NCBI GenBank assembly: GCA_000470535.1
Contig: CBRG010000126.1
Coordinates: forward strand, 1 to 64,000
Direction: 5' to 3'
From: Streptomyces sp. AW19M42
GTDB lineage: Bacteria; Actinomycetota; Actinomycetes; Streptomycetales; Streptomycetaceae
DNA: 64,000 bases
A program made the translations under genes and the position numbers. Below the pieces are notes generated by a model. The model saw only the letters and a list, made by a program, of their open reading frames with translations. It was not told the origin of the DNA and searched no databases. Positions 1-64,000 of this stretch are shown in pieces. Numbering within the stretch: position 1 is the stretch's first letter; each line of letters begins with the position of its first letter.

Positions 1-125
1 CCGCCTCGGGCGACGGCTCTGCGGCCGCGCCAGGTGAGGCGTCGGGCCTCGTCCCGCAGCAGCGCCGGCCCGCGGCCCCGGCCCGACTGTGGCGCGTCGT
101 GACCCGCTGGTGGAGCGGCCACTGA
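1..125 (+). CDS. C-terminal end of an unidentified gene (partial)
   Basis: The frame starting at base 3 is open from the window edge to a TGA at 123-125 and encodes about 40 residues rich in Ala, Pro and Arg, ending in a basic, Trp-containing tail. The frame is followed at once by a strong hairpin, which is what a real gene end would show. The family cannot be recognised from this fragment. Confidence 0.5.
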   Translation, partial: ASGDGSAAAPGEASGLVPQQRRPAAPARLWRVVTRWWSGH

Positions 126-140
126 CCGGCGGCGGACCGT

Positions 141-194
141 GACGACGGCCCGGCGGAAGGGGACCAGCCGGCTTCCTTCCGCCGGGCCTTCGTC
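141..194 (+). terminator. Strong hairpin terminator after the partial first gene
   Basis: Bases 141-160 pair with 175-194 over 20 bp with one mismatch, around a 14-nt loop. The hairpin begins 15 bases after the stop codon of the first gene and ends 69 bases before the GH4 gene, so it probably separates the two transcription units. Confidence 0.8.
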
Positions 195-263
195 ACCGTC
201 CGGCGGCAGCACCGGCCCGTCGCGCCGAGCCGCTCCCGACACCCCCACGTACCATGCGGAAGC

Positions 264-1604
264 GTGAAGCTGACAATTCTGGGTGGCGGCGGGTTCCGGG
301 TTCCTCTGGTGTACGGGGCGCTGCTCGCCGACCATGCCGAGGGGCGGGGCTCCTCGGTCACCCTCTACGACACCGACCCCGACCGGCTCAACGCCGTCGC
401 CCGGGTGCTCACCGAGCAGGCCGAAGGCATCGCGGACGCCCCGGCCGTCGTCGCCACCACCGAACTCGACGAGGCGCTGCGCGGCGCCGACTTCGTCTTC
501 TCCGCGATCCGGGTGGGCGGGCTCGCGGGCCGCGCCGCCGACGAACGGGTGGCCCTCGACGAAGGCGTGCTCGGGCAGGAGACCGTCGGCGCGGGCGGGA
601 TCGCCTACGGACTGCGCACCGTGCCGGTCGCGGTCGACCTGGCCCGGCGCATCGCGCGGCTCGCCCCGCACGCCTGGGTCATCAACTTCACCAACCCGGC
701 CGGGCTGGTGACCGAGGCGATGTCCGCCCACCTAGGTGACCGGGTCATCGGCATCTGCGACTCGCCGGTCGGGCTCGGCCGCCGGATCGCCCGGGTGCTC
801 GGCGCAGATCCCGACCGGACCCGGATCGACTACGTCGGCCTCAACCACCTCGGCTGGGTGCGAGGGCTGTACGTCGACGGGCGGAACGAACTGCCGAGGC
901 TGTTCGAGGACCCGGAGCTGCTCGGCTCGTTCGAGGAGGGCAGGCTCTTCGGCGCCGACTGGCTGCGGTCCCTGGGCGCGATCCCCAACGAGTACCTGCA
1001 CTACTACTACTTCAACCGCGAGGCGGTCCGCGCCTACCAGGAGGCGGAGCAGACCCGGGGCGCCTTCCTCCAGGAGCAGCAGGAGGGCTTCTACGGCCGT
1101 ATGAAGAACCCGGGCACCCCTGCCCTGGCCACCTGGGACCGCACCCGCGCGGAGCGCGAGGCCACCTACATGTCGGAGAACCGGGAGGTGGCGGGGGCTG
1201 GCGAGCGCGAGGAGAGCGACCTCGACTCCGGCGGCTACGAACAGGTCGCGCTGGCCCTCATGCGGGCCGTGGCCCGCGACGAACGGACCTCCCTGATCCT
1301 CAACGTCCGCAACCGAACCACCCTCTCCGTGCTCGACGCGGACGCCGTCATCGAGGTGCCGTGCCTGGTGGACGCGAACGGCGCTCACCCGGTCGCCGTC
1401 GACCCACTGCCGTACCACGCGGTCGGGCTGGTCACCGCGGTGAAGGCTGTGGAGCGCGCGGTGCTGGACGCGGCGGCGAGCGGTTCGCGCGCCGACGCCG
1501 TCCGCGCGTTCGCCCTGCACCCGCTGGTCGACTCGGTCTCGGTCGCCCGTCGCCTGCTCGACGGCTACACCCGGGTCCACCCGGGCCTCTCCTACCTGAC
1601 GTAG
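264..1604 (+). CDS. GH4 family 6-phospho-beta-glucosidase
   Basis: A 446-residue cytosolic protein that should cleave phosphorylated disaccharides by the NAD+/Mn2+-dependent redox-elimination mechanism of glycoside hydrolase family 4. The N-terminus has the dinucleotide-binding glycine cluster (GGGG, residues 7-10). GQETVGAGG lies at 104-112, NFTNPAG at 141-147, the metal Cys165 in ICDSP and the metal His195 in GLNHLGW. Length and motif order fit the 6-phospho-beta-glucosidase branch. The start is the GTG at 264, because the conserved KLTILGGGG follows it directly. Substrate choice within GH4 is inferred. No transporter gene is visible beside it. Confidence 0.9.
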   Translation: MKLTILGGGGFRVPLVYGALLADHAEGRGSSVTLYDTDPDRLNAVARVLTEQAEGIADAPAVVATTELDEALRGADFVFSAIRVGGLAGRAADERVALDEGVLGQETVGAGGIAYGLRTVPVAVDLARRIARLAPHAWVINFTNPAGLVTEAMSAHLGDRVIGICDSPVGLGRRIARVLGADPDRTRIDYVGLNHLGWVRGLYVDGRNELPRLFEDPELLGSFEEGRLFGADWLRSLGAIPNEYLHYYYFNREAVRAYQEAEQTRGAFLQEQQEGFYGRMKNPGTPALATWDRTRAEREATYMSENREVAGAGEREESDLDSGGYEQVALALMRAVARDERTSLILNVRNRTTLSVLDADAVIEVPCLVDANGAHPVAVDPLPYHAVGLVTAVKAVERAVLDAAASGSRADAVRAFALHPLVDSVSVARRLLDGYTRVHPGLSYLT

Positions 1605-1629
1605 CGCCGCTCACGGGCGGCCGTACGGG

Positions 1630-2067
1630 TCAGGGGGCGGAGGAGACCCTCGGGCCGCCCGCGGACGTCCACGAGGGCGTGACCCCGGTCACCTGGCAGA
1701 CCATCAGGTAGAGCGGGATGGGCGGCGTATAGGGCGTGCGGCTGTCGGGCTGATGGATCAGCCGGGGCCGCACCGCCGGGACGTAGGCGCCGCGCGCGTA
1801 CGCGGCCTGAGCGGGCCAGTCCAGTTCGAGATCGGAGCCCGACGGGACGATCCACCACCAGCGTTCCCCGTCGTCGAAGACGCAGCCGGTGCGCGGCAGA
1901 TGAGACATCAGCCGGAAGCCGTACCGGGCAGGCACCCCCACCGCGTCGCAGCCCAGGGTGGCCGTGAGGGCCGAGGGGAGCGGCAGTTGCACCCGGCCGC
2001 CACCGCGGCGGCCCGGCTCGCGCGGGCGACGGGTTCCGAGGAGATGGGACATGGCGTTCTTCAGCAT
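1630..2067 (-). CDS. Hypothetical protein coupled to the HATPase gene
   Basis: A 145-residue protein of no recognised family. It is Arg/Gly-rich near the N-terminus and has a Trp cluster (WWWIVPSG) in the middle. The ATG at 2067 overlaps the end of the upstream HATPase gene within ATGCTGA, so the two are translationally coupled. The reading frame continues further upstream, but that part is only the shadow of the HATPase gene. The partnership suggests a role with the anti-sigma-like protein, possibly as its target or antagonist; this is inference from gene order only. Confidence 0.6.
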   Translation of the reverse strand: MLKNAMSHLLGTRRPREPGRRGGGRVQLPLPSALTATLGCDAVGVPARYGFRLMSHLPRTGCVFDDGERWWWIVPSGSDLELDWPAQAAYARGAYVPAVRPRLIHQPDSRTPYTPPIPLYLMVCQVTGVTPSWTSAGGPRVSSAP

Positions 2068-2519
2068 GTGTGCTCCGAGCCGTGCGGCAGTTCCGCCCAG
2101 ACGATGCGGCCGGAGCCGTCCCCCGCGTCGCGGGACCCCCAGGCACTGCACATCGCGTCCACGAGCAGCAGGCCGCGTCCGTGCTCGTCGTCGGCGGTGC
2201 GGCACAGCGCCGGTCCGCCGGGCTGGTGTCCTTGGTCCTGTACGGCTATGCGCAGCCGGTGATCGAGGCAGCGCAGCTCGCACACGACGCGAGAGCTGGA
2301 GGTGTGCACCACCGCGTTGGTCACCAGCTCGGAAACGATGAGGACCGCCGCGTCGTGCGCGTCGTCGTCCAGCCGCCACTCGTCCAGCCGGGCCCGCGTG
2401 AGCCGACGGGCACCGGCCACCGACTCCGGGTGCGCGGGCAGCGCGAAGCAGTACCGGAGCGCTTCGATCCCGGGACTGAGGTCGACGAGCCGGGAGATGA
2501 GCGCACTGCCAGGTGCCAC
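2061..2519 (-). CDS. ATP-binding anti-sigma-factor-like protein (HATPase_c, RsbW type)
   Basis: A 152-residue stand-alone GHKL ATPase domain of the kind that fills Streptomyces genomes. The N-box region reads VSELVTNAVVH (about residues 62-72). A G1-like segment (VQDQG) and a G2-like segment (HGRGLLLVD) follow, and the C-terminal strand ends in IVWAELP. Such proteins bind sigma factors or anti-anti-sigma partners and may phosphorylate the latter. It is transcribed away from an XRE/DUF397 pair, a very common Streptomyces arrangement, and overlaps the next gene by 7 bases. The specific sigma target is unknown. Confidence 0.85.
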   Translation of the reverse strand: MAPGSALISRLVDLSPGIEALRYCFALPAHPESVAGARRLTRARLDEWRLDDDAHDAAVLIVSELVTNAVVHTSSSRVVCELRCLDHRLRIAVQDQGHQPGGPALCRTADDEHGRGLLLVDAMCSAWGSRDAGDGSGRIVWAELPHGSEHTC

Positions 2520-2585
2520 GACCGAATCCTCACAGTGGGGGCTGCGTCACGCTTCGCGATCTTGGTGAAAGAGGTGAGCGCGACT

Positions 2586-2601
2586 AGTGAACTGGTTCAC
2601 T
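2586..2601. promoter_or_regulatory. Palindromic operator candidate upstream of the XRE regulator
   Basis: A perfect 7-2-7 inverted repeat (AGTGAAC, two bases, GTTCACT) sits in the 204-bp region between the divergent HATPase and XRE genes. Its position suggests a site for the XRE protein or another regulator of the divergent promoters. The sequence shows only the symmetry. Confidence 0.5.
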
Positions 2602-2639
2602 CACCAACTCTCCCCCTGTCGCGAACACTTGGCAAGGGG

Positions 2640-2660
2640 CACTCTGAAATTTCCAGAGTG
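2640..2660. promoter_or_regulatory. Second palindrome upstream of the XRE regulator
   Basis: CACTCTG (2640-2646) and CAGAGTG (2654-2660) form a perfect 7-bp inverted repeat around AAATTTC. It lies 64 bases upstream of the XRE start and 38 bases after the first palindrome. A TTGACG that could be a -35 element follows at 2670-2675. Confidence 0.45.
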
Positions 2661-2723
2661 GCTGTGTCCTTGACGGCACGCGCATGGCACACTGCTGGCA
2701 AACAGTGCATGGGGAGGTCTGAA

Positions 2724-3584
2724 GTGAGTGAACCGCGGTCCGCCCCGACCGTGGGTCAGGTCGTTCTCGGCAAGCGCCTGCAGGATCTGCGGGAACGTGT
2801 CGGCCTGAGCCGTGACCAGGCTGCGAAGGTGCTGCGCGTCGCGCCCGCGACGATACGCAGGCTGGAGACCGCCGAGGTCGCCCTCAAGATCGCCTATGTA
2901 CAGCTCCTTTTGAAGGCTTACGGGATCTCCGAGGCGGAGGCCGACGCCTTCGTCGTGCTCGCGGAGGAGGCCAACAAGCCGGGCTGGTGGCAGCGTTTCC
3001 ACGACGTGCTGCCCGACTGGTTCAGCATGTACGTCAGCCTGGAGGGCGCGGCGAGCCTGCTGCGCATGTACGAGCCGCACTTCGTCCCCGGGCTGCTGCA
3101 GACCGAGGACTACGCGCGTTCGGTGATGCGCACCGGAGCCGTGGGCCAGACCAGGCCGGAGGACATCGAGCGCCATGTGGCGCTGCGCATGGAGCGCCAG
3201 TCCCTGCTGACCAGGCCGGACGCCCCGCGGCTGTGGGTCGTGATGGACGAGACGGTGCTGCGCCGCCCGGTGGGCGCCCCGGAGACCATGCGCGCCCAGA
3301 TCGACCAGCTGCTCGAAGCGACCGCGATGCCCAACGTGACCGTCCAGATCGCCGAGTTCTCCACCGGCCATCACCCGGGCACCTACGGGCCCTTCGTGCT
3401 TTTCCGGTTCGCCGTCCCGGAGCTCCCCGACATGGTCTACAGCGAGTACCTGACCGGGGCCGTCTACTTCGACGCACGCCCCGAGGTGGCGTCCTACCTG
3501 GAGGTCATGGACCGTATGGCGGCCCAGGCCGCGACTGCACAACGCACGAAGGAAATCCTCCGGGGCTTCCGCAAGGAGCTGTGA
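2724..3584 (+). CDS. XRE-family regulator with DUF5753 domain
   Basis: A 286-residue regulator. The N-terminal helix-turn-helix (about residues 15-70, with LSRDQAAKVLRVAPATIRRLE) is followed by a DUF5753 domain with the typical YEPHFVPGLLQTEDYAR segment. The GTG at 2724 is preceded by GGGGAGGT at 2711-2718, which fixes the start although the frame is open far upstream. The downstream DUF397 gene overlaps it by one base (TGATG). In Streptomyces, XRE-DUF5753/DUF397 pairs accompany HATPase proteins and affect development and antibiotic production; the role of this copy is not visible. Confidence 0.9.
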   Translation: MSEPRSAPTVGQVVLGKRLQDLRERVGLSRDQAAKVLRVAPATIRRLETAEVALKIAYVQLLLKAYGISEAEADAFVVLAEEANKPGWWQRFHDVLPDWFSMYVSLEGAASLLRMYEPHFVPGLLQTEDYARSVMRTGAVGQTRPEDIERHVALRMERQSLLTRPDAPRLWVVMDETVLRRPVGAPETMRAQIDQLLEATAMPNVTVQIAEFSTGHHPGTYGPFVLFRFAVPELPDMVYSEYLTGAVYFDARPEVASYLEVMDRMAAQAATAQRTKEILRGFRKEL

Positions 3585-3820
3585 TGACACCCATATACAA
3601 CGGCATGCCGGCCGCCGAACTCGGCTCCGAAGGCTGGTACAAGCCGTGGAGTGGCGGCAACGGCGGCAACTGTGTCGAGGCGATGAAGCTGTCCGACGGA
3701 AGAATCGCCATGCGCCAGTCCGCGGACCCGGACGGCCCCGCCCTGATCTACACCCACCGCGAGATCGCCGCCTTCATCCAGGGAGCCAAGGCCGGCCAGG
3801 CGGACTTCCTGCTGACGTGA
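3584..3820 (+). CDS. DUF397 domain protein
   Basis: A 78-residue protein matching the DUF397 pattern: WYKPWSGGNGGNCVEAM near residues 17-33, then RQSADPDGPALIYTHREIAAFI. It overlaps the XRE stop by one base. A GTG one codon earlier is an alternative start. DUF397 proteins are small acidic partners always found with XRE-DUF5753 regulators, which they may antagonise. Confidence 0.9.
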   Translation: MTPIYNGMPAAELGSEGWYKPWSGGNGGNCVEAMKLSDGRIAMRQSADPDGPALIYTHREIAAFIQGAKAGQADFLLT

Positions 3821-3877
3821 GGTGACGGGCGGCGGTCCGGTTGCCGGCCCGGTGCCGCCGCAGGCCACAATGGGCCC

Positions 3878-4333
3878 ATGTCCCGACGCACCTCCCACTC
3901 CCGGCGGCCGTCCGCCGCGAGCTCCCGGACCGCTCCCTCTGCCGTGATCACCGCAGCGTCGCCATGCCCGTGCGGGCGGCCCGCCGAGTACGGCGCGTGC
4001 TGCGGGAGGCTGCACGCCGGGGCCGCCGCGCAGACCTGCGAGGCGCTGATGCGTTCGCGGTACGCGGCCTTCGTCGTCCGGGACGCCGCGTATCTGCTGC
4101 GCACCTGGCACCCCGGCACCCGGCCGGCCACCCTCGACCTCGATCCGGGGGTGCGCTGGGAGCGGCTGGAGATTCTGGGGACGACGGAGGGCAGCGCCTT
4201 CCACACCACGGGCACGGTCACCTTCCGGGCGCACTTCAAGGACCACGGCCGCGCCGAATCGCTGCACGAGAGGAGCCTCTTCGTCCGGCACGAGGGTGCC
4301 TGGGTCTACGAGTCGGCGGTCTTCGCGGACTGA
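3878..4333 (+). CDS. YchJ-like SEC-C motif protein (UPF0225)
   Basis: A 151-residue protein. After about 28 low-complexity residues comes the zinc-binding SEC-C signature (Cys30, Cys32, Cys41, Cys42), then the YchJ core with ALMRSRYAAFVVRDAAYLLRTWHP and the C-terminal half reading TFRAHFKD and ERSLFVRHEGAWVY. It is a cytosolic metal-binding protein of unknown function across bacteria. The next element downstream, a decayed gene, is convergent with it. Confidence 0.88.
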   Translation: MSRRTSHSRRPSAASSRTAPSAVITAASPCPCGRPAEYGACCGRLHAGAAAQTCEALMRSRYAAFVVRDAAYLLRTWHPGTRPATLDLDPGVRWERLEILGTTEGSAFHTTGTVTFRAHFKDHGRAESLHERSLFVRHEGAWVYESAVFAD

Positions 4334-4357
4334 TCGCGGGCGCGCGGACGGCCGACG

Positions 4358-4715
4358 TCAGTTGAACACGGACACCCGCGTCCGGTGCAGGGCCGGTCTC
4401 TCGTGCCCGTCGACAAGGGCCACGGCCAGATCCGCGTACGAAGGGTGTGCCGACGGCGACTCGGGCACGCGGTCCCCGCCGGTGCGGTAACCCGCCCGTC
4501 CCGATCCCGTCCGCCTCCAGCCGCGCGGGCGGCGTCAGCATCAGCCGGTCCAGGGCGCCGCCATGGGTGCGCAACCGTTCGAGGCCGGCCGTGTGCGCGG
4601 CGGCAAAGGGCCTGATCTCCCTGGGGAAGGGCTCGGGGTCGTCGAGCACCAGGTGTCCGTCGGCCGCGCCGGGCGCCGTAGTAGTCCGCCCGGCTCTGCT
4701 CAGACCGGCGCACCG
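4358..4715 (-). pseudogene. Decayed NAD(P)H-binding protein (C-terminal remnant, frameshifted)
   Basis: Read on the minus strand, one frame gives HLVLDDPEPFPREIRPFA through LDRLMLTPPARLEADG. After a +1 shift in a G run near 4485-4490, another frame continues YRTGGDRVPESPSAHPSYADLAVALVD to a stop at 4358. Together they match the last ~110 residues of the atypical SDR/NmrA-type NAD(P)-binding reductases. The N-terminal Rossmann half is missing because the frame runs into the end of the MFS gene. Either a pseudogene or a sequencing error in the G run, but the missing N-terminus favours decay. Confidence 0.6.
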
Positions 4716-6772
4716 GCCGGGGCCACAGGGGACAGTTCCTGGGTGAGGTCCTCCGCCAGCAGCCGCTTGGCGATGACGTCGACCGCGGCGCGCAGGTGGG
4801 CGTCGTCCGGGCGCGCGCCGTCGTGGCCCAGCTGGTCGTTGAGCCAGGCGGCCCAGGCGTTCGTGATGGTCGCGGCCTCCCTGCTCCCCGCCGCGGTGTG
4901 GGCGAACAGGTGACCGTTCCCGGTGAGGTAGCCCTCCTCGATCATCCGGTCGAAGACGGGCACCAGTACCTCCGGCGGAAGCCGGTGCCGGGCCGCGATC
5001 AGCCGGAGCCCGGCGTGGCCGACCATCCGGGTGAACAGCTCGACCTGCATCACCGCCCAGGCCCCCGCCATGTCGAGCCGGGTGTCCGATTCCGCGATGA
5101 TCCGCCGGGCCGTGTCCGGGTCGACCCGGCGCAGGACCTTGGCCACCGAGAACTCGAGCAGCCGGGCCGAGTCCCCGGTGTTCGGTGAGGCGAAGCCCTC
5201 GCCCATGTCGGTCGAGCCCGCCCGCACCGTGTCACGCAGCTTCACCTCCTTCAGGAAGAGCGCCACGACGAATCCGAGTACCGCGACCGGCACGGTCCAC
5301 AGGAACACCGTGTGCAGGGTGTCGGCGTAGGCCTGCGCCAGCGGCGCCGACTGCGCGCCGGGCAGTGAGTGCAGGCCCTCCGGGCTCTGCGAGGCCTTCA
5401 CCAGCCCCGCCGGATCGCCGCCCGCCCGGGCCGCGGACGCGATCCCGTCCTTGAGGTGGGGGCCCAGCGTGTTGGCGTAGATGGTCCCGAACACCGCGGT
5501 GCCGAAGGCGCTGCCGAGCGTACGGAAGAACGTCACGCCCGAGGTCGCCGTGCCCAGGTCCGAGTAGTCGACGGTGTTCTGCACCGCGATCGTCAGTACC
5601 TGCATGGACAGGCCGATGCCGAGACCGAGCACCAGCATGTACAGCGACTCCAGCCACACCCCGCTGTCCGGCCCCATCCGGGAGAGCAGGAACAGGCCGA
5701 CCGCCATGACCAGCGAACCGATGATCGGGAAGATCCGGTACCGGCCGGTCTTGCTGACCACGTTGCCGCTGAAGACCGAGGCGACCAGCAGACCGATGAC
5801 CATCGGCAGCGTCCGGACGCCCGAGAGGGTCGCGGAGTCCCCGTCCACGTACTGGAGGTACGTCGGCAGGAAGATCATCGCGCCGAGCATCGCGAACCCC
5901 ACGATGAAGCTGAGGATCGAGCAGACCGTGAAGACCGGGTTCCCGAACAGCCGCATCGGCAGCATCGGTTCCTTCGCCCGGAACTCCACGAGGCAGAAGA
6001 CCGCGAGCGCGACCACGCCGAGCGCGAACAGGCCGATGATGACAGGGGAGCCCCAGGCGTACTGGTTGCCGCCCCAGCTCGTCGCCAGAATGAGCGAGCT
6101 CGCCCCGATCGTGACCATGGCGATGCCCAGGTAGTCGATGACCGGGCGCCCCGCGGCCTTCACGGACGGGATGGTGCGGGCTGCGGCGATGACCACCACG
6201 ATCGCGATCGGCACATTGACGTAGAACGCCCAGCGCCAGGTCAGATGGTCCGTGAAGAGCCCGCCGAGCAGCGGTCCGATGACGGTGGAGACACCGAACA
6301 CCGCACCGATCGCACCCTGGTACTTGCCGCGGTCGCGCAGCGGGATGACGTCCGCGATCAGCGCCATCGACGTGACCATGAGCCCGCCGGCGCCGATGCC
6401 CTGGAGACCGCGCCACACGATCAGCAGCGTCATGTTCGTCGCGAGGCCGCACAAAAAGGAACCGGTGATGAAGATGATCGCGGACAGCTGGAAGACGATC
6501 TTCCGGCCGAACAGGTCACCGAACTTCCCGACCAGGACCGTCGCCACCGTCTCCGCGAGCAGATACGCCGTGACCACCCACGACATGTGGGCGGCGCCCC
6601 CCAGGTCCGAGACGATCGTGGGCAGCGCGGTACCCACGATCGTCTGGTCGAGCGCGGCCAGCAGAATACCCAGCACGATCGTGGCGAAGACGATGTTCCG
6701 GCGGCGCGGATCGAGCAGGGGCGGCGCGGCGGCACTCTGCGCGGCGGGAGCGGTCTCGCTGGCAGTGGTCAC
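4700..6772 (-). CDS. DHA2 (EmrB/QacA) family MFS drug exporter with C-terminal extension
   Basis: A 690-residue membrane protein. About 14 hydrophobic segments span residues 27-505, with the motif-A loop GKFGDLFGRK after TM2 and the proton-antiporter motif region GAVFGVSTVIGPLLGG. These transporters export drugs by proton antiport. The last ~150 residues are soluble and helical (VLRRVDPDTARRII, LIAARHRLPPEVLVPVFDRM) and look like a MarR-like winged-helix fold; this extension is seen in other Streptomyces family members. The GTG start has GAGGGTG five bases upstream. The substrate is unknown. Confidence 0.9.
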   Translation of the reverse strand: MTTASETAPAAQSAAAPPLLDPRRRNIVFATIVLGILLAALDQTIVGTALPTIVSDLGGAAHMSWVVTAYLLAETVATVLVGKFGDLFGRKIVFQLSAIIFITGSFLCGLATNMTLLIVWRGLQGIGAGGLMVTSMALIADVIPLRDRGKYQGAIGAVFGVSTVIGPLLGGLFTDHLTWRWAFYVNVPIAIVVVIAAARTIPSVKAAGRPVIDYLGIAMVTIGASSLILATSWGGNQYAWGSPVIIGLFALGVVALAVFCLVEFRAKEPMLPMRLFGNPVFTVCSILSFIVGFAMLGAMIFLPTYLQYVDGDSATLSGVRTLPMVIGLLVASVFSGNVVSKTGRYRIFPIIGSLVMAVGLFLLSRMGPDSGVWLESLYMLVLGLGIGLSMQVLTIAVQNTVDYSDLGTATSGVTFFRTLGSAFGTAVFGTIYANTLGPHLKDGIASAARAGGDPAGLVKASQSPEGLHSLPGAQSAPLAQAYADTLHTVFLWTVPVAVLGFVVALFLKEVKLRDTVRAGSTDMGEGFASPNTGDSARLLEFSVAKVLRRVDPDTARRIIAESDTRLDMAGAWAVMQVELFTRMVGHAGLRLIAARHRLPPEVLVPVFDRMIEEGYLTGNGHLFAHTAAGSREAATITNAWAAWLNDQLGHDGARPDDAHLRAAVDVIAKRLLAEDLTQELSPVAPAGAPV

Positions 6773-6827
6773 GCTTGCACCCTCACATCGCGCCCCGTCA
6801 CCCGCATGCCGGGCGCCGCCGGACGTG

Positions 6828-7655
6828 TCAGGCCAGCAGATCCCTGAGCGAGGCCTTCATCCGCGTGACGAAAGCCTCCCGCACCGGCTTCGCGACCCGG
6901 TCCAGCGAGAGGTACGGGTTCAGGTCCTCCAGCTCGACGAGGAGCAGTTCACCGTCCGCAGTCCGGCACGCGTCGACCCGCTGGATCCCGTGACCGAGGG
7001 TGTTCCACGCGACGAAGGACCGGGCGAACTCCAGATCCGCCGCGCTCGCCCCGTACGGCTCCAGCACCCACCGCCGCTCCGGGTGCGGCGCGTGCAGGGC
7101 GTACTGGAAGTCGTGGTCCACGAAGTAGAAGGACACCTCGTAGCGGAAGTCGATCCGGGGCTGGACCAGCTGCGTCCCGTCCGCCTCCGGGCCCACGTCG
7201 GGACTCCGTACGAAGCGCAGCCCGGCCGAGTCCGCGCCCAGCTTCGGCTTGATCACGTATCCGTCGGCCTCCGGCAGCAGTCCCAGGTCAGCGACCCGGT
7301 CCACGGTGGGGATCACCGGGTACCCGGCCCGGCTCAGGTCGACCAGGTACTGCTTGCCCGCCATGTCGGCCCGCCCGGTCAGCGGGTTGTAGACCCGGGC
7401 GTCCAGTTCCCGGGCCTTTGCGCGGAACGCGTCGTACGCCTCCTGGTAGTGCAGTACCGGCCCGCTGTTGCGTATGACGGCCGCGTCGAATCCGGCCAGC
7501 AGCGCGGCGGCGTCGCGCGGATGGCACAGCGCCGTGTCGAAGTCCTCGCGCAGCCGGGAGGCCAGGAAGATGTCCTCGTCGCAGTAGCGGCGCCCGCGTG
7601 CCTCGTAGGCGAGGTCGGTGACGAGGAGGAGGGACGGGCGCGCGCCGGTGGCCAT
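6828..7655 (-). CDS. ATP-grasp-like protein
   Basis: A 275-residue cytosolic protein with the RimK/glutathione-synthetase layout: an N-terminal pre-ATP-grasp part (LLLVTDLAY), a central segment with YVIKPKLGADSAGLRFV (ATP-binding Lys and Gly loop) and a C-terminal metal-binding strand ending LLVELEDLNPYLSLD. Members ligate a carboxylate to an amine or thiol through an acyl phosphate. The ATG at 7655 follows a GGGGA, and the longer open frame upstream is not conserved-looking. Neither the substrate nor a pathway is indicated by the neighbours. Confidence 0.75.
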   Translation of the reverse strand: MATGARPSLLLVTDLAYEARGRRYCDEDIFLASRLREDFDTALCHPRDAAALLAGFDAAVIRNSGPVLHYQEAYDAFRAKARELDARVYNPLTGRADMAGKQYLVDLSRAGYPVIPTVDRVADLGLLPEADGYVIKPKLGADSAGLRFVRSPDVGPEADGTQLVQPRIDFRYEVSFYFVDHDFQYALHAPHPERRWVLEPYGASAADLEFARSFVAWNTLGHGIQRVDACRTADGELLLVELEDLNPYLSLDRVAKPVREAFVTRMKASLRDLLA

Positions 7656-7865
7656 GGTGTTCCCCAAGAGGTGTGCGAGCGGACGGGTGGTCAATAACCT
7701 GGACGGCCCGCCGAGAGCACGCACCTGTCGCCGCGCGGCCGCCCTGCGGGCGGCGACGGCAGTGTGACGACAGTCCCTGGCACCCGGGCGAGCGTTCACC
7801 CGGCGTGGCGGGTCCGTCCCGGCGGCGCGCACGGGCGGCGTTCGGACGGCGGGTGCCCCACCGGC

Positions 7866-9080
7866 TCAGCGGATGTGGCGTCCCGAGATCGCCCGCGCGA
7901 TGACCAGGCGCTGGATCTCGCTGGTCCCCTCGAAGATGGTGTAGATCTTGGCGTCGCGGTACATCCGTTCGACCGGGTGCTCCCGGCTGTATCCGGCGCC
8001 GCCGAGGATCTGCACGGCCTTCTCGGTGGCAGAGACGGCGAGTTCGCCCGCCCGGAGCTTGGACATGGAGCCCTGCCCCGCGTCGAAGGTACGGTCGTTG
8101 CGGGCCATCCACGCGGCCTGCCAGATCAGCAGCCGCACGGACTCGATCTCGGTGCGGATGTCGGCGAGCGCGAAGGCAATCGACTGGTTCTCGATGATGG
8201 GGCGGCCGAACGCCTCGCGCTGACCGGCGTACTCCAGCGCGTACTCGTACGCCGCTCGCGCGATGCCGAGCGCCTGGGCGCCGACGGTGGGGCGGCTGAC
8301 CTCGAAGGTCGCCATCGCCGCCTGCCCCTTGCCGTTGCCGCCCTCGCGGGCGCGGGCGATGCGGGCGTCCAGCTTCTCCTTCCCCCCGAGCAGACAGTGC
8401 CCGGGGACCCGGACGTCGTCCAGGAAGACGTCCGCGGTGTGCGAGGCGCGCAGGCCGAGCTTCTTGATGGTGCGGCTCGCCTCCAGGCCCTTCGTGGCCG
8501 GCGGCACGATGAACCCGGCCTGACCGCGGGCGCCGAGCGCCGGATCGACCGAGGCGACGACCACATGGACCCCGGCGATCCCGCCGTTGGTGATCCACGC
8601 CTTCTGGCCGGAGAGCACCCATTCGTCCCTGGCCTCGTCGTAGCGGGCCTTCGTGGCCATCGCGGAGACGTCGGAGCCGGCCTGCGGTTCGGAGACGCAG
8701 AACGCCGCCACCTTGGGATCGTCCTCGTCGCCGTAGCACTGCGGAACCCACTCGGCGAGCTGGTCCGGTGTGCCGGAGGCGAAGATCCCGGCGACGGCGA
8801 GGGAGGTACCGAAGAGCGCCATACCGATTCCGGCATCGCCCCAGAACAGCTCTTCGTTGGCTATCTGGAGGGAGAGCCCCGACGGATCGCCGTACATGTC
8901 GGCCAGCGACTCGAAACCGTACAGACCGATCCGGGCCGCTTCCTGGATGACCGGCCACGGGGTCTCCTCGCGGGCGTCCCACTCGGCGGCCGCCGGGCGC
9001 ACCACCTGGGCGGCGAAGCCGTGCACCCAGTTACGGAGGTCCTGCTGCTCCTCTGTGAGGGCGAGGGAGAAGTAGCTCAT
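7866..9080 (-). CDS. Acyl-CoA dehydrogenase
   Basis: A 404-residue FAD enzyme that oxidises acyl-CoA to 2-enoyl-CoA. It has the three-domain pattern: helical N-domain, middle beta-domain with FCVSEPQAGSDVSAM and WVLSGQKAWITNG, and C-terminal helical domain with YAGQREAFGRPI, QILGGAGYSREHPVERMYRD and IFEGTSEIQRLVI. The start ATG is four bases after the stop of the SCP2 gene, so the two form an operon behind the TTAC/GTAA operator. It is distinct from the second acyl-CoA dehydrogenase at 52 kb. Chain-length preference cannot be read. Confidence 0.92.
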   Translation of the reverse strand: MSYFSLALTEEQQDLRNWVHGFAAQVVRPAAAEWDAREETPWPVIQEAARIGLYGFESLADMYGDPSGLSLQIANEELFWGDAGIGMALFGTSLAVAGIFASGTPDQLAEWVPQCYGDEDDPKVAAFCVSEPQAGSDVSAMATKARYDEARDEWVLSGQKAWITNGGIAGVHVVVASVDPALGARGQAGFIVPPATKGLEASRTIKKLGLRASHTADVFLDDVRVPGHCLLGGKEKLDARIARAREGGNGKGQAAMATFEVSRPTVGAQALGIARAAYEYALEYAGQREAFGRPIIENQSIAFALADIRTEIESVRLLIWQAAWMARNDRTFDAGQGSMSKLRAGELAVSATEKAVQILGGAGYSREHPVERMYRDAKIYTIFEGTSEIQRLVIARAISGRHIR

Positions 9081-9084
9081 CGGC

Positions 9085-9558
9085 TCAGGCCTTCGGGATG
9101 TCGAAGTAGCGGGTGAGGCCCGAGGCGAGACCGACGTCGCCGGCCACCTTCAGCTTGCGCATCATGAACATCGTCACGGGATTGCCGTTGCCGGAGACCA
9201 GCTTGAGGAACTCCGCGTCGCCCATCACCAGCGTCGTGCGCGGTTCGGCGTCGGAGCGGCCCGCGCTGACGGTGCAGGTGCCGTCGGCGATCGCGGTCTC
9301 GTACACCTCGTCGGTGTCACCGGTGATCTTCCAGCGGATCAGCGCCCTGAGCTGTCCCGCCGCCTCCGGGCGGAACTGCTGCCTCATCCGGCCGAAGACC
9401 TCGCCCAGCACCCGGGCGCGCAGTTCGCCGTGCATGACCTCGCCGAGTTGCCTGGCGGACAGGCCCTTCACGATCCGCGCGAACTCCGGCGGGGAGACGG
9501 CGGCGAAGTCGAGTGCGGCCAGTTCACCGGTGAGGTTGCCGCTGCTGTTGTCGGCCAC
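9085..9558 (-). CDS. SCP2 sterol-transfer domain protein
   Basis: A 157-residue single-domain SCP2-like lipid-binding protein, with FGRMRQQFRPEAAGQLRALIRWKI early and SDAEPRTTLVMGDAEFLKLVSGNGNPVTMFMMRKLKVAGD late. Such proteins carry sterols or acyl-CoAs in a hydrophobic tunnel. The GTG at 9558 has AAGGAA upstream, and the operator palindromes lie between 9566 and 9599, right at the promoter. It is probably the first gene of an SCP2/acyl-CoA dehydrogenase operon that delivers substrate to the dehydrogenase; the delivery role is inference. Confidence 0.88.
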   Translation of the reverse strand: MADNSSGNLTGELAALDFAAVSPPEFARIVKGLSARQLGEVMHGELRARVLGEVFGRMRQQFRPEAAGQLRALIRWKITGDTDEVYETAIADGTCTVSAGRSDAEPRTTLVMGDAEFLKLVSGNGNPVTMFMMRKLKVAGDVGLASGLTRYFDIPKA

Positions 9559-9565
9559 GCCAGTT

Positions 9566-9599
9566 CCTTACTCTGAAGTAAACTTACTTTTGAGTAAGG
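9566..9599. promoter_or_regulatory. Double palindromic operator in front of the SCP2/acyl-CoA dehydrogenase operon
   Basis: Two 14-bp palindromes, TTACTCTGAAGTAA (9568-9581) and TTACTTTTGAGTAA (9584-9597), are separated by two bases and together form a larger near-palindrome of 34 bp. They lie 10-40 bases upstream of the GTG start. The shape, two overlapping symmetric sites over a promoter, is what TetR-family dimers bind. The regulator is not adjacent. Confidence 0.65.
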
Positions 9600-9639
9600 T
9601 AAGCGTCGGGTCGTCCCGCCGCAAGCAGTGCCCCTCCTG

Positions 9640-9903
9640 TCACCAGGTGCTGCCTGGACGCACCGCCAGCAGGGGGTGGTGGGCGGCCAGGAGCTTATTG
9701 GCGCGGGCCAGCTCCGACAGGGCTTGCTCGCGGTCGGCCTGGTCCTCGATGCCGAGCCGCGGACCACGGAACCTGCGGACCTCGCGCGCGGCGCACTCGG
9801 CGTCGAACTCCGCCTCCAGGATGTGCTGCGGGATGCAGGAGCCGATCAGTGCGGCGACCCGGTCCGGGATCGGCACGGGGACGAGCAGGTGCGAGGCGGT
9901 CAT
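9640..9903 (-). CDS. Small hypothetical protein
   Basis: An 87-residue protein of unknown family. The N-terminus is hydrophobic and proline-rich (LLVPVPIPDRVAALIG); the rest is charged and probably helical (EAEFDAECAAREVRRF, ALSELARANKLLAA). The ATG at 9903 has a good GAGAGGG eight bases upstream. It lies between the SCP2 operon and a third copy of the same operator motif at 10056-10069, so it may be co-regulated with that operon. Confidence 0.6.
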   Translation of the reverse strand: MTASHLLVPVPIPDRVAALIGSCIPQHILEAEFDAECAAREVRRFRGPRLGIEDQADREQALSELARANKLLAAHHPLLAVRPGSTW

Positions 9904-10055
9904 GGGGGGTTCCCTCTCGAATGGTGGCCAGGAGGTCGAACGGCGCGGCCGCCGGGTGGGCGGTCGACTTCTCCATATAACGGGACGCAGTTCCGGGTTT
10001 CTCGTTGAGAACGTCTCCGTGTGGCAACCGTTTGGGAGTGACCGGGTATTTCGCC

Positions 10056-10069
10056 TTACCTGTAAGTAA
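10056..10069. promoter_or_regulatory. Third copy of the TTAC/GTAA operator motif
   Basis: TTACCTGTAAGTAA has the same 14-bp architecture as the two sites at 9568-9597. It lies about 150 bases upstream of the 87-residue gene, in the only gap that could hold that gene's promoter. Confidence 0.5.
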
Positions 10070-10126
10070 GTTGACTCGCGGTGAAGAGCGTGATCCGACG
10101 GGAAGCCGTCCCGGCCGCGCGGTGCA

Positions 10127-11341
10127 CTACGGCGCGGATTCCTCGCTGCGGGCGCGCAGTTGGAGCGCCCGCAGGACCGCCTCGGTGGAGAACCTGCTCT
10201 CCGGGTCGATCAGTTGTTCACCGAAGATGGACTCCAGGTTGCGCATGCGGTAGCGGACGGTCTGCGGGTGGACGTCGAGGAGCTCGCCCATGTGGGCCGC
10301 GGTGCCGCGGGTGTCGAGCCAGATGCGCAGGGTCTCGACGAGGCGTTCCCGGCGGGTGGCGCTGATTTTGGCGATGGGCGCGAGTTCCCGCTGGGCGAGC
10401 TGGTCGAGCAGGACAGGATCGGACAGCAGCCACAGGGTGATGAGATGGTCCTCGCACAGGACGAACGGCGCGTCCTCGATCACACCGCTGTCGACGAGTT
10501 CGAGGACCCGCCTGGCCCAGCGGATCGAGTCCGAGGCCAGAGCGGTGGGGACGGTCAGGCCGATCGCGGCGCGGCTGCCCAGGAGCGACTGGTCGAGCAT
10601 GGATCTTCGCGCGTCGTCGAGGGGGCCCGGGATCAGTAAGTGCGGCTGCGGATCGCTGAGATCGGCCAGGATGTCGCGGTCGGCGCTGACCCGGTCGAGC
10701 CCGGCGGGGGTGCGCACCGCAACCAGGGTGACCTCCTCGGGAAGCGTCCACCCGGTCTGTTCGCACAGCTCGGCGATGGCGGTACGGGGCACGGGGCGCC
10801 CGGCCAGGATCAGGTGGAGCAGGCGCCGGCGCATGGCCTCGCTCTGCTCGCCCGACTGCGACTGCACCTCCAGGAAGCCCTCGCGGGAGAGTGATTCGAG
10901 CTCGTCTATGTAAGCGAAGAGGGCGTCCGCGAAACTGAGCATGAGGGTCGGTGAGAAGTTGTAACTGCGGCCGACTTTCTTCGCCCGTCGCAGCGCGACC
11001 CGGGCACCGAGCCTGTAGGCGCCCTGGAGCGTTTCCATAGTGCGGCCTTCGTAGGCCTCGAACCGTCCGAACCGGCGGCACATGTCGTCGCGTAACGAGG
11101 TCGACGTGGACGGTTCCGCCACCAGGTCCACGAACGAGGAGAGGCTCTGCTCGACGCCGACGCGAATGGCCTGGCCGTTGGGTCCGCTGAGCAGACGCGC
11201 GTATTCCGGATAGGCCCGGGTGACCTCGACGCCGATCTCCTTGATGAGGCTGGGGAGTTCGGGCCGCATGATCGCAGCGAACTCCTGGGGAAGCGGCCCC
11301 AGCGGCTCCCCCGTGTCCAATGGCGAAATGACTTCTCGCAT
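10127..11341 (-). CDS. PucR/CdaR-type transcriptional regulator
   Basis: A 404-residue regulator. The N-terminal half is a helical sensory domain (EEIGVEV-like to LREEL-type helices), the middle resembles the CdaR GGDEF-like domain, and the C-terminus has the PucR helix-turn-helix: LRIWLDTRGTAAHMGELLDVHPQTVRYRMRNLE. Family members are activators or repressors that respond to small metabolites. The ATG at 11341 has AAGGGGA seven bases upstream. It is transcribed away from the exported-protein/mce block and is the nearest regulator to it, so it is the best candidate for controlling the block; this is inference. Confidence 0.85.
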   Translation of the reverse strand: MREVISPLDTGEPLGPLPQEFAAIMRPELPSLIKEIGVEVTRAYPEYARLLSGPNGQAIRVGVEQSLSSFVDLVAEPSTSTSLRDDMCRRFGRFEAYEGRTMETLQGAYRLGARVALRRAKKVGRSYNFSPTLMLSFADALFAYIDELESLSREGFLEVQSQSGEQSEAMRRRLLHLILAGRPVPRTAIAELCEQTGWTLPEEVTLVAVRTPAGLDRVSADRDILADLSDPQPHLLIPGPLDDARRSMLDQSLLGSRAAIGLTVPTALASDSIRWARRVLELVDSGVIEDAPFVLCEDHLITLWLLSDPVLLDQLAQRELAPIAKISATRRERLVETLRIWLDTRGTAAHMGELLDVHPQTVRYRMRNLESIFGEQLIDPESRFSTEAVLRALQLRARSEESAP

Positions 11342-12265
11342 GACGTGTCCCCTTGCTCTCCGGCGCCCGGTGGGGGGTGAGGCAGTGGGGGAAAGCGCTC
11401 CCACAAACCGACAGGTGCGTACCAAGTCCGCGATGAAGATAGACCAAGTCAGCGATCGTGCCCACCACTTGCACAAGATCGAAGTGCAGGGGGCACACAT
11501 CTCGGCCCCGTTGTGGTGCTCCGGTGCAGGTGGGAAGCGACTACTCACTTCCGGACAATAATTTTCGGACATTTACCGCCGAGGCGACAAGAAAGTGCCC
11601 CCGCGGGGCCCGTTGCGGTCTGTCGGCCGGTGGAACGGGCCACGCCTACGGCGCCCGCGGCCGCCGCGACGGCGTCTGGGCGGCCGCCGGGGCGCGTCAC
11701 GGGACGGTCGGGGTGTCCTCCCGCCCGGTCGGCGGAGCCCGGAGGTCCGAAGACGGGAAAGCGCTTCGCGTGAAGGGTAATTAGAATTCCGGAGAAGAAT
11801 TCTCCGATGATTCCGGAAGAAGTATTCAGGGCGTCGGCCCGAACGAATTCCGAGTCGCCCGTGCCGGAGTTTTTGGCATGGGGCCGGGGCGTGTCCGGTC
11901 CGCCGTCGCGGTGAGCCGGTGAGGGCTCGGTGGGCGGTCCCGGGAGGGCCCGGCCCCCGCGGCTCGCGCGCTGAGGCGACCGTGCGAAGTCTGTAGCGGC
12001 TCCGCCCAGTTCAGCGACGCTGTACCAGAAGACGGTCGGGCCGCACGCGGTGGCGTGATCGACGATCTTACCGGCGGGGAGGTGGTCGCGCGAGGGGTGT
12101 TCGCCGCTCCCGCGGCTACGCCTCAGGTGAGTGTGCGGGGGCGGCACCGACCCCCGGCCCCCGCACAACTACTCACTTTCGGATAGAAAATCGTGGCGAT
12201 CTGCTGAGTTATCGCTAAGAGGGAATGCCTTTATCAAGAGGCTCGGGGAATTTCGGTGCCGGGTA
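11342..12265. other. Long intergenic region upstream of the exported-protein/mce block
   Basis: No convincing gene. It holds two direct repeats ACCAAGTCNGCGAT starting at 11421 and 11443 (22-bp period), two GGGAAAGCGCT-type sites (around 11390 and 11755-11765), a CGGAGAA/TTCTCCG palindrome at 11790-11806, and two TACTCAC motifs at 11542 and 12170. The base composition is less G+C-biased than the genes around it near 11560 and 11780-11860. It looks like a large control region between the PucR gene and the exported-protein genes. Confidence 0.5.
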
Positions 12266-12295
12266 TTGCAGCGTTGGGCTACTGGCTCGTAACGT
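12266..12295 (+). promoter_or_regulatory. Promoter core of the first exported-protein gene (shared with the mce operon)
   Basis: TTGCAG (12266-12271) and TAACGT (12290-12295) are 18 bases apart, with TACTGG at 12280-12285 just before the -10 element. The same arrangement with identical spacing recurs at 15915-15944 upstream of mce. The upstream side carries TACTCACTTTCGGA (from 12170) and TTATCGCTA (12209-12217). The predicted start of transcription leaves a leader of about 140 bases. Confidence 0.55.
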
Positions 12296-12440
12296 TCGAT
12301 CCGCACGGAGTTCGATCACGCAGTCGAGTCCATCGACTTCTGCGTTCCATGATGTTGAGCCGCCCTTGCGCCGAGCCCCTCGCCGGGCGCGGTGCAAGGC
12401 AATCGGGTACGTCCAACTCCACATTCCGGAGGTAAGTTCC

Positions 12441-13085
12441 GTGAGAATCACCCTCAAGCGAGCGCTGTTCGCGACCACCGTCGCCGCGGCGGCGTTCGGC
12501 TTTGCCACGACGTCGGCCTCGGCCACCGCACTCGCGACGTGGACCGTGACCAACCCCAGTGGCACCTTCTCGGCGTCGCTCAAGGCCGGCACCGTGGCCA
12601 CCCTGGTCGACACCGTCACCAGCCAGCAGGTGAACTGCTCGACGGCGTCCGCCAGCGGAACCGCGACGAGCGGGACGTACGCCACCGGTACGGGCCTCGC
12701 GAAGATCACCGCCGCCACCTTCGGTTCGGCCGCCAGTCCGTGCCCCGGACCGCTCGGCTCCTCCTTCACGGCGGTGCTCGCCTCGGGCTCCACCATCAGC
12801 GTCAACGGGAGCACCTACAGCGGAGGCGTCACCAAGGGAACGCTGTCCGGCATCCGCGTCAACCTGACGGGTGACACCATCCTGGGCACCTGCAAGGCGG
12901 TGATCACCGGCAGCGCGAGCAACGCGAGCTACACCAACTCCACCGGCGAACTCAAGATCGCCAAGGGGACCGGCCTGAAGGTGGAGAGCGCCTCCAACTG
13001 CAGCGGGCTGCTCAACGCCGGCGATGCGGCCACCTTCGACGCGACGTACAAGCTCGTCACGCCGATCACGATCACCTCGCCGTAA
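12441..13085 (+). CDS. Exported protein of unknown function
   Basis: A 214-residue protein with a clear Sec signal (basic start, hydrophobic core, ASA cut near residue 29). The mature part is rich in Thr, Ser and Gly with alternating polar and hydrophobic residues, suggesting an all-beta domain, and has four cysteines (VNCS, SPCPG, GTCK, SNCS) that could form two disulphides. GGAGG stands eight bases before the GTG at 12441. It is followed by a strong terminator, so it has its own transcript, but its promoter matches the mce promoter. A function with the Mce system is inferred from that. Confidence 0.8.
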   Translation: MRITLKRALFATTVAAAAFGFATTSASATALATWTVTNPSGTFSASLKAGTVATLVDTVTSQQVNCSTASASGTATSGTYATGTGLAKITAATFGSAASPCPGPLGSSFTAVLASGSTISVNGSTYSGGVTKGTLSGIRVNLTGDTILGTCKAVITGSASNASYTNSTGELKIAKGTGLKVESASNCSGLLNAGDAATFDATYKLVTPITITSP

Positions 13086-13104
13086 CCGGATCGGGTCCCC
13101 TGTA

Positions 13105-13157
13105 CCGGGAGGGGGTTGCGGAGCAGAGCTCGTGTCTGCTCCGCAGCCCCCTCCCGG
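13105..13157 (+). terminator. Terminator after the first exported-protein gene
   Basis: Bases 13105-13127 pair with 13135-13157 over 23 bp with a single G-T mismatch, around a 7-nt loop. It begins 20 bases after the stop codon. Confidence 0.85.
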
Positions 13158-13229
13158 CGGCGGACCCGTCCGCCATCCGATTTTCATGGACGAGTGCTGA
13201 GCACCGAGACGACGGCAGGTTGGGTCGAG

Positions 13230-14717
13230 ATGAGATTCAGGACGAGCGATCCGCGGCGTGCGGCACGGATCGCGACGGTCGGTGCGCTGGCCCTGATGAC
13301 CGGCTTGATGACGGGCACCGGGGAGGCGAACGACACCCGGGTCGCAGAGGCGGACCTCGACTACACCTGTGAATCGCCCTCGGGTTCGGTGCCGGTAGCG
13401 GTGAAGGTCGCGGCGGAGCTGCCCCTCACCGTGAACATCGGGACTCCGGTTCAGGTCAGCGATGTGAAGGTCCTTCTCACGCTGCCGCGCTCAGCCGTCT
13501 CCGGTCTGCCGGGGATCGACTCCGCCCTCGTCTCCGGATCCGCGAGCGTGGCGGCCGACGTCTCGCAGCGGGGGGAGACGACGTCGGTGCCCTGGCAGGG
13601 GCTGGAGATTCCGGAAGGTCCGGTTCCCGCCGAGGGCGACCTTGAGCTCCAGGCCACCGGGGACGTGCCGACGATCACTCCGAGATCCAGCGGATCCATC
13701 GGCTTCGCACTGGGGCACCTCGACGTCGGCCTCGCCTTCCGGGCCGTGGAGGGCGAGGCGGCCGATCGGTCTCCCGCCCCGTCCCCCCTCTCCCTCTCGT
13801 GCACGATCGACCCCGACCAGAGCGCGGAGCTGGCCGACGTGGACGTCCCCCCGCTCGCCGGGACCCCGTCGCCGGGACCCGGCGACGCCCCTGGTGAACC
13901 AGGGGCGTCCAGGAACACCACCGGCCTCAGCGCTGAACCGAAGGCACCGGACGTCCCGGAGCCCGAGCCGGGGAAGGTCCGCGTGCCTGCCGACTGCACG
14001 GTGATGGCGGGGCCGATCCCGCAGGTGCCGAAGAACGCGCACGGCTACATGGCGGGGTACTCCAACGTCAACAAACTCCACGGGGCCGCGAAGTTCAGCG
14101 ACCCCGGGCTGCTCCGCCTCAACCTGAACACCTCCGTCTCCTTCCTCAGCTGCCCGACGGGCGTGAAGAGCTGGCTGACCACCGACGGCACGCTCGACTA
14201 CCACGGCAAGCCGCAGCTGCCGCCGGCCAAGGCCACCTTCCTCACCTTCGGCTTCATGCCGACGACAGCGAAGATGGAGCTCACCCTTGAGGGCCGCGTC
14301 GACATCGGCACCCTGGGCGACTCCGCCCCCGATCCCGACACCCAGCAGTACAAGGAGACAACGACCGCCGTCGCGCTCCTGCGGATACGCCTCTACGACG
14401 TCGACGTCAACGGCGAGCCGCTGGACGTCGGAGCCAACTGCCGCGCCGTGAGGCCGATGGAGCTCGAACTCGTCGGCAAGGGGAGCACCGGTACGAACGG
14501 CCCCGTCGGGTACACCGTGAAGACCGGAGGGCCGCTGACCGGCACCTCGGACATACCGCCGTTCACCGGCTGCGGGGTCACGGAGGACCTCGACAACCTC
14601 CTCACGGCGTCGGTGTCGGGGAAAGACAACTTCACCAAGATGATGCAGTCCCCTCTGTGTGTCGAAGGCGTTCCGGCGAACTGCCCGGAGCCCACGAAGC
14701 CCACTCCCGAACGCTGA
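13230..14717 (+). CDS. DUF6801 domain exported protein
   Basis: A 495-residue secreted protein. After a signal peptide (about residues 1-34) comes a DUF6801-like domain (YTCESPSGSVPVAVKVAAELP through about residue 205), a Pro/Gly/Glu-rich linker (about 210-260) and a second beta-rich domain with CTVMAGPIPQVPKNAHGYMAGYSNV and paired cysteines. The ATG at 13230 is chosen because the basic-hydrophobic signal starts there; a GTG at 13194 lacks a ribosome site. It lies 40 bases before the next exported-protein gene and probably shares a transcript with it. DUF6801 proteins are cell-surface proteins of unknown role, often near mce genes. Confidence 0.8.
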   Translation: MRFRTSDPRRAARIATVGALALMTGLMTGTGEANDTRVAEADLDYTCESPSGSVPVAVKVAAELPLTVNIGTPVQVSDVKVLLTLPRSAVSGLPGIDSALVSGSASVAADVSQRGETTSVPWQGLEIPEGPVPAEGDLELQATGDVPTITPRSSGSIGFALGHLDVGLAFRAVEGEAADRSPAPSPLSLSCTIDPDQSAELADVDVPPLAGTPSPGPGDAPGEPGASRNTTGLSAEPKAPDVPEPEPGKVRVPADCTVMAGPIPQVPKNAHGYMAGYSNVNKLHGAAKFSDPGLLRLNLNTSVSFLSCPTGVKSWLTTDGTLDYHGKPQLPPAKATFLTFGFMPTTAKMELTLEGRVDIGTLGDSAPDPDTQQYKETTTAVALLRIRLYDVDVNGEPLDVGANCRAVRPMELELVGKGSTGTNGPVGYTVKTGGPLTGTSDIPPFTGCGVTEDLDNLLTASVSGKDNFTKMMQSPLCVEGVPANCPEPTKPTPER

Positions 14718-14757
14718 GGGCTCTGCCACCTCGCTTCCAAGAAAGGCTGGACCATCA

Positions 14758-15717
14758 ATGAGCGCTGTCCACAAACGTGTCAGACCCGCTCTGCTCGCCG
14801 CTCTTGTGGCGGTGGCCGTCGGCATTCCGCTGAGCACCTCACCGGCGAGCGCCGCCTCGGCCCAGGCCATGAGCGGCAACTGGAGCCCCTTCGCCCGGTG
14901 TCCGGTCGACGACCCGGCCATGCTCGCCGCGGACGGCACGACCAACATCGCGATATGTGTGTCCTCGCACTCCGCGAGCGGCTCCATCAAGCTCGGCAAC
15001 ACCGAGGCGACGACCGGCGCGAACGACCTCCAGTTCGGCGTGGTCCGCAACGCGGACACCGGTGCCTCCAAGATCGTGGCGCCGGCCGGCGGCGCGATCG
15101 TCGGGGATCCCACGAATATCCCCGGGGGTCTCCTCGGGCTCATGTGCCCCAGCGGCATTCCGGTGGTCACCGGCATCTGCGGTCAGCTGTCCGACAGCAG
15201 CCTCAACCGGGTCGTGGCAACGGTGGAGTCGGCGGGCACGCCCACCAACTTCGACCTGACCGCGGGGATGCAGAGCGGAAAGACGATCGTCGACATCCCG
15301 GTCCGGATCCACCTGCAGAACACGTTCCTCGGGTCCAAGTGCTACATCGGGACCACGTCCAAACCGGTCGTGCTGCGTCCGCAGAACCTCTCGGTCCCGG
15401 CGTTGGGCAGTCAGCGTTTCGACGCCGCCGGTACCCCGAACACCGCGGGGCTGCTGAACCGCCTCTCGCTGACCGGCAACGACCAGGGCGACAGCGGCTT
15501 CGCCGTTCCCGGGGTGAGCGGCTGCGGCCCCCTGACCCTCGGTGAACTGAACTGGGCGGTAAACCTGAAGACCGCGCTGCCCTCGGCGGCCGGCAACAAC
15601 CATCTGCTGCTCAACGACGCCGCCACCTACACGGCGGGGCTGGCTCTTCCGGGCAGCGCCGCGCCCAATGCCGGCCGGGTGCTCTCGGACAGCTGGCACG
15701 CAGGGGTGGCCCAGTAG
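14758..15717 (+). CDS. Exported protein of unknown function
   Basis: A 319-residue secreted protein with a signal peptide cut after about residue 34 (PASA-ASA). The mature chain is beta-rich and has paired cysteines (ARCPVDD, IAICVSS, LMCPSG, TGICGQ, SKCYIG, SGCGPL). It appears to be a lipid- or surface-associated exported protein, but no family with known function is recognised. AAGAAAGG stands upstream of the ATG. The gene sits between the DUF6801 gene and a perfect terminator and is thus the last gene of that small transcript. Confidence 0.78.
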   Translation: MSAVHKRVRPALLAALVAVAVGIPLSTSPASAASAQAMSGNWSPFARCPVDDPAMLAADGTTNIAICVSSHSASGSIKLGNTEATTGANDLQFGVVRNADTGASKIVAPAGGAIVGDPTNIPGGLLGLMCPSGIPVVTGICGQLSDSSLNRVVATVESAGTPTNFDLTAGMQSGKTIVDIPVRIHLQNTFLGSKCYIGTTSKPVVLRPQNLSVPALGSQRFDAAGTPNTAGLLNRLSLTGNDQGDSGFAVPGVSGCGPLTLGELNWAVNLKTALPSAAGNNHLLLNDAATYTAGLALPGSAAPNAGRVLSDSWHAGVAQ

Positions 15718-15736
15718 TCAGCACTTCTCCATTTCA

Positions 15737-15771
15737 GCGCCCCGCCCGGAATTCAGTTCCGGGCGGGGCGC
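15737..15771 (+). terminator. Perfect hairpin terminator before the mce promoter
   Basis: A perfect 15-bp inverted repeat (15737-15751 with 15757-15771) around a 5-nt loop starts 20 bases after the stop of the third exported-protein gene. It separates that transcript from the mce operon. Confidence 0.9.
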
Positions 15772-15826
15772 AGGCATGCCTGAACGGGCACCGCGAATAG
15801 GGTTCGGCGACTCGGAACGACTCACA

Positions 15827-15944
15827 TAGCGATAAGTGCTTGAGGGTCTTTACTCACCTCCGTACAAAAACAACACAGCCGTCAATGGGCGGGCAAAAAG
15901 TTCAGGGACCGCTATTGCGAAGGCAGGTTACTGGGCCGTAGCGT
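15827..15944 (+). promoter_or_regulatory. mce operon promoter region
   Basis: The core is TTGCGA (15915-15920) and TAGCGT (15939-15944), 18 bases apart, with TACTGG at 15929-15934. Upstream lie TAGCGATAA (15827-15835), the reverse complement of the site at 12209-12217, and TACTCACCTCCG from 15851. The set matches the promoter at 12266-12295. Transcription from here would give a leader of about 420 bases before mkl. Confidence 0.55.
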
Positions 15945-16368
15945 CCCAGGTGGGCGGTGCGGAAACGCGTCCGCAACTGTTCGCTCGACGCACATGGAGT
16001 CCAGGTCGCGCCCCCCTTGGCCAGGATTTCGCACCGGGAATGCTCAGCCCCCGGACCCTCCGTCCGGGGGCGGCGCTCCCGCTGTCGGGGTCGTACGGCT
16101 CCGGCTTCCGCCGGCCGGGGCCCCGACTCGTACGCCGGAGATCTTGCGCAGATTCCGACAAAGCCGGTGCGTGGCTTTGTCACTCGGTGACAAGTGATCC
16201 ACAACGAGCACCCTGTTCGTCGATTTCCGCTGTTCAACAGCTTGTCCTGGCGGTTTCTGCGGACATAACGTGCGCCTCCTGGTGCATGTGTGACGAGCCG
16301 CCATTGGATTTCTCAGAGCCGGAGCGCTGACAGATGACCACGTTCACCTATACGTCGAGGGAGGGCCG
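15945..16368 (+). other. Long leader region of the mce operon
   Basis: No gene is supported in these 424 bases. A perfect 9-bp hairpin (CCCCCGGAC, five bases, GTCCGGGGG; 16048-16070) is followed by a second G+C-rich fold (16085-16126, with the inner CCGGC/GCCGG stem). The pair could attenuate transcription of the operon, though neither is followed by a clear U run. Confidence 0.4.
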
Positions 16369-17364
16369 ATGGGAATCGAAGTAGTCGTTGAAGGCCTAAC
16401 GAAATCCTTCGGTAAGCAGAACATCTGGCAGGACGTCAGCCTCACCCTGCCCGCCGGCGAAGTGAGCGTGATGCTCGGCCCTTCCGGTACCGGAAAGACC
16501 GTCTTCCTGAAGTCGCTCATCGGTCTGCTCAAGCCGGAGCAGGGACGCGTGCTCATCAACGGCGTCGACATGGTGAACAGCCCCGAGCGGAAGATCATGG
16601 AGACCCGGAAGCTCTTCGGCCTCATGTTCCAGGACGGTGCGCTCTTCGGATCGATGTCCCTCTTCGACAACATCGCCTTTCCGCTGCGTGAACACACCCG
16701 CAAGAAGGAATCGGAAATCCGCCGGATCGTCATGGAGCGGATCGACATCGTCGGACTCCTCGGCGCCGAGGAAAAACTGCCCGGCGAGATATCCGGCGGT
16801 ATGCGCAAGCGGGCCGGGCTGGCCCGCGCCCTCGTCCTCGATCCGCAGATCATCCTCTGCGACGAGCCGGACTCCGGGCTCGACCCGGTCCGTACCGCCT
16901 ACATCTCGCAGCTGCTCATCGACCTCAACGCGCAGATCGACGCGACGATGCTGATCGTCACCCACAACCTCGACATCGCGGCCACCGTCCCCGACAACAT
17001 GGGCATGCTGTTCTGCCGCAACCTGGTCACCTTCGGGCCGCGCGAGGTGCTGCTGACCAGCGATCTGCCGGTCGTCTCCCAGTTCCTCGCCGGCCGCCGC
17101 GAGGGGCCCATCGGCATGTCGGAGGAGAAGGACGCCGCCACGCTCGCCGCCGAGGAGGTCAACGGCTACGGGCAGGGCATCAGTTCGGCCAACGCCACCC
17201 GCACCGTGGTCCCGCAGCTGGAGCCCTCGCCGGGCCTGCCCGTACGGCAGGGCGCGCTGCGCCGCCGGGAGCGGGTCATGTCGATGATGGGGCAGCTGCC
17301 GGAGGCCGCCCGTACGGCCATCCTGGACAGCTACAGCCCGGCAGCGGGCGGTGGACGCCTGTGA
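16369..17364 (+). CDS. mkl: Mce system ABC ATPase (Mkl/MceG type)
   Basis: A 331-residue ATPase that should power lipid import through the YrbE permeases. Walker A is GPSGTGKT (about 37-44), the signature is ISGGMRKRAGLARA, Walker B is IILCDEPDSGLDP, and the switch His follows in IVTHN. The ~80-residue C-terminal tail (after about 250) is a feature of actinobacterial MceG proteins. A GAGGGAGGG lies just before the ATG. Unlike mycobacteria, where the ATPase is encoded away from the mce operons, here it is the first gene. The next gene overlaps by four bases (GTGA). Confidence 0.93.
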   Translation: MGIEVVVEGLTKSFGKQNIWQDVSLTLPAGEVSVMLGPSGTGKTVFLKSLIGLLKPEQGRVLINGVDMVNSPERKIMETRKLFGLMFQDGALFGSMSLFDNIAFPLREHTRKKESEIRRIVMERIDIVGLLGAEEKLPGEISGGMRKRAGLARALVLDPQIILCDEPDSGLDPVRTAYISQLLIDLNAQIDATMLIVTHNLDIAATVPDNMGMLFCRNLVTFGPREVLLTSDLPVVSQFLAGRREGPIGMSEEKDAATLAAEEVNGYGQGISSANATRTVVPQLEPSPGLPVRQGALRRRERVMSMMGQLPEAARTAILDSYSPAAGGGRL

Positions 17365-18218
17365 CCGCCCCCCTGCCGGTGCGGCCCCCGGAGCCCCCCG
17401 GACCGCCCGCGGACCGGGTGCCGGAGAAGGCACCCGAGCAGAGACGCCAGAGCCGGCTGTTCGCGCCGCTGCGCGAGACGGGCAGGCTCTTCACCCTCGC
17501 CGGGACCGTGTGCCGCGAGACCTTCCGCCGACCCTTCCAGGTGCGGGAGTTCATCGAGCAGTTCTGGTTCGTCGCCAGCGTCACCATCCTGCCCGCCGCA
17601 CTCGTCTCCATCCCGTTCGGCGCGGTCATCGCCCTCCAGGTCGGCTCCCTCACCCAGCAGCTCGGCGCCCAGTCGTTCACCGGCGGCGCCAGCGTCCTCG
17701 CCGTCATCCAGCAGGCCAGCCCGATCATCGTGGCGCTGCTGGTCTCCGGGGCCGCCGGGTCCGCGATCTGCGCCGACCTCGGATCACGCAAGATCCGCGA
17801 GGAGCTCGACGCGATGGAGGTCATGGGCGTCTCGCCCGTACAGCGCCTCGTCGTCCCCCGGGTGCTGGCGACCATGCTGGTGGCCGTGCTCCTCAACGGA
17901 CTGGTCTCCGTCGTCGGCACCCTCGGCGGCTACTTCTTCAACGTGATCCTGCAGCACGGCACCCCCGGCGCCTACCTGTCCAGCTTCTCCGCCCTGGCCC
18001 AGCTGCCCGACCTGTACATCAGCGAGGTCAAGGCCCTGATCTTCGGCTTCATCGCGGGCATCGTCGCCGCCTACCGCGGTCTCAACCCGCGCGGCGGGCC
18101 GAAGGGGGTCGGGGACGCGGTCAACCAGTCCGTCGTCATCACCTTCATGCTGCTGTTCTTCGTGAACATGATCCTCACGGCGATCTACCTCCAGATCGTT
18201 CCCGCGAAGGGGAGCTGA
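17361..18218 (+). CDS. yrbE1A: YrbE1A, MlaE-family permease of the Mce transporter
   Basis: A 285-residue inner-membrane protein with about five to six hydrophobic segments after a ~50-residue cytosolic start. The MlaE core contains GAVIALQVGSLTQQLGAQSFTGG and the conserved cytoplasmic loop EELDAMEVMGVSPVQRLVVPRVLA that contacts the ATPase. It should form the transmembrane heterodimer with YrbE1B. It starts at a GTG overlapping the ATPase stop. Confidence 0.93.
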   Translation: MTAPLPVRPPEPPGPPADRVPEKAPEQRRQSRLFAPLRETGRLFTLAGTVCRETFRRPFQVREFIEQFWFVASVTILPAALVSIPFGAVIALQVGSLTQQLGAQSFTGGASVLAVIQQASPIIVALLVSGAAGSAICADLGSRKIREELDAMEVMGVSPVQRLVVPRVLATMLVAVLLNGLVSVVGTLGGYFFNVILQHGTPGAYLSSFSALAQLPDLYISEVKALIFGFIAGIVAAYRGLNPRGGPKGVGDAVNQSVVITFMLLFFVNMILTAIYLQIVPAKGS

Positions 18219-18221
18219 CCG

Positions 18222-19025
18222 ATGTCGATGCTCAACTGGCTCGACCGATCCGGTGACCAACTCACCTTCTACGTACGGGCACTGCTCTGGATCCCCAGGA
18301 CCCTGCGGCGCTACCTCAAGGAGGTGCAGCGACTCCTGGCCGAAGTCGCCTTCGGCAGCGGCGGCCTCGGCGTCGTCGGCGGCACCATCGGCGTGATGAT
18401 CGCGATGACGCTGGCCACCGGCACGGTCGTCGGCCTCCAGGGGTACGCGGCGCTCAACCAGATCGGCACCGCCGCGTTCACCGGCTTCATCTCCGCCTAC
18501 TTCAACACCCGTGAGATCGCCCCGCTCGTCGCCGGACTCGCGCTCTCCGCGACCGTGGGAGCGGGCTTCACCGCTCAGCTCGGCGCCATGCGGATCAACG
18601 AGGAGATCGACGGCCTGGAGGCGATGGGCGTGCGGTCCATGCCCTACCTCGTCACCACCCGCATCATCGCCGGGGTCGTCGCCATCATCCCGCTGTACGC
18701 GATCGGGCTGCTCTCCTCCTACGTCTCCTCCCGCTACGTCACCGTCCTGTTCAACGGGCAGTCAGCCGGCACCTACGACCACTACTTCAACCTCTTCCTG
18801 TCGCCGCAGGACGTACTGCTGTCGGTGCTCAAAGTGCTGATCTTCAGCGTGATGGTGATCCTCGCGCACTGCTACTACGGCTTCCACGCCACCGGCGGAC
18901 CCGCCGGGGTGGGAGTGGCGGTCGGCCGCTCCGTGCGCAACGCGATCGTGCTGATCAGCGTCACCGACTTCTTCCTCTCGCTCGCCATCTGGGGCGCCAC
19001 GACGACGGTGAAGGTGGCCGGCTGA
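18222..19025 (+). CDS. yrbE1B: YrbE1B, MlaE-family permease of the Mce transporter
   Basis: A 267-residue partner of YrbE1A with the same fold: GTVVGLQGYAALNQIGTAAFTGF, then the coupling loop NEEIDGLEAMGVRSMPYLVTTRIIA, then two more membrane segments. Three bases separate it from yrbE1A, and its TGA overlaps the ATG of mceA by one base. Confidence 0.93.
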   Translation: MSMLNWLDRSGDQLTFYVRALLWIPRTLRRYLKEVQRLLAEVAFGSGGLGVVGGTIGVMIAMTLATGTVVGLQGYAALNQIGTAAFTGFISAYFNTREIAPLVAGLALSATVGAGFTAQLGAMRINEEIDGLEAMGVRSMPYLVTTRIIAGVVAIIPLYAIGLLSSYVSSRYVTVLFNGQSAGTYDHYFNLFLSPQDVLLSVLKVLIFSVMVILAHCYYGFHATGGPAGVGVAVGRSVRNAIVLISVTDFFLSLAIWGATTTVKVAG

Positions 19026-20338
19026 TGAACACCCGGACCACGCGGAACACCCGCCGCAGACTCGCCGGAGTGGCCCTCCTGCTCGTGCCCGCCGTACTCG
19101 TCTGGGTGTCGATAGCGGTGTACAACAAGGACTTCAACGATGACGCGACCGTGACGGTACGGACCGGAAGCGTCGGCAACGAGATGCACGACAACGCCGA
19201 TGTGAAGCTGCGCGGAGTCGTCATCGGGCAGGTCCGCGACATCTCCGCCGACGGCGAGGGCGCCCGCCTCACCCTGGCCATCCAGCCTGGCGAGCTCGAC
19301 CGGATCCCGGCCGACGTCACCGCCCAGATGCTGCCCACCACCCTGTTCGGGGAACGGTTCGTGGCACTCGTACCGCCCGCCGTGCCCTCCGCGGACACGC
19401 TCCGGGCCGGAGCCGTCATCCCGCAGGACCGCTCCAGCAACGCCATCGAGCTGGAACAGGTCCTCGACAACGTCCTGCCGCTGCTGACCGCGGTACAGCC
19501 GGAGAAGCTCTCCGCCACGCTCAACGCGGTCTCCCAGGCGCTCAGGGGACGCGGCGAGAAGCTCGGCGACACCCTCGTCAGGCTCGACCGGCACCTCCAG
19601 AAGTTCAACCCCCAGCTCCCCACGCTCAACGCCGACATCAAGGAACTCGTCAAGGTGAGCAGGGTCTACGGGGACGCCGCACCCGACGTCCTGGACGCGC
19701 TCACCGACTTCACCACCACCAGCGGGACGCTCGCGGACCAGCAGGCACAGCTCGCGGACCTCTACGGTTCCACCAACGCCTCCGCGCAGGACCTCACGAC
19801 GTTCCTCCAGGAGAACAAGGACAACCTGATCCGGCTCTCCGCCACCGGCCGGCCGACGCTTGAACTCCTCGCGAAGTACTCCGACGAGTTCCCCTGCACC
19901 CTGCGGACCGTGGCCGGATTCGTCCCGGCGATGGACAAGGCGCTCGGCAAGGGCACCGGACAGCCCGGTCTCCACGTCACCCTCAAGCCCGTGAAGTCCA
20001 AGGGGAAGTACGTGGCCGGCAAGGACACCCCGGTCTACGACGCGACCGGCGGACCGCACTGCTACTCCGTGCCGTACGTCGGTACGACCGAGCCGACAGC
20101 GGCCGGCCGGGCCGCCACGTCCCCGGCCCCCGGTGACAAGGCGGCCGCCGATCCGCAGACCGACAGCGGCCGGAAGGCGACGGACACCTCCCTCGGCATG
20201 CCCAACTCCCCGCAGGAGAGCCGGCTCGTCAACGAGCTGGTCGCTCCCTCACTGAAAGTCCAGCCGCAGAGCCTGCCCGACTGGAGCAGCGTGCTCATCG
20301 GCCCGGCCTTCCGCGGTGCGGAGGTGAAGCTCAAGTGA
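19025..20338 (+). CDS. mceA: MceA, MCE-domain lipid-transfer protein
   Basis: A 437-residue protein anchored by one N-terminal membrane segment (about residues 13-32). The MCE domain (about 40-120: VTVRTGSVGNEMHDNADVKLRGVVIGQVRDI) is followed by a long helical region (about 135-290) and a C-terminal Pro/Ala-rich tail. In mycobacteria MceA-F form a heterohexameric tube that guides lipids across the periplasm to YrbE. This one carries paired cysteines late (FPCTLRT, HCYSV). The next gene overlaps by four bases. Confidence 0.93.
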   Translation: MNTRTTRNTRRRLAGVALLLVPAVLVWVSIAVYNKDFNDDATVTVRTGSVGNEMHDNADVKLRGVVIGQVRDISADGEGARLTLAIQPGELDRIPADVTAQMLPTTLFGERFVALVPPAVPSADTLRAGAVIPQDRSSNAIELEQVLDNVLPLLTAVQPEKLSATLNAVSQALRGRGEKLGDTLVRLDRHLQKFNPQLPTLNADIKELVKVSRVYGDAAPDVLDALTDFTTTSGTLADQQAQLADLYGSTNASAQDLTTFLQENKDNLIRLSATGRPTLELLAKYSDEFPCTLRTVAGFVPAMDKALGKGTGQPGLHVTLKPVKSKGKYVAGKDTPVYDATGGPHCYSVPYVGTTEPTAAGRAATSPAPGDKAAADPQTDSGRKATDTSLGMPNSPQESRLVNELVAPSLKVQPQSLPDWSSVLIGPAFRGAEVKLK

Positions 20339-21366
20339 AGCGCCGCTCCCTCGCGGGACCGCTCGCGAAATCGATCGTCTTCATCCTGGTGACCGTCCTG
20401 GCCACCACCGTCCTGGGGCTGTCCATCGCCAACACCGGGGTCGGTGACACCACGTCGTACAAGGCGAGGTTCACCGACGCCACCGGGCTGATCGTCGGTG
20501 ACAGCGTACGGATCGCCGGGGTCAAGGTGGGACAGGTCGAGTCGATCAGGGTCGCGGACAAGCGGCTCGCGGAAGTCGGCTTCGCCGTCCGCAAGGGACG
20601 CGGCCTCCCCGCCTCCGTGACCGCCTCGATCAAGTACCTGAACATGGTCGGCCAGCGCTACATCGACCTCGACCGGGGCGCCGGACCGGTCGGCCGGAAC
20701 TTCCAGGCCGGAGCGACCATCCCGCTCTCCCGCACCACACCGGCCCTCGACCTCACCCAGCTCTTCAACGGCTTCCAGCCGCTCTTCGAAGGACTCTCCC
20801 CGCCCGACGTCAACCAGCTGGCCGGCTCCATCGTCCAGGTGCTCCAGGGCGAGGGCGGCACCGTCGACAGCATCCTCCAGCACGTCGGCTCACTGACCTC
20901 CACGGTCGCGGCCAAGGACAAGGTGATCGGTGAGGTGATCAAGAACCTCAACACGGTCCTGAAGACCGTGAACGACCGGGAGGCCGGCTTCAACGACCTC
21001 GTCGACACGCTCCAGAAGCTCGTCACGGGCTTCTCCGGCGACCGCAAACCCCTCGGACAGGCGGTCACCGCGATGGGCGCGCTGACCACCGTCACCGCCG
21101 GCCTGCTCCAGGACGGCCGCCAGCCCCTCAAGGACGACATCAAGCAACTCGGGCGCCTATCCGACCAGTTGGGCAAGGGGACCCCGCAGATCGAGAACTT
21201 CCTCAAGAAGACCCCCGCCAAGATGGAGGCGATCGGCCGGCTCGCCTCGTACGGCTCCTGGCTGAACCTCTACCTCTGCGAAGCCAAGGTCAGCGGTGTG
21301 ACGACAGAGGACGGCAGCGCGCCGCCCACCGGCATCGCGATCACCCAGCCGAGGTGCCTGGCATGA
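20335..21366 (+). CDS. mceB: MceB, MCE-domain protein
   Basis: A 343-residue protein: membrane anchor at about 10-32, MCE domain with YKARFTDATGLIVGDSVRIAGVKVGQVESI, a helical tube segment with LTQLFNGFQPLFEGLSPPDVNQLAGSI, and a short C-terminal domain with two cysteines (YLCEAK, PRCLA). The order and size match mycobacterial MceB. The final ATGA overlaps mceC. Confidence 0.93.
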   Translation: MKRRSLAGPLAKSIVFILVTVLATTVLGLSIANTGVGDTTSYKARFTDATGLIVGDSVRIAGVKVGQVESIRVADKRLAEVGFAVRKGRGLPASVTASIKYLNMVGQRYIDLDRGAGPVGRNFQAGATIPLSRTTPALDLTQLFNGFQPLFEGLSPPDVNQLAGSIVQVLQGEGGTVDSILQHVGSLTSTVAAKDKVIGEVIKNLNTVLKTVNDREAGFNDLVDTLQKLVTGFSGDRKPLGQAVTAMGALTTVTAGLLQDGRQPLKDDIKQLGRLSDQLGKGTPQIENFLKKTPAKMEAIGRLASYGSWLNLYLCEAKVSGVTTEDGSAPPTGIAITQPRCLA

Positions 21367-22382
21367 GAATCAAACCCCTGCGGGAACGCAACCCCGTCGC
21401 CATCGGCATCGCCGGACTGCTCGTCCTGGCCCTCATCGGCTTCGGCGCCTACCGCGCCGACTCGCTGCCCTTCATCGGCGGCGGCACCACCTACACCGCC
21501 GACTTCACCGAATCCGCCGGACTCGGCTCCGGCGACGAGGTACGGATCGCCGGCGTCAAGGTCGGAGAGGTCACCGGCGTCTCGCTCGACGGCGCCAAGG
21601 TCAAGGTCAGCTTCCGGGTCAAGGACGCCTGGATCGGCAACTCCTCCACCGTGGGCATCGCCATCAAGACCCTGCTGGGCGACAAGTACCTCGCCGTCGA
21701 CCCGCTCGGCACCGGCCCCCAGGACCCGGACCGCCGCATCACCGCGAGCCGCACCACCTCCCCGTACGACGTCACCCAGGCGTTCAACGGACTCGGTGAG
21801 ACCATCGGGGAGATCGACACCAAGCAGCTCGCCAAGAGCTTCGAGACGATCTCCGCCACCTTCAAGGACTCACCGCCCGACGTGAAGAGCGCCGCCGACG
21901 GGCTCTCCGCACTCTCCAGGACCGTCTCCCAGCGGGACGCCCAGCTGGCCACCCTCCTCAAGGGCAGCAAGCAGCTGACGAAGACCCTCGCCCACAAGAA
22001 GAGCAGCTTCGAGACCCTGCTGGAGGACGGCAACCTGCTCCTCGGCGAGATCCAGGCCCGCCGCGACTCCATCCATCTGCTGCTCACCGGCACCCAGCAC
22101 CTCGGCACCCAGCTCACCGGGCTGGTCGCGGACAACAACAAGCAACTGGGGCCCACCCTGAAGTCGCTCGGCCGGGTCACCGCCGTCCTGGTGAAGAACC
22201 GCAAGAGCCTCGACAAGGTGCTGTCCCTGACGGGCTCGTACAACCGGCTCGTCGGCAACACCCTCGGCAACGGCCGCTGGCTCGACAACTACGTCTGCGG
22301 AGTCGTGCCCAGGGACTACCTCCCCGCCGGTACACCCCCGGCGACCGGATGCATGCCACCCAAGCAGCAAGGCGGCCGCTGA
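21363..22382 (+). CDS. mceC: MceC, MCE-domain protein
   Basis: A 339-residue protein with an anchor at about 11-30, MCE domain YTADFTESAGLGSGDEVRIAGVKVGEVTGV, helical segment with the recurring VTQAFNGLGETIGEIDTKQLAKSF pattern, and a short tail (YVCGVVPRDY). The ATG at 21363 overlaps the mceB stop by four bases; an ATG three codons earlier in the same frame is less likely. One base separates it from mceD. Confidence 0.92.
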   Translation: MRIKPLRERNPVAIGIAGLLVLALIGFGAYRADSLPFIGGGTTYTADFTESAGLGSGDEVRIAGVKVGEVTGVSLDGAKVKVSFRVKDAWIGNSSTVGIAIKTLLGDKYLAVDPLGTGPQDPDRRITASRTTSPYDVTQAFNGLGETIGEIDTKQLAKSFETISATFKDSPPDVKSAADGLSALSRTVSQRDAQLATLLKGSKQLTKTLAHKKSSFETLLEDGNLLLGEIQARRDSIHLLLTGTQHLGTQLTGLVADNNKQLGPTLKSLGRVTAVLVKNRKSLDKVLSLTGSYNRLVGNTLGNGRWLDNYVCGVVPRDYLPAGTPPATGCMPPKQQGGR

Positions 22383-22383
22383 C

Positions 22384-23499
22384 ATGAGAATCACGCGCAT
22401 CGTCGGCATCGGCGCCGGACTCGCCGTCGTGGCCGTCGCGGCCACCTCGGGTGTGATGGCCATGGACGACGAGGGCAGGACGACGGTCACCGCCTACTTC
22501 GACCAGGCCACCGGCGTGTATGCGGGATCGGACCTGCGGATCCTCGGAGTGAAGGTCGGCACGGTCGAGTCCGTGCGGCCCAAGGGCGAGGAGGTCGAGG
22601 TCAGGCTCCGCGTCGACAAGGGCGTCCAGGTGCCCAAGGACGCGCACGCCGTCGTCGTGGCCCCCAGCCTGGTGGCCGACCGGTACATCCAGCTCGCCCC
22701 CGCCTACCACGGGGGGCCGCTGCTGGCGGACGAGGCCGAACTGCCCGCGTCGCACAACGCCACCCCGGTCGAGGTCGACCAGCTGTACGCCTCCATCACG
22801 GAACTCTCCACCGCGCTCGGCCCCGACGGGGCCAACTCCGACGGCGCGCTGGCCAGGCTCCTGGACACCGGAGCGAAGAACCTCGACGGCAACGGAAAGG
22901 CGATCGGAAACTCCATCGAGCAGTTCGGGAAGGCGACGAAGACCCTCGACAAGAGCAGCGGGAACCTCTTCGACACCCTGTCCTACCTGCAGACCTTCAC
23001 CACCATGCTGAAGGACAACGACGGCGGCGTCCGCAAGGCCGAACAGCAGCTCAACTCGGTCACCGGATTCCTGGCCGACGACAAGGAGAACCTCAGCGCG
23101 GCCCTGAAGGAACTGGGCACCGCCCTCGGCCAGGTCAAGACCTTCATCAAGGACAACCGCGGCGCCCTGAAGGCGAACGTGGACGCCCTGGTGCCGATCA
23201 CCCAGACCCTGGTGGACCAGCGGGCCTCGCTGGCCGAGTCGATGGACACGCTGCCGCTCGCCGCGGACAACGTGGTCAAGGCCTACGACCCGTTGAACCG
23301 CACCATCAACGGCCGCACCAACCTCAACGAACTCTCCATGGGCGGACCGCTCACCGACGAGTCCGCCGACCTGAGCGGGCTCACGCCGGTGGACGCCATC
23401 CGGCAGAAGGCCCTGCCCTCGCTGCCGCTGCCCGCCGTGGGCACCGTCTACGGCACCCCGGCGAAGTCCGCCACGCAGAAGAAGGGGGCGAAGCGATGA
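22384..23499 (+). CDS. mceD: MceD, MCE-domain protein
   Basis: A 371-residue protein with an N-terminal anchor (about 5-25), MCE domain VTAYFDQATGVYAGSDLRILGVKVGTVESV and a helical segment with VEVDQLYASITELSTALGPDGANSDGALARLLD, a hallmark of the D subunit. It has no cysteine pair at the end but a Pro/Lys tail. The following gene overlaps by four bases. Confidence 0.92.
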   Translation: MRITRIVGIGAGLAVVAVAATSGVMAMDDEGRTTVTAYFDQATGVYAGSDLRILGVKVGTVESVRPKGEEVEVRLRVDKGVQVPKDAHAVVVAPSLVADRYIQLAPAYHGGPLLADEAELPASHNATPVEVDQLYASITELSTALGPDGANSDGALARLLDTGAKNLDGNGKAIGNSIEQFGKATKTLDKSSGNLFDTLSYLQTFTTMLKDNDGGVRKAEQQLNSVTGFLADDKENLSAALKELGTALGQVKTFIKDNRGALKANVDALVPITQTLVDQRASLAESMDTLPLAADNVVKAYDPLNRTINGRTNLNELSMGGPLTDESADLSGLTPVDAIRQKALPSLPLPAVGTVYGTPAKSATQKKGAKR

Positions 23500-24659
23500 G
23501 CCGCTCCTCGCGCCGGCCCGGCGCCCGCGCGACCGGCGTCGCCGCCGTGCTGGTGGTGGGCGTCGGCCTGGCCCTGATCGCCACGACGGTCGACCTGCCG
23601 GCGTTCACCGGCATCGACCAGGTGCCGCTGCCCGGCGGCGCGGACCTCGGCGACCACCCGTACGAGATCACCGCCGAGTTCGGGGACGTCCTCAGCCTCG
23701 CCCCGCAGTCCTCTGTGAAGGTCAACGACGTGGCCGTCGGCCGGGTCACCAAGATCTCGCTGGCCTCGGGCAGCTGGAACGCCAAGGTGACCATGCGGGT
23801 CAACGGGGGCATCAAGCTCCCCGCCAACGCGTACGCGCACCTGGAACAGTCCAGCCTGCTCGGTGAGAAGTACATCCAGCTCTCACCCCCCGCATCCGGC
23901 ACCGCCGAGGGCGCCCTCGCGGACGGGGACCGCATCCCGCTCACCCGGACCAACCGGAACCCGGAGGTTGAGGAGGTGTTCGGTGCGCTGTCCATGCTCC
24001 TCAACGGCGGCGGCATCAACCAGCTCAAGACCATCACCACGGAGCTCAACAAAGCACTGGCCGGACAGGAACCTCAGGTCCGCTCCATGCTCAAACGGGT
24101 CAACACCCTCGTCACCAACCTGGACGACCACCGGGCGGACATCACCGACGCCCTCGACGGCGTCAACCGGCTGTCCGCCACCCTCGCCACCCGCAAACAG
24201 GACGTCGGCACGGTCCTCACCAAGCTCAGCCCCGGCATGAAGGTCCTGGAGAAACAGCGCGGCTCGCTCATGACCATGCTGCACTCGCTCGACACGCTCT
24301 CCACCGTCGCCGTCGACACGGTGAACAAGAGCAAGGCCGACATCGTCGCGGACCTCAAGGCCCTCGCGCCCACCCTCCAGGCACTGGCGGACTCCGGCCA
24401 GGACCTGCCCGACTCCCTCCAGGTGCTGCTCACCTACCCGTTCACCGACGAGGTGCTGCGCGGCGTGAAGGGCGACTACCTCAACGTCTACCTGGACGTC
24501 ACCGCACTGCCCGGCACCCAGATCATTCCGCCGATCGTCCCGGCCGGCGACGCCATACCCCCGGCCGTCCAGGGCGGTACCGCCCAGAAGTCCGGCGCGG
24601 CGCTGCCGCTGCCCCTTCCCTCGGTGACGGGACCGGCCACGAAGGGGAGCAACCGATGA
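23496..24659 (+). CDS. mceE: MceE, MCE-domain protein without a lipobox
   Basis: A 387-residue protein. The VPLPGGADLGDHPYEITAEFGDVLSLAPQSSVKVNDVAVGRV stretch (begins near residue 45) is typical of MceE. In mycobacteria this subunit is a lipoprotein (LprK type); here the N-terminal hydrophobic segment has no cysteine, so it should stay membrane-anchored instead. The rest is a helical tube region and a Pro/Ala-rich tail. Both ends overlap neighbours by four bases. Confidence 0.9.
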   Translation: MSRSSRRPGARATGVAAVLVVGVGLALIATTVDLPAFTGIDQVPLPGGADLGDHPYEITAEFGDVLSLAPQSSVKVNDVAVGRVTKISLASGSWNAKVTMRVNGGIKLPANAYAHLEQSSLLGEKYIQLSPPASGTAEGALADGDRIPLTRTNRNPEVEEVFGALSMLLNGGGINQLKTITTELNKALAGQEPQVRSMLKRVNTLVTNLDDHRADITDALDGVNRLSATLATRKQDVGTVLTKLSPGMKVLEKQRGSLMTMLHSLDTLSTVAVDTVNKSKADIVADLKALAPTLQALADSGQDLPDSLQVLLTYPFTDEVLRGVKGDYLNVYLDVTALPGTQIIPPIVPAGDAIPPAVQGGTAQKSGAALPLPLPSVTGPATKGSNR

Positions 24660-25921
24660 TCACCCTGGCCATCCGGCTCAAGAACATCGCCTTCCTGATC
24701 ATCGCGGTGCTCGTCCTCGGCTACCTGGGGGTGCGCTACGCCGACCTCGGTCACTACGTCGGCATGCGCAGCTACTACACCGTCAAGGTCCAGCTCCCGC
24801 GGACCGGCGGCCTGTTCACCCACTCCAACGTCACCTACCGGGGCGTGTCCGTGGGCCGGGTCGGCCCGATCGAGCTCACCGACGACGGCGTGGAGGCCGA
24901 ACTCCGCATCGAGAAGGACGCCCCGCGCATCCCGGACGCACTGAAGGCCGTCGTCGCCAACCTCTCCTCGGTGGGCGAGCAGTACGTCGACCTGCGGCCG
25001 ACCCGCTCCGAGGGCTCGTACCTGGCGAACGGCTCGGTGATCGACCAGGCCGACACCACGGTCCCGGCACCCGTCACCGACGTGCTCACCAGCGTCAACG
25101 ACCTCGCCGGGTCCGTCGACCTGGAGTCCCTGCGCACGGTCGTCGACGAATTCGGCACCGCCTTCGACGGGCGCGGCGACGACCTCCAGGTCCTGCTGGA
25201 CACCAGCAGCGACTTCGTCCAGGCGGCCGACGACGCGCTGCCCGTCAACACCCGGCTGATGATCGACGGAGAGACCGTGCTGCGCACCCAGGCCGAACAG
25301 GGCGACGCGCTGAAGGGCTTCGCGTCCGGCGCCAAGGAACTGGCCGTCGAACTCAAGGGATCCGACACCGATCTGCGCAAGCTGATCGCCGTCGCCCCCG
25401 ACGCCACCGGCCAGATCAGCGGACTGCTGCGGGACCTCGACCCGAGCTTCGGAGTCGTGGTCGCCAACCTTCTCACCACCTCGGACGTCGCCGTCACCCG
25501 GCAGCGAGGACTGGAGGAACTGCTGGTGAGGCTCCCTGAGGTCGCGGCCGTGGGCTCCAGCGCCGTCGACGAGAACGGTGCCAGGTTCGGTATGTCCGTC
25601 ACGTTCTTCGAGCCGCTGCCCTGCACCTCGGGCTACGGCGGTACGACCTACCGCAACGGGCTCGACGCCACGGCCGGCCCGGCGCTCAACACCAGGGCCC
25701 GCTGCGCCTCTTCGCCCGGAACGGGCATCAACGTCCGGGGCAGCGCGAACGCGCCGAAGGGCGGGGCCCTGCCCCCGCCCGCCAAGCCCGGCTCGATGCT
25801 CCTGGGCGCCGACGAGTCGACGGACCGGCTGCCCGGGGCGCTCGGTGTCACCCCCGACACCGCCCCGGCCGCCGACGGCATGGCCGGACTGCTGGGACTC
25901 GGTCAGGGAGACGGCTCATGA
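24656..25921 (+). CDS. mceF: MceF, MCE-domain protein
   Basis: A 421-residue protein with anchor at about 10-28, MCE domain VQLPRTGGLFTHSNVTYRGVSVGRVGPIEL, tube region with DVLTSVNDLAGSVDLESLRTVVDEFGTAFDGRGDDL and a C-terminal domain with a cysteine pair (LPCTSG, ARCASS) ahead of a Pro/Gly-rich tail. It completes the A-F set of six MCE subunits. The following gene overlaps by four bases. Confidence 0.93.
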   Translation: MITLAIRLKNIAFLIIAVLVLGYLGVRYADLGHYVGMRSYYTVKVQLPRTGGLFTHSNVTYRGVSVGRVGPIELTDDGVEAELRIEKDAPRIPDALKAVVANLSSVGEQYVDLRPTRSEGSYLANGSVIDQADTTVPAPVTDVLTSVNDLAGSVDLESLRTVVDEFGTAFDGRGDDLQVLLDTSSDFVQAADDALPVNTRLMIDGETVLRTQAEQGDALKGFASGAKELAVELKGSDTDLRKLIAVAPDATGQISGLLRDLDPSFGVVVANLLTTSDVAVTRQRGLEELLVRLPEVAAVGSSAVDENGARFGMSVTFFEPLPCTSGYGGTTYRNGLDATAGPALNTRARCASSPGTGINVRGSANAPKGGALPPPAKPGSMLLGADESTDRLPGALGVTPDTAPAADGMAGLLGLGQGDGS

Positions 25922-26439
25922 CATCACGTACGAGGACCTCGATCCGCTGGGCCGCGCTGCTCGCCGCCGTACTCGTCTGCGCACTCGGTGGCTGGTCGTA
26001 CGCCCAGGCGCGCGGTGACGACGACCTGGCCTACGCCAAGAGCCGGGACACCGCGCTGGCCGACGGGAAAGCGCGTCTCGCCCGGCTCAACAGCCTGGAC
26101 GGCAAGGACGCCAAGAGCGTGGACGCCGGACTCGGCGGCTGGCTCGGTTCCTCGACCGGCCCCCTGCACGAGCAGCTCAAGCGCACCCGGACCAAGGACG
26201 CGAGCGAGCTGACGAGGTCCGGTTCGACGGCGCGCGGCAAGGTCACCGACGCGGCGCTCACCGCGCTCGACGAGCGGACCGAGACAGCGCAGATGATCGC
26301 GACGGTCGATGTCCAGGTCACTCCGCGCACCGGAAAGGGCGGCACGGAACGCAAGCGTTTCGAGGCCACCCTCGCCCGGACCGCGGACGGCTGGAAGGTC
26401 AAGGCACTGACGGCGATACCGGTCGGGAGCGGCACATGA
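25918..26439 (+). CDS. Mce-associated membrane protein (Mas)
   Basis: A 173-residue protein: one N-terminal membrane helix (about 11-28), a helical stretch, and an extracytoplasmic SnoaL-like alpha+beta domain (LGGWLGSSTGPLHEQLKRTRTKD, then the strand DGWKVKALTAIPVG). Mce-associated proteins follow mce genes in actinobacteria and, where studied, stabilise the transporter. It resembles the third Mas gene at 27159 closely, which suggests duplication. It overlaps the next gene by four bases. Confidence 0.85.
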   Translation: MTSRTRTSIRWAALLAAVLVCALGGWSYAQARGDDDLAYAKSRDTALADGKARLARLNSLDGKDAKSVDAGLGGWLGSSTGPLHEQLKRTRTKDASELTRSGSTARGKVTDAALTALDERTETAQMIATVDVQVTPRTGKGGTERKRFEATLARTADGWKVKALTAIPVGSGT

Positions 26440-27101
26440 GGCGACAGAGCGGGACGACGGCCGTGGCCACCGGAACAAAGGACCCGGTGGCGGAGGACCT
26501 CACAGCGGGGGTCACTCCCGAGAAGCCGGCCCCGGACGACTCCCTAGCGGACGAGACCGCGACGGATGCAGCCGCGACGGACGGGACGCCGCTCGGCGCG
26601 GGCCGCCGCGGGCTGCGCTTCGTGGCCTGGACACTGGCCGGGGCGCTGCTCGTCGCCGGAGGCGGGCTCTTCGCCATGGGCCGCCAGCTGCGTGACACGC
26701 CCGCCACCTCCAACGCGGCGCTCACGGACAGCGAGGCGACCAGCCGGGTCGCGGGAGACGTCACCAACGCGCTCGGCAAGGTCTTCTCCTACAGCCCCTC
26801 GGCCACCGCCGTCACCAAGGAGTCCGCGAAGCAGCTGCTGGCGGGCAAGGCGCTCCAGCAGTACGCGGCGCTGTTCGGCCAGGTCGAGAAGCAGGCCGCC
26901 GGTCAGAAGCTCACCCTCACCACGCACGTCGTACGAGCCGGGGTGACCCGGCTGACCCACGACAGCGCCCATCTGCTCGTCTTCCTCGACCAGGTCTACG
27001 AACGCCGGGGCAAGACCGCCAGCACGGCGGCGGCGCAGCTCTCCGTCACCGCCCAACTGCGGGACGGACGCTGGACGATCGTCGAGATCACCTCCAGATA
27101 G
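26436..27101 (+). CDS. Mce-associated membrane protein (Mas)
   Basis: A 221-residue protein with an acidic cytosolic start (about 55 residues), one membrane helix (about 62-82) and an extracytoplasmic domain: ALTDSEATSRVAGDVTNALGKVFSYSP, then LLVFLDQVYERRGKTAS and a C-terminal RWTIVEIT strand. It belongs to the longer type of Mas protein, like the fourth one at 27730, so the four genes are two alternating pairs. Confidence 0.83.
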   Translation: MRRQSGTTAVATGTKDPVAEDLTAGVTPEKPAPDDSLADETATDAAATDGTPLGAGRRGLRFVAWTLAGALLVAGGGLFAMGRQLRDTPATSNAALTDSEATSRVAGDVTNALGKVFSYSPSATAVTKESAKQLLAGKALQQYAALFGQVEKQAAGQKLTLTTHVVRAGVTRLTHDSAHLLVFLDQVYERRGKTASTAAAQLSVTAQLRDGRWTIVEITSR

Positions 27102-27158
27102 CGAAGCACGGACACCGCACAGCACGACACAGCACAGGGCCGGCAGGGAGAGGCAGCA

Positions 27159-27689
27159 ATGGCACGGGTACGGATGACGGGGAATCCGCTGGTGGCGGCG
27201 GCGATCGTACTGGCGGTCGCGGCGGCGGGCGCGGCGGGCTGGGGTGGGGTGTCCCGGTATCAGGCATCGCACGACGACTCGGCGGCGTACGCGCAGACCC
27301 GCGACGACGCGCTGGCCGCGGGCGAGCAGGCCGTGCAGAACATGAACACGCTCGACCACCAGAAGCTCGCCCAGGGGCTCGACAGCTGGGAGGACTCCAC
27401 CACCGGTGACCTGCACCAGCAACTCGTCGACGGACGGGACGCGTTCGTGAAGCAGATCCAGGAGGCGAAGACCGTCAGCACGGCCAAGGTGCTGTCCGGC
27501 GCGGTGACCGAGCTCGACGGCCGGGCCGGCCGTGCCGGGGTCATGGTGGCGTTGCGGGTGACCGTGACCGCGCCGAAGGGCAAGCCGGCGGTGAAGGAGA
27601 GCCGGATGCTCGGGCAGCTCACGCGCACCTCCCAGGGGTGGAAGCTCAGCGCCCTCGGTCAGGCGCCCGTCGGCAACACCGCCGGCTGA
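27159..27689 (+). CDS. Mce-associated membrane protein (Mas)
   Basis: A 176-residue short-type Mas protein: a membrane helix near residues 9-26, then DSWEDSTTGDLHQQLVDGRDAFVKQIQEAKTVSTAKVLS and a C-terminal WKLSALGQAPVGN strand. It matches the Mas protein at 25918 in layout. A 57-base gap with GGGAGAGG upstream of the ATG separates it from the previous gene. Confidence 0.82.
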   Translation: MARVRMTGNPLVAAAIVLAVAAAGAAGWGGVSRYQASHDDSAAYAQTRDDALAAGEQAVQNMNTLDHQKLAQGLDSWEDSTTGDLHQQLVDGRDAFVKQIQEAKTVSTAKVLSGAVTELDGRAGRAGVMVALRVTVTAPKGKPAVKESRMLGQLTRTSQGWKLSALGQAPVGNTAG

Positions 27690-27729
27690 CGCCACCGGCT
27701 CCCACCCCGCACCGAGAGGACCCCCGGAC

Positions 27730-28491
27730 ATGTCGACGACCCGTCACCTTGTCAACCGGCAGCGCCGCCTGGCCACCGTCGCCGCAGCGGAACGCACCGC
27801 CACCACCGCCGCCACGACCACCGTCACGCCGGAGCCCGCCGGGCCGGACACCGAGTCCGAGGACAGCCGTCCCGAGACCACCGGCACGGCCGGCGGGGAA
27901 ATCCCCGAAGGCGAAGGCGAGGGCGAACCGGCGCGAGAGCCGGAGGACAAGGCGCCGCGGTCCGGGCGCTCGCTCCGACTCGGGATCTCCCTGCCCGCCG
28001 TCCTGTGCGTGCTGACCGTGCTGCTCGGATCCTTCGCCGCCTGGTCGTTCACCTCTGCGGGCAGCCTGCGCGACGAACCCGGCCGGCAGAACACCGCCCT
28101 CACCGACATCAGCCGCACCAGTGAGGTGAAGGGGCAGATCACCGAGGCGGTGGGCGCGGTGTTCTCGTACAACTACGCCTCGCCGGCCAAGGCCGACAGC
28201 GCGGTGAAGACCTATCTGGTGGGAAAGGCCGTCCAGCAGCACAAGGACATGCTCGCGGAGGTACGGGCCCAGGCGCCCAAGCAGAAGCTCGTCCTGACCA
28301 CGACCGTCACCGAGAGCGGTGTGGAGCTGCTCGACGGCGACCGGGCCCGGCTGCTGATCTTCGCCGACCAGAGCAACACCCGTACCGGCAAGTCGGAGGA
28401 GACGACCTACGCCGCGGCGATGTTCGCCGTGGACGCGGTCCGCCGGGGCGGCAGCTGGCGGATATCGGCCATCGACACGTTCTCCCGGTGA
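27730..28491 (+). CDS. Mce-associated membrane protein (Mas)
   Basis: A 253-residue long-type Mas protein. About 85 residues of cytosolic Glu/Thr/Pro-rich sequence precede a membrane helix (about 92-112). The extracytoplasmic domain has ALTDISRTSEVKGQITEAVGAVFSYNY, VELLDGDRARLLIFADQSNTRTGK and the final SWRISAIDTFSR strand, parallel to the Mas at 26436. It lies 40 bases after the third Mas gene. Confidence 0.83.
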   Translation: MSTTRHLVNRQRRLATVAAAERTATTAATTTVTPEPAGPDTESEDSRPETTGTAGGEIPEGEGEGEPAREPEDKAPRSGRSLRLGISLPAVLCVLTVLLGSFAAWSFTSAGSLRDEPGRQNTALTDISRTSEVKGQITEAVGAVFSYNYASPAKADSAVKTYLVGKAVQQHKDMLAEVRAQAPKQKLVLTTTVTESGVELLDGDRARLLIFADQSNTRTGKSEETTYAAAMFAVDAVRRGGSWRISAIDTFSR

Positions 28492-28513
28492 CCCGGGGGA
28501 GAGGAGAGCACGC

Positions 28514-29752
28514 ATGAGGTTCAACGGCACCATGCGCCGCGGACTCGGCGGCACCGCAGCCGCCGTCGCCGCGATGGCAGCGCTCACCGCCTCCCAGGGG
28601 CCGGGACTCGCGGCGCACGAGGAGACGCCGAAACCGCGCCAGGAGACCGACGAGGTCACGTGGTCGGAGGTCCCCAACGACGACTCGTACCACACCGAAC
28701 TGCCGCCGCTGAAAAGCCCCGAGCCACCGAAACGGGGTGTCGAGCGGAGCCCGGCCATCGTCGCGTCGTGGGCCGAGGCGGGGGTTCCGGCCACGGTGCT
28801 CGACGCCTACCGCAAGGCGGAGGCCGCCATGCGGCGCAGCGATCCGGGCTGCGGGCTGCCGTGGCAGTTACTGGCCGCAATCGGCAAGGTCGAGTCCGGA
28901 CACGCGGGCGGTGGCAGGGTCGACGCCCATGGCACGACGCTCTCACCGATCCTCGGGCCTGTGCTCAACGGCGCGGGATTCGCCAATATCCCGGACACCG
29001 ACGGCGGGGCGTACGACGGGGACAAGACCTTCGACCGGGCGGTCGGCCCGATGCAGTTCATCCCCTCGACCTGGGCGCACTGGAAGCGGGACGGCAACGG
29101 CGACGGGCGTGGCGACCCGGGCAACGTCTACGACGCGGCCCTGGCGGCAGGGGCCTACCTCTGCGCAGGGTCGCGTGATCTGACGGTACGGGCCGGTCTC
29201 GACGCGGCGATCCTGAGCTACAACCACTCGGACACGTATCTGCGCACCGTCCTGTCGTGGCTGGAGTTCTACCGCAAGGGCACCCATCCGGTCGCCGACG
29301 GCAAGGGCCCCGTGCCGAAGAGCCCGGGGGCCGGGAGCCCGACCGAGCCCAAGCACCCCGTGGGCGGGCCCGGCAGCGACAGGGACGGCGACGACGGGGG
29401 CATCGAGGTCGGCCCCCAGCCGGGCCACACGAAGACCCCGTCGGCATCGGCGTCCCCTGACCCCTCGCCCGGTGACTCGGGCTCCCCGGACCCCGGCGAC
29501 TCCACCGGCCCCGGCTCCTCGCCCGATCCGACCGACAGCGGATCCGCCACCCCGGACCCCGGTACCAGCCCCGACCCGTCCACCAGTCCGGATCCCGACC
29601 CGAGCACGACGGAGCCCGCTCCGGGCTGTACGACGGACGCCCCGTCGCCGGGCCCGACCGACACGGCGGGGGCCACCGAGTCGCCGTCTCCCGAACCGAG
29701 CACGACCGGTGAGCCCTGCACCACGCCCACGGTGCCGCCCGCCGCCGGCTGA
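28514..29752 (+). CDS. Secreted lytic transglycosylase closing the mce operon
   Basis: A 412-residue exported protein. The signal (about 1-34) is followed by a MltB/SLT-like lysozyme domain (about 80-260) with the likely catalytic Glu127 in AAIGKVESGH, AVGPMQFIPSTWAHW and a final AILSYNHSDTYLRTVLSW. The last ~140 residues are a disordered Pro/Ser/Asp/Gly-rich tail, perhaps to cross or bind the wall. It lies 22 bases after the last Mas gene and appears to be in the same transcript. A wall-cutting enzyme in an Mce operon suggests it opens peptidoglycan so the transporter can span it; this is inference. Confidence 0.88.
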   Translation: MRFNGTMRRGLGGTAAAVAAMAALTASQGPGLAAHEETPKPRQETDEVTWSEVPNDDSYHTELPPLKSPEPPKRGVERSPAIVASWAEAGVPATVLDAYRKAEAAMRRSDPGCGLPWQLLAAIGKVESGHAGGGRVDAHGTTLSPILGPVLNGAGFANIPDTDGGAYDGDKTFDRAVGPMQFIPSTWAHWKRDGNGDGRGDPGNVYDAALAAGAYLCAGSRDLTVRAGLDAAILSYNHSDTYLRTVLSWLEFYRKGTHPVADGKGPVPKSPGAGSPTEPKHPVGGPGSDRDGDDGGIEVGPQPGHTKTPSASASPDPSPGDSGSPDPGDSTGPGSSPDPTDSGSATPDPGTSPDPSTSPDPDPSTTEPAPGCTTDAPSPGPTDTAGATESPSPEPSTTGEPCTTPTVPPAAG

Positions 29753-29767
29753 CCCCCGGCAGACCGT

Positions 29768-30835
29768 TCAGCCACCACCGGCCGACAGCACAGAGGCGAG
29801 GTCGTACCGCACCACCTCTTCCAGCTGCTCGTACGTGCAGCTGCCTGGGGCGCGGTCCGGCCGCCACCGGCGGAACTGGGCCGTGTGCCGGAACCGGTCA
29901 CCCTCCATGTGGTCGTAACTCACCTCGCAGACCCGCTCCGGGCGCACCGGCACCCACGACTGGTCCTTCTTGCCGGACCACCGGCTCGGGGTGCCGGGCA
30001 GCCGGGCGTGCTCGTGCGCCTCGGCATCCTGCCAGGCCCCCCAGGGGTGGCCGTTGAAGTCCGTGACCAGCGGTTCAAGTTCAGCGACGAGCTCCGCGCG
30101 GCGCTTCATCGGGAAGGCCGCGCACACTCCCACGTGCTGGAGGACGCCCGCCCCGTCGTGCAGACCGAGCAGCAGCGATCCGACGACCGGGCCGCTCTTG
30201 TGGTGGCGGTAGCCCGCCACCACGCAGTCGGCGGTCCGCTCGTGCTTGATCTTGTACATCACCCGGGTGTCCGGCCGGTAGGGCAGATCGAGCGGTTTGG
30301 CGACGACCCCGTCGAGACCCGCTCCCTCGTACCGGTCGAACCACTCCTGGGCGACGGCCGGATCGGTGGTCGCCGGGGCGAGGTGGACGGGGGCGGAGGC
30401 GGCGGACAGTGCGGCCCGCAGCACCTTTCTCCGGTCCGACTGCCGCGTGCCCAGCAGCGAGTCGTCGCCCACCGCGAGGATGTCGAAGGCGACCAGGGAG
30501 GCCGGGGTCCGCTCGGCCAGCAGCCGCACCCGGGAGTCCGCCGGGTGGATACGCTCGCTGAGCCGCTCGAAGTCGAGCCGGCCCTCGTACGCGATCACGA
30601 TCTCGCCGTCGATCACACAGCGCTCCGGCAGGTTGTCCCGGACCGCCGTGACCAGCTCGGGGAAGTAGCGGGTGAGCGGCTTGCCGGTGCGGCTGCCGAT
30701 CACCACCTCATCGCCGTCCCGGTGCACGATCGCCCGGAAGCCGTCCCATTTGGCCTCGTACTGCATGCCCGGCGGGATCCGGGACACGGACTTGGCGAGC
30801 ATCGGCTTCACGGGCGGCATCACCGGCAGATCCAT
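29768..30835 (-). CDS. ATP-dependent DNA ligase (LigD ligase-domain type)
   Basis: A 355-residue stand-alone ligase. The nucleotidyl motif KWDG is at residues 29-32 (Lys29 takes AMP), followed by IDGEIV (motif III), EGVVAK-like GLDGVVAK (motif IV) and MYKIKHERTADCVV (motif V), then a C-terminal OB fold. It corresponds to the ligase part of LigD, used in non-homologous end joining. The ATG at 30835 is 76 bases from the divergent polymerase-domain gene. No Ku gene is in the window. Confidence 0.92.
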   Translation of the reverse strand: MDLPVMPPVKPMLAKSVSRIPPGMQYEAKWDGFRAIVHRDGDEVVIGSRTGKPLTRYFPELVTAVRDNLPERCVIDGEIVIAYEGRLDFERLSERIHPADSRVRLLAERTPASLVAFDILAVGDDSLLGTRQSDRRKVLRAALSAASAPVHLAPATTDPAVAQEWFDRYEGAGLDGVVAKPLDLPYRPDTRVMYKIKHERTADCVVAGYRHHKSGPVVGSLLLGLHDGAGVLQHVGVCAAFPMKRRAELVAELEPLVTDFNGHPWGAWQDAEAHEHARLPGTPSRWSGKKDQSWVPVRPERVCEVSYDHMEGDRFRHTAQFRRWRPDRAPGSCTYEQLEEVVRYDLASVLSAGGG

Positions 30836-30873
30836 GGATCGATTGTGGACCGTCCAGCGACTGGAGTCTCCCG

Positions 30874-30886
30874 ATATGCGGCATAT
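30874..30886. promoter_or_regulatory. Palindrome between the divergent LigD genes
   Basis: ATATGC and GCATAT form a perfect inverted repeat around a single G, in the middle of the 76-base gap and 13 bases upstream of the polymerase-domain gene's -10 element. An operator acting on both divergent genes would fit this place. Confidence 0.4.
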
Positions 30887-30898
30887 GTGCGTCCGGCC

Positions 30899-30904
30899 TA
30901 CCGT
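30899..30904 (+). promoter_or_regulatory. -10 element of a probable leaderless transcript (LigD polymerase gene)
   Basis: TACCGT ends seven bases before the ATG at 30912, and no ribosome-binding sequence is present. This is the usual geometry of leaderless genes in actinobacteria, where transcription starts at the A of ATG. Confidence 0.5.
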
Positions 30905-30911
30905 GGCCGAC

Positions 30912-31943
30912 ATGGCAGCAGCGGGCAAAGCGGTGGAGCTGGACGCGGGCGGACGGCCCGTCCGGCTGTCCAGTCCGGACAAGGTCTACTTCCCGGAGAA
31001 GGGATACACCAAGAGGGACGTGGCCGAGTACTTCCTGGCCGTGGGACCCGGCATCACCCGCGCTCTGCGCAACCGCCCGACCACCCTCCAGCGCTTCGTG
31101 GACGGGGTCGAGGGCGAGTTCTTCTACCAGAAGCGGGCCCCGAAGAACCTTCCCGAATGGATCCCCACGGCCCGCATCGCCTTCCCCAGCGGCCGCCCGG
31201 CCGACGAGATCTGCCCCACAGAGGTGGCCGCCGTCATCTGGGCCGCCAACCTCGGGACACTCACCTTCCACCCGTGGCCGGTCCGGGGCGCCGACACCGA
31301 CCACCCCGACGAGATGCGCATCGACCTCGACCCCCAGCCCGGCACCGACTACGCCGACGCGGTGCGGGCCGCCCACGAGCTGCGCTCCGTACTGGACGAC
31401 CACGGACTGCGCGGCTGGCCCAAGACCTCCGGCGGCCGGGGCATCCACGTCTTCGTCCCCATCGAGGCCCGCTGGACGTTCACCGAGGTCCGGCGGGCGA
31501 CCATCGCGGCCGGCCGCGAGCTGGAACGCCGGATGCCGGAGCGGGTCACCACCGCCTGGTGGAAGGAGGAGCGCGGCGAGCGGATCTTCGTCGACTTCAA
31601 CCAGACCGCCCGGGACCGCACGATCGCCTCCGCCTACTCCGTACGCCCCCGCCCGCACGCCCCGGTCTCGGCGCCGCTGCGCTGGGAGGAGATCGACGAC
31701 GCGGAGCCGCGCGACTTCGACATCCGGACCATGCCGGTCCGGTACGCGGAAGCGGGCGACGTGCACGCGGACATGGACGAGCACGCCTTCCGGCTCGACC
31801 GGCTGCTGGAGCTCGCGGAGCGCGACGAGAAGGAGCGCGGGCTGGGCGACCTGCCGTACCCGCCGGAGTACCCGAAGATGCCCGGCGAACCCAAGCGGGT
31901 CCAGCCGAGCCGCGCCCGGCACGAGGAGGGCGGCGACGCGTGA
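30912..31943 (+). CDS. LigD-type polymerase/primase domain protein
   Basis: A 343-residue stand-alone polymerase domain of the archaeo-eukaryotic primase fold used in end joining. The catalytic aspartates are Asp138 and Asp140 in MRIDLDPQPG; the third motif is in SGGRGIHVFVP (His of the SGxRGxH type) and ERIFVDFNQTARDRTIASAYSVRP forms the C-terminal part. It can add nucleotides to broken ends before ligation by the divergent ligase. The reading frame continues upstream, but the ATG at 30912 fits the family N-terminus. It overlaps the next gene by four bases. Confidence 0.9.
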   Translation: MAAAGKAVELDAGGRPVRLSSPDKVYFPEKGYTKRDVAEYFLAVGPGITRALRNRPTTLQRFVDGVEGEFFYQKRAPKNLPEWIPTARIAFPSGRPADEICPTEVAAVIWAANLGTLTFHPWPVRGADTDHPDEMRIDLDPQPGTDYADAVRAAHELRSVLDDHGLRGWPKTSGGRGIHVFVPIEARWTFTEVRRATIAAGRELERRMPERVTTAWWKEERGERIFVDFNQTARDRTIASAYSVRPRPHAPVSAPLRWEEIDDAEPRDFDIRTMPVRYAEAGDVHADMDEHAFRLDRLLELAERDEKERGLGDLPYPPEYPKMPGEPKRVQPSRARHEEGGDA

Positions 31944-33058
31944 GCACGCCCGACGAGCCGACCCCGCCGGAATCCGTCCCCGGTCCGCCCGGTCCAGGGC
32001 CGACGCCGCCGCACGGAGCGCACGGCCTGCCACTGACCCGCGGCCAGAAGTGGACGACGTACAAGGAGTCGCCCTACTTCCCGGCGACCGTCCTCCTCCT
32101 CATCCTCGCGGCCGCCGCCGGGCTCTTCGCCGGCTCGTACACGTACGCGATGGCCAATCCGACCCCGCACCGGATCCCGGCCGCCGTGGTCAGCCTCCAG
32201 GAGACGGCCCGCGGCAAGGCGTTCGTCACCGCGATGGACGAGGCGCTCGACGCCTCCCTGGACGTCCACCGGTACGACACCGCCGTCGAGGCGCGCGAGG
32301 CCCTGGAGGAGCAGGAGGTCTTCGCGATCGTGCGGCCCAGCAGGGCAGGGGTGGCCCTCGACGTGGCCGGCGCCTCGGGCGCCGCCGTCGCCCAGTTGCT
32401 CGCGGAGTCCGCGGTGAAGGTGGGGGACAAGCTCGGAGTGCCCGTCTCCGTCACGGATGTCAAACCGCTCCAGAAGGGCGACCCGCGCGGACTCGCGCTC
32501 TTCTACATCTCGCTCGCCGCCGTCATCATCGGCTTCGTCGGCGCCATCCAGCTGAGCGTGCACGCCCGATCGCTGATCCCGCTGGAACGGATCGCGTTCA
32601 CGGTCGCCTACTCGATGCTCGGCGCGTTCTCCATCGCCGCGGTGGTGGACTGGCTGCTGGGCGCCGTCGACCTGCCCTTCGCCGAGTCCTGGGCGATCCT
32701 GGCGCTCACGATGTTCACCTCGGGCATGGTCTTCACCATGTTCAACACCCTGCTGGGGCGCTGGGCGATGATCCCGACCTGGGGAGTGATGGTGCTCCTG
32801 GGGAACCCGTCCTCCGGCGGAGCCGTGTCCTGGCCGCTGCTGCCCTCGCTGCTGGGCCACATCGGACGCTGGCTGCCGCCGGGCGCCTCCGTCAACGCCC
32901 AGCACACCGCGGTCTACTACCAGGGGCACCAGCGGCTCTTCCCGTACCTGGTGCTCGCGGCCTGGTCGCTGGTCTCCTGCACCGTCTTCTGGGTATGGCG
33001 CCACCGGCACCCCGGAGGCCGCGACCACATGCCTCAGCATGCGGCCGCGGCCGGCTGA
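31940..33058 (+). CDS. DUF3533-like multi-pass membrane protein
   Basis: A 372-residue protein. After ~40 Pro-rich cytosolic residues comes a first membrane helix (about 48-68), an extracytoplasmic domain of ~130 residues (AAVVSLQETARGKAFVTAMDEALDASLDV), and about five further helices including FYISLAAVIIGFVGAIQLS. The shape is that of DUF3533/YhgE-Pip ABC-2-like permeases. The GTG overlaps the end of the polymerase gene (GTGA) and GGAGGG stands before it, so the two are co-transcribed, which is odd because nothing links it to DNA repair. Confidence 0.75.
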   Translation: MSTPDEPTPPESVPGPPGPGPTPPHGAHGLPLTRGQKWTTYKESPYFPATVLLLILAAAAGLFAGSYTYAMANPTPHRIPAAVVSLQETARGKAFVTAMDEALDASLDVHRYDTAVEAREALEEQEVFAIVRPSRAGVALDVAGASGAAVAQLLAESAVKVGDKLGVPVSVTDVKPLQKGDPRGLALFYISLAAVIIGFVGAIQLSVHARSLIPLERIAFTVAYSMLGAFSIAAVVDWLLGAVDLPFAESWAILALTMFTSGMVFTMFNTLLGRWAMIPTWGVMVLLGNPSSGGAVSWPLLPSLLGHIGRWLPPGASVNAQHTAVYYQGHQRLFPYLVLAAWSLVSCTVFWVWRHRHPGGRDHMPQHAAAAG

Positions 33059-33078
33059 ACCGCTCCTGTCCGTGGTGT

Positions 33079-35322
33079 TTAGAGCTCCTGGATCCGGATG
33101 TCCCGGTAGGAGATCACGTCCGAGGTGCTGTGGACCTGGAGGCCGATGTAGCCGGAGGCGTACCGCCGGCCGTCGGTGCCCGGGTCGTCGTCCCGCGGCG
33201 GCTCGAAGGACTGACCGCCGTTGTTGTCGAACTCATTGAGCAGGACACCGTTGCGGTAGACCGCGTAGTGCTGGTCCACCACCCGGATCTCGTAGTCGTT
33301 CCAGGTGCCCTTGGGGGTGACCCCGGCGCCGCCGAGACCGATCCGGTCGAATCCGTAGACGGAACCGGTCTTGTACATGTCGCCGTCCGGCCGGTCGTTG
33401 ATCTGGATCTCATGGCCGTACTTGATGGCGACCCACTCCGGATCCGGCTCCTCCGGGTTGTCGTGGACGTTCGGGAACCGCACGAACACACCGCCGTTGG
33501 CGTTGCCCGTGCCCGGGGCGTCGTCCCGGAACTGGAGCTTCAGCGAGAAGTCCCCGTACTGCCGGCCCGGGAACCACAGCATGCCCATGCCGTCCACCGT
33601 GGTGGAGCTGTTGAGCGAGCCGTCCTCCTCGTTCAGCGAGAACTGTCCGCCCCCGACCTGCTGCCACTTGGCGAACGAGGCCGCCGTGCCGTCGAAGAGC
33701 TTGCGGTAGCCCTGGTCCTGGCCCGGCTCGCCGATCCCCGACTGCTTGGCCGCCTTGTAGATCTTCCTGTGCTCGCGGGCGTCGACCACCCCGGCGGTGA
33801 GCAGCTGGTCGAGAACCCTGTCGACGTGCTTGAGGAACAGCGCGTGCGACGACCAGTCCTTCTCGTCCTCGATCAGCTCGTTGATCGTGCAGCGGTTGCC
33901 GGTGATCCGGTTGGGGACCCCGGTGTCGACGGTGCCCACGATGACGGTGAGCCGTTCGTCGAACTCCGGGCAGTTCGGCGCCGGTACGCCGCCGCTCTGC
34001 GCGACGGTGAACGACGTCTGCTTCGCCTCCGAGGTGTTGCCCGCCTTGTCCGTGGCCCGGTGGGCGACGGTGTGGTAGCCGACGCGGTCGACGATGACCG
34101 TGGTGGTGTAGGCGAGGTAGGGGCCGCCGTCGAGGGAGTACTCGACCTTGTCCACCCCGGTGTCGGCGTCGGTCGCGGTGACCGTCACCTTGGCGCTGGT
34201 GAGGTAGGCGCCGTCGGAGTTCTTGTCGCCCGCGACCTTCGCGGAGGTCTCCGGCGGCGTGGTGTCCTGCGTCGGCGGCTCGACGACGGTGAACTCCACC
34301 GCTTGCTCGGCGGCGGCGTTGCCCGCCTTGTCGGTCGCGCGGTAACGGATCTTCTGCGCGCCGGTCTCGTGCACCATCACGGGACCGGTGTACGGCTGCC
34401 AGGCGCCGTCCGCACCGACCGCGTACTCCATGGTGTTGACGCCGGACCCGGTGTCGGAGGCGGTCACGGTGACCGTCGCCATGCCCAGGTACTGCCCCTG
34501 GTCGTCCTTCTCGCCGGAGACGGTCGCGGAGGTCTCCGGCGGTGTGGTGTCGTCCGTCGGCGGGGCGGCGACGGTGAACTCCGCCGTCTTCTCGGCGGCG
34601 GCGTTGCCCGCCTTGTCGGTCGCGCGGTAGCGGATGGCGTGCGCGCCGACCTCGTCCACGACGACGGGCACGGTGTACGGCTGCCAGGCGCCGTCGGCGC
34701 CGACCGCGAACTCGACGGTGCCGACGCCCGAGCCCTCGTCGGTGGCCGCGACGGTGACCGTCGCGGAGCCGATGTAGGCGCCGTCGGCGTTCTTGTCGCC
34801 GTCGACCTTGACCGAGGTCTCGGGTGCGGTGGTGTCGTCCTCACCGCCGCCCCCGTCGGTCACGGTCAGGATGCCCTGCATCGCCTCGTGCCCCGGCATC
34901 GTGCAGTGGTAGAAGTACCGGCCGGGGGTGAGAGTGACCTCCGCGGTCTGCTTGCCGCCCTGGTCGTCGCCGGGGTTGGCCAGCAGGTTCAGCGGGACGT
35001 CGTTGTTGAACTCCGGGTCCGAGACGCTGAAGGTCAGTGTGTGCGGCATCCCGCTGGTGTTCCCGGTCCCCTCACTGTTCTCGAAGACGATGGTCGCCTT
35101 GCCGGCCACCGCCGTCTTCGGTGCGGACAGGTAGTGGTCGATGGGGTTGCCGGCCGTCCAGGTGAGCACCTGGTCGGCCGCCGCCGCGCTGGCCGGGGCG
35201 ACGGTACGCCCGTAGGCCGCCGTCGAGGTCAGCCCCAGCACCATCAGGAACGACCCCAGCAGGGCGAGCCACAGCCGGGCGGGCCGTGACCGCCTTCGGA
35301 AGAAGATCGAACGGTGTCTCAC
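33079..35322 (-). CDS. Exported cupredoxin / Ig-like repeat / DUF1080 fusion protein
   Basis: A 747-residue exported protein. The order is: signal/anchor (about 1-48); plastocyanin-like domain (50-155) with type-1 copper ligands His94, Cys140, His145 and Met148; three Ig-like repeats (163-251, 257-346, 353-440), each starting with TT(A/P)PETS and ending in RATDKAGN; a helical spacer (450-530); and a DUF1080 (3-keto-disaccharide hydrolase-like) beta-sandwich (540-747). The start is the GTG at 35322 overlapping the upstream stop (GTGA); an earlier in-frame start would lie inside the upstream gene. Copper binding and a sugar-binding or sugar-cleaving end suggest a role with the neighbouring PQQ dehydrogenase. 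Confidence 0.88.
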   Translation of the reverse strand: MRHRSIFFRRRSRPARLWLALLGSFLMVLGLTSTAAYGRTVAPASAAAADQVLTWTAGNPIDHYLSAPKTAVAGKATIVFENSEGTGNTSGMPHTLTFSVSDPEFNNDVPLNLLANPGDDQGGKQTAEVTLTPGRYFYHCTMPGHEAMQGILTVTDGGGGEDDTTAPETSVKVDGDKNADGAYIGSATVTVAATDEGSGVGTVEFAVGADGAWQPYTVPVVVDEVGAHAIRYRATDKAGNAAAEKTAEFTVAAPPTDDTTPPETSATVSGEKDDQGQYLGMATVTVTASDTGSGVNTMEYAVGADGAWQPYTGPVMVHETGAQKIRYRATDKAGNAAAEQAVEFTVVEPPTQDTTPPETSAKVAGDKNSDGAYLTSAKVTVTATDADTGVDKVEYSLDGGPYLAYTTTVIVDRVGYHTVAHRATDKAGNTSEAKQTSFTVAQSGGVPAPNCPEFDERLTVIVGTVDTGVPNRITGNRCTINELIEDEKDWSSHALFLKHVDRVLDQLLTAGVVDAREHRKIYKAAKQSGIGEPGQDQGYRKLFDGTAASFAKWQQVGGGQFSLNEEDGSLNSSTTVDGMGMLWFPGRQYGDFSLKLQFRDDAPGTGNANGGVFVRFPNVHDNPEEPDPEWVAIKYGHEIQINDRPDGDMYKTGSVYGFDRIGLGGAGVTPKGTWNDYEIRVVDQHYAVYRNGVLLNEFDNNGGQSFEPPRDDDPGTDGRRYASGYIGLQVHSTSDVISYRDIRIQEL

Positions 35323-37808
35323 TGCACTGCCGCCTTCCTGGCCAGATCCTTGACGGCCGGGGTCGGTGCGCCGCCCTTGTACGTCACGCGCCACAGCGCG
35401 GACTTGGAGTCGGAGGTGAAGAAGCCGCGCCCGTAGTCCAGGACGTACAGCGAGCCGTCCGGGGCGAACTTCCAGTCCATCAGGTTGCGGATGCCGTCCG
35501 CGCCGACCGGGATGATCTCCTTGAGGGACTCGGCGTGGGTGGGCAGTCCGCCCTTGCCGACCGTCTTCGGGTCGGTGAGCACGGCGTGCCGCGGCTGGGT
35601 GTCGTCGTAGAAGTCACCGACGAACCACTTGCCGTCCCAGTAGGACGGCCACTTGTCGGCGCCGGCCTTCTCGTCGTACCGGTAGACCGGGCCGTTCATC
35701 GTGGCCTGGCCGCCACCCTTGAGCCAGGGCAGCAGCTCCTTCTGGTCCTCCACCTTGTAGCTCGGGATGCCGTTCTCGTCGCGCGGGTAGTCGACGCCAC
35801 CGCCCTGCGGTGAGTACCAGATGGTGTTGGACGTGATCGGCGGCAGGTTCACCAGACCGTCGTTGTTCGGCGACTCGTTCTTGGGGTGGTCGCAGTCGTA
35901 CCAGCCGAGCGGCTTGCTCGGATCGGGCAGATTGCGGTCCCGGTAGGGCTGCTTGTTGCCCATGCAGTACGGCCAGCCGTGGTTGCCCGCCCTGGTGATC
36001 GCGGCGAACGTGTCGTACTTGGCCGGACCCCAGGTGGTGCTCGGCTCGCCCGCGTCGGGGCCGACCCAGCCCGCGTACAGCGTGTCGGTCGACTTGTCGA
36101 CGGCGATCCGGGCCGGGTTGCGCACGCCCATCACGTAGATCTCGCCGCGGGTCTTGCCCCCGCCCTCGTCCGACTCCTGGCCGGTGAAGAGATTGCCCTC
36201 GGGCAGGGTGTAGGTGCCGTCGTCCTCGGGGTGGATCCGCAGGATCTTGCCGTTGAGGTTGTTCGTGTTGCCCGCGGTGCGCCGGGCATCGGCGAACGAG
36301 ATGCCCTTGTAGTTCGGCTCCGGGTTGTTGCCCGAGTAACCGTCGCTGAACTGCGAGGAGTTGTTGTCACCGACCGCGACGTACAGGTTGCCCTTGGAGT
36401 CCCAGGCCATACCGCCGCCCGCGTGGCAGCAGCTGTGGATCTGGACCGGCCAGTGCAGCAGCACCTTCTCCGAGGAGAGGTCCAGCTTGTTCGTGGCCAG
36501 GTCCATGGTGAACCTGGAGACCTGACGGACCGCCATCTGCTTGTCGCGGTCGATCTTGTCGTGGGGTGTGTAGTGCAGGTACACCCAGCCGTTCTTCTCG
36601 AAGTCCGGGTCGAGCTCGATGCCGAGCAGTCCCTCCTCGACCTTGACCAGTTCGTCGCCGCCGCCCTTGTTGCCGAAGATCGTCAGCTCTCCGGCGAGGG
36701 TGACCTTCTTGGTCTTCGGGTCGTAGACGTGGATCTGGCCCATACCCTTGCCGACGTTCGGGTCCTTCCAGTCGGTGACGACCGGCACGCTGCTGTCGGC
36801 GCCGCCGCGGCCGATGTACAGCACCCGTCCGTCGGGGGCCGTCACCAGTCCGTGCGGTTCGCCTATCTGGTCGCTCTCACCGGGCTGGTTGGGCTGGGTG
36901 ACCCGCTCCGCCTTGTAGTTGGAGGTGATCGTCGCCTTGCAGTCGGCCTGCGAGATCCGGGTCGTCCAGTCGAGCGCGCCGCGCAGGTGGTCGCGGAAGT
37001 CGGCCTCCGCGAAGCTGTCGACCGTGCCGCCCATCGCGGTGTAGAAGGACCGGCCGCCGTCGTAGTCACGGCACCAGGAGACCGGGTGGTCCCAGCCGTT
37101 GGCGCTCGCCCCCGGCTTGTACGTGATCTCCCGGACGCGGGCCACGGTGTGCACGTCGCCGGACGGGTTCTCCTTCCAGTTCAGCCACTTGTCGGGCCGC
37201 TTCCACTCCAGCGGAAGGTTCTTGGTGGCCGGGTGCTGCCGGTCCCCGATCTCCACCGTCGCACGCTGGGCGGCGGTGGGGCTGTCGGCCGCTGGACGGG
37301 CACCGACCAGCCCGGTGAACCAGTCGGAGTACGGCTCGGTGCGCGCCGCGTCGTGGATGCCGAGGAAGCCGCCGCCGGCCTCCATGTACGCCTCAAGACC
37401 GGCCTCCTGCTCCGGATCCAGGACGTCCCCGCCACCCGTCAGGAAGACGACGGCGTTGAACTTGCCGAGCTGCTTGCCGTTGGTGAAGACGGCAGGGTCG
37501 TCACTGGCCACAGTCTTGAAGCGGCCCGCCTCCGGACCGGTGAGCCCGATCCTCTCGATCGCCGCGATGCCGGCGTCGACCGTCGGGGACTCCTCGGACG
37601 CGGAGGCGTGGAAGACCAGCACCTTCACGTTCGTGCCGCCGGGCGGCGTTGGCAGGGACAACGTTGTCGCCATGGACTCGTGCGGTCCGGGATACGGCCT
37701 GGCACTGGCGGCATTGCCGCCGAGCAGGGATGCGGTCAGTGCGCCGGCCGCTACGGCCGCCGCAAGTCCACGTCGCGATCTGGACCTGTGATGTGGTGTG
37801 CGCTGCAT
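35319..37808 (-). CDS. Exported ThuA - PQQ-dependent sugar dehydrogenase fusion
   Basis: An 829-residue secreted protein. The N-terminal signal (SRSRRGLAAAVAAGAL, possibly twin-arginine) ends near residue 36. A ThuA-like amidotransferase-fold domain follows (about 60-290: VLVFHASASEESP, FLTGGGDVLDPEQEAGLEAYMEAGGGFLGIHDA). Then comes a soluble glucose/sorbosone dehydrogenase beta-propeller (about 300-800) with GEPHGLVTAPDGRVLYIGRGG, CCHAGGGMAWDSKGNLYVAVGDN and a conserved ARIAVDKST. PQQ sugar dehydrogenases oxidise sugars outside the cell and pass electrons to an acceptor; the downstream cupredoxin is a candidate. The ATG at 37808 is preferred to a GTG at 37820. Confidence 0.88.
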   Translation of the reverse strand: MQRTPHHRSRSRRGLAAAVAAGALTASLLGGNAASARPYPGPHESMATTLSLPTPPGGTNVKVLVFHASASEESPTVDAGIAAIERIGLTGPEAGRFKTVASDDPAVFTNGKQLGKFNAVVFLTGGGDVLDPEQEAGLEAYMEAGGGFLGIHDAARTEPYSDWFTGLVGARPAADSPTAAQRATVEIGDRQHPATKNLPLEWKRPDKWLNWKENPSGDVHTVARVREITYKPGASANGWDHPVSWCRDYDGGRSFYTAMGGTVDSFAEADFRDHLRGALDWTTRISQADCKATITSNYKAERVTQPNQPGESDQIGEPHGLVTAPDGRVLYIGRGGADSSVPVVTDWKDPNVGKGMGQIHVYDPKTKKVTLAGELTIFGNKGGGDELVKVEEGLLGIELDPDFEKNGWVYLHYTPHDKIDRDKQMAVRQVSRFTMDLATNKLDLSSEKVLLHWPVQIHSCCHAGGGMAWDSKGNLYVAVGDNNSSQFSDGYSGNNPEPNYKGISFADARRTAGNTNNLNGKILRIHPEDDGTYTLPEGNLFTGQESDEGGGKTRGEIYVMGVRNPARIAVDKSTDTLYAGWVGPDAGEPSTTWGPAKYDTFAAITRAGNHGWPYCMGNKQPYRDRNLPDPSKPLGWYDCDHPKNESPNNDGLVNLPPITSNTIWYSPQGGGVDYPRDENGIPSYKVEDQKELLPWLKGGGQATMNGPVYRYDEKAGADKWPSYWDGKWFVGDFYDDTQPRHAVLTDPKTVGKGGLPTHAESLKEIIPVGADGIRNLMDWKFAPDGSLYVLDYGRGFFTSDSKSALWRVTYKGGAPTPAVKDLARKAAVQ

Positions 37809-38071
37809 GTGGTCACCCACCCCTCGTTGGTCACTTCAACAGCGCATGAAGCTAGACCTCTTTTCGCGACTCGCCAATAGCTATGGCAGCAATCGCACGA
37901 ACTTTGTCCTTAGTGTGGATAAACGAAGATCCCCGGGCTACGGTATGGCCCGTCCCCGAGGCCCACCCGTGCCCGGCGGCGTTGACCGCCATGACCTGCG
38001 TACCTCTGTGCCGCGTGCCGTAGTTGCCTTGGGTTTCTCCGCAACACCCGTCCGAAAGTGGGGAGTTCGAC

Positions 38072-39142
38072 ATGGATCGACGTAGCTTCAACCGGCGGAT
38101 TCTGATGGGCGGCGGGGTGGCGGCGGCGACCGGGGTGACATCGTTGTCCCTCGGTGCGATCGAGGCCACCTCCGCCGAGAACCCGCCCCGCACGGCACCG
38201 GCGGGAGGAGTGGTCCGTCACCTCAGGATGTACGCGGAGAAGCTGCCGGACGGGCAGATGGGGTACGGCTTCGAGAAGGGCAAGGCATCGATCCCCGGCC
38301 CGCTCATCGAGATCAACGAGGGCGACACCCTGCACATCGAGTTCGAGAACACGATGGACGTGGCGGCCAGCCTCCACGCGCACGGCGTCGACTACGACAT
38401 CGCGAGCGACGGCACGCGGATGAACAAGAGCATCGTCGAACCGGGCGAGACCCGTACCTACACCTGGCGCACCCATGCCCCGGGCCGGCGGGAGGACGGC
38501 ACCTGGCAGGCGGGCAGCGCGGGTTACTGGCACTACCACGACCACGTCGTCGGCACCGATCACGGCACGGGCGGCATCCGCAAGGGGCTGTACGGTCCGG
38601 TGATCGTCCGGCGCAAGGGCGACATCCTGCCGGACAAGACGATCACGATCGTCTTCAACGACATGCTGATCAACAACAAGCCCGCCGACAAGAGCCCCGA
38701 CTTCGAGACCACGGTGGGGGACCGGCTCGAAGTCGTCATGATCACGCACGGCGAGTACTACCACACGTTCCATGTCCACGGTCACCGCTGGGCGGACAAC
38801 CGCACGGGCCTGCTCACCGGCCCGGACGATCCGACCCGGGTCATCGACACGAAGATCGTCGGACCGGCGGACTCGTTCGGCTTCCAGGTCATCGCCGGTG
38901 AACACGTGGGCGCGGGCGCGTGGATGTACCACTGCCATGTGCAGAGTCACTCCGACATGGGCATGGCCGGGATGCTGCTGGTCGCCAAGGCCGACGGGAC
39001 GGTGCCGGGGCACGAGGCGCACTCGATGTCCTCGCACGGCGCGAAGACTCCGGATGCGAAGTCACCGGACTCGAAGAGCCCGGATGCCAAGACGTCGGGC
39101 GCCAGGACATCGGAGAAGGCCGCGTCGCACGACAGCCACTGA
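38072..39142 (+). CDS. Two-domain small laccase (SLAC type multicopper oxidase)
   Basis: A 356-residue secreted laccase close to the S. coelicolor small laccase. A twin-arginine signal (RRSFNRR) opens the protein. Copper ligands are at His102 and His104, His154/156, HTFHVHGH from 231, and [12 protein letters not shown] with Cys288, His293 and Met298; these T1 positions agree with published SLAC numbering. The active enzyme is a trimer that oxidises phenols with oxygen. GGGGAG lies six bases before the ATG. The C-terminal 45 residues are Lys/Asp/Ser repeats (SPDxKSPDAK). It is divergent from the ThuA/PQQ operon. Confidence 0.95.
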
Positions 39143-39149
39143 CGGGTGG

Positions 39150-39171
39150 GGGAGCGGGCCGCGCGGCTCCC
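39150..39171. terminator. Possible bidirectional terminator between the laccase and Mrr-like genes
   Basis: GGGAGC and GCTCCC pair around a G+C-rich ten-base loop in the 48-base gap between two convergent genes. The stem is short, so this is only moderately supported. Confidence 0.4.
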
Positions 39172-39190
39172 GACCTGGCCGCGGGACCGC

Positions 39191-39919
39191 TCAGGACAGG
39201 GCGGTCGGCCTGCGTGGCGGCGGGACGGCCCGGAGCAGCTTCCACAGCGGACGGGAGCCGGACGCCCAGCTTTCGAGGGTGTGCCGGTCGACGACGTGCA
39301 GCCGCTGCTGTTCGGCGAAGACCACGGCCGGTGCGGTCACCCTGCCGTTCGTCACGATCACCGCGATGTCGGCGCCGTGCACCGGGCGGGCGGTGCCGTT
39401 GAGGACCTGGAGATCCGGTGTTCCCACCGCGGAGCCGGCCAGGCCGTCGCGCCGGTGTTTGCACTGGATCACCCAGCGGCGCCCGTAGGGGTCGGTGGCC
39501 TTCACATCGGCGCCCAGGTCCCCGCCGCCACCGACACGGAGCGCGTCCTGGCAGCCGTCACGGCGCATCAGATCCCGTACGGCGTCCTCGAACCGGGTGT
39601 GGTGCAGGGCGTCCAGCTGGGACAGCTCGTACCGCAGGCCCTGCGTGCGGACCGCTTCCCACCGCGCGTTCTGCCGCCGCTGGTGGAGCAGGCCGCCGCC
39701 GGTCAGCAGCGCGATCGCGCCGAGGGCCAGCAGGACCCACCAGTGGGCCAGCAGCCAGTTGACCAGGGTCACCACCACGACGGCGGCCAGGACCACGGCC
39801 ACGAGGCGGCCGATCAGCCGGTCGTCCGCGCGCCGGCTCCGCCTCCCGGGCCTGCGGGCGCGGCGGCGTACCGGCGCGCGCCCGGTCGTCGCCCGGCCTC
39901 TGCGCGCCCGGGGGCTCAC
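39191..39919 (-). CDS. Membrane-anchored Mrr-type restriction endonuclease
   Basis: A 242-residue protein: Arg-rich start, two membrane helices (about 38-76; LIGRLVAVVLAAVVVVTLVNW and VLLALGAIALLTGG), then a PD-(D/E)xK nuclease of the Mrr_cat type with FEDAVRDLMRRDGC, GGDLGADVKATDPYGRRWVIQCKHR (catalytic Asp and QxK) and a C-terminal strand-helix. Such proteins cut DNA, often methylated DNA, and here would sit at the membrane. The exact start (GTG 39919 or 39922) is unclear and the frame is open well upstream. Confidence 0.8.
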   Translation of the reverse strand: MSPRARRGRATTGRAPVRRRARRPGRRSRRADDRLIGRLVAVVLAAVVVVTLVNWLLAHWWVLLALGAIALLTGGGLLHQRRQNARWEAVRTQGLRYELSQLDALHHTRFEDAVRDLMRRDGCQDALRVGGGGDLGADVKATDPYGRRWVIQCKHRRDGLAGSAVGTPDLQVLNGTARPVHGADIAVIVTNGRVTAPAVVFAEQQRLHVVDRHTLESWASGSRPLWKLLRAVPPPRRPTALS

Positions 39920-40097
39920 CACTCTGACCGCGTGATCAACAGCAACTGCCGGACCTCCCACCAGACACGGCCGTCTCCAGGAGAGCAGCGGACGCCGGTC
40001 CGAGCCCCCCTCTGGTTTAGCCGGGTCCAGCCGGTGCCGTGACCGGGTCGCCGGTGAATGGCAGTAAAACGATGCCCTGGCCGAATCGCCGCAGTCG

Positions 40098-42347
40098 TCA
40101 GGAACCGTCCCCCGCGTCCACGCCTGCCGCCAGCTCCCTTTCCGCCGCCGCCCCCGACCTCGCCCCCGACTCCGCGGCGAGGCGCCGCTGTTCCTCCTCG
40201 ACGATGCGGCGGGCCAGCGAGCCGTCCGACACGTCCACCGCGTCCGGCGTCGTCTCCGCGACATCGCTGCGCCGTGCGTATGCGTCGAACAGCCGTTCCT
40301 TGCGGGCCAGGATGTCCAGCATGCGTTCGTCGACGCTGTCCGCCACGAGCAGCCGGTGCACCTGGACCGTGCGTATCTGGCCCATCCGGTGGGCGCGGGC
40401 CACCGCCTGGTGCTCCATCGTCGGCTTGATCTGCGGCTCGCAGAGGATGACGACCGAAGCGGCCTGCATGTTGAGCCCGATCCCGCCGGCCTGGATCTGG
40501 CTCAGCAGGACCGCATGGCCGTCGGCCGCCGTGAAGGCGTCGATCAGCTCCTGACGCCGGGCGGCCGGCAGGCTCCCGGACAGGGGGCCGAACACCTCCT
40601 CGCCCAGGGCCCGGCGGACCGTCTCCAGCACCTCACGGAAGTACGAGAACACCACGACCTTCAGCCCGTTGCCCGCCGCCTCCGCGACCAGCTCGCGCAG
40701 CCGGTTCAGCTTCGCGGAGGTGGCCGGGTCGGCGTACGCGGCCCGGCGCATCCGCATGAAGTGCCCGGCGGCCACCGCCTGGTGGTAGGCCAGCAGGTCG
40801 GCGGCGCTGAACTCCTCCCACTCGTCGACCTGCACCAGCGCCGGGAGCTCGGTGAGGACATCGTGCTGGTTGCGGCGCAGGTAGGCGGGGGCGACGGCCC
40901 GGCGGAACGCCTGGGATCCGGCGGCGCCGTGGCTGGTGCTGACCAACGGCGCGAGCTCGGGCTGGAGCTGACCGACGAGGCTGCGGAACTCCGCCACCCG
41001 GTTCTCCATCGGCGTGCCGGTGAGGAACAGCACCCGCTCGGTCCGCTGCGACCAGCCGGCCACCGCCCGGGAGCGCCGGGTGGCGGGATTCTTGACGTAG
41101 TGGGCCTCGTCGACCACGAGCATGCCGGGCCGTACGCCGCAGTCGGCCGCTACGGGCAGGGTGTGCAGGGCGTCGTACGTGGTCAGGGCGACCCCGCCGC
41201 CCTCGCGCCACTCCGCGAACGCGCCCTGCCGGTCCGGACCGTGCACCGGCAGCACCCGCAGCGTCGAGCGGGACCGGACCTCCCGGGTCCAGTTGATCAG
41301 CACGCTCGCCGGGCAGACGACCAGGAAGTGGGTCTCGCCCCCGGCCGCGAGATGGGCCAGCGCGGCGATGGCCTGGACCGTCTTGCCGAGCCCCATCTCG
41401 TCGCCGAGGATCACCCGCTTCTGCGCGAGCGCGAAACGGGCGCCGAAGGACTGGTAGCCGCGCAACGACACCCGCAGCCGGGCGTCGTCCAGCCGCAGGC
41501 CGCGCACCCGGTCGGCGATCCCGGACGGCAGGAACCCCTCGGCCGCGTCCCGGTCCGGTCCGGTGCCGGACATCTCGGCGAGCAGGCTGTAGTACTCGGC
41601 GGAGCGCACCTCGAAGTCGACCCACGCCGCGATCGCGGAGTCCGGATCGCGCAGCAGGTCGGCCGAGACCTGCCCGAACAGCAGCGGGAGTTCACGCTCC
41701 CGGGCATCCGCCATCACCGCGCGGGCGGCGGCCACAGCGGCCAGTGCCCGCGTCCGGGCCGGCCGCCGGGTGAAGACCATCCGCAGCCGCCCTCTCGCGG
41801 GCGCCGCCGTGGCCAGCAGCGGATCCAGCCGCTCGGCCAGCCCGCGGGCGCCGTCCACCGCCCGCCGGACGTCCGGCCCTGCCTCGACCAGCCGGTACAA
41901 CGCCGTGACCAGGGCGGTCGTGGCGTCGTCCGGGGATTCCACGGCTATCCGCACCGTGACCGTGTCCCGCACCGCGTGGGCGATCTGGCCCGCTGCGGCG
42001 AGCGCCTGGTCGGCGGTCTGCGCACCGACGCCGGGGATCTGGCGGAGCTCGTAGCGGCTGGCCCCGTGCACCTGCCCGACGGTGGTGAAACCGGCCTGCT
42101 CGATCGCGCCGATCCGCAGCCGGCCCTCCGTGACGTCCTTGAGCCGGGACGCCGGGATGGCCGACAGCTCGTCGCGGACGAGCGCGTCGAGCAGGGGGTC
42201 CAGGGCGGTGCGGACGGCATCGACGGCGCGGCCGTGATCGGCCAGCACCGCGCGTGCCGCGCCCAGCAGCTCCTCGGCCCGCGCGAGCAGCTCCCTGGCT
42301 GCCCGCCCGGTCGTCGCCCCGCCCTCAGTGAACCCGGCCTCAGTCAT
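40098..42347 (-). CDS. SNF2-family helicase-like ATPase with helix-hairpin-helix
   Basis: A 749-residue protein. The N-terminal 300 residues include a DNA-binding helix-hairpin-helix (LRQIPGVGAQTADQALAAAGQIAHAV, about 93-118). The SNF2 ATPase follows: motif I GDEMGLGKTVQA (about residue 330), motif II VVDEAHYVKN, motif III LTGTPMEN, and in the second RecA lobe VVFSYFREVLETVR and SQIQAGGIGLNMQAASVV plus the QAVARAHRMGQ motif VI. It should translocate along DNA and remodel protein-DNA complexes. The ATG at 42347 has AGAGGA upstream. No nuclease domain is fused. Confidence 0.9.
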   Translation of the reverse strand: MTEAGFTEGGATTGRAARELLARAEELLGAARAVLADHGRAVDAVRTALDPLLDALVRDELSAIPASRLKDVTEGRLRIGAIEQAGFTTVGQVHGASRYELRQIPGVGAQTADQALAAAGQIAHAVRDTVTVRIAVESPDDATTALVTALYRLVEAGPDVRRAVDGARGLAERLDPLLATAAPARGRLRMVFTRRPARTRALAAVAAARAVMADARERELPLLFGQVSADLLRDPDSAIAAWVDFEVRSAEYYSLLAEMSGTGPDRDAAEGFLPSGIADRVRGLRLDDARLRVSLRGYQSFGARFALAQKRVILGDEMGLGKTVQAIAALAHLAAGGETHFLVVCPASVLINWTREVRSRSTLRVLPVHGPDRQGAFAEWREGGGVALTTYDALHTLPVAADCGVRPGMLVVDEAHYVKNPATRRSRAVAGWSQRTERVLFLTGTPMENRVAEFRSLVGQLQPELAPLVSTSHGAAGSQAFRRAVAPAYLRRNQHDVLTELPALVQVDEWEEFSAADLLAYHQAVAAGHFMRMRRAAYADPATSAKLNRLRELVAEAAGNGLKVVVFSYFREVLETVRRALGEEVFGPLSGSLPAARRQELIDAFTAADGHAVLLSQIQAGGIGLNMQAASVVILCEPQIKPTMEHQAVARAHRMGQIRTVQVHRLLVADSVDERMLDILARKERLFDAYARRSDVAETTPDAVDVSDGSLARRIVEEEQRRLAAESGARSGAAAERELAAGVDAGDGS

Positions 42348-42568
42348 GTACGTCCTCTGTCCCCGCAGCCTCACCGCCGCTCCGTCCGGCAGCCGGCCGG
42401 AGCGATTCGTATCGTCCCATGCGCTGCTGACAGGGGGCCGACGGACTGCGGGTGTCAGTGCCCGGCGCAGGACTCGGCCACATCATGAGAAACCCTGTAT
42501 GTACGGGAGCGGGAGTGGTTGATGCATCGTTGATCAGTCGTTTATCGCGGCAGGGCACTGTGTGCGGC

Positions 42569-42823
42569 ATGCTGATCAACACCCCGACCGACCCCGCTCT
42601 CGCCTGGCAGGAGACAGCGCTGTGCGCGCAAGCGGGGCCCGAGTTCTTCTTTCCCGCCCCTGGCAGCTCCACCCGGGAGGCCAAGCAGCTCTGCAACGCC
42701 TGCGAAGGGCGTGTGGCCTGCCTTGAGTACGCCCTCGACAACGACGAGCGCTTCGGCGTGTGGGGCGGCCTCTCCGAGAAGGAGCGGGACCGGCTGCGCA
42801 GAGCGGGGCGCGACCGGGCGTGA
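42569..42823 (+). CDS. WhiB-like iron-sulphur regulator
   Basis: An 84-residue Wbl protein. Four cysteines (ALC, QLCNAC, VACLEYAL) bind a 4Fe-4S cluster, and the GVWGG turn follows near residue 66 with a basic C-terminal tail (KERDRLRR) for DNA binding. WQETALCAQAG, STREAK and ALDNDERFG resemble WhiB itself more than WblA, WblC or WblE, so this is a WhiB paralogue. The start at the ATG 42569 lacks a clear ribosome site; the frame extends 39 codons upstream. Confidence 0.88.
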   Translation: MLINTPTDPALAWQETALCAQAGPEFFFPAPGSSTREAKQLCNACEGRVACLEYALDNDERFGVWGGLSEKERDRLRRAGRDRA

Positions 42824-42881
42824 CCGCGGGCACCGGGCGGGTCACCCGGCCCGGCCGGTCACCCGGGACCGGGCCTCCGCG

Positions 42882-43805
42882 TCAGGACGCGACGTGGAAG
42901 GTCTCGCCGTACATCTTCCAGGTCAGCGGCGGTTTCAGCCCCAGGTTGCCGTCGTACAGGAACTGCCGCTGCGCCGTGTCGATGCGCGAGGTGTCGTGCT
43001 GGTTCCTCTTCGACTTCATCACGGCTCGCGCGGCGTCCAGGAACGCGTCCAGATAGACCTTCTCGTCCCCGCCTTCGTCGGCCGTGTCGGCCTCGGCCAG
43101 TGCCGCCTTCCGGATTCCGTAGAAGGCGTCCGGCTCCGTTCCGGGGCCCTGCAGCACCATGGCGTCGAAGTAGATGAACTGGCCCAGGGTGCCGAGCCCG
43201 TCCAGTTTGGCCAGCCGTACGGCCGGCTCGAAGTACTGTTTCTCCCTGACCCGGTCCTGCTCGGCACGGAACACCGGGTCCGCGGCCGACTTCTTCCACG
43301 CGGCGGCGAAGCCGGGGTCCAGGCCCTTGTGCGAGCCGGTGCCGTCGACCTTGCGCAGAGCGGGGACGTACGGCGCCAGCGGGCTGTCCGGGTGGTCCTC
43401 GGTGAACGCCTCGACGAACGTGAGCATGTCGTGCGTTCCGGAGCAGAATCCGACGATCCCGGCCGTGTAGCCGGTGCCGTCCCCGTTGTCGTCGATCATG
43501 CCGTACTGGCTGCGCCAGTCCAGCGTCGAGCTCTCCGAGGTGGCCAGCAGCTTCCACGCCAGTTCGCGTTCGGCCGGTGCGGCCAGCCCGGCCGGCATCG
43601 CCTCGGCACGCTCGTCCAGCTCCCGGCGTTCCCCGTCGTCCGCGGCGGCGTACGGGTCGGGCCCCACCGCCGAGTCGGCCGGGTCCGCTGCGGCGACGGG
43701 GGCGTCGGCGGGCGGCTCGGGGTCGTCGTCGCCACCGTTGAAGAGGATGGAAGCGGCGATGGCTATCGGCGCGGCGAAGAGAACGAAACGCGTCACAGGT
43801 TTCAC
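42882..43805 (-). CDS. GH46 chitosanase
   Basis: A 307-residue exported endo-chitosanase. The signal/anchor is at about residues 5-23, then a Pro/Ala/Asp linker, then the GH46 domain with the acid Glu91 in SESSTLDW and nucleophile-side Asp109 in DDNGDGTGYTAGIVGFCSGTHDM; their 18-residue spacing equals that of Glu22/Asp40 in the Streptomyces N174 enzyme. The GTG at 43805 is preferred because a terminator hairpin (43846-43871) lies upstream of it and a TACTCT six bases before it could serve a leaderless transcript; GTG 43811 is possible. It hydrolyses chitosan outside the cell. Confidence 0.92.
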   Translation of the reverse strand: MKPVTRFVLFAAPIAIAASILFNGGDDDPEPPADAPVAAADPADSAVGPDPYAAADDGERRELDERAEAMPAGLAAPAERELAWKLLATSESSTLDWRSQYGMIDDNGDGTGYTAGIVGFCSGTHDMLTFVEAFTEDHPDSPLAPYVPALRKVDGTGSHKGLDPGFAAAWKKSAADPVFRAEQDRVREKQYFEPAVRLAKLDGLGTLGQFIYFDAMVLQGPGTEPDAFYGIRKAALAEADTADEGGDEKVYLDAFLDAARAVMKSKRNQHDTSRIDTAQRQFLYDGNLGLKPPLTWKMYGETFHVAS

Positions 43806-43845
43806 CGGCACAGAGTACGGTCCGTGCGCCGGCGGTGAGGGCTCA

Positions 43846-43871
43846 CCCCGCCCCGCGATGACGGGGCGGGG
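43846..43871 (-). terminator. Terminator between the desaturase and chitosanase genes
   Basis: A perfect 10-bp inverted repeat (CCCCGCCCCG with CGGGGCGGGG) around six bases. It starts 15 bases after the desaturase stop codon on the minus strand and lies ahead of the chitosanase start, separating the two genes. Confidence 0.75.
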
Positions 43872-43885
43872 CGGGCCGTCAGCCG

Positions 43886-44860
43886 TCACGCCTGGGCGCG
43901 GGCCGCCATCCGCTCCTTGCGGGCGGCCAGCTTCGCGTCGAACTTCGACGCCTCACTGTCCAGCCCGGTCATGTACAGGCCGAGCTCCTCCTGCGCCTTC
44001 AGGCCCTCCGGGCCCAGTCCGTCGATGTCCAGCACCCTCAGGTAGCGCAGCACCGGCTGGATGACGTCGTCGTGGTGGATGCGCATGTTGTAGATCTCGC
44101 CGATCGCCATCTGCGCGGCGGCCCGCTCGAAGCCGGGCATGCCGTGGCCGGGCATCCGGAAGTTGACGACGACATCGCGCACGGACTGCATGGTCAGGTC
44201 CGGTGCGAGCTCGAAGGCCGCGCCCAGGAGGTTGCGGTAGAACACCATGTGCAGGTTCTCGTCGGTGGCGATCCGGGCCAGCATCCGGTCGCAGACCGGG
44301 TCGCCCGACTGGTGGCCGGTGTTCCGGTGGGAGACCCGGGTGGCCAGCTCCTGGAAGGCGACATAGGCCACGGAGTGCAGCATCGAGTGGCGGTTGTCGG
44401 ACTCGAAGCCCTCCGCCATGTGTGTCATCCGGAACTGCTCCAGCTTGTCCGGGTCGACCGCGCGCGACGTGAGCAGGTAGTCGCGCATCACGATGCCGTG
44501 CCGGCCTTCCTCGGCCGTCCAGCGGTGCACCCAGGTGCCCCAGGCGCCGTCGCGGCCGAAGAGCGAGGCGATCTCGTGGTGGTAGCTGGGGAGGTTGTCC
44601 TCGGTCAGCAGGTTCACGACCAGGGCGATCTTGCCGATGTCGGTGACCTTGGACTGCTCGGACTCCCAGGCCTGGCCGTCCTCGAAGATGCCGGGGAAGT
44701 TCCGGCCGTCGGAGAACGGCACGTACTCGTGCGGCATCCAGTCCTTGGCGACCTTGAGATGGCGGTTGAGTTCCTTCTCCACCACCTCTTCCAGCGCGTA
44801 AAGCAGTTGCGCGTCGGTCCACGCCTGTGTACTGCCGAGGTGGGGAGAGGTGATCGTCAC
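43886..44860 (-). CDS. Acyl-ACP desaturase (soluble, di-iron)
   Basis: A 324-residue soluble desaturase that puts a double bond into saturated acyl chains using a di-iron centre. The ligand motifs are in order: an early Glu (VVEKELNRHL), TEDNLPSYHHE, the EExxH-type TAEEGRHG, and the second set ATDENLHMVFY (DExxH). The C-terminal GLGPEGLKAQEELGLYM matches actinobacterial DesA-type proteins. It is read as the first gene after a striking operator, and is followed by a terminator, so it is monocistronic. It would adjust membrane fluidity. Confidence 0.93.
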   Translation of the reverse strand: MTITSPHLGSTQAWTDAQLLYALEEVVEKELNRHLKVAKDWMPHEYVPFSDGRNFPGIFEDGQAWESEQSKVTDIGKIALVVNLLTEDNLPSYHHEIASLFGRDGAWGTWVHRWTAEEGRHGIVMRDYLLTSRAVDPDKLEQFRMTHMAEGFESDNRHSMLHSVAYVAFQELATRVSHRNTGHQSGDPVCDRMLARIATDENLHMVFYRNLLGAAFELAPDLTMQSVRDVVVNFRMPGHGMPGFERAAAQMAIGEIYNMRIHHDDVIQPVLRYLRVLDIDGLGPEGLKAQEELGLYMTGLDSEASKFDAKLAARKERMAARAQA

Positions 44861-44883
44861 GGGGGCTCCTGGGGACGGGAGAA

Positions 44884-44920
44884 TTACCTACGGCTTCGTA
44901 GGTTACGAGACCGTAGGTTA
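44884..44920. promoter_or_regulatory. Operator cluster upstream of the desaturase
   Basis: A perfect palindrome ACCTACG-GCTT-CGTAGGT (44886-44903) is joined by a further half-site, so that CGTAGGTTA occurs at 44897-44905 and again at 44912-44920, 15 bases apart. The cluster is 24-60 bases before the ATG on the minus strand. Regulators of fatty acid desaturation of the TetR type use such sites; none is adjacent here. Confidence 0.6.
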
Positions 44921-45120
44921 AAGCGGCGGTAAGGCCGGAGCCAAGCCCGCCCGGGCAATATTCGACTACGTTATGTCATATGTGCAGGTCAGGTGGGCGT
45001 ACGGAGGGTCAGGGCGGCGGTATGGGAGGGGGCTCAGATGGTGAAACGGCCGGGCCCGGCCCCCAATGGTGATGCGCTCTGCCCGGCGGCGCCTTCTGGG
45101 CCGGCCTCGCCCGCCGTGTC

Positions 45121-45630
45121 GTGAGCGACCTGCTCACCCGGCACGAACTCGCGGAGCTCCGCGACACCGCGGTGCTCGCCACGTCCGAACTGGTCGCCAC
45201 GGCCTACCGGCTCACTCCGGACCGGGAGACGCTGCTGCGGATCCGCTGGCAGTTCGACGCGTTGCGGATCGTCCTCTACGGCCAACACCTGTGCCACGGA
45301 ACGCCCGAGAGGGCCGAGGAGTGCAGGGCGCGCCGCAGCGCCGAGATGTCCCCGCCGTGTGCCGCGATCGAGGCAGACGACAGGCCCTATCCCCGCGCTG
45401 ACCGCCACCGGAGGCTCGAAGACCTGGGCGTTGCTCCACCCCAAAACCGCACAGCCACCACCCCGCACAGCCACCGCCCGCACACCCCCGACCCCGTACC
45501 CCGGCCACGTACCACCCGCCCCGCACCTCACATGCCCGCGCGCACCTCCTCCGCCGTGGTGTCCCGGAGCTCGCCGTCGAGCAGCAGCCAGCGCGTGATT
45601 CCGAGTGACTCCAGGAACGGCACGTCGTGA
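45121..45630 (+). pseudogene. Degenerate HATPase-like open frame
   Basis: The first ~65 residues (LLTRHELAELRDTAVLATSELVATAYRLTPDRETLLRIRWQFDALRIVLY) follow the N-box region of the anti-sigma-like HATPases, but the Asn that binds Mg-ATP is replaced and no glycine boxes follow. The rest is a low-complexity His/Pro/Thr tail that runs 100 bases into the convergent ABC-F gene. It looks like a broken member of the HATPase family; a short diverged protein cannot be excluded. Confidence 0.35.
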
Positions 45631-47159
45631 CTCGCCACGACGAGCGCTCCCTCGTACGCGTCCAGCGCCGCTGTCAGCCGGCGCACGCTCGCCAGGTCCA
45701 GGTTGTTCGTCGGTTCGTCCAGCATCAGCAGCTGAGGCGCCGGTTCGGCGAGCAGCAGCGCGGCCAGAGCCGCACGGAACCGCTCCCCGCCCGACAGTGT
45801 TCCCGCGGGCCGGTCCGACCGTGCCCCCCTGAACAGAAAACGTGCCAGCCTCGCCCTGATGGCGTTGTCCGTGGCATCCGGTGCGAACCGCGCCACGTTC
45901 TCCACCACGCTCAGTCCGTCGTCGAGCACGTCCAGCCGCTGCGGCAGGAACCGCGCCGGGACCTCCACCGCGGCCTCGCCGGACACCGGCGCCAGCTCAC
46001 CGACGAGCGTCCGCAGCAGCGTGGTCTTGCCCGCCCCGTTACGCCCCACCAGCGCGATGCGCTCCGGTCCGCGCACCTCGAACGAGCCCTGGACGCGGGC
46101 CCCGTAGGCCAGTTCCAGATCGCGCAGCACCAGCACGCCACGGCCCGGATGGACCTTGGTGTGCGGGAGCTCGACCCGGATCTCGTCGTCGTCGCGCACC
46201 GCCTCCACCGCGTCGTCCAGGCGCTCCCTCGCCTCGGCCAGTCGCTCGGTGTGCATGATGCGGTGCTTGCCCGCCGACTCCTGCGCGGCGCGCTTGCGGG
46301 CGCCCATGACGATCTTCGGCTCGCGCTTCTGGTCGTTCATCTTCTGTCCGTAGCGCTTGCGCCGGGCCAGCTTGACGTGAGCGTCCGCGAGTTCGCGCTT
46401 CTGCCGATGGACATCGGCCTCGGCGACCCTCACCATGCGCTCGGCGGCCTCCTGCTCCACGGCGAGCGCCTCCTCGTACGCGGAGAGGTTTCCGCCGTAC
46501 CAGGTGACCTCGGAACCCCGCAGGTCCGCGATCTGATCGACGCGTTCCAGGAGTTCCCGGTCATGACTGACGATGACCAGGACCCCGCTCCACGCGTCGA
46601 CCGCGGCGTACAGGCGCTGCCGGGCGTACAGGTCGAGGTTGTTCGTCGGCTCGTCGAGCAGCAGCACGTCCGGCCGGGCCAGCAGCAGCGCGGCCAGACG
46701 CAGCAGCACGCACTCCCCGCCGGATACCTCACCGATGGTCCGGTCGAGCCCGATGTGTCCGAGGCCGAGCTGGTCGAGCGTGGCGCGGGCCCGCTCCTCC
46801 ACGTCCCAGTCGTCGCCGACGGCCGCGAACCGCTCCTCGCCGACGTCGCCCGCCTCGATGGCGTGCAGCGCCTCACGGGCCGCGGCGATGCCCAGGGCCG
46901 CGTCGACCCGCAGCGCGGTGTCCAGGACCAGATCCTGTGGCAGGTACCCGACCTCGCCCGTGGCCCTGATCCGGCCCTCGGCCGGGACGAGGTCACCGGC
47001 GATCAGCCGCAGCAGGGTCGACTTGCCGGAGCCGTTGACGCCGATGAGGCCCGTACGGCCGGGCCCCACGGTCAGATCGAAGTCGTCGAACACCTCGCTG
47101 CCGTCGGGCCAGGCGAAGGACAGCGAGGAGCAGGTGATGTGTGCGAGCGGAGCTGACAT
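45528..47159 (-). CDS. ABC-F family ATPase (ribosome-protection type)
   Basis: A 543-residue protein with two ABC domains and no membrane segment. ABC1 has GVNGSGKST, SGGE and LLLDEPTNNLD; ABC2 has GRNGAGKTT, LSGGE and LMLDEPTNNLD. They are joined by a basic, charged linker (about 240-330, with RKRYGQKMNDQKREPK) that reaches the ribosome in this family. ABC-F proteins displace antibiotics from the ribosome or aid translation; members in producers give macrolide or lincosamide resistance. Which applies cannot be read. The 276-base leader upstream is discussed separately. Confidence 0.9.
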   Translation of the reverse strand: MSAPLAHITCSSLSFAWPDGSEVFDDFDLTVGPGRTGLIGVNGSGKSTLLRLIAGDLVPAEGRIRATGEVGYLPQDLVLDTALRVDAALGIAAAREALHAIEAGDVGEERFAAVGDDWDVEERARATLDQLGLGHIGLDRTIGEVSGGECVLLRLAALLLARPDVLLLDEPTNNLDLYARQRLYAAVDAWSGVLVIVSHDRELLERVDQIADLRGSEVTWYGGNLSAYEEALAVEQEAAERMVRVAEADVHRQKRELADAHVKLARRKRYGQKMNDQKREPKIVMGARKRAAQESAGKHRIMHTERLAEARERLDDAVEAVRDDDEIRVELPHTKVHPGRGVLVLRDLELAYGARVQGSFEVRGPERIALVGRNGAGKTTLLRTLVGELAPVSGEAAVEVPARFLPQRLDVLDDGLSVVENVARFAPDATDNAIRARLARFLFRGARSDRPAGTLSGGERFRAALAALLLAEPAPQLLMLDEPTNNLDLASVRRLTAALDAYEGALVVASHDVPFLESLGITRWLLLDGELRDTTAEEVRAGM

Positions 47160-47435
47160 AAGGGAATCTCCCGGTTGCGAGGAAGGTCAGGGGCAACGGG
47201 ATGAGACACCGGTCACTGGCGTTCCACGGAAGGATTCCGGGGGTGTGGAGGAAAGCCCTGGTCACGGAGGACGGCTCGAAGAGCTGAGGTCACACTCGGG
47301 CACGCGGACACGTAAGGACATGGCACGGCGCGCAACACGGTGTCTCAAGACCTCAGACGAGCAACGTCCTACTCCGATCGGCGACGACAAGGACAACGGA
47401 GACGTTACGCCGGGCCTGAGGGACCGGCAAACGAA
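47160..47435 (-). promoter_or_regulatory. Long leader of the ABC-F gene with a possible leader peptide
   Basis: On the minus strand a TAGGAC (possible -10, near 47370) precedes a 19-codon open frame (47321-47262) that contains one TTA codon, then a CGGAA/TTCCG hairpin, then the ABC-F start. GAGACACCG near 47203 and its complement near 47338 could pair across the leader. ABC-F resistance genes are often controlled by such ribosome-stalling leaders. The leader frame has no evident ribosome site, so this is only a candidate. Confidence 0.3.
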
Positions 47436-47852
47436 TTAACAGGAGCCGTCGAGCAGATCCGTCAGGCTCTGGTCCAGGTCCAGGAACCGGTGCTCCGCGC
47501 CGACGGGTACCAGTTGCTGGGTCCGCCGCAGGAACCGGCGCAGGTCGGCGGTGCGCACGTGGACCATCGCGATGCCCTCCGCGGCGTGGAACTCCAAAAC
47601 CGTACGGTCGTACCCGAAGGGCCTGATCCGTACGTCACCCACGCCTGCCGGTACGTCCATGCCCTCCGCGAGCAGCTCCCGGGAGAACTCCCAGAACACC
47701 TCTGTGCCCTCCAGCGTCGCGGGTGCGGGGAAGGCCATGCGGATGACGAAGGGGTCCGCCCGGTCGTAACTCAGGACGGCGGGAAGCGTCTCCATCCGCG
47801 GTGCGGACGCCACCATGCGGGCCTGTACGGACTGCTCGATAACGCTGGACAA
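47436..47852 (-). CDS. SsgA-like sporulation/cell-division protein (SALP)
   Basis: A 138-residue SALP. The family pattern is clear: LPAVLSYDRADPFVIRMAFPAP, TEVFWEFSRELLAEGMDVPAGVGDVRIRP, AEGIAMVHVRTADLRRFLRRTQQLVPVGAEH and a C-terminal DLDQSLTDLL helix. SALPs occur only in sporulating actinomycetes and steer FtsZ and peptidoglycan synthesis in sporulation septa. The TTG at 47852 is chosen because AGGGAG precedes it and the family N-terminus fits. Which SALP subgroup it belongs to is not decidable by eye. Confidence 0.88.
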   Translation of the reverse strand: MSSVIEQSVQARMVASAPRMETLPAVLSYDRADPFVIRMAFPAPATLEGTEVFWEFSRELLAEGMDVPAGVGDVRIRPFGYDRTVLEFHAAEGIAMVHVRTADLRRFLRRTQQLVPVGAEHRFLDLDQSLTDLLDGSC

Positions 47853-47972
47853 GACCTGCTCCCTCTCGCGACCGGACGAACGGGTTCCCGGCACTGATAC
47901 AGACGACGGATGCCGCCGATCCGTGCACCGGGGGACCGCGTGAGCTGCGTCACCGCCCACCGCCGGGCGTGT

Positions 47973-48266
47973 TCAGACCTGCTGACGGTGGGGGGCGAGG
48001 GCGTCCGACGTCCCTGTCGCGATGAACTCCGTGATCCGGTACGCGCAGACGCCGTGCGCGGCGAACGGATCGGTCGCCGCGAGCCGCTCGATCTCGGCCC
48101 GGTCCTCCCCGACCGCGAGAATCACCCCGCCGTCCCGAGGGTTCTTGCGTCCGGAGGCGATGAACACCCCCGCCGCGTACTGCGTGTCGAGCCAGCCTGC
48201 GTGATCCTTCATCAGCGCGTCGACACGGTCCAGTGGGGCGGCGTAGGAAAGCTCGAGTACGAACAT
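47973..48266 (-). CDS. YciI-family protein
   Basis: A 97-residue ferredoxin-like-fold protein: MFVLELSYAAPLDRVDALMKDHAGWLDTQYAAGVFIASG, DGGVILAVGEDRAEIERLAATDPF with the conserved His in DHAGWL and Asp in TDPF. YciI-like proteins are small enzymes or accessory domains of unknown substrate. The ATG at 48266 has a TGGAG upstream. It faces the divergent endonuclease V gene 98 bases away. Confidence 0.85.
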   Translation of the reverse strand: MFVLELSYAAPLDRVDALMKDHAGWLDTQYAAGVFIASGRKNPRDGGVILAVGEDRAEIERLAATDPFAAHGVCAYRITEFIATGTSDALAPHRQQV

Positions 48267-48363
48267 GATCTCCAGGCTACGGAAGGGGCAGGGCGGCCAC
48301 GGGAGTCTCAGGCACCCTCCCCGGGCCGTGATCCGCCGGACGGATCCTAAGCTGGTCGGCACC

Positions 48364-49041
48364 ATGACAAGTTTTCAGATGCCCGCCGACGAGTCCGCTG
48401 CCCGCGCCCTCCAGGACTCCCTGCGCGCCCGGGTGGTGCTCGACGAGCCGGGACCACCGCCCGGCACCGGCCGGGTGACCGGTGTCGACGTCGCCTACGA
48501 CGACGAGCGCGACGTCGTCGTGGCCGCGGCCGTCGTGCTCGACGCGGCCACCCTGGACGTGGTGGCCGAGTCCACCGCCGTCGGCCGGGTCACCTTTCCG
48601 TACGTGCCCGGACTCCTGGCCTTCCGTGAGATCCCCACGGTGCTGTCCGCGCTGGAGTCCCTGCCGGTCGACCCCGGCCTTGTCGTCTGCGACGGATACG
48701 GGCAGGCGCACCCGCGCCGCTTCGGGCTCGCCAGCCACCTGGGGGTGCTCACCGGGCTGCCGGTCATCGGCGTGGCGAAGAACCCGTTCACCTTCTCGTA
48801 CGAACAGCCCGGCCCGCGTCGCGGCGACTGCTCGCCGCTGCTCGACGGGGACGAGGAGGTGGGCCGGGCGCTGCGCACCCAGGACGGCACCAAACCGGTG
48901 TTCGTCTCCGTCGGCCACCGCACCGGCCTCGACAACGCCTGCGCGCACACCCTGCTGCTCGCCCGGGACTTCCGTCAGCCCGAGACCACCCGCCGGGCGG
49001 ACGCGCTCTGCCGGCGGGCGCTGCGCGAGGCGACCGCCTGA
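48364..49041 (+). CDS. nfi: Endonuclease V
   Basis: A 225-residue repair nuclease that nicks DNA one base 3' of a deaminated adenine (hypoxanthine). The RNase H-like fold shows VTGVDVAYDD (metal-binding Asp), VVCDGYGQAHPRRFGLASHLG and GVAKNPF, followed by the C-terminal helix with HRTGLDNA and LLLARDFRQPETTRRAD. Length fits the family. It has no partner genes here. Confidence 0.93.
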   Translation: MTSFQMPADESAARALQDSLRARVVLDEPGPPPGTGRVTGVDVAYDDERDVVVAAAVVLDAATLDVVAESTAVGRVTFPYVPGLLAFREIPTVLSALESLPVDPGLVVCDGYGQAHPRRFGLASHLGVLTGLPVIGVAKNPFTFSYEQPGPRRGDCSPLLDGDEEVGRALRTQDGTKPVFVSVGHRTGLDNACAHTLLLARDFRQPETTRRADALCRRALREATA

Positions 49042-49120
49042 GGGCGGTGCGGGCGGGGGCGAGGGCGTCTGAGTATCGGTACGAATAGCGTTTGGCGATC
49101 ATGGTCGGCACTCTGGACAC

Positions 49121-49264
49121 ATGAACGTACCTCGCACACCCACCCGAACCGCACCCCTTCATCCCGATCGGCGCCGAGCCGAGGCGGGCATGCTGATCGG
49201 GGGTGCGGTGGCGTTCGTCTGGGCCGGGGCGATGCTCTACACACTCGCCTCGTGGATCCTCTAG
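49121..49264 (+). CDS. Small single-pass membrane protein
   Basis: A 47-residue protein: about 23 basic, Pro/Arg-rich residues and then one membrane helix (GMLIGGAVAFVWAGAMLYTLASWIL). The layout and the WAGAMLYT pattern resemble small Streptomyces morphogenic membrane proteins of the MmpA type, but that match is from memory and unproven. There is no ribosome site before the ATG. The stop codon's last base is the first base of the foldback element that follows. Confidence 0.5.
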   Translation: MNVPRTPTRTAPLHPDRRRAEAGMLIGGAVAFVWAGAMLYTLASWIL

Positions 49265-49408
49265 GGCCTGTCGTCAACCTGCCGTCGTCGCCCCAAGGGC
49301 GGCCGCGCGGCGTCCGGTGTGTGCTCTCGGCGTGCCGGCCCCAGGCCCCGGTGCGGTGAGAGTGCGTGCACGGCGTCGCGCGGCCGACGGCAGTTCGACG
49401 ACAGGCCC
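49264..49408. mobile_element. Foldback (MITE-like) element with 24-bp terminal inverted repeats
   Basis: The left end 49264-49287 and right end 49385-49408 are complementary at 22 of 24 positions, starting GGGCCTGTCGTC and ending with its complement. The inner parts also pair (GGCCGCGCG and CTCTC blocks), so the whole 145 bp could fold on itself. No gene and no clear target duplication are present. It may be a miniature element or a very long transcription terminator after the small membrane protein gene. Confidence 0.5.
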
Positions 49409-49491
49409 TCGGCCGCGCCACGCGGCGGGCAGGCGGGACTTTCGAGACACGCCCCGGTGCCGCCCCTCCCGGCTGCGGCGCCGACGGCGCG

Positions 49492-50682
49492 TCAGCGGAC
49501 CGCCGCCACCCGGAAGCGCAGGCCGGACGCCCGAAGGCGTTCCCCCAGCGCATCGCCCATCGCGACGGCCGTGGTGACCTGCCCCGACACCGTCGGCAGC
49601 TCGTCCAGCGCCAGACACAGCGCGGACTCCGCGAGCATCCGGGCCGTCTCGCCGTAGCCCGGATCGCCGCCCGACACCTCGGTGAACACCCGCCGGCCGC
49701 CGCCCTCGCCGACGAACCGGACCGTGAACCAGCTGCGGTGCCTGCGCTCCGCGTCCGGGCCCGCGCCGGGCTCGTACCGGCTCATCAGCCACGCCCGTGC
49801 GGCCGGGACCTGCACCGCGCCCAGTAGGGCGCCCATCGCCGCCGTGCCGCCCAGAGCCACCGGAAGGTGCTTGACTGAGGCGTAGTGGCGGTAGCGGAAG
49901 TCGGGGCCGTAGCGGGGCAGCGCGCGGGCGGAGCGCTGCACGAGCTGCCCGTCGACCGTCGGCAGCGGCAGCGCCCAGGTGCCGGTCTCCGTGCTGAAGC
50001 GCGGCCCGCCGAGCGGTGCGCGGGCACGGCGGCCGACCAGGCGCGGCTCGTGCAGCCGGCGTTCCCGCGCGGCGCGCAGCATCTGCGGGCCGCGGCTCAT
50101 CGTGTTGAGCGCGGAGGCGAACGTGCCGCCGGAGAAGGCCGCGTTGCTGCGGACGAAACCGTCGATGCGCAGGGGCACTCCCTCGGGCAGCTGCTGGACC
50201 GTGAAGTACACCCCGAGGTCGTGCGGTACGGAGTCGAAGCCGCACGCGTGCACGATCCGGGCGCCGGTCTCGCGCGCCCGTGCGTCGTGCTCCAGGAAGA
50301 CCCGGTCGATGAACTCCGGCTCGCCGGAGAGGTCCGTGTAGTCCGTCCCCGCCTCCGCGCAGGCCGCGACCAGCTTCTCGCCGTACCAGACGTACGGGCC
50401 GACCGTCGTGGCCACCACGTGGGTGGACCCGGCCAGTTCGCGCAGCGATGCGGCGTCGTCCGCGTCGGCGTGCAGCAGGGGGATGTCCGCGCAGGCGGGA
50501 TCGAGGGAGGTGAGGTGATCGCGCAACTTCTCCAGTTTGGCGCGATCGCGGCCGGCCAGGGCCCAGCGGCAACCCTCCGGCGCGTGTGACGCCAGGTATT
50601 CGGCGGTGAGGACTCCCACGAATCCTGTGGCGCCGAAGAGGACCACGTCATAGGGGCGTTGTGCCCCGCTCTGCCTGTTCAC
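49492..50682 (-). CDS. Saccharopine dehydrogenase-like (trans-acting enoyl reductase type) protein
   Basis: A 396-residue protein with an N-terminal NAD(P) fold (DVVLFGATGFVGVLTAEYLASHA, then AGRDRAKLEKL) and the second segment typical of this family (VVATTVGPYVWYGEKLVAACAEAGTDYTDLSGEPEFI; ACGFDSVPHDLGV). Members related to mycobacterial Rv2449c/Rv2953 reduce polyketide-derived double bonds; here no polyketide synthase is nearby. The GTG at 50682 follows the conserved start. Confidence 0.85.
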   Translation of the reverse strand: MNRQSGAQRPYDVVLFGATGFVGVLTAEYLASHAPEGCRWALAGRDRAKLEKLRDHLTSLDPACADIPLLHADADDAASLRELAGSTHVVATTVGPYVWYGEKLVAACAEAGTDYTDLSGEPEFIDRVFLEHDARARETGARIVHACGFDSVPHDLGVYFTVQQLPEGVPLRIDGFVRSNAAFSGGTFASALNTMSRGPQMLRAARERRLHEPRLVGRRARAPLGGPRFSTETGTWALPLPTVDGQLVQRSARALPRYGPDFRYRHYASVKHLPVALGGTAAMGALLGAVQVPAARAWLMSRYEPGAGPDAERRHRSWFTVRFVGEGGGRRVFTEVSGGDPGYGETARMLAESALCLALDELPTVSGQVTTAVAMGDALGERLRASGLRFRVAAVR

Positions 50683-50790
50683 GAGTGCCTCCGCACGGGC
50701 CGGCGCCGATGTAGCAGCCAGAGGTTAGCGGAGGCGGACGTGGCGGTGTGCGGCCGGGACGGTTCCGTGGGGGAGGATCGGCAGAAAGGA

Positions 50791-50804
50791 ACTAAGCGCT
50801 TGCT
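50791..50804. promoter_or_regulatory. Palindrome AAGCGCTT upstream of the beta-oxidation operon
   Basis: A perfect 8-bp palindrome (AAGCGCTT, 50794-50801) with flanks ACT and GCT lies 86-93 bases upstream of the CoA-transferase ATG, where a promoter is expected. Similar sites are used by fatty-acid-degradation regulators in actinobacteria; that link is inferred. Confidence 0.4.
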
Positions 50805-50886
50805 CGGCCGAAGGGGTTGTGCGGAGCGCGGTCCGTTCTTAGCATCATCGGTGTTACATCAGTTGTGTCATACCGCTGGGGGCTTG

Positions 50887-52047
50887 ATGGCAACAGCAGG
50901 AAACAGTGCGCACGGCCCTCGGGGCCCGCTCGCCGGAGTACGGGTGGTCGAGCTGGCGGGCATCGGGCCCGGTCCGTTCGCCGCGATGCTCCTGGCCGAC
51001 CTGGGCGCCGACGTGGTGCGGGTCGACCGGCCCGGCGGCGCCGGGCTCGGCATCGATCCAGCCCACGACCTCACCAACCGCAACAAGCGCTCCGTCCTCG
51101 TCGACCTCAAGGCAGAGGGCGGCCCGGACACGGTCCTGGACCTGGCCGAACGCGCCGACATCCTGATCGAGGGGTACCGGCCGGGCGTCGCAGAGCGGCT
51201 GGGGGTGGGCCCCGACGCCTGCCTGGCGCGCAATCCACGCCTCGTCTACGGGCGGATGACCGGCTGGGGCCAGGACGGGCCACTGGCCGAGCGGGCCGGG
51301 CACGACATCGCCTACATCGCCCTCACCGGCACCCTCTCCATGATCGGCAAGCCGGACGAGCCGCCCACCGCCCCGGCCAACCTGCTCGGGGACTACGCGG
51401 GCGGCTCGCTGTACCTGGTCGTCGGCGTCCTGGCCGCCCTCCAGCACGCCCGCACCCCCGGCGGCTCCGGCCAGGTCGTGGACGCGGCGATCGTCGACGG
51501 CGCCGCCCATCTCGCCATGATGATCCACGGGATGCTCGCGGCCGGCGGCTGGCAGGACCGGCGCGGCTCCAACCTGCTGGACGGCGGCTGCCCGTTCTAC
51601 GGCTCCTACGAGACCGCCGACGGCGAGTACATGGCGGTCGGCCCGCTGGAACAGCGGTTCTACGCCGAGTTCACCGAGCTCCTCGGCATCGGGGAGACGG
51701 CGCCGGACCGCGGCGACATCTCCCGCTGGGACGAACTGCGCGCGGTCGTCGCCGCCCGGTTCCGCACCCGCACCCGCGCCCAGTGGACCGAGGTCTTCGA
51801 CGGCTCGGACGCCTGCGTGGCACCCGTCCTCTCGCTCCGCGAGGCCCCGCACCACCCGCACCTCGCCGCCCGCGCCACCTTCGTCGAGCACGGCGGACTC
51901 ACCCAGCCCGCGCCCGCGCCCCGGTTCTCGGCCACGCCCGCCTCTGTGTACAGCGGCCCGGCGCGGCCGGGCGCGGACACAGAGGCCGTCGCCGCCGACT
52001 GGGACGTACCGGCCCTGCGGACCACCCGGAAGGACACCACCGACTGA
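50887..52047 (+). CDS. CoA-transferase family III (CaiB/BaiF, racemase-like)
   Basis: A 386-residue enzyme with LAGVRVVELAGIGPGPFAAMLLADLGADVVRVDRPGG, NRNKRSVLVDLK, the catalytic-loop region GHDIAYIALTG and the C-terminal SDACVAPVLSL. The sequence sits nearest to alpha-methylacyl-CoA racemases, which let branched chains enter beta-oxidation. GGGGGG precedes the ATG at 50887. Its stop overlaps the acyl-CoA dehydrogenase start (TGATG), so it is the first gene of the operon. Confidence 0.9.
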   Translation: MATAGNSAHGPRGPLAGVRVVELAGIGPGPFAAMLLADLGADVVRVDRPGGAGLGIDPAHDLTNRNKRSVLVDLKAEGGPDTVLDLAERADILIEGYRPGVAERLGVGPDACLARNPRLVYGRMTGWGQDGPLAERAGHDIAYIALTGTLSMIGKPDEPPTAPANLLGDYAGGSLYLVVGVLAALQHARTPGGSGQVVDAAIVDGAAHLAMMIHGMLAAGGWQDRRGSNLLDGGCPFYGSYETADGEYMAVGPLEQRFYAEFTELLGIGETAPDRGDISRWDELRAVVAARFRTRTRAQWTEVFDGSDACVAPVLSLREAPHHPHLAARATFVEHGGLTQPAPAPRFSATPASVYSGPARPGADTEAVAADWDVPALRTTRKDTTD

Positions 52048-53189
52048 TGCAGCGGCAGATCTTCACCGAAGAGCACGACGCGTTCCGCGAGGCCGTCCGC
52101 ACCTTCCTGGCCAAGGAGGTCCTCCCGTACTACGAGCAGTGGGAGAAGGACGGCATCGTCTCGCGCGAGGCCTGGCGCGCGGCAGGCCGGCAGGGGCTCC
52201 TCGGCCTCGCGGTGCCCGAGGAGTACGGAGGCGGCGGCAACACCGACTTCCGCTTCAGCGCCGTACTCGCCGAGGAATTCACCCGCGCCGGCGCCCCCGG
52301 GCTCGCGCTCGGCCTGCACAACGACATCATCGGGCCCTACCTCACCGGCCTCGGCACCGACGAGCAGAAGCGGCGCTGGCTGCCAGGCTTCTGCAGCGGC
52401 GAGATCATCACCGCCATCGCCATGACCGAACCCGGCGCCGGCTCCGACCTCCAGGGCATCCGCACCACGGCCGAGGACAAGGGCGACCACTGGCTGCTCA
52501 ACGGCTCCAAGACCTTCATCTCCAACGGCATCCTGGCCGACCTGGTCGTCGTCGTGGCGAAGACCACCCCGGAGGGCGGCGCGAAGGGCCTCTCGCTCAT
52601 AGTCGTCGAGCGGGGTACGGAGGGCTTCGAGCGCGGCCGCAACCTCGACAAGATCGGCCAGAAGTCCCAGGACACCGCCGAGCTGTTCTTCAACGACGTC
52701 CGCGTGCCCAAGGAGAACCTCCTCGGTGAGCTGGACGGCGCCTTCATCCACCTGATGACCAACCTGGCACAGGAGCGCATGGGCATCGCGGTCGCCGGCA
52801 TCGCCGCCGCCGAGCACCTGCTGGAGATCACCACCGAGTACGTCAAGGAGCGCGAGGCGTTCGGGCGGCCGCTCTCCAAGCTCCAGCACATCCGGTTCGA
52901 GATCGCGGAGATGGCCACCGAGTGTGCCGTCACCCGCTCCTTCCTCGACCGGTGCATCGTCGACCACTCGGAGGGGACGCTCGACGCCGTGCACGCCTCG
53001 ATGGCCAAGTGGTGGGCCACCGAACTGCAGAAACGAGTGGCCGACCGCTGCCTCCAGCTCCACGGCGGCTACGGCTACATGACGGAGTACCGGGTGGCCA
53101 AGGCGTTCACCGACGGCCGCATCCAGACCATCTACGGCGGAACGACCGAGATCATGAAGGAGATCATCGGCCGCTCGCTGCTCGCCTGA
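52047..53189 (+). CDS. Acyl-CoA dehydrogenase
   Basis: A 380-residue FAD enzyme: GLLGLAVPEEYGGGG, AIAMTEPGAGSDLQGIRTTA, WLLNGSKTFISNG, EREAFGRPLSKLQHIRFEIAEM, LQLHGGYGYMTEYRVAKAFTDGRIQTIYGGTTEIMKEIIGRSL. The catalytic Glu should lie in YGGTTEIMKE, as in the short/long-chain type. It is encoded between the CoA-transferase and thiolase and performs the first oxidation step of this pathway. Confidence 0.94.
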   Translation: MQRQIFTEEHDAFREAVRTFLAKEVLPYYEQWEKDGIVSREAWRAAGRQGLLGLAVPEEYGGGGNTDFRFSAVLAEEFTRAGAPGLALGLHNDIIGPYLTGLGTDEQKRRWLPGFCSGEIITAIAMTEPGAGSDLQGIRTTAEDKGDHWLLNGSKTFISNGILADLVVVVAKTTPEGGAKGLSLIVVERGTEGFERGRNLDKIGQKSQDTAELFFNDVRVPKENLLGELDGAFIHLMTNLAQERMGIAVAGIAAAEHLLEITTEYVKEREAFGRPLSKLQHIRFEIAEMATECAVTRSFLDRCIVDHSEGTLDAVHASMAKWWATELQKRVADRCLQLHGGYGYMTEYRVAKAFTDGRIQTIYGGTTEIMKEIIGRSLLA

Positions 53190-53231
53190 CCCCCGCACCG
53201 GGCTGACAACCACCCCCGAAAGGCAGCTGTC

Positions 53232-54446
<1,215 letters not shown>

Positions 54447-54477
54447 CCGTTCCCCTTCCTACGGAGAAGACAGACAC

Positions 54478-56649
54478 ATGACCGAGAGCACGACCATCCG
54501 CTGGGAACAGGACGAGACCGGCGTCGTCACCCTCGTACTCGACGACCCCAACCAGTCCGCCAACACGATGAACCAGGCCTTCAAGGACTCGATCGCGGCC
54601 ATCGCCGACCGCGCCGAGGCCGAGAAGGACACCATCCGGGGCATCATCTACACCTCCGCGAAGAAGACCTTCTTCGCGGGCGGCGACCTCAAGGACATGA
54701 TCAAGGTCGGTCCGGAGAACGCCCAGGCCGCCTTCGACACCGGCACCGCGATCAAGAAGTCGCTCCGCCGCATCGAGACCCTCCGCAAGCCCGTCGTCGC
54801 CGCCATCAACGGGTCGGCGCTCGGCGGGGGTTACGAGATCGCCCTCGCCTCCCACCACCGCGTCGCCCTCGACGCGCCCGGCTCCCGGATCGGCCTGCCC
54901 GAGGTCACCCTCGGCCTGCTCCCCGCGGGCGGCGGCGTCACCCGCACCGTACGCCTCATGGGCATCGCGGACGCGCTGCTCAAGGTCCTCCTCCAGGGGA
55001 CCCAGTACACCCCGCGGCGCGCCCTGGAGAACGGCCTGGTCCACGAGGTGGCCGCCACCCCGCAGGAGATGCTCGACAAGGCCCGCGCCTTCATCGACGC
55101 GAACCCCGAGTCCCAGCAGCCCTGGGACGTCAAGGGCTACCGGATCCCCGGCGGCACCCCGTCGAACCCCAAGTTCGCCGCCAACCTGCCGGCCTTCCCG
55201 TCCAACCTGAAGAAGCAGCTGAACGGCGCGCCGATGCCCGCGCCGCGCAACATCCTCGCCGCGGCCGTCGAGGGCTCCCAGGTTGACTTCGAGACCGCAC
55301 TGACCATCGAGGCCCGGTACTTCACCGAGCTGGTCACCGGCCAGGTCTCCAAGAACATGATCCAGGCGTTCTTCTTCGACCTCCAGGCCGTCAACTCCGG
55401 CGCCAGCCGCCCCAAGGGCATCGAGGAGCGCCAGGTCCGCAAGGTCGCCGTGCTCGGCGCCGGGATGATGGGCGCCGGCATCGCCTACTCCTGCGCCCGC
55501 GCGGGGATCGACGTCGTCCTCAAGGACGTCTCCTCGGAGGCCGCCGCCAAGGGCAAGGCGTACAGCGAGAAGCTGCTCGACAAGGCGCTGTCCCGGGGCC
55601 GTACGACCGAGGCGAAGCGCGACGAGCTGCTGGCCCGCATCACCCCGACCGGCGACCCGGCCGACCTCGCGGGCTGCGACGCCGTCATCGAGGCCGTCTT
55701 CGAGAACACCGCGCTCAAGCACCAGGTGTTCCAGGAGATCCAGGACGTCATCGAGCCCGACGCGCTGCTCTGCTCCAACACCTCCACGCTGCCCATCACG
55801 GCTCTGGCCGAAGGGGTCTCACGCCCGGCCGACTTCATCGGGCTGCACTTCTTCTCGCCCGTCGACAAGATGCCGCTCGTCGAGATCATCAAGGGCGAGA
55901 AGACCGGCGACGAGGCCCTGGCCCGCGCCTTCGACCTGGTCCGCCGGATCAAGAAGACACCGATCGTCGTCAACGACTCGCGCGGCTTCTTCACCTCGCG
56001 CGTCATCGGCCAGTTCATCACCGAGGGCGTCGCCATGGTCGGCGAGGGGGTCGAGCCCGCCTCCGTCGAACAGGCCGCCGCCCAGGCCGGATACCCGGCC
56101 AAGGTGCTCTCCCTGATGGACGAGCTGACGCTCACCCTGCCCCGCAAGATCCGCGACGAGACCCGCAGGGCCGTCGAGGAGGCGGGCGGCAGCTGGGCCG
56201 CCCACCCCTCGGACTCGGTCATCGACCGGATGGTCGACGAGTTCGGCCGCCCGGGACGCAGCGGCGGCGCGGGATTCTACGAGTACGACGAGAACGGGAA
56301 GCGCACCCGTCTCTGGCCCGGCCTGCGCGAGCACTTCGCGAAGCCGGACACGGACATCTCGTTCACCGACATGCAGGAGCGGATGCTCTTCTCGGAGGCC
56401 CTGGACAGCGTCCGCTGCCTGGAGGAGAACGTCCTGATCACCGTCGCGGACGCCAACATCGGCTCCATCATGGGCATCGGCTTCCCGCCGTGGACGGGCG
56501 GCGTGCTCCAGTACATCAACGGGTACGAGGGCGGCCTGCCGGGCTTCGTGGCCCGCGCCCGGGAACTCGCCGGACGGTACGGGGACCGGTTCCTGCCGCC
56601 CGCGCTGCTCGTGTCGAAGGCGGAGAAGGGCGAGACCTTCCACGACTGA
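54478..56649 (+). CDS. fadB: FadB-type enoyl-CoA hydratase / 3-hydroxyacyl-CoA dehydrogenase
   Basis: A 723-residue bifunctional enzyme. The N-terminal crotonase domain (about 1-190) has AGGDLKDM and AINGSALGGGYEIALASHHRVAL with the oxyanion-hole glycines, and GLPEVTLGLLPAGGG with the catalytic Glu. The C-terminal domain has VAVLGAGMMGAGIAY (about 320) for NAD, GLHFFSPVDKMPLVEII with the catalytic His, and two helical 3HCDH repeats. It supplies the middle two steps between the acyl-CoA dehydrogenase and FadA. The stop lies 12 bases before a shared terminator. Confidence 0.95.
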   Translation: MTESTTIRWEQDETGVVTLVLDDPNQSANTMNQAFKDSIAAIADRAEAEKDTIRGIIYTSAKKTFFAGGDLKDMIKVGPENAQAAFDTGTAIKKSLRRIETLRKPVVAAINGSALGGGYEIALASHHRVALDAPGSRIGLPEVTLGLLPAGGGVTRTVRLMGIADALLKVLLQGTQYTPRRALENGLVHEVAATPQEMLDKARAFIDANPESQQPWDVKGYRIPGGTPSNPKFAANLPAFPSNLKKQLNGAPMPAPRNILAAAVEGSQVDFETALTIEARYFTELVTGQVSKNMIQAFFFDLQAVNSGASRPKGIEERQVRKVAVLGAGMMGAGIAYSCARAGIDVVLKDVSSEAAAKGKAYSEKLLDKALSRGRTTEAKRDELLARITPTGDPADLAGCDAVIEAVFENTALKHQVFQEIQDVIEPDALLCSNTSTLPITALAEGVSRPADFIGLHFFSPVDKMPLVEIIKGEKTGDEALARAFDLVRRIKKTPIVVNDSRGFFTSRVIGQFITEGVAMVGEGVEPASVEQAAAQAGYPAKVLSLMDELTLTLPRKIRDETRRAVEEAGGSWAAHPSDSVIDRMVDEFGRPGRSGGAGFYEYDENGKRTRLWPGLREHFAKPDTDISFTDMQERMLFSEALDSVRCLEENVLITVADANIGSIMGIGFPPWTGGVLQYINGYEGGLPGFVARARELAGRYGDRFLPPALLVSKAEKGETFHD

Positions 56650-56661
56650 GCCCGTCGCGCA

Positions 56662-56693
56662 CCGCGTTCACCGTCACTCGGCGGTGAACGCGG
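56662..56693. terminator. Bidirectional terminator between fadB and the MerR gene
   Basis: A perfect 12-bp stem (CCGCGTTCACCG with CGGTGAACGCGG) around an 8-nt loop starts 12 bases after the fadB stop and includes the end of the convergent MerR gene. Confidence 0.75.
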
Positions 56694-57405
56694 CCCGCAG
56701 CTCCTCCTTCAGCGACCGCTGGAAGGCGGTCACCAGCGCCTGGAGCACCATCGGCTGCATGTGCGCGGACAGCGACTTCATCGCCTTGACGTGCTCCGGG
56801 TCCGACTCCCGCTCCCGGTACGGATTCCACACCTCGTCCCGGAAGAGCCGGGTGAGCTCGTGGGCGGCCGAGCGGGTGTGCTCCAGCAGGACCGTCCGCG
56901 CGGCCAGGATCGTCTCGTGCGCGATCGGCACATCGAGCAGCTCCACTCCGAGCCGCAGCAGCCCCGGATCCACCCGGTAGGGGGCCTCGCCCGGATCGGA
57001 CCGTTCCAGCACACCCATCGCGGCCAGCCGGTCGAGGTCCTGCCCGGTCAGCGTCCTCCCCGCGCGGCGTTCCAGCTCGGCCCGGGTCACGTCCTCCGAC
57101 GAGTCCGGCGCCCAGGAGGCCACCAGCGCCCGGTGGATCGCCAGGTCCTGGGCGCTCAGATCGGGCGGCAGCTGCTCCACGTAGCGTTCGATCGCGGCGA
57201 GCGTCATGCCCTGGTGCTGGAGCTCCTCGATCAGCGCGAGGCGGGAGAGGTGGTCGTGCCCGTAGTGCCCCACCCGGCGCGGCCCGATCACCGGCGGCGG
57301 CAGCAGCCCGCGGGTGCTGTAGAAGCGCACCGTGCGCACCGTCACCCCGGCGCGAGCGGCCAGCTCGTCGACCGTGAGCGTCGGCTCCTCTGTCCCGGTC
57401 GCCAT
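56674..57405 (-). CDS. MerR-family regulator
   Basis: A 243-residue regulator. The winged-helix domain (about residues 8-78) is LTVDELAARAGVTVRTVRFYSTRGLLPPPVIGPRRVGHY, followed by a helix with LALIEELQHQGMTLAAIERYVEQL. The long C-terminal domain (about 90-243) has helices and no cysteine metal site, so it should bind an organic ligand. It faces the beta-oxidation operon tail to tail, so regulation of that operon is plausible but unproven. Confidence 0.88.
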   Translation of the reverse strand: MATGTEEPTLTVDELAARAGVTVRTVRFYSTRGLLPPPVIGPRRVGHYGHDHLSRLALIEELQHQGMTLAAIERYVEQLPPDLSAQDLAIHRALVASWAPDSSEDVTRAELERRAGRTLTGQDLDRLAAMGVLERSDPGEAPYRVDPGLLRLGVELLDVPIAHETILAARTVLLEHTRSAAHELTRLFRDEVWNPYRERESDPEHVKAMKSLSAHMQPMVLQALVTAFQRSLKEELRAAFTAE

Positions 57406-57526
57406 CTCTGCTCCTCGTGTCCGACCCCGCGGATGAACTGCCGGGCGTGTGCGTCGATCAGGTTCAACAGTATTGCTGTCTCACCATTGTTGTGAAAGTG
57501 CCCGGCAGCGGCGAAGCGCGAGGTAA

Positions 57527-57745
57527 TTCGATGCGGATGAGACCGTCGTCCGGGCGCTGCTACGGGAGCAGCGCCCGGAATGGGCCGGCCTTCCCATCTC
57601 GCCGGCCGGTGCGGGCACGGACAACACGATGTACCGGCTCGGCGACCAGTTGCTCGTACGGCTGCCGCGCACACCGGACAACGCGAAGGCGGTAGGTAAG
57701 GAACAGGCATGGCTGCCGCGGCTGGCGCCGCGTCTTCCACGACCT
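57527..57745 (+). pseudogene. N-terminal remnant of an aminoglycoside-phosphotransferase-like gene
   Basis: The frame reads DADETVVRALLREQRPEWAGLPISPAGAGTDNTMYRLGDQLLVRLPRTPDN through EQAWLPRLAPRLP, the opening of the APH kinase fold. It starts after an in-frame TAA at 57524 instead of a start codon and stops matching at about 57740, where macro-domain sequence begins in another frame. Catalytic loops are lost. Confidence 0.7.
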
Positions 57746-58136
57746 GGGCGGCTGGGGCAAGGGTTTCGTCCTCCCCGTCTCGCGCCGCCGGCCCGAACCG
57801 GAGGCCCGGTACCGCAGCTGGCACCGCGGACGGGCCGGCAACGACTTCGGGCTCGGCGCCGTCCAGTTCGTCCAAGTCAGCCCGTACATCTGGGTGGCGA
57901 ACATGGTGGGCCAGCGGGGGATGCGCACGGGCAGCCAGGGGGTGCCCGTGCGTTACGAGGCGATCGGCACGGCGCTGGGCGCGGTGGCCGACAGGGCCCT
58001 TGAGCTGGGGGCCTCGGTCCATATGCCGCGGATCGGCTGCGGGCTGGCCGGCGGGAAGTGGTCCCGGATCGAACCCCTGCTGGAGCAGAGGCTGTTGAGC
58101 CGGGAGATCGACGTGACGGTGTACGACTTCGACTGA
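57732..58136 (+). pseudogene. C-terminal remnant of a macro-domain protein
   Basis: In a different frame from the APH piece, the sequence from about 57738 gives HDLGGWGKGFVLPVSRRRPEPEARYRSWHRGRAGNDFGLGAVQFVQV through MPRIGCGLAGGKWSRIEPLL and ends at 58136. This is the ADP-ribose-binding macro fold lacking its first ~25 residues; normally the first strand and its ADP-ribose-binding Asn/Asp precede. No start codon precedes it in frame except a GTG/ATG near 57888-57894. Confidence 0.65.
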
Positions 58137-58222
58137 CGCGGAAGTGACAGAGTGACAGGACGGAGCTCTCTGTTGCGGCGCCACTATGGTGGACCCGAAC
58201 CGGCACAGAGCGGGGAGGCCCC

Positions 58223-58879
58223 ATGGCCGCACGGAGCACGGACGAGGCACTGCTGGCCCGAGCGCTGGACGGGACGCCGCCCTGCGACGTCCTGAGCGAG
58301 CAGATCCTCGACGCCGCGCGTGAGCAGTTCATGACCTTCGGGCTGCGCCGCTCCACCGTCGACGACGTCGCCAAGCGGGCCGGGGTCTCGCGGGTGACCG
58401 TCTACCGGCGGATCGGCAACAAGGACAGCCTCGTCTCCGCCTGCCTGCTGCGTGAGTACCGGCGCTTCCTCGTGGAGGTGGACGACGCGGTGGCCGCCCT
58501 GCCCACGACGGAGGACCGCCTCGTCGAGGGCTTCACCGCGGTGCTCCGGCACATCCGCGAGCATCCGCTCATCGGTGGTCTGCTGAGGCTGGAACCCGAG
58601 ACCATGCTGCCGTTCCTGACCCTGGAGAGCGGACCGGCGCTCCTCGCCATCCGCGGGTACCTGGCAGACCGGCTGCGTGACGCCCGACGCGCGGAGGGCC
58701 GGGTGGCCAGTGATCCGACACCGGTCGCCGAACTGATGGTGCGGATCACCGTCTCCTTCCTCCTCAACCCCGTCAGCTGCTTCGAGCTGGACGATGACAC
58801 CCAGGTGCGGGAGTTCGCCCGGCGCTATCTGGTGCCGCTGCTCGCGACCCGTTCCCCGGACCGCCCGCCCGGTCGCTGA
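58223..58879 (+). CDS. TetR-family regulator
   Basis: A 218-residue regulator with the N-terminal helix-turn-helix at about residues 26-70 (ILDAAREQFMTFGLRRSTVDDVAKRAGVSRVTVYRRIGNKDSLVSACL). The C-terminal ligand domain is helical (about 80-210). GGGGAGG lies just before the ATG. It is convergent with the MpaB-type gene, with 68 bases between, and has no obvious target beside it. Confidence 0.9.
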   Translation: MAARSTDEALLARALDGTPPCDVLSEQILDAAREQFMTFGLRRSTVDDVAKRAGVSRVTVYRRIGNKDSLVSACLLREYRRFLVEVDDAVAALPTTEDRLVEGFTAVLRHIREHPLIGGLLRLEPETMLPFLTLESGPALLAIRGYLADRLRDARRAEGRVASDPTPVAELMVRITVSFLLNPVSCFELDDDTQVREFARRYLVPLLATRSPDRPPGR

Positions 58880-58947
58880 GGCGCGGGGACCGGGATCAGC
58901 GCCGGTCGTCGATCCGGACCAGATCCGTCCACGACCGGGAGCAGGGC

Positions 58948-59835
58948 TCAGGCGGCGGAGGCCGTCTCGTCGGGCAGCGGCTCCAGGGGCCGGCTGCCCG
59001 CCCAGTGCGGCCCGAGGTCGTCCAGTCGCCAGCCGAACGGATAGGAGCGCGGCTGCGGGCGTGAGGGCAGCCAGCGGGGCCGCGCCGGGAGGAGGCGCAC
59101 ACAAAGCGAGCGGGCGCGCAGCGACCCGGCGGCCGCCGACCGGACCCAGCGGGGCTGTGCCCGGAACCCCAGGGCGCGCAGCAGCGGTTCGTCCAGCAGA
59201 GCGAGCGAGAAGCATGCGATCACCGGACGCAGCGGGCGCGGGTACCAGCCGGCCATGATCCGGAACGTGGCGTTGGCGACCCGTCGGTTCGCCGGGTCGT
59301 ACGCGAACATCCGCTCCTCGTAGGAGTCCAGCAGCCGCTCGAACCCCTCGTAGGTGTCCGGTGCGCCCTCGATGCCCATCATCGCGGCCGTCTTCCGGCC
59401 CACCTCGGTCAGCGCCTCCGTCTCCACCCGGCACAGGGGCCGCCAGCCGAACCGGTCGATCCAGCGCTTCGGTCCGACGACCGTGGTCGCCAGGACGTAC
59501 AGGAAGTCCTCGTTGGGTATCCGGTACTTGCCGTGGATCCGGTTGAGGTGCCGGGCCGCCGCCCGCCCGCGCTCCGAGTCGAAGCCGTCGGCGGCCATCT
59601 CGTACCCGATCAGCACCGTGTCGTCGTACCGTTTCTGGCCGGCCCGTTCGAACTCCTGGGTCCGGTCCAGGAGCACGGAGATCCGGGGGACGCCGTAGTC
59701 CCGGAGGAAGGCGACGCTCACCCCCTGCCGGTAGTCCCAGGGGAACTCGTACTGAGAGATCAGCCGAAGGATCTCGGCGTAGTCGCGCGCCGGATCCATC
59801 CGGCGTATCTCGTGCAGGCGGCTGTATCGGCCCAT
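58948..59835 (-). CDS. MpaB-family oxygenase (DUF2236)
   Basis: A 295-residue protein of the latex-clearing/MpaB superfamily of heme oxygenases: GVSVAFLRDYGVPRISVLLDRTQEFERAGQKRYDDTVLIGYEMA, then NRIHGKYRIPNEDFLYVLATTVVGPKRWIDRFGWR with the conserved His in RIHGKY. The ATG at 59835 follows GGAGGG; the in-frame extension upstream has no support. Substrate unknown. Confidence 0.82.
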   Translation of the reverse strand: MGRYSRLHEIRRMDPARDYAEILRLISQYEFPWDYRQGVSVAFLRDYGVPRISVLLDRTQEFERAGQKRYDDTVLIGYEMAADGFDSERGRAAARHLNRIHGKYRIPNEDFLYVLATTVVGPKRWIDRFGWRPLCRVETEALTEVGRKTAAMMGIEGAPDTYEGFERLLDSYEERMFAYDPANRRVANATFRIMAGWYPRPLRPVIACFSLALLDEPLLRALGFRAQPRWVRSAAAGSLRARSLCVRLLPARPRWLPSRPQPRSYPFGWRLDDLGPHWAGSRPLEPLPDETASAA

Positions 59836-60305
59836 GGTGCGCCCTCCTGTCCGTGTTCCGGTTCCCTGTGGGACCGCTCCGGTGTGTGGTGCCTGGGTGT
59901 GTCGCTCCAACTCGCTTCATTGACAAGGGATTTGAGGGGTCGTCGACTCTGGGAGTCAAAGTTACAAATACTATCGACTTGTTTCACGAGTCCCGTCAAC
60001 AGTGCCGACGGCGGGTGTGCGAGGGGGTACGGAGAAGGTCGGTGCGCATGACGTCCGAAGCGCTCGCATGCTGGATCAGGCGGGGCGCCGGCCGCCGGGC
60101 CGGGCGGCCCGCACCGACCGCCGGGAGCACCGGATGAGCAGCGAGCCGGACCCTGTACCGCCCCGCCCTGGGGTGGAGGGATGCGCGGGAGCGCGCACTG
60201 CGGCGGGTCTGCGCCGTGATGCGGGTGGTGGTGCCGGTGCTGCCGGAGCGGCTGCGGTGCCTGCCGAGAGCGAGGCGGGCGCGGGCGGCCCGTCGGGGGG
60301 CCGGA
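59836..60305. other. Intergenic region with a possible decayed MpaB-like tail
   Basis: Nothing here is clearly a gene. A GACTC/GAGTC inverted repeat (59945-59957) lies near the promoter of the MpaB-type gene. At about 60155-60300 one plus-strand frame reads LGWRDARERALRRV and VLPERLRCLPRARRARAARR, like the last part of a DUF2236 protein, after an in-frame stop at 60135. It could be the end of a lost paralogue. Confidence 0.3.
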
Positions 60306-61343
60306 TCAGGCAGAAGCGCGGCGGATCAGCTCTGTCGGCATGATGACCGGACCGGCGTCCCCGGCGCCGTCATCGAGCCGGTCCATCAACAGCTTGACCA
60401 TCAGCCTGCCCATGCCCACCACATCCTGACGGACCGTCGTCAGCGGGGGATCGGTCTTCTCCGCGACCGACTCGATGTCGTCGAAGCCGACCAGCGCCAC
60501 GTCCTGCGGTACCCGGCGGCCTTGCTCGCGCAGCACCCGCAGGGCACCCGAGGCCATCAGGTCGTTCGCGGCGAAGACGCCGTCCAGGTCCGGCCGCCTC
60601 GCCAGCAGCCCGGCCATGGCGCGGGCGCCGCCCTCCGCGGTGAAGTCACCCTCCGCGACCAGCGCGGGATCACCATCCGGCAACACGTCGAAGTAGCCGT
60701 CGATGCGGTCGAGGGCCGAGGTCTGGTCGCGCGGGCCCGCGATGTGCGCGATGTGCCGACGGCCGAGCGAGGCCAGATGGCGTACCGCCTCGCGGGCGCC
60801 GCCGCGGTTGTCGCAGTCGACGTAGGGGACCGCGGGGCCGGAGGTGCCCGGCCGCCCGGGGCGCCCGCCGTAGACCGTCGGCACCCGGAACCGGCCGATG
60901 ACCGCGGACAGTTCGTCATCAGTGTGCAGCGAGAAGGCCAGCACGCCGTCCACATGGCCACCGGCCAGATAGCGGGTGACGCGGTCGAAATCTCCGCTCC
61001 CCTCCACCAGGAGCAGCACCAACTGGGCGTCGTAGGCAATGAGTTCGCGGCTGATGCCACGGATGTGCTGGGAGAAGAAGGGATCGGAGAAGATCCGGAT
61101 CTCGGGTTCGTCGATGATCACGGCAACCGCTCCGTTGCGCCGGGTCACCAGGGTGCGGGCGGCGTGGTTCGGTACATAGCCCAGCTCGTCGACGGCCTTG
61201 CGTACCTGGTCCACCAGCGGCTGCCGCACTCCCGCACCGCCGTTGACGACCCGGGAGGCCGTTGCCCGGGACACCCCGGCGCGGGCCGCCACGGCTTCCA
61301 GTGTGGGGCGTGCGTGAGAGGCATCGGGGGTGGAACGGGGCAA
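60306..61343 (-). CDS. LacI-family regulator
   Basis: A 345-residue sugar-responsive repressor. The helix-turn-helix and hinge are at about residues 13-65 ([53 protein letters not shown]). The periplasmic-binding-like core follows, with [30 protein letters not shown] and [12 protein letters not shown]. The TTG at 61343 is chosen because GAGGAG stands six to seven bases upstream. Divergent from the M14 peptidase gene, 197 bases away. Confidence 0.9.
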
Positions 61344-61540
61344 GGGACGCTCCTCGGAGGCGCGGGAGGGGGCGGGAGCCGGCCGGGGCCCGGCCGAACA
61401 GCACGACCCCCGCCAGCCTACGACCTGGCGCCGGGGCGGCGACCGGGGTACGCCGTCGCGCCGGCGCCGACGCGGCGGCTGTCCTGGGAGTGCCGGCCGG
61501 ATACCTGTCGCACGGGCGCCAGGCACGGTACCTTCCGGCC

Positions 61541-62878
61541 ATGCCGACACGTGCGCGGGCCGACCGCGCGCCGAACAGCCGCAGCCGGCGGGCGGGCCGT
61601 CGCCGGGCCCGAGACCTCGTGCACGGGGCCGTCGCCACCGCGCTGGCCGGCGCGCTGCTCACGGGCTCCGCAGAGGCCGCGCGGATCCCGCCGCCTACCG
61701 GATTCGAATCCGCCGACGGGGCGCGCTGGACCTCCCCGGCCGGGGAACGCGCGCTGCTCGCGGACGTTGGCCGGCGCGGCGACCGGGTCTCCGTGGAGCG
61801 GATCGGCACGACGGAGCAGGGTCGCCCGTTGCGCCTCGTCCGGATCGGCAGCCGGCGTCCGGGCGCACTCACCGTGCTCCTCGTATGCAGCCAGCACGGC
61901 AACGAACCGGCAGCCCGTGAGGCCTGTCTGACGGTGGTCCGCGACCTCGGATACGCCAGGGACCGGGCCACCCGTGACTTCCTCTCCCGCACCGAGATCC
62001 TCGTCGTTCCCACCGCCAATCCCGACGGCAGTGCCGCCGGTACCCGGGGCAACTCGGACGGTGTGGACATCAACCGCGACCACATCGCGCTGCGCACCGC
62101 CGAGGGCCGTGCCGTCGCGGCGGTGCTCCGCGACCACGAGCCCGACGTGGTCTACGACCTGCACGAGTACGGCGCCAGCCCGCCGTACTACGACAAGGAC
62201 CTGACCGTCCTGTGGCCCCGCAATCCCCATGTCGACGACCGGGTGCGCGACGAGTCGAAGCTCCTGGCCGCACGTTATGTGCGTCCGGCCGCCCGGTCCG
62301 CCGGACACGGCAGCGGGCTCTACGGCGTCTGGACGGACCCGGTCACCGGACGACCGGTCAAGCAGACCGCGGGCGACGGACAGGAGCGCATCCTGCGCAA
62401 CGTGGCGGGTGTCAAACACGCGGTGGCCCTGCTCGTCGAATCCCGCGTGGACCCGCTCACCGACGCCGAGCGGGCCGACCCCGCACTCAACAACCGGCGT
62501 AGGGTGCACGCCCAACTCGCCGCGCTCAACGGACTGTTCTCCTACGTCGAGGAGCGCCGCGGTGAGATCGCCGCCGCCACCGCCCGTTCCCGGGCGACCG
62601 GCGCGGCCGGCCGGGGTCCGGTCCTGCTGGGCGGGGCCGGCAACGAGGCCCCGGAGCCGGGCGACGTCCTCGCGCGTCCGCCCTGCGGTTACCGGCTGAC
62701 GGCGGACCGGTTCGCCGCGGTCGGGGACGAACTCGCTCTGCACGGCGTCACCTCCCGGCCCGACGGTGACGGTGTGTACGTACCGCTGGATCAGTCCGCC
62801 CGGAGACTGATCCCGCTCCTGCTGGACACACGTGCGTCATACCACCTCATAGACGGTCAAGTCGATACCGCTTGTTGA
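61541..62878 (+). CDS. M14-family zinc carboxypeptidase
   Basis: A 445-residue exported peptidase. Basic start and membrane segment ([15 protein letters not shown], about residues 28-43) act as the signal. Zinc ligands are HxxE in SQHGNEP and the later His in YDLHEYG, the Arg is in VDINRDH, and the catalytic Glu is in ALLVESR. It should trim C-terminal residues of peptides, perhaps cell-wall peptides, outside the cell. TACCTT lies six bases before the ATG with no ribosome site, so the transcript may be leaderless. Confidence 0.88.
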
Positions 62879-62952
62879 TCCCGGAAGATGCACACCACGT
62901 GTGGTAATGCCTACGGAGAGTGAAACTTCAGCTTCGGTGAAAGGTGCCTTTC

Positions 62953-64000
62953 GTGTCGCAGGACGATCAGAGAACGGGCGGCAGGGGGGATCTGTCGGTG
63001 ACGGCGGATCTGCCCGACGATCCGACCCAGGGCCGACGCCCCACGACCGACCGGGTGGTGTTCGGCGTCACCGCCGTCCTCACCCTCGCCTTCGTGGTCT
63101 GGGGGGCCACCGCCACCGACTCGCTGGAGGACGTATCCAGCACGTTGCTCAACGGCCTCATGCACAACGGTGGTTGGGCCTTCATGCTGGCCGCTTCCGG
63201 GTTCGTGGTCTTCGCGCTCTGGCTCGCCATCAGCCGCTACGGAAAGATCACCCTCGGCCAGGAGGGCGAGGAGCCGGAATTCCGGACCGTGTCCTGGGTC
63301 GCCATGATGTTCAGCGCCGGTATGGGCATCGGCCTGATGTTCTACGGAGTGAGCGAGCCCTTGGCGCACTTCGTCCACCATCCGCCCGGCACCCATCCCG
63401 CGGACGCCGCAGAGGCGATGCAGACGGCGATGGCCACCACCCTCTTCCACTGGACGCTCCATCCCTGGGCGATCTACGCGGTGGTCGGTCTCGCCATCGC
63501 GTACAGCACCTTCCGGCGTCGCAGGCGGCAGACGATCAGTGCCGTCTTCGAACCGCTCATCGGCGCCCGGCACGCCCACGGCGGCGTCGGCAGGCTGATC
63601 GACATCCTCGCCATCTTCGCCACGCTCTTCGGCTCGGCCGCCTCGCTCGGCCTTGGCGCACTCCAGATCGGCAGCGGATTCCACGAGCTGAACTGGATGG
63701 AGAAGACCGGCACCGGGCTGCTCGTCCTGATCATCGCCGTGCTGACCGTGGCCTTTGTCGCCTCGGCGATCTCCGGCGTGGAGAAGGGCATCCAGTGGCT
63801 GTCCAACATCAATATGGTGCTCGCCCTGATCCTCGCCGTGTTCGTGTTCATCGCGGGCCCCACCATCATCGTGCTCGACCTGCTGCCCACCTCGATCGCC
63901 GCCTACATCGGTGATCTGCCCCAGCTCGCCGGACGCACCGAGGCGACCGGCGAGGGCGAGGTCGCCGACTGGCTCAGCAGCTGGACCGTCTTCTACTGGG
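62953..64000 (+). CDS. BCCT-family betaine/choline/carnitine transporter (partial, cut by window end)
   Basis: The frame runs from the GTG at 62953 (AAAGGTG upstream) to the window end. After ~35 polar residues come membrane segments VVFGVTAVLTLAFVVWGAT, GGWAFMLAASGFVVFALWLAI and the signature MMFSAGMGIGLMFYGVSEPLAHF, then WTLHPWAIYAVVGLAIAY, LIDILAIFATLFGSAASLGLGALQIG. These are the first seven or so of the usual twelve helices. It takes up compatible solutes by sodium symport, which protects against osmotic stress. Confidence 0.92.
   Translation, partial: MSQDDQRTGGRGDLSVTADLPDDPTQGRRPTTDRVVFGVTAVLTLAFVVWGATATDSLEDVSSTLLNGLMHNGGWAFMLAASGFVVFALWLAISRYGKITLGQEGEEPEFRTVSWVAMMFSAGMGIGLMFYGVSEPLAHFVHHPPGTHPADAAEAMQTAMATTLFHWTLHPWAIYAVVGLAIAYSTFRRRRRQTISAVFEPLIGARHAHGGVGRLIDILAIFATLFGSAASLGLGALQIGSGFHELNWMEKTGTGLLVLIIAVLTVAFVASAISGVEKGIQWLSNINMVLALILAVFVFIAGPTIIVLDLLPTSIAAYIGDLPQLAGRTEATGEGEVADWLSSWTVFYW

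Follow-up and report, generated by a model that had tools for sequence, protein, structure and literature searches.

The 64,000-nucleotide stretch of Streptomyces sp. AW19M42 DNA analysed here (the window) contains a three-gene module in which P0001 and P0002 are divergent from P0003 (Table 1). The GTG start of P0001 lies inside the P0002 stop (GTGA), giving a 4-nt overlap, and 251 nt separate the start codons of P0002 and P0003; both promoters presumably lie within this interval. The initial annotation had described a ThuA-sugar dehydrogenase gene coupled to a copper/Ig/DUF1080 gene, with both facing a small laccase, and this arrangement is upheld. For P0001, the coupled start at 35322 stands in place of the limit of the open frame at 35394. 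For the laccase, ATG 38072 stands and TTG 38024 is an upstream alternative only.

Table 1. Features of the module, in window coordinates.
Feature	Coordinates	Strand	Basis
Three-gene module: P0001 + P0002 (both -), divergent from P0003 (+)	33079-39142		
P0001, cupredoxin-Ig3-DUF1080 protein, 747 aa, GTG start	33079..35322	-	sequence and profiles
DUF1080 / 3-keto-disaccharide hydrolase domain, P0001 residues 538-745	33088..33711	-	PF06439, 112.2 bits, cut-off 26.8
Unnamed domain "HEL", ~85 aa	33721..33984	-	between Ig repeats and DUF1080
Three OmpL47/Ig-like repeats	34000..34839	-	NF047446, 252 bits, cut-off 40
Type-1 copper (cupredoxin) domain, P0001 residues 50-156	34855..35175	-	ligands H94, C140, H145, M148
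P0002, ThuA-GSDH protein, 833 aa	35319..37820	-	PF06283 and PF07995
GSDH beta-propeller-family domain, P0002 residues 296-825	35346..36935	-	PF07995, 90.4 bits, cut-off 25
ThuA domain, P0002 residues 66-286	36963..37625	-	PF06283, 197.3 bits, cut-off 33.4
Divergent intergenic region, 251 nt, P0002 to P0003 start codons	37821..38071	n/a	sequence
P0003, SLAC-type two-domain small laccase	38072..39142	+	similarity to 3CG8

The type-1 copper domain, three Ig-like repeats and DUF1080 domain previously assigned to P0001 are confirmed by profiles and by the four copper ligands. The cupredoxin domain has no Pfam or NCBIfam match at the thresholds used. In a comparison of sequence profiles, a profile built from 16 relatives hits auracyanin A (7e-6) and plastocyanin (8e-6) as well as rusticyanin and azurin, all within E 7e-6 to 9e-4. 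The His-Cys-His-Met ligand set is intact in all 105 readable copies (of 107) and in 16/16 rows of a four-family alignment.

An additional domain, HEL, absent from the initial annotation, sits between the Ig repeats and DUF1080. In relatives, it is found C-terminal to the dehydrogenase as well as to the cupredoxin-Ig chain. Its best model is a beta hairpin plus a helical hairpin (pLDDT 86; three of five models have pLDDT 57-62), and the domain has no PDB match at E 0.001. HEL also occurs in many other proteins (50/296 genomes, with up to 18 matches in a genome when no more than 18 candidates were scored in each) and is therefore ruled out as a marker of the module.

DUF1080 proteins are described as 3-ketoglycoside hydrolases in PMC9007349. 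The pairing of DUF1080 with ThuA points to 3-keto sugar processing, so that the module is probably glycoside-cleaving, and not merely sugar-oxidising.

P0002 carries a leader, judged by eye, and is probably secreted. The PF07995 match to its GSDH domain covers only profile positions 44-225 of 332. Within this domain, C464-C465-H466 and R567-N568 are invariant in alignments of relatives; H466, R567 and N568 align with their counterparts in Acinetobacter glucose dehydrogenase and are invariant in a 12-row alignment. We take the aligned His and Arg-Asn to be active-site/PQQ-site residues of sGDH/AA12-type dehydrogenases. The RNPQ of solved relatives becomes RNPA, RNPS, RNIS, RNIA or RNVA in 12/12 rows, replacing the Gln that presumably contacts PQQ. 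The C-terminal third of the domain, where a Lys and an Arg are assumed to provide further PQQ contacts, gives no sequence alignment with the solved relatives. The AlphaFold model of P0002 was set aside because its pLDDT was 48 (34 homologues, 79-85 % identical to P0002). The GSDH profile also matches Hedgehog-interacting protein (E 0.0009), indicating that a GSDH fold need not mean a redox enzyme.

P0003 matches the S. coelicolor small laccase SLAC (3CG8) at E 8e-174, spanning 1-332 of 3CG8; counting engineered variants, 50 different PDB sequences match it with E-values no higher than 4e-113. Its leader, MDRRSFNRR, is twin-arginine (Tat-like) as judged by eye. Among 106 SLAC copies, the copper motif YHCHVQxHxxxGM is present in all, the (Y/W)HYHDH-type motif in 104 and the H[AV]HG pattern in 94; the narrow HTFH[VI]HGH pattern fits 60, and S. 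coelicolor SLAC itself reads HTFHMHGH. By sequence, P0003 is a plain SLAC member, for which a trimer and laccase activity are predicted.

The three genes co-occur closely across genomes. The dehydrogenase orthologue, SLAC and the cupredoxin are found in the same 28 of the 150 genomes of the window's family, and none of the three was found in the other 122. Across the class, SLAC and the module cupredoxin occupy the same 42/296 genomes; 41 of these 42 also carry the dehydrogenase clade, which was not found in the other 254 genomes when up to five candidates were scored per genome. The clade profile scores at least 908 bits in 41/296 genomes, and the next match scores 325 bits. Failure of the three genes to be conserved together had been set beforehand as a refuting outcome; they are conserved together in four bacterial families. 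The window's layout recurs in 105/107 loci (103 distinct dehydrogenase sequences), which places the arrangement beyond chance. Departures from the three-part association include two of the 52 SLAC matches in the class (G176:C3 and G165:C15), with neither partner adjoining; one locus with dehydrogenase and cupredoxin and no SLAC (L147); and three loci of family f17 (L233, L234 and L237) that keep cupredoxin and SLAC with no dehydrogenase nearby.

The module parts stay linked through four gene orders, with DUF1080 moving between the P0001-type chain and the dehydrogenase chain. In the other families, a single ~1360-aa chain carries ThuA-GSDH together with DUF1080, and the cupredoxin-Ig part forms a protein of its own; SLAC comes first, on the same strand, in 12/20 fetched loci. 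These loci were described by domain matches and search coordinates, since simple gene calls misassigned neighbours (the SLAC strand in L234 and L238; the cupredoxin end in L226). All three parts are present in 27/27 compared loci, as against at most 15/27 for any flanking window gene: LigD polymerase 15, LigD ligase 13, a WhiB-like gene (label by eye) 13, the gene at 43886-44860 9, SNF2 3, and a membrane protein at ~31946-33058 (label by eye) 3. Five loci that lack the module were included in this search as well, and with loci of ~20 kb, distant neighbours may be missed. Chance or an inherited neighbourhood is ruled out by these flank counts and by the rearranged order in other families.

That the three genes form one functional unit is well supported. 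As a tentative but credible account of this unit, we propose a secreted chain that starts at the dehydrogenase, runs through the cupredoxin and SLAC to oxygen, and is linked to cleavage of a glycoside. The steps would be: oxidation of a sugar ring hydroxyl by the GSDH propeller, to a 3-keto product proposed from the DUF1080 and ThuA partners; acceptance of single electrons by the cupredoxin domain, which would pass them on to the SLAC type-1 copper; reduction of oxygen to water by SLAC; and cleavage or rearrangement of the keto-glycoside by DUF1080, perhaps with ThuA. What we infer here is where the electrons flow and in which direction, as well as the substrate and the 3-keto chemistry. The near-constant position of SLAC beside the same cupredoxin and a sugar-oxidising enzyme suggests that its natural role is the oxygen-consuming end of an extracellular sugar-oxidising chain. 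Such a chain had been proposed in the initial annotation; the gene linkage and the intact copper site favour it, its PQQ cofactor fares poorly (see below), and the 3-keto role of DUF1080/ThuA had been left out.

The SLAC structure has a basic patch above the T1 copper, which lies 6-8 Å below the surface (PMC9692349). The cupredoxins checked are acidic in 20/20 cases (net charge -4 to -19); net charge alone shows no complementarity, as all three partners are acidic. Of the patch residues, R170 is kept in 105/106 Streptomycetaceae copies. Position 204, a Lys in the patch, is Pro in the window's copy; Lys is found there in 3/106 copies, and the adjacent position 203 is K/R in 94/106. In copies from other families, Arg is kept at position 170 in 5/23, position 203 is K/R in 11/23 and position 171 is K/R in 21/23. 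Judged at the level of residues, the match of an acidic cupredoxin to the basic patch appears mixed, the patch being only partly conserved. According to PMC13151041, the T1 site of type B two-domain oxidases, to which SLAC belongs, lies within a central tunnel of the trimer, as illustrated there on a model of a Cellvibrio enzyme; such placement could hinder protein docking. As given in these two sources, the tunnel position (PMC13151041) sits uneasily with the 6-8 Å depth (PMC9692349).

A tunnel-facing T1 site suits small molecules (PMC13151041) and so favours a different explanation, which we consider rather unlikely: SLAC acts alone on plant phenolics or lignin, and the clustering reflects shared lignocellulose use, not protein-protein electron transfer. 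In that case, the attached carbohydrate would be the target of the dehydrogenase and DUF1080, or the quinones and phenoxy radicals that SLAC produces would be re-reduced by the dehydrogenase. Fungal sugar dehydrogenases carry out such re-reduction. Consistent with this explanation, oxidation by SLAC is reported for 12/23 tested phenolic substrates (PMC3918160), and transfer of electrons from sugar-oxidising fungal flavoenzymes through quinones to LPMOs has been described (PMC13353379). In addition, an S. ipomoeae SLAC-negative (SilA-negative) mutant is reported to yield ~5-fold less solubilised lignin (PMC5675413), which suggests a phenol-oxidising role of SLAC as well. However, shared substrate use leaves unexplained a dedicated cupredoxin that accompanies SLAC in the same 42/296 genomes, and does so even at the three loci that have no dehydrogenase.

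The identity of the dehydrogenase cofactor bears on a second alternative. The initial annotation named PQQ, and this assignment is weakened by the replaced Gln of RNPQ and by gene content: pqqC and pqqE were not found in 44/51 module-bearing genomes, the window's genome among these. pqqC is present in the remaining seven, and pqqE exceeds its cut-off in the same seven; the frequency of pqqE in module genomes (7/28) does not significantly exceed that in others (22/122; Fisher p 0.43). In most hosts, PQQ would therefore need to be scavenged. Scavenging by non-producers is known, for example in E. coli. One possibility, which we regard as unlikely, would be that the propeller is not a PQQ dehydrogenase: with its cofactor lost or changed, it would bind sugar or use another redox centre near the CCH, and the redox part would consist of cupredoxin and SLAC only. 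The pqq distribution, the altered RNPQ and the Hedgehog-interacting protein match all agree with this possibility, whereas the invariant His and Arg-Asn, the seven hosts with both pqq genes and the known capacity for scavenging count against it.

Finally, a role of the cupredoxin and SLAC in storage, buffering or detoxification of copper at the cell surface, with the sugar enzymes riding along, is improbable: SLAC is weakly like copper-resistance oxidases (TIGR01480, 56.8 bits, cut-off 479) and metal homeostasis is suggested for another two-domain oxidase (PMC13151041), but the dehydrogenase clade is in 41/42 SLAC genomes and none of the 254 others, and the scanned window genes showed no domain typical of copper transporters or chaperones.

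Returning to the proposed electron chain, a more general and more speculative claim is that actinobacterial small laccases may act primarily not on lignin but as the terminal oxidases of a copper chain outside the cell. Their natural electron donor would be a dedicated cupredoxin, itself reduced by a propeller dehydrogenase that forms keto-sugars, and the chain would end when the oxidised glycoside is cleaved; this dehydrogenase would in most hosts work with scavenged PQQ or a different, undescribed cofactor. No report of the SLAC-cupredoxin-dehydrogenase linkage was found in a literature search that covered few subscription journals and, in part, the best 20-30 matches. SLAC is among the best-studied bacterial laccases, but what two-domain oxidases do physiologically is described in PMC13151041 as poorly understood. 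That SLAC is almost always paired with the same type of cupredoxin and the same dehydrogenase clade offers a concrete, testable candidate for its natural donor. Such a chain would connect laccase research with 3-keto-glycoside pathways, and the cupredoxin could serve SLAC-based electrodes as a protein donor of natural origin.

Among known systems, P0003 is alike by sequence to S. coelicolor SLAC (SCO6712, 3CG8; superfamily K, type B two-domain multicopper oxidases). In the literature cited here, SLAC is treated as a stand-alone laccase, whereas here it has two near-constant genomic partners. P0002 shares the catalytic His and the Arg-Asn with GSDH-family proteins, namely the soluble quinoprotein glucose dehydrogenase of Acinetobacter (1C9U), 3A9G, 2G8S and 2ISM; it differs from these in the replaced Gln of RNPQ, the unalignable C-terminal third, the fused ThuA and hosts that mostly have no PQQ genes. 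Fungal AA12 pyranose dehydrogenase joins a GSDH-type propeller to a cytochrome domain. A dedicated electron-transfer domain would be common to both systems, with heme on the same chain in AA12 and copper on a neighbouring chain in the module. The window's own genome encodes a further GSDH-ThuA-DUF1080 combination in a single 1276-aa open frame (G000:C316, L070), whose GSDH is only 44 % identical to that of P0002; neither cupredoxin nor SLAC has a match on its 8.1-kb contig. Caulobacter LacABC with DUF1080, as described in PMC9007349, and Bacteroides BT2157 likewise pair two secreted neighbours, a sugar dehydrogenase and a DUF1080 protein. The periplasmic 3-ketoglycoside pathway uses a LacABC-type dehydrogenase, whereas the module has a ThuA-fused GSDH propeller adjoining DUF1080, with the cupredoxin and laccase as its presumed electron route.

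The interval 33079-39142, in a window with a GC content of 67-74 % (2-kb steps), holds three genes whose products are probably secreted: P0002 (the dehydrogenase), P0001 (the cupredoxin protein) and P0003 (the small laccase, SLAC). Detection of ThuA, GSDH, PF06439 and OmpL47 repeats confirms the initial annotation's picture of a fused ThuA-sugar dehydrogenase beside a copper/Ig/DUF1080 protein. Its claims of coupling between the two minus-strand genes and of a laccase facing both also hold: P0001 starts inside the P0002 stop codon (GTGA), and P0003, matched to SLAC, is divergent from the pair.

Features of the module and its neighbours in the window
Feature	Position	Strand	Description
P0001	33079-35322	-	leader, type-1 copper domain, 3 OmpL47/Ig-like repeats, ~85-aa unnamed domain, DUF1080/PF06439
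HEL domain	33721-33984	-	~85 aa, between Ig repeats and DUF1080 in P0001; found at chain junctions of the module
P0002	35319-37820	-	ThuA + GSDH by domain profiles
Cys-Cys-His	36423-36431	-	P0002 residues 464-466
P0003	38072-39142	+	small laccase, divergent from P0001/P0002; E 8e-174 vs S. coelicolor SLAC
LigD pair	29768-31943	-, +	LigD-type ATP ligase (-), LigD primase-polymerase (+)
Mrr protein	39191-40264	-	Mrr-type restriction endonuclease domain
SNF2 helicase	40098-42374	-	adjoins Mrr gene

The initial annotation had staked its secreted sugar-oxidising chain on the three genes being conserved together, and joint conservation is what both genome sets reveal; the idea was a good one and survives its own genomic test. 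Across 150 genomes of the window's family, with each module part searched in the same set, a P0002 orthologue (at least 60 % identity), SLAC and the cupredoxin domain are each present in 28, and these are the identical 28; searches for all three came up empty in the remaining 122. In 71 of the 150 there is at least one match to GSDH or ThuA, the listed identities below the orthologues being at most 46 %. Of this set's members from the window's genus, 25 carry the module and 13 do not. A second set, of 296 genomes sampled from the class, overlaps the first, and the two combined hold 51 carriers. Here SLAC occurs in 42 genomes and cupredoxin in the identical 42, spread over four families and eight genera. 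With at most 5 candidates per genome scored, the GSDH clade profile yields 41 matches of at least 908 bits, all within these genomes (41/42), and the next score is 325 bits; in G165, a SLAC/cupredoxin carrier, the clade was absent on re-search with all 19 candidates scored. The Fisher values of co-occurrence (5e-31 and 5e-52) are naive, ignore shared ancestry and are indicative only. Of the 52 SLAC matches in the class set, two are without both partners: the contig of one (G176:C3) has no cupredoxin or GSDH-clade match, and the other (G165:C15) has no other module part in the first 19.9 kb. The rule is therefore valid for genomes, not for each SLAC gene.

Gene order was surveyed at 107 loci with 103 distinct dehydrogenase sequences: 27 from the genome set and 80 named loci, the best 80, all Streptomyces (one filed as [Kitasatospora] papulosa). 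These matches point to a Streptomyces relative as the source of the window, whose family is accordingly taken as Streptomycetaceae. The window's layout recurs in 105. The locus of G034 (L067) has a rearranged order; L147 (Streptomyces sp. SM11) has counterparts of P0002 and P0001, and the expected place of SLAC, the 1.5 kb that remain up to the end of the contig (1-1500), gave no match to it. Cupredoxin and DUF1080 share a single open frame in 102 loci, the exceptions being L067, L082 and L124 (contig end), and L101 and L145 (frame broken or masked). In 88/106 three-gene loci, the final 4 nt of the dehydrogenase gene include a possible overlapping start (GTGA 81, ATGA 6, TTGA 1).

Beyond the window's family, 20 loci from three families were surveyed. 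In 12, SLAC is followed on one strand by a ThuA-GSDH-HEL-DUF1080 chain and, where the contig goes on, by cupredoxin-Ig; in 5, SLAC is divergent from dehydrogenase and cupredoxin. In the remaining 3, SLAC is divergent from cupredoxin with the dehydrogenase not nearby; of these, L233 begins right at the edge of its contig, and L234 and L237 come from genomes that hold a second locus with the dehydrogenase. In five further carriers (G255, G283, G292, G310 and G326), match coordinates give SLAC, dehydrogenase and cupredoxin in that order on one strand. In total, the complete trio occurs in four different orders. In other families and in G034, DUF1080 belongs to the dehydrogenase chain; loci of the window's type have it on the cupredoxin protein. 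Taken in aggregate, this genome evidence strongly supports P0001, P0002 and P0003 as one functional unit, a reading that is highly probable.

In L067 and in all 16 ThuA-GSDH chains called in other families, an insert, with a very approximate length of 70-150 aa, interrupts the ThuA match; the insert of L067 is, by eye, presumably carbohydrate-binding module-like. The HEL domain is a candidate new secreted-protein domain: it gave no Pfam match in the P0001 scan or in one relative's copy. Of five predicted structures of the domain, the best has a pLDDT of 86 and three lie at 57-62; a fold comparison against the PDB gave nothing at E 0.001. HEL occurs in 50/296 class genomes, with up to at least 18 matches in family f19. 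Adjoining the module, the LigD open frames overlap at their putative starts, and near the module LigD ligase is found in 13/27 loci and LigD polymerase in 15/27. The Mrr and SNF2 frames also overlap.

Of the PQQ sugar dehydrogenase label, GSDH family membership stands, and in the module GSDH alignments the residues matching the His and the Arg-Asn of Acinetobacter glucose dehydrogenase show no variation. Against PQQ, the Gln of the RNPQ motif is replaced in 12/12 alignment rows, and the sequence of the C-terminal PQQ contacts is not alignable. An invariant Cys-Cys-His places two adjacent cysteines next to the catalytic-position His; vicinal cysteines over PQQ occur in other quinoprotein dehydrogenases. 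Of the module genomes, 7/51 have pqqC; pqqE is above cut-off in 29/150 family genomes, including 7/28 module genomes, the same 7. No pqqE match above cut-off was obtained in the 23 module genomes of other families, the family-set search (29/150) serving as positive control, and neither gene was found in the window's genome. With pqqC/pqqE missing in 44/51 hosts, PQQ would have to come from outside, or the dehydrogenase uses something else. P0002 should be labelled "GSDH family, cofactor open", and the name PQQ dehydrogenase dropped.

Electrons would pass from the dehydrogenase to the cupredoxin, then to SLAC and oxygen. This proposed route is the simplest explanation for the constant pairing of SLAC with this cupredoxin in all carrier genomes of the two sets, even where the dehydrogenase is missing. 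The copper ligands H94, C140, H145 and M148 are intact in 105/105 readable cupredoxin copies (L101 and L145 are unreadable) and in 16/16 rows of a diverse alignment. For electrode-bound SLAC, a basic patch (Lys204, Arg170) is described over a T1 copper buried 6-8 Å deep, accepting electrons from an acidic surface (PMC9692349). R170 is kept in 105/106 Streptomycetaceae copies; at position 204 the window has Pro and just 3/106 copies have Lys, and adjacent position 203 is K/R in 94/106. Outside Streptomycetaceae, 170 is Arg in 5/23, 203 is K/R in 11/23 and 171 is K/R in 21/23. At 20 loci the cupredoxin carries an acidic net charge of -4 to -19; SLAC and GSDH are likewise acidic overall. Patch and acidic cupredoxin would thereby allow docking, not demonstrate it. 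A report that type B two-domain oxidases have their T1 site inside a central tunnel of the trimer (PMC13151041) speaks against docking. The whole mechanism, electron route included, is a tentative proposal, a little less probable than even. Among the papers listed by literature searches, none links SLAC to a ThuA, GSDH or cupredoxin gene; in a survey of bacterial laccase genes, a search for gene context found just one unrelated mention (PMC3192119).

Characterised relatives suggest what the DUF1080 domain may contribute. BT2157 is described as a 3-keto-glycoside hydrolase that acts after a secreted sugar dehydrogenase, and the same activity is proposed for a Caulobacter DUF1080 downstream of such an enzyme; THTE_1561 is instead an endo-xanthanase/lichenase (PMC9007349). 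The window's own genome offers a comparison in L070 (G000:C316, 2602-6432), with a PKD-like stretch between its domains by eye. Its 8.1-kb contig, unlike the module, has no SLAC or cupredoxin match; like the module, L070 combines GSDH, ThuA and DUF1080, here in one 1276-aa open frame. This repeated fusion supports a common chemistry, in which a sugar would be oxidised and its keto product then processed.
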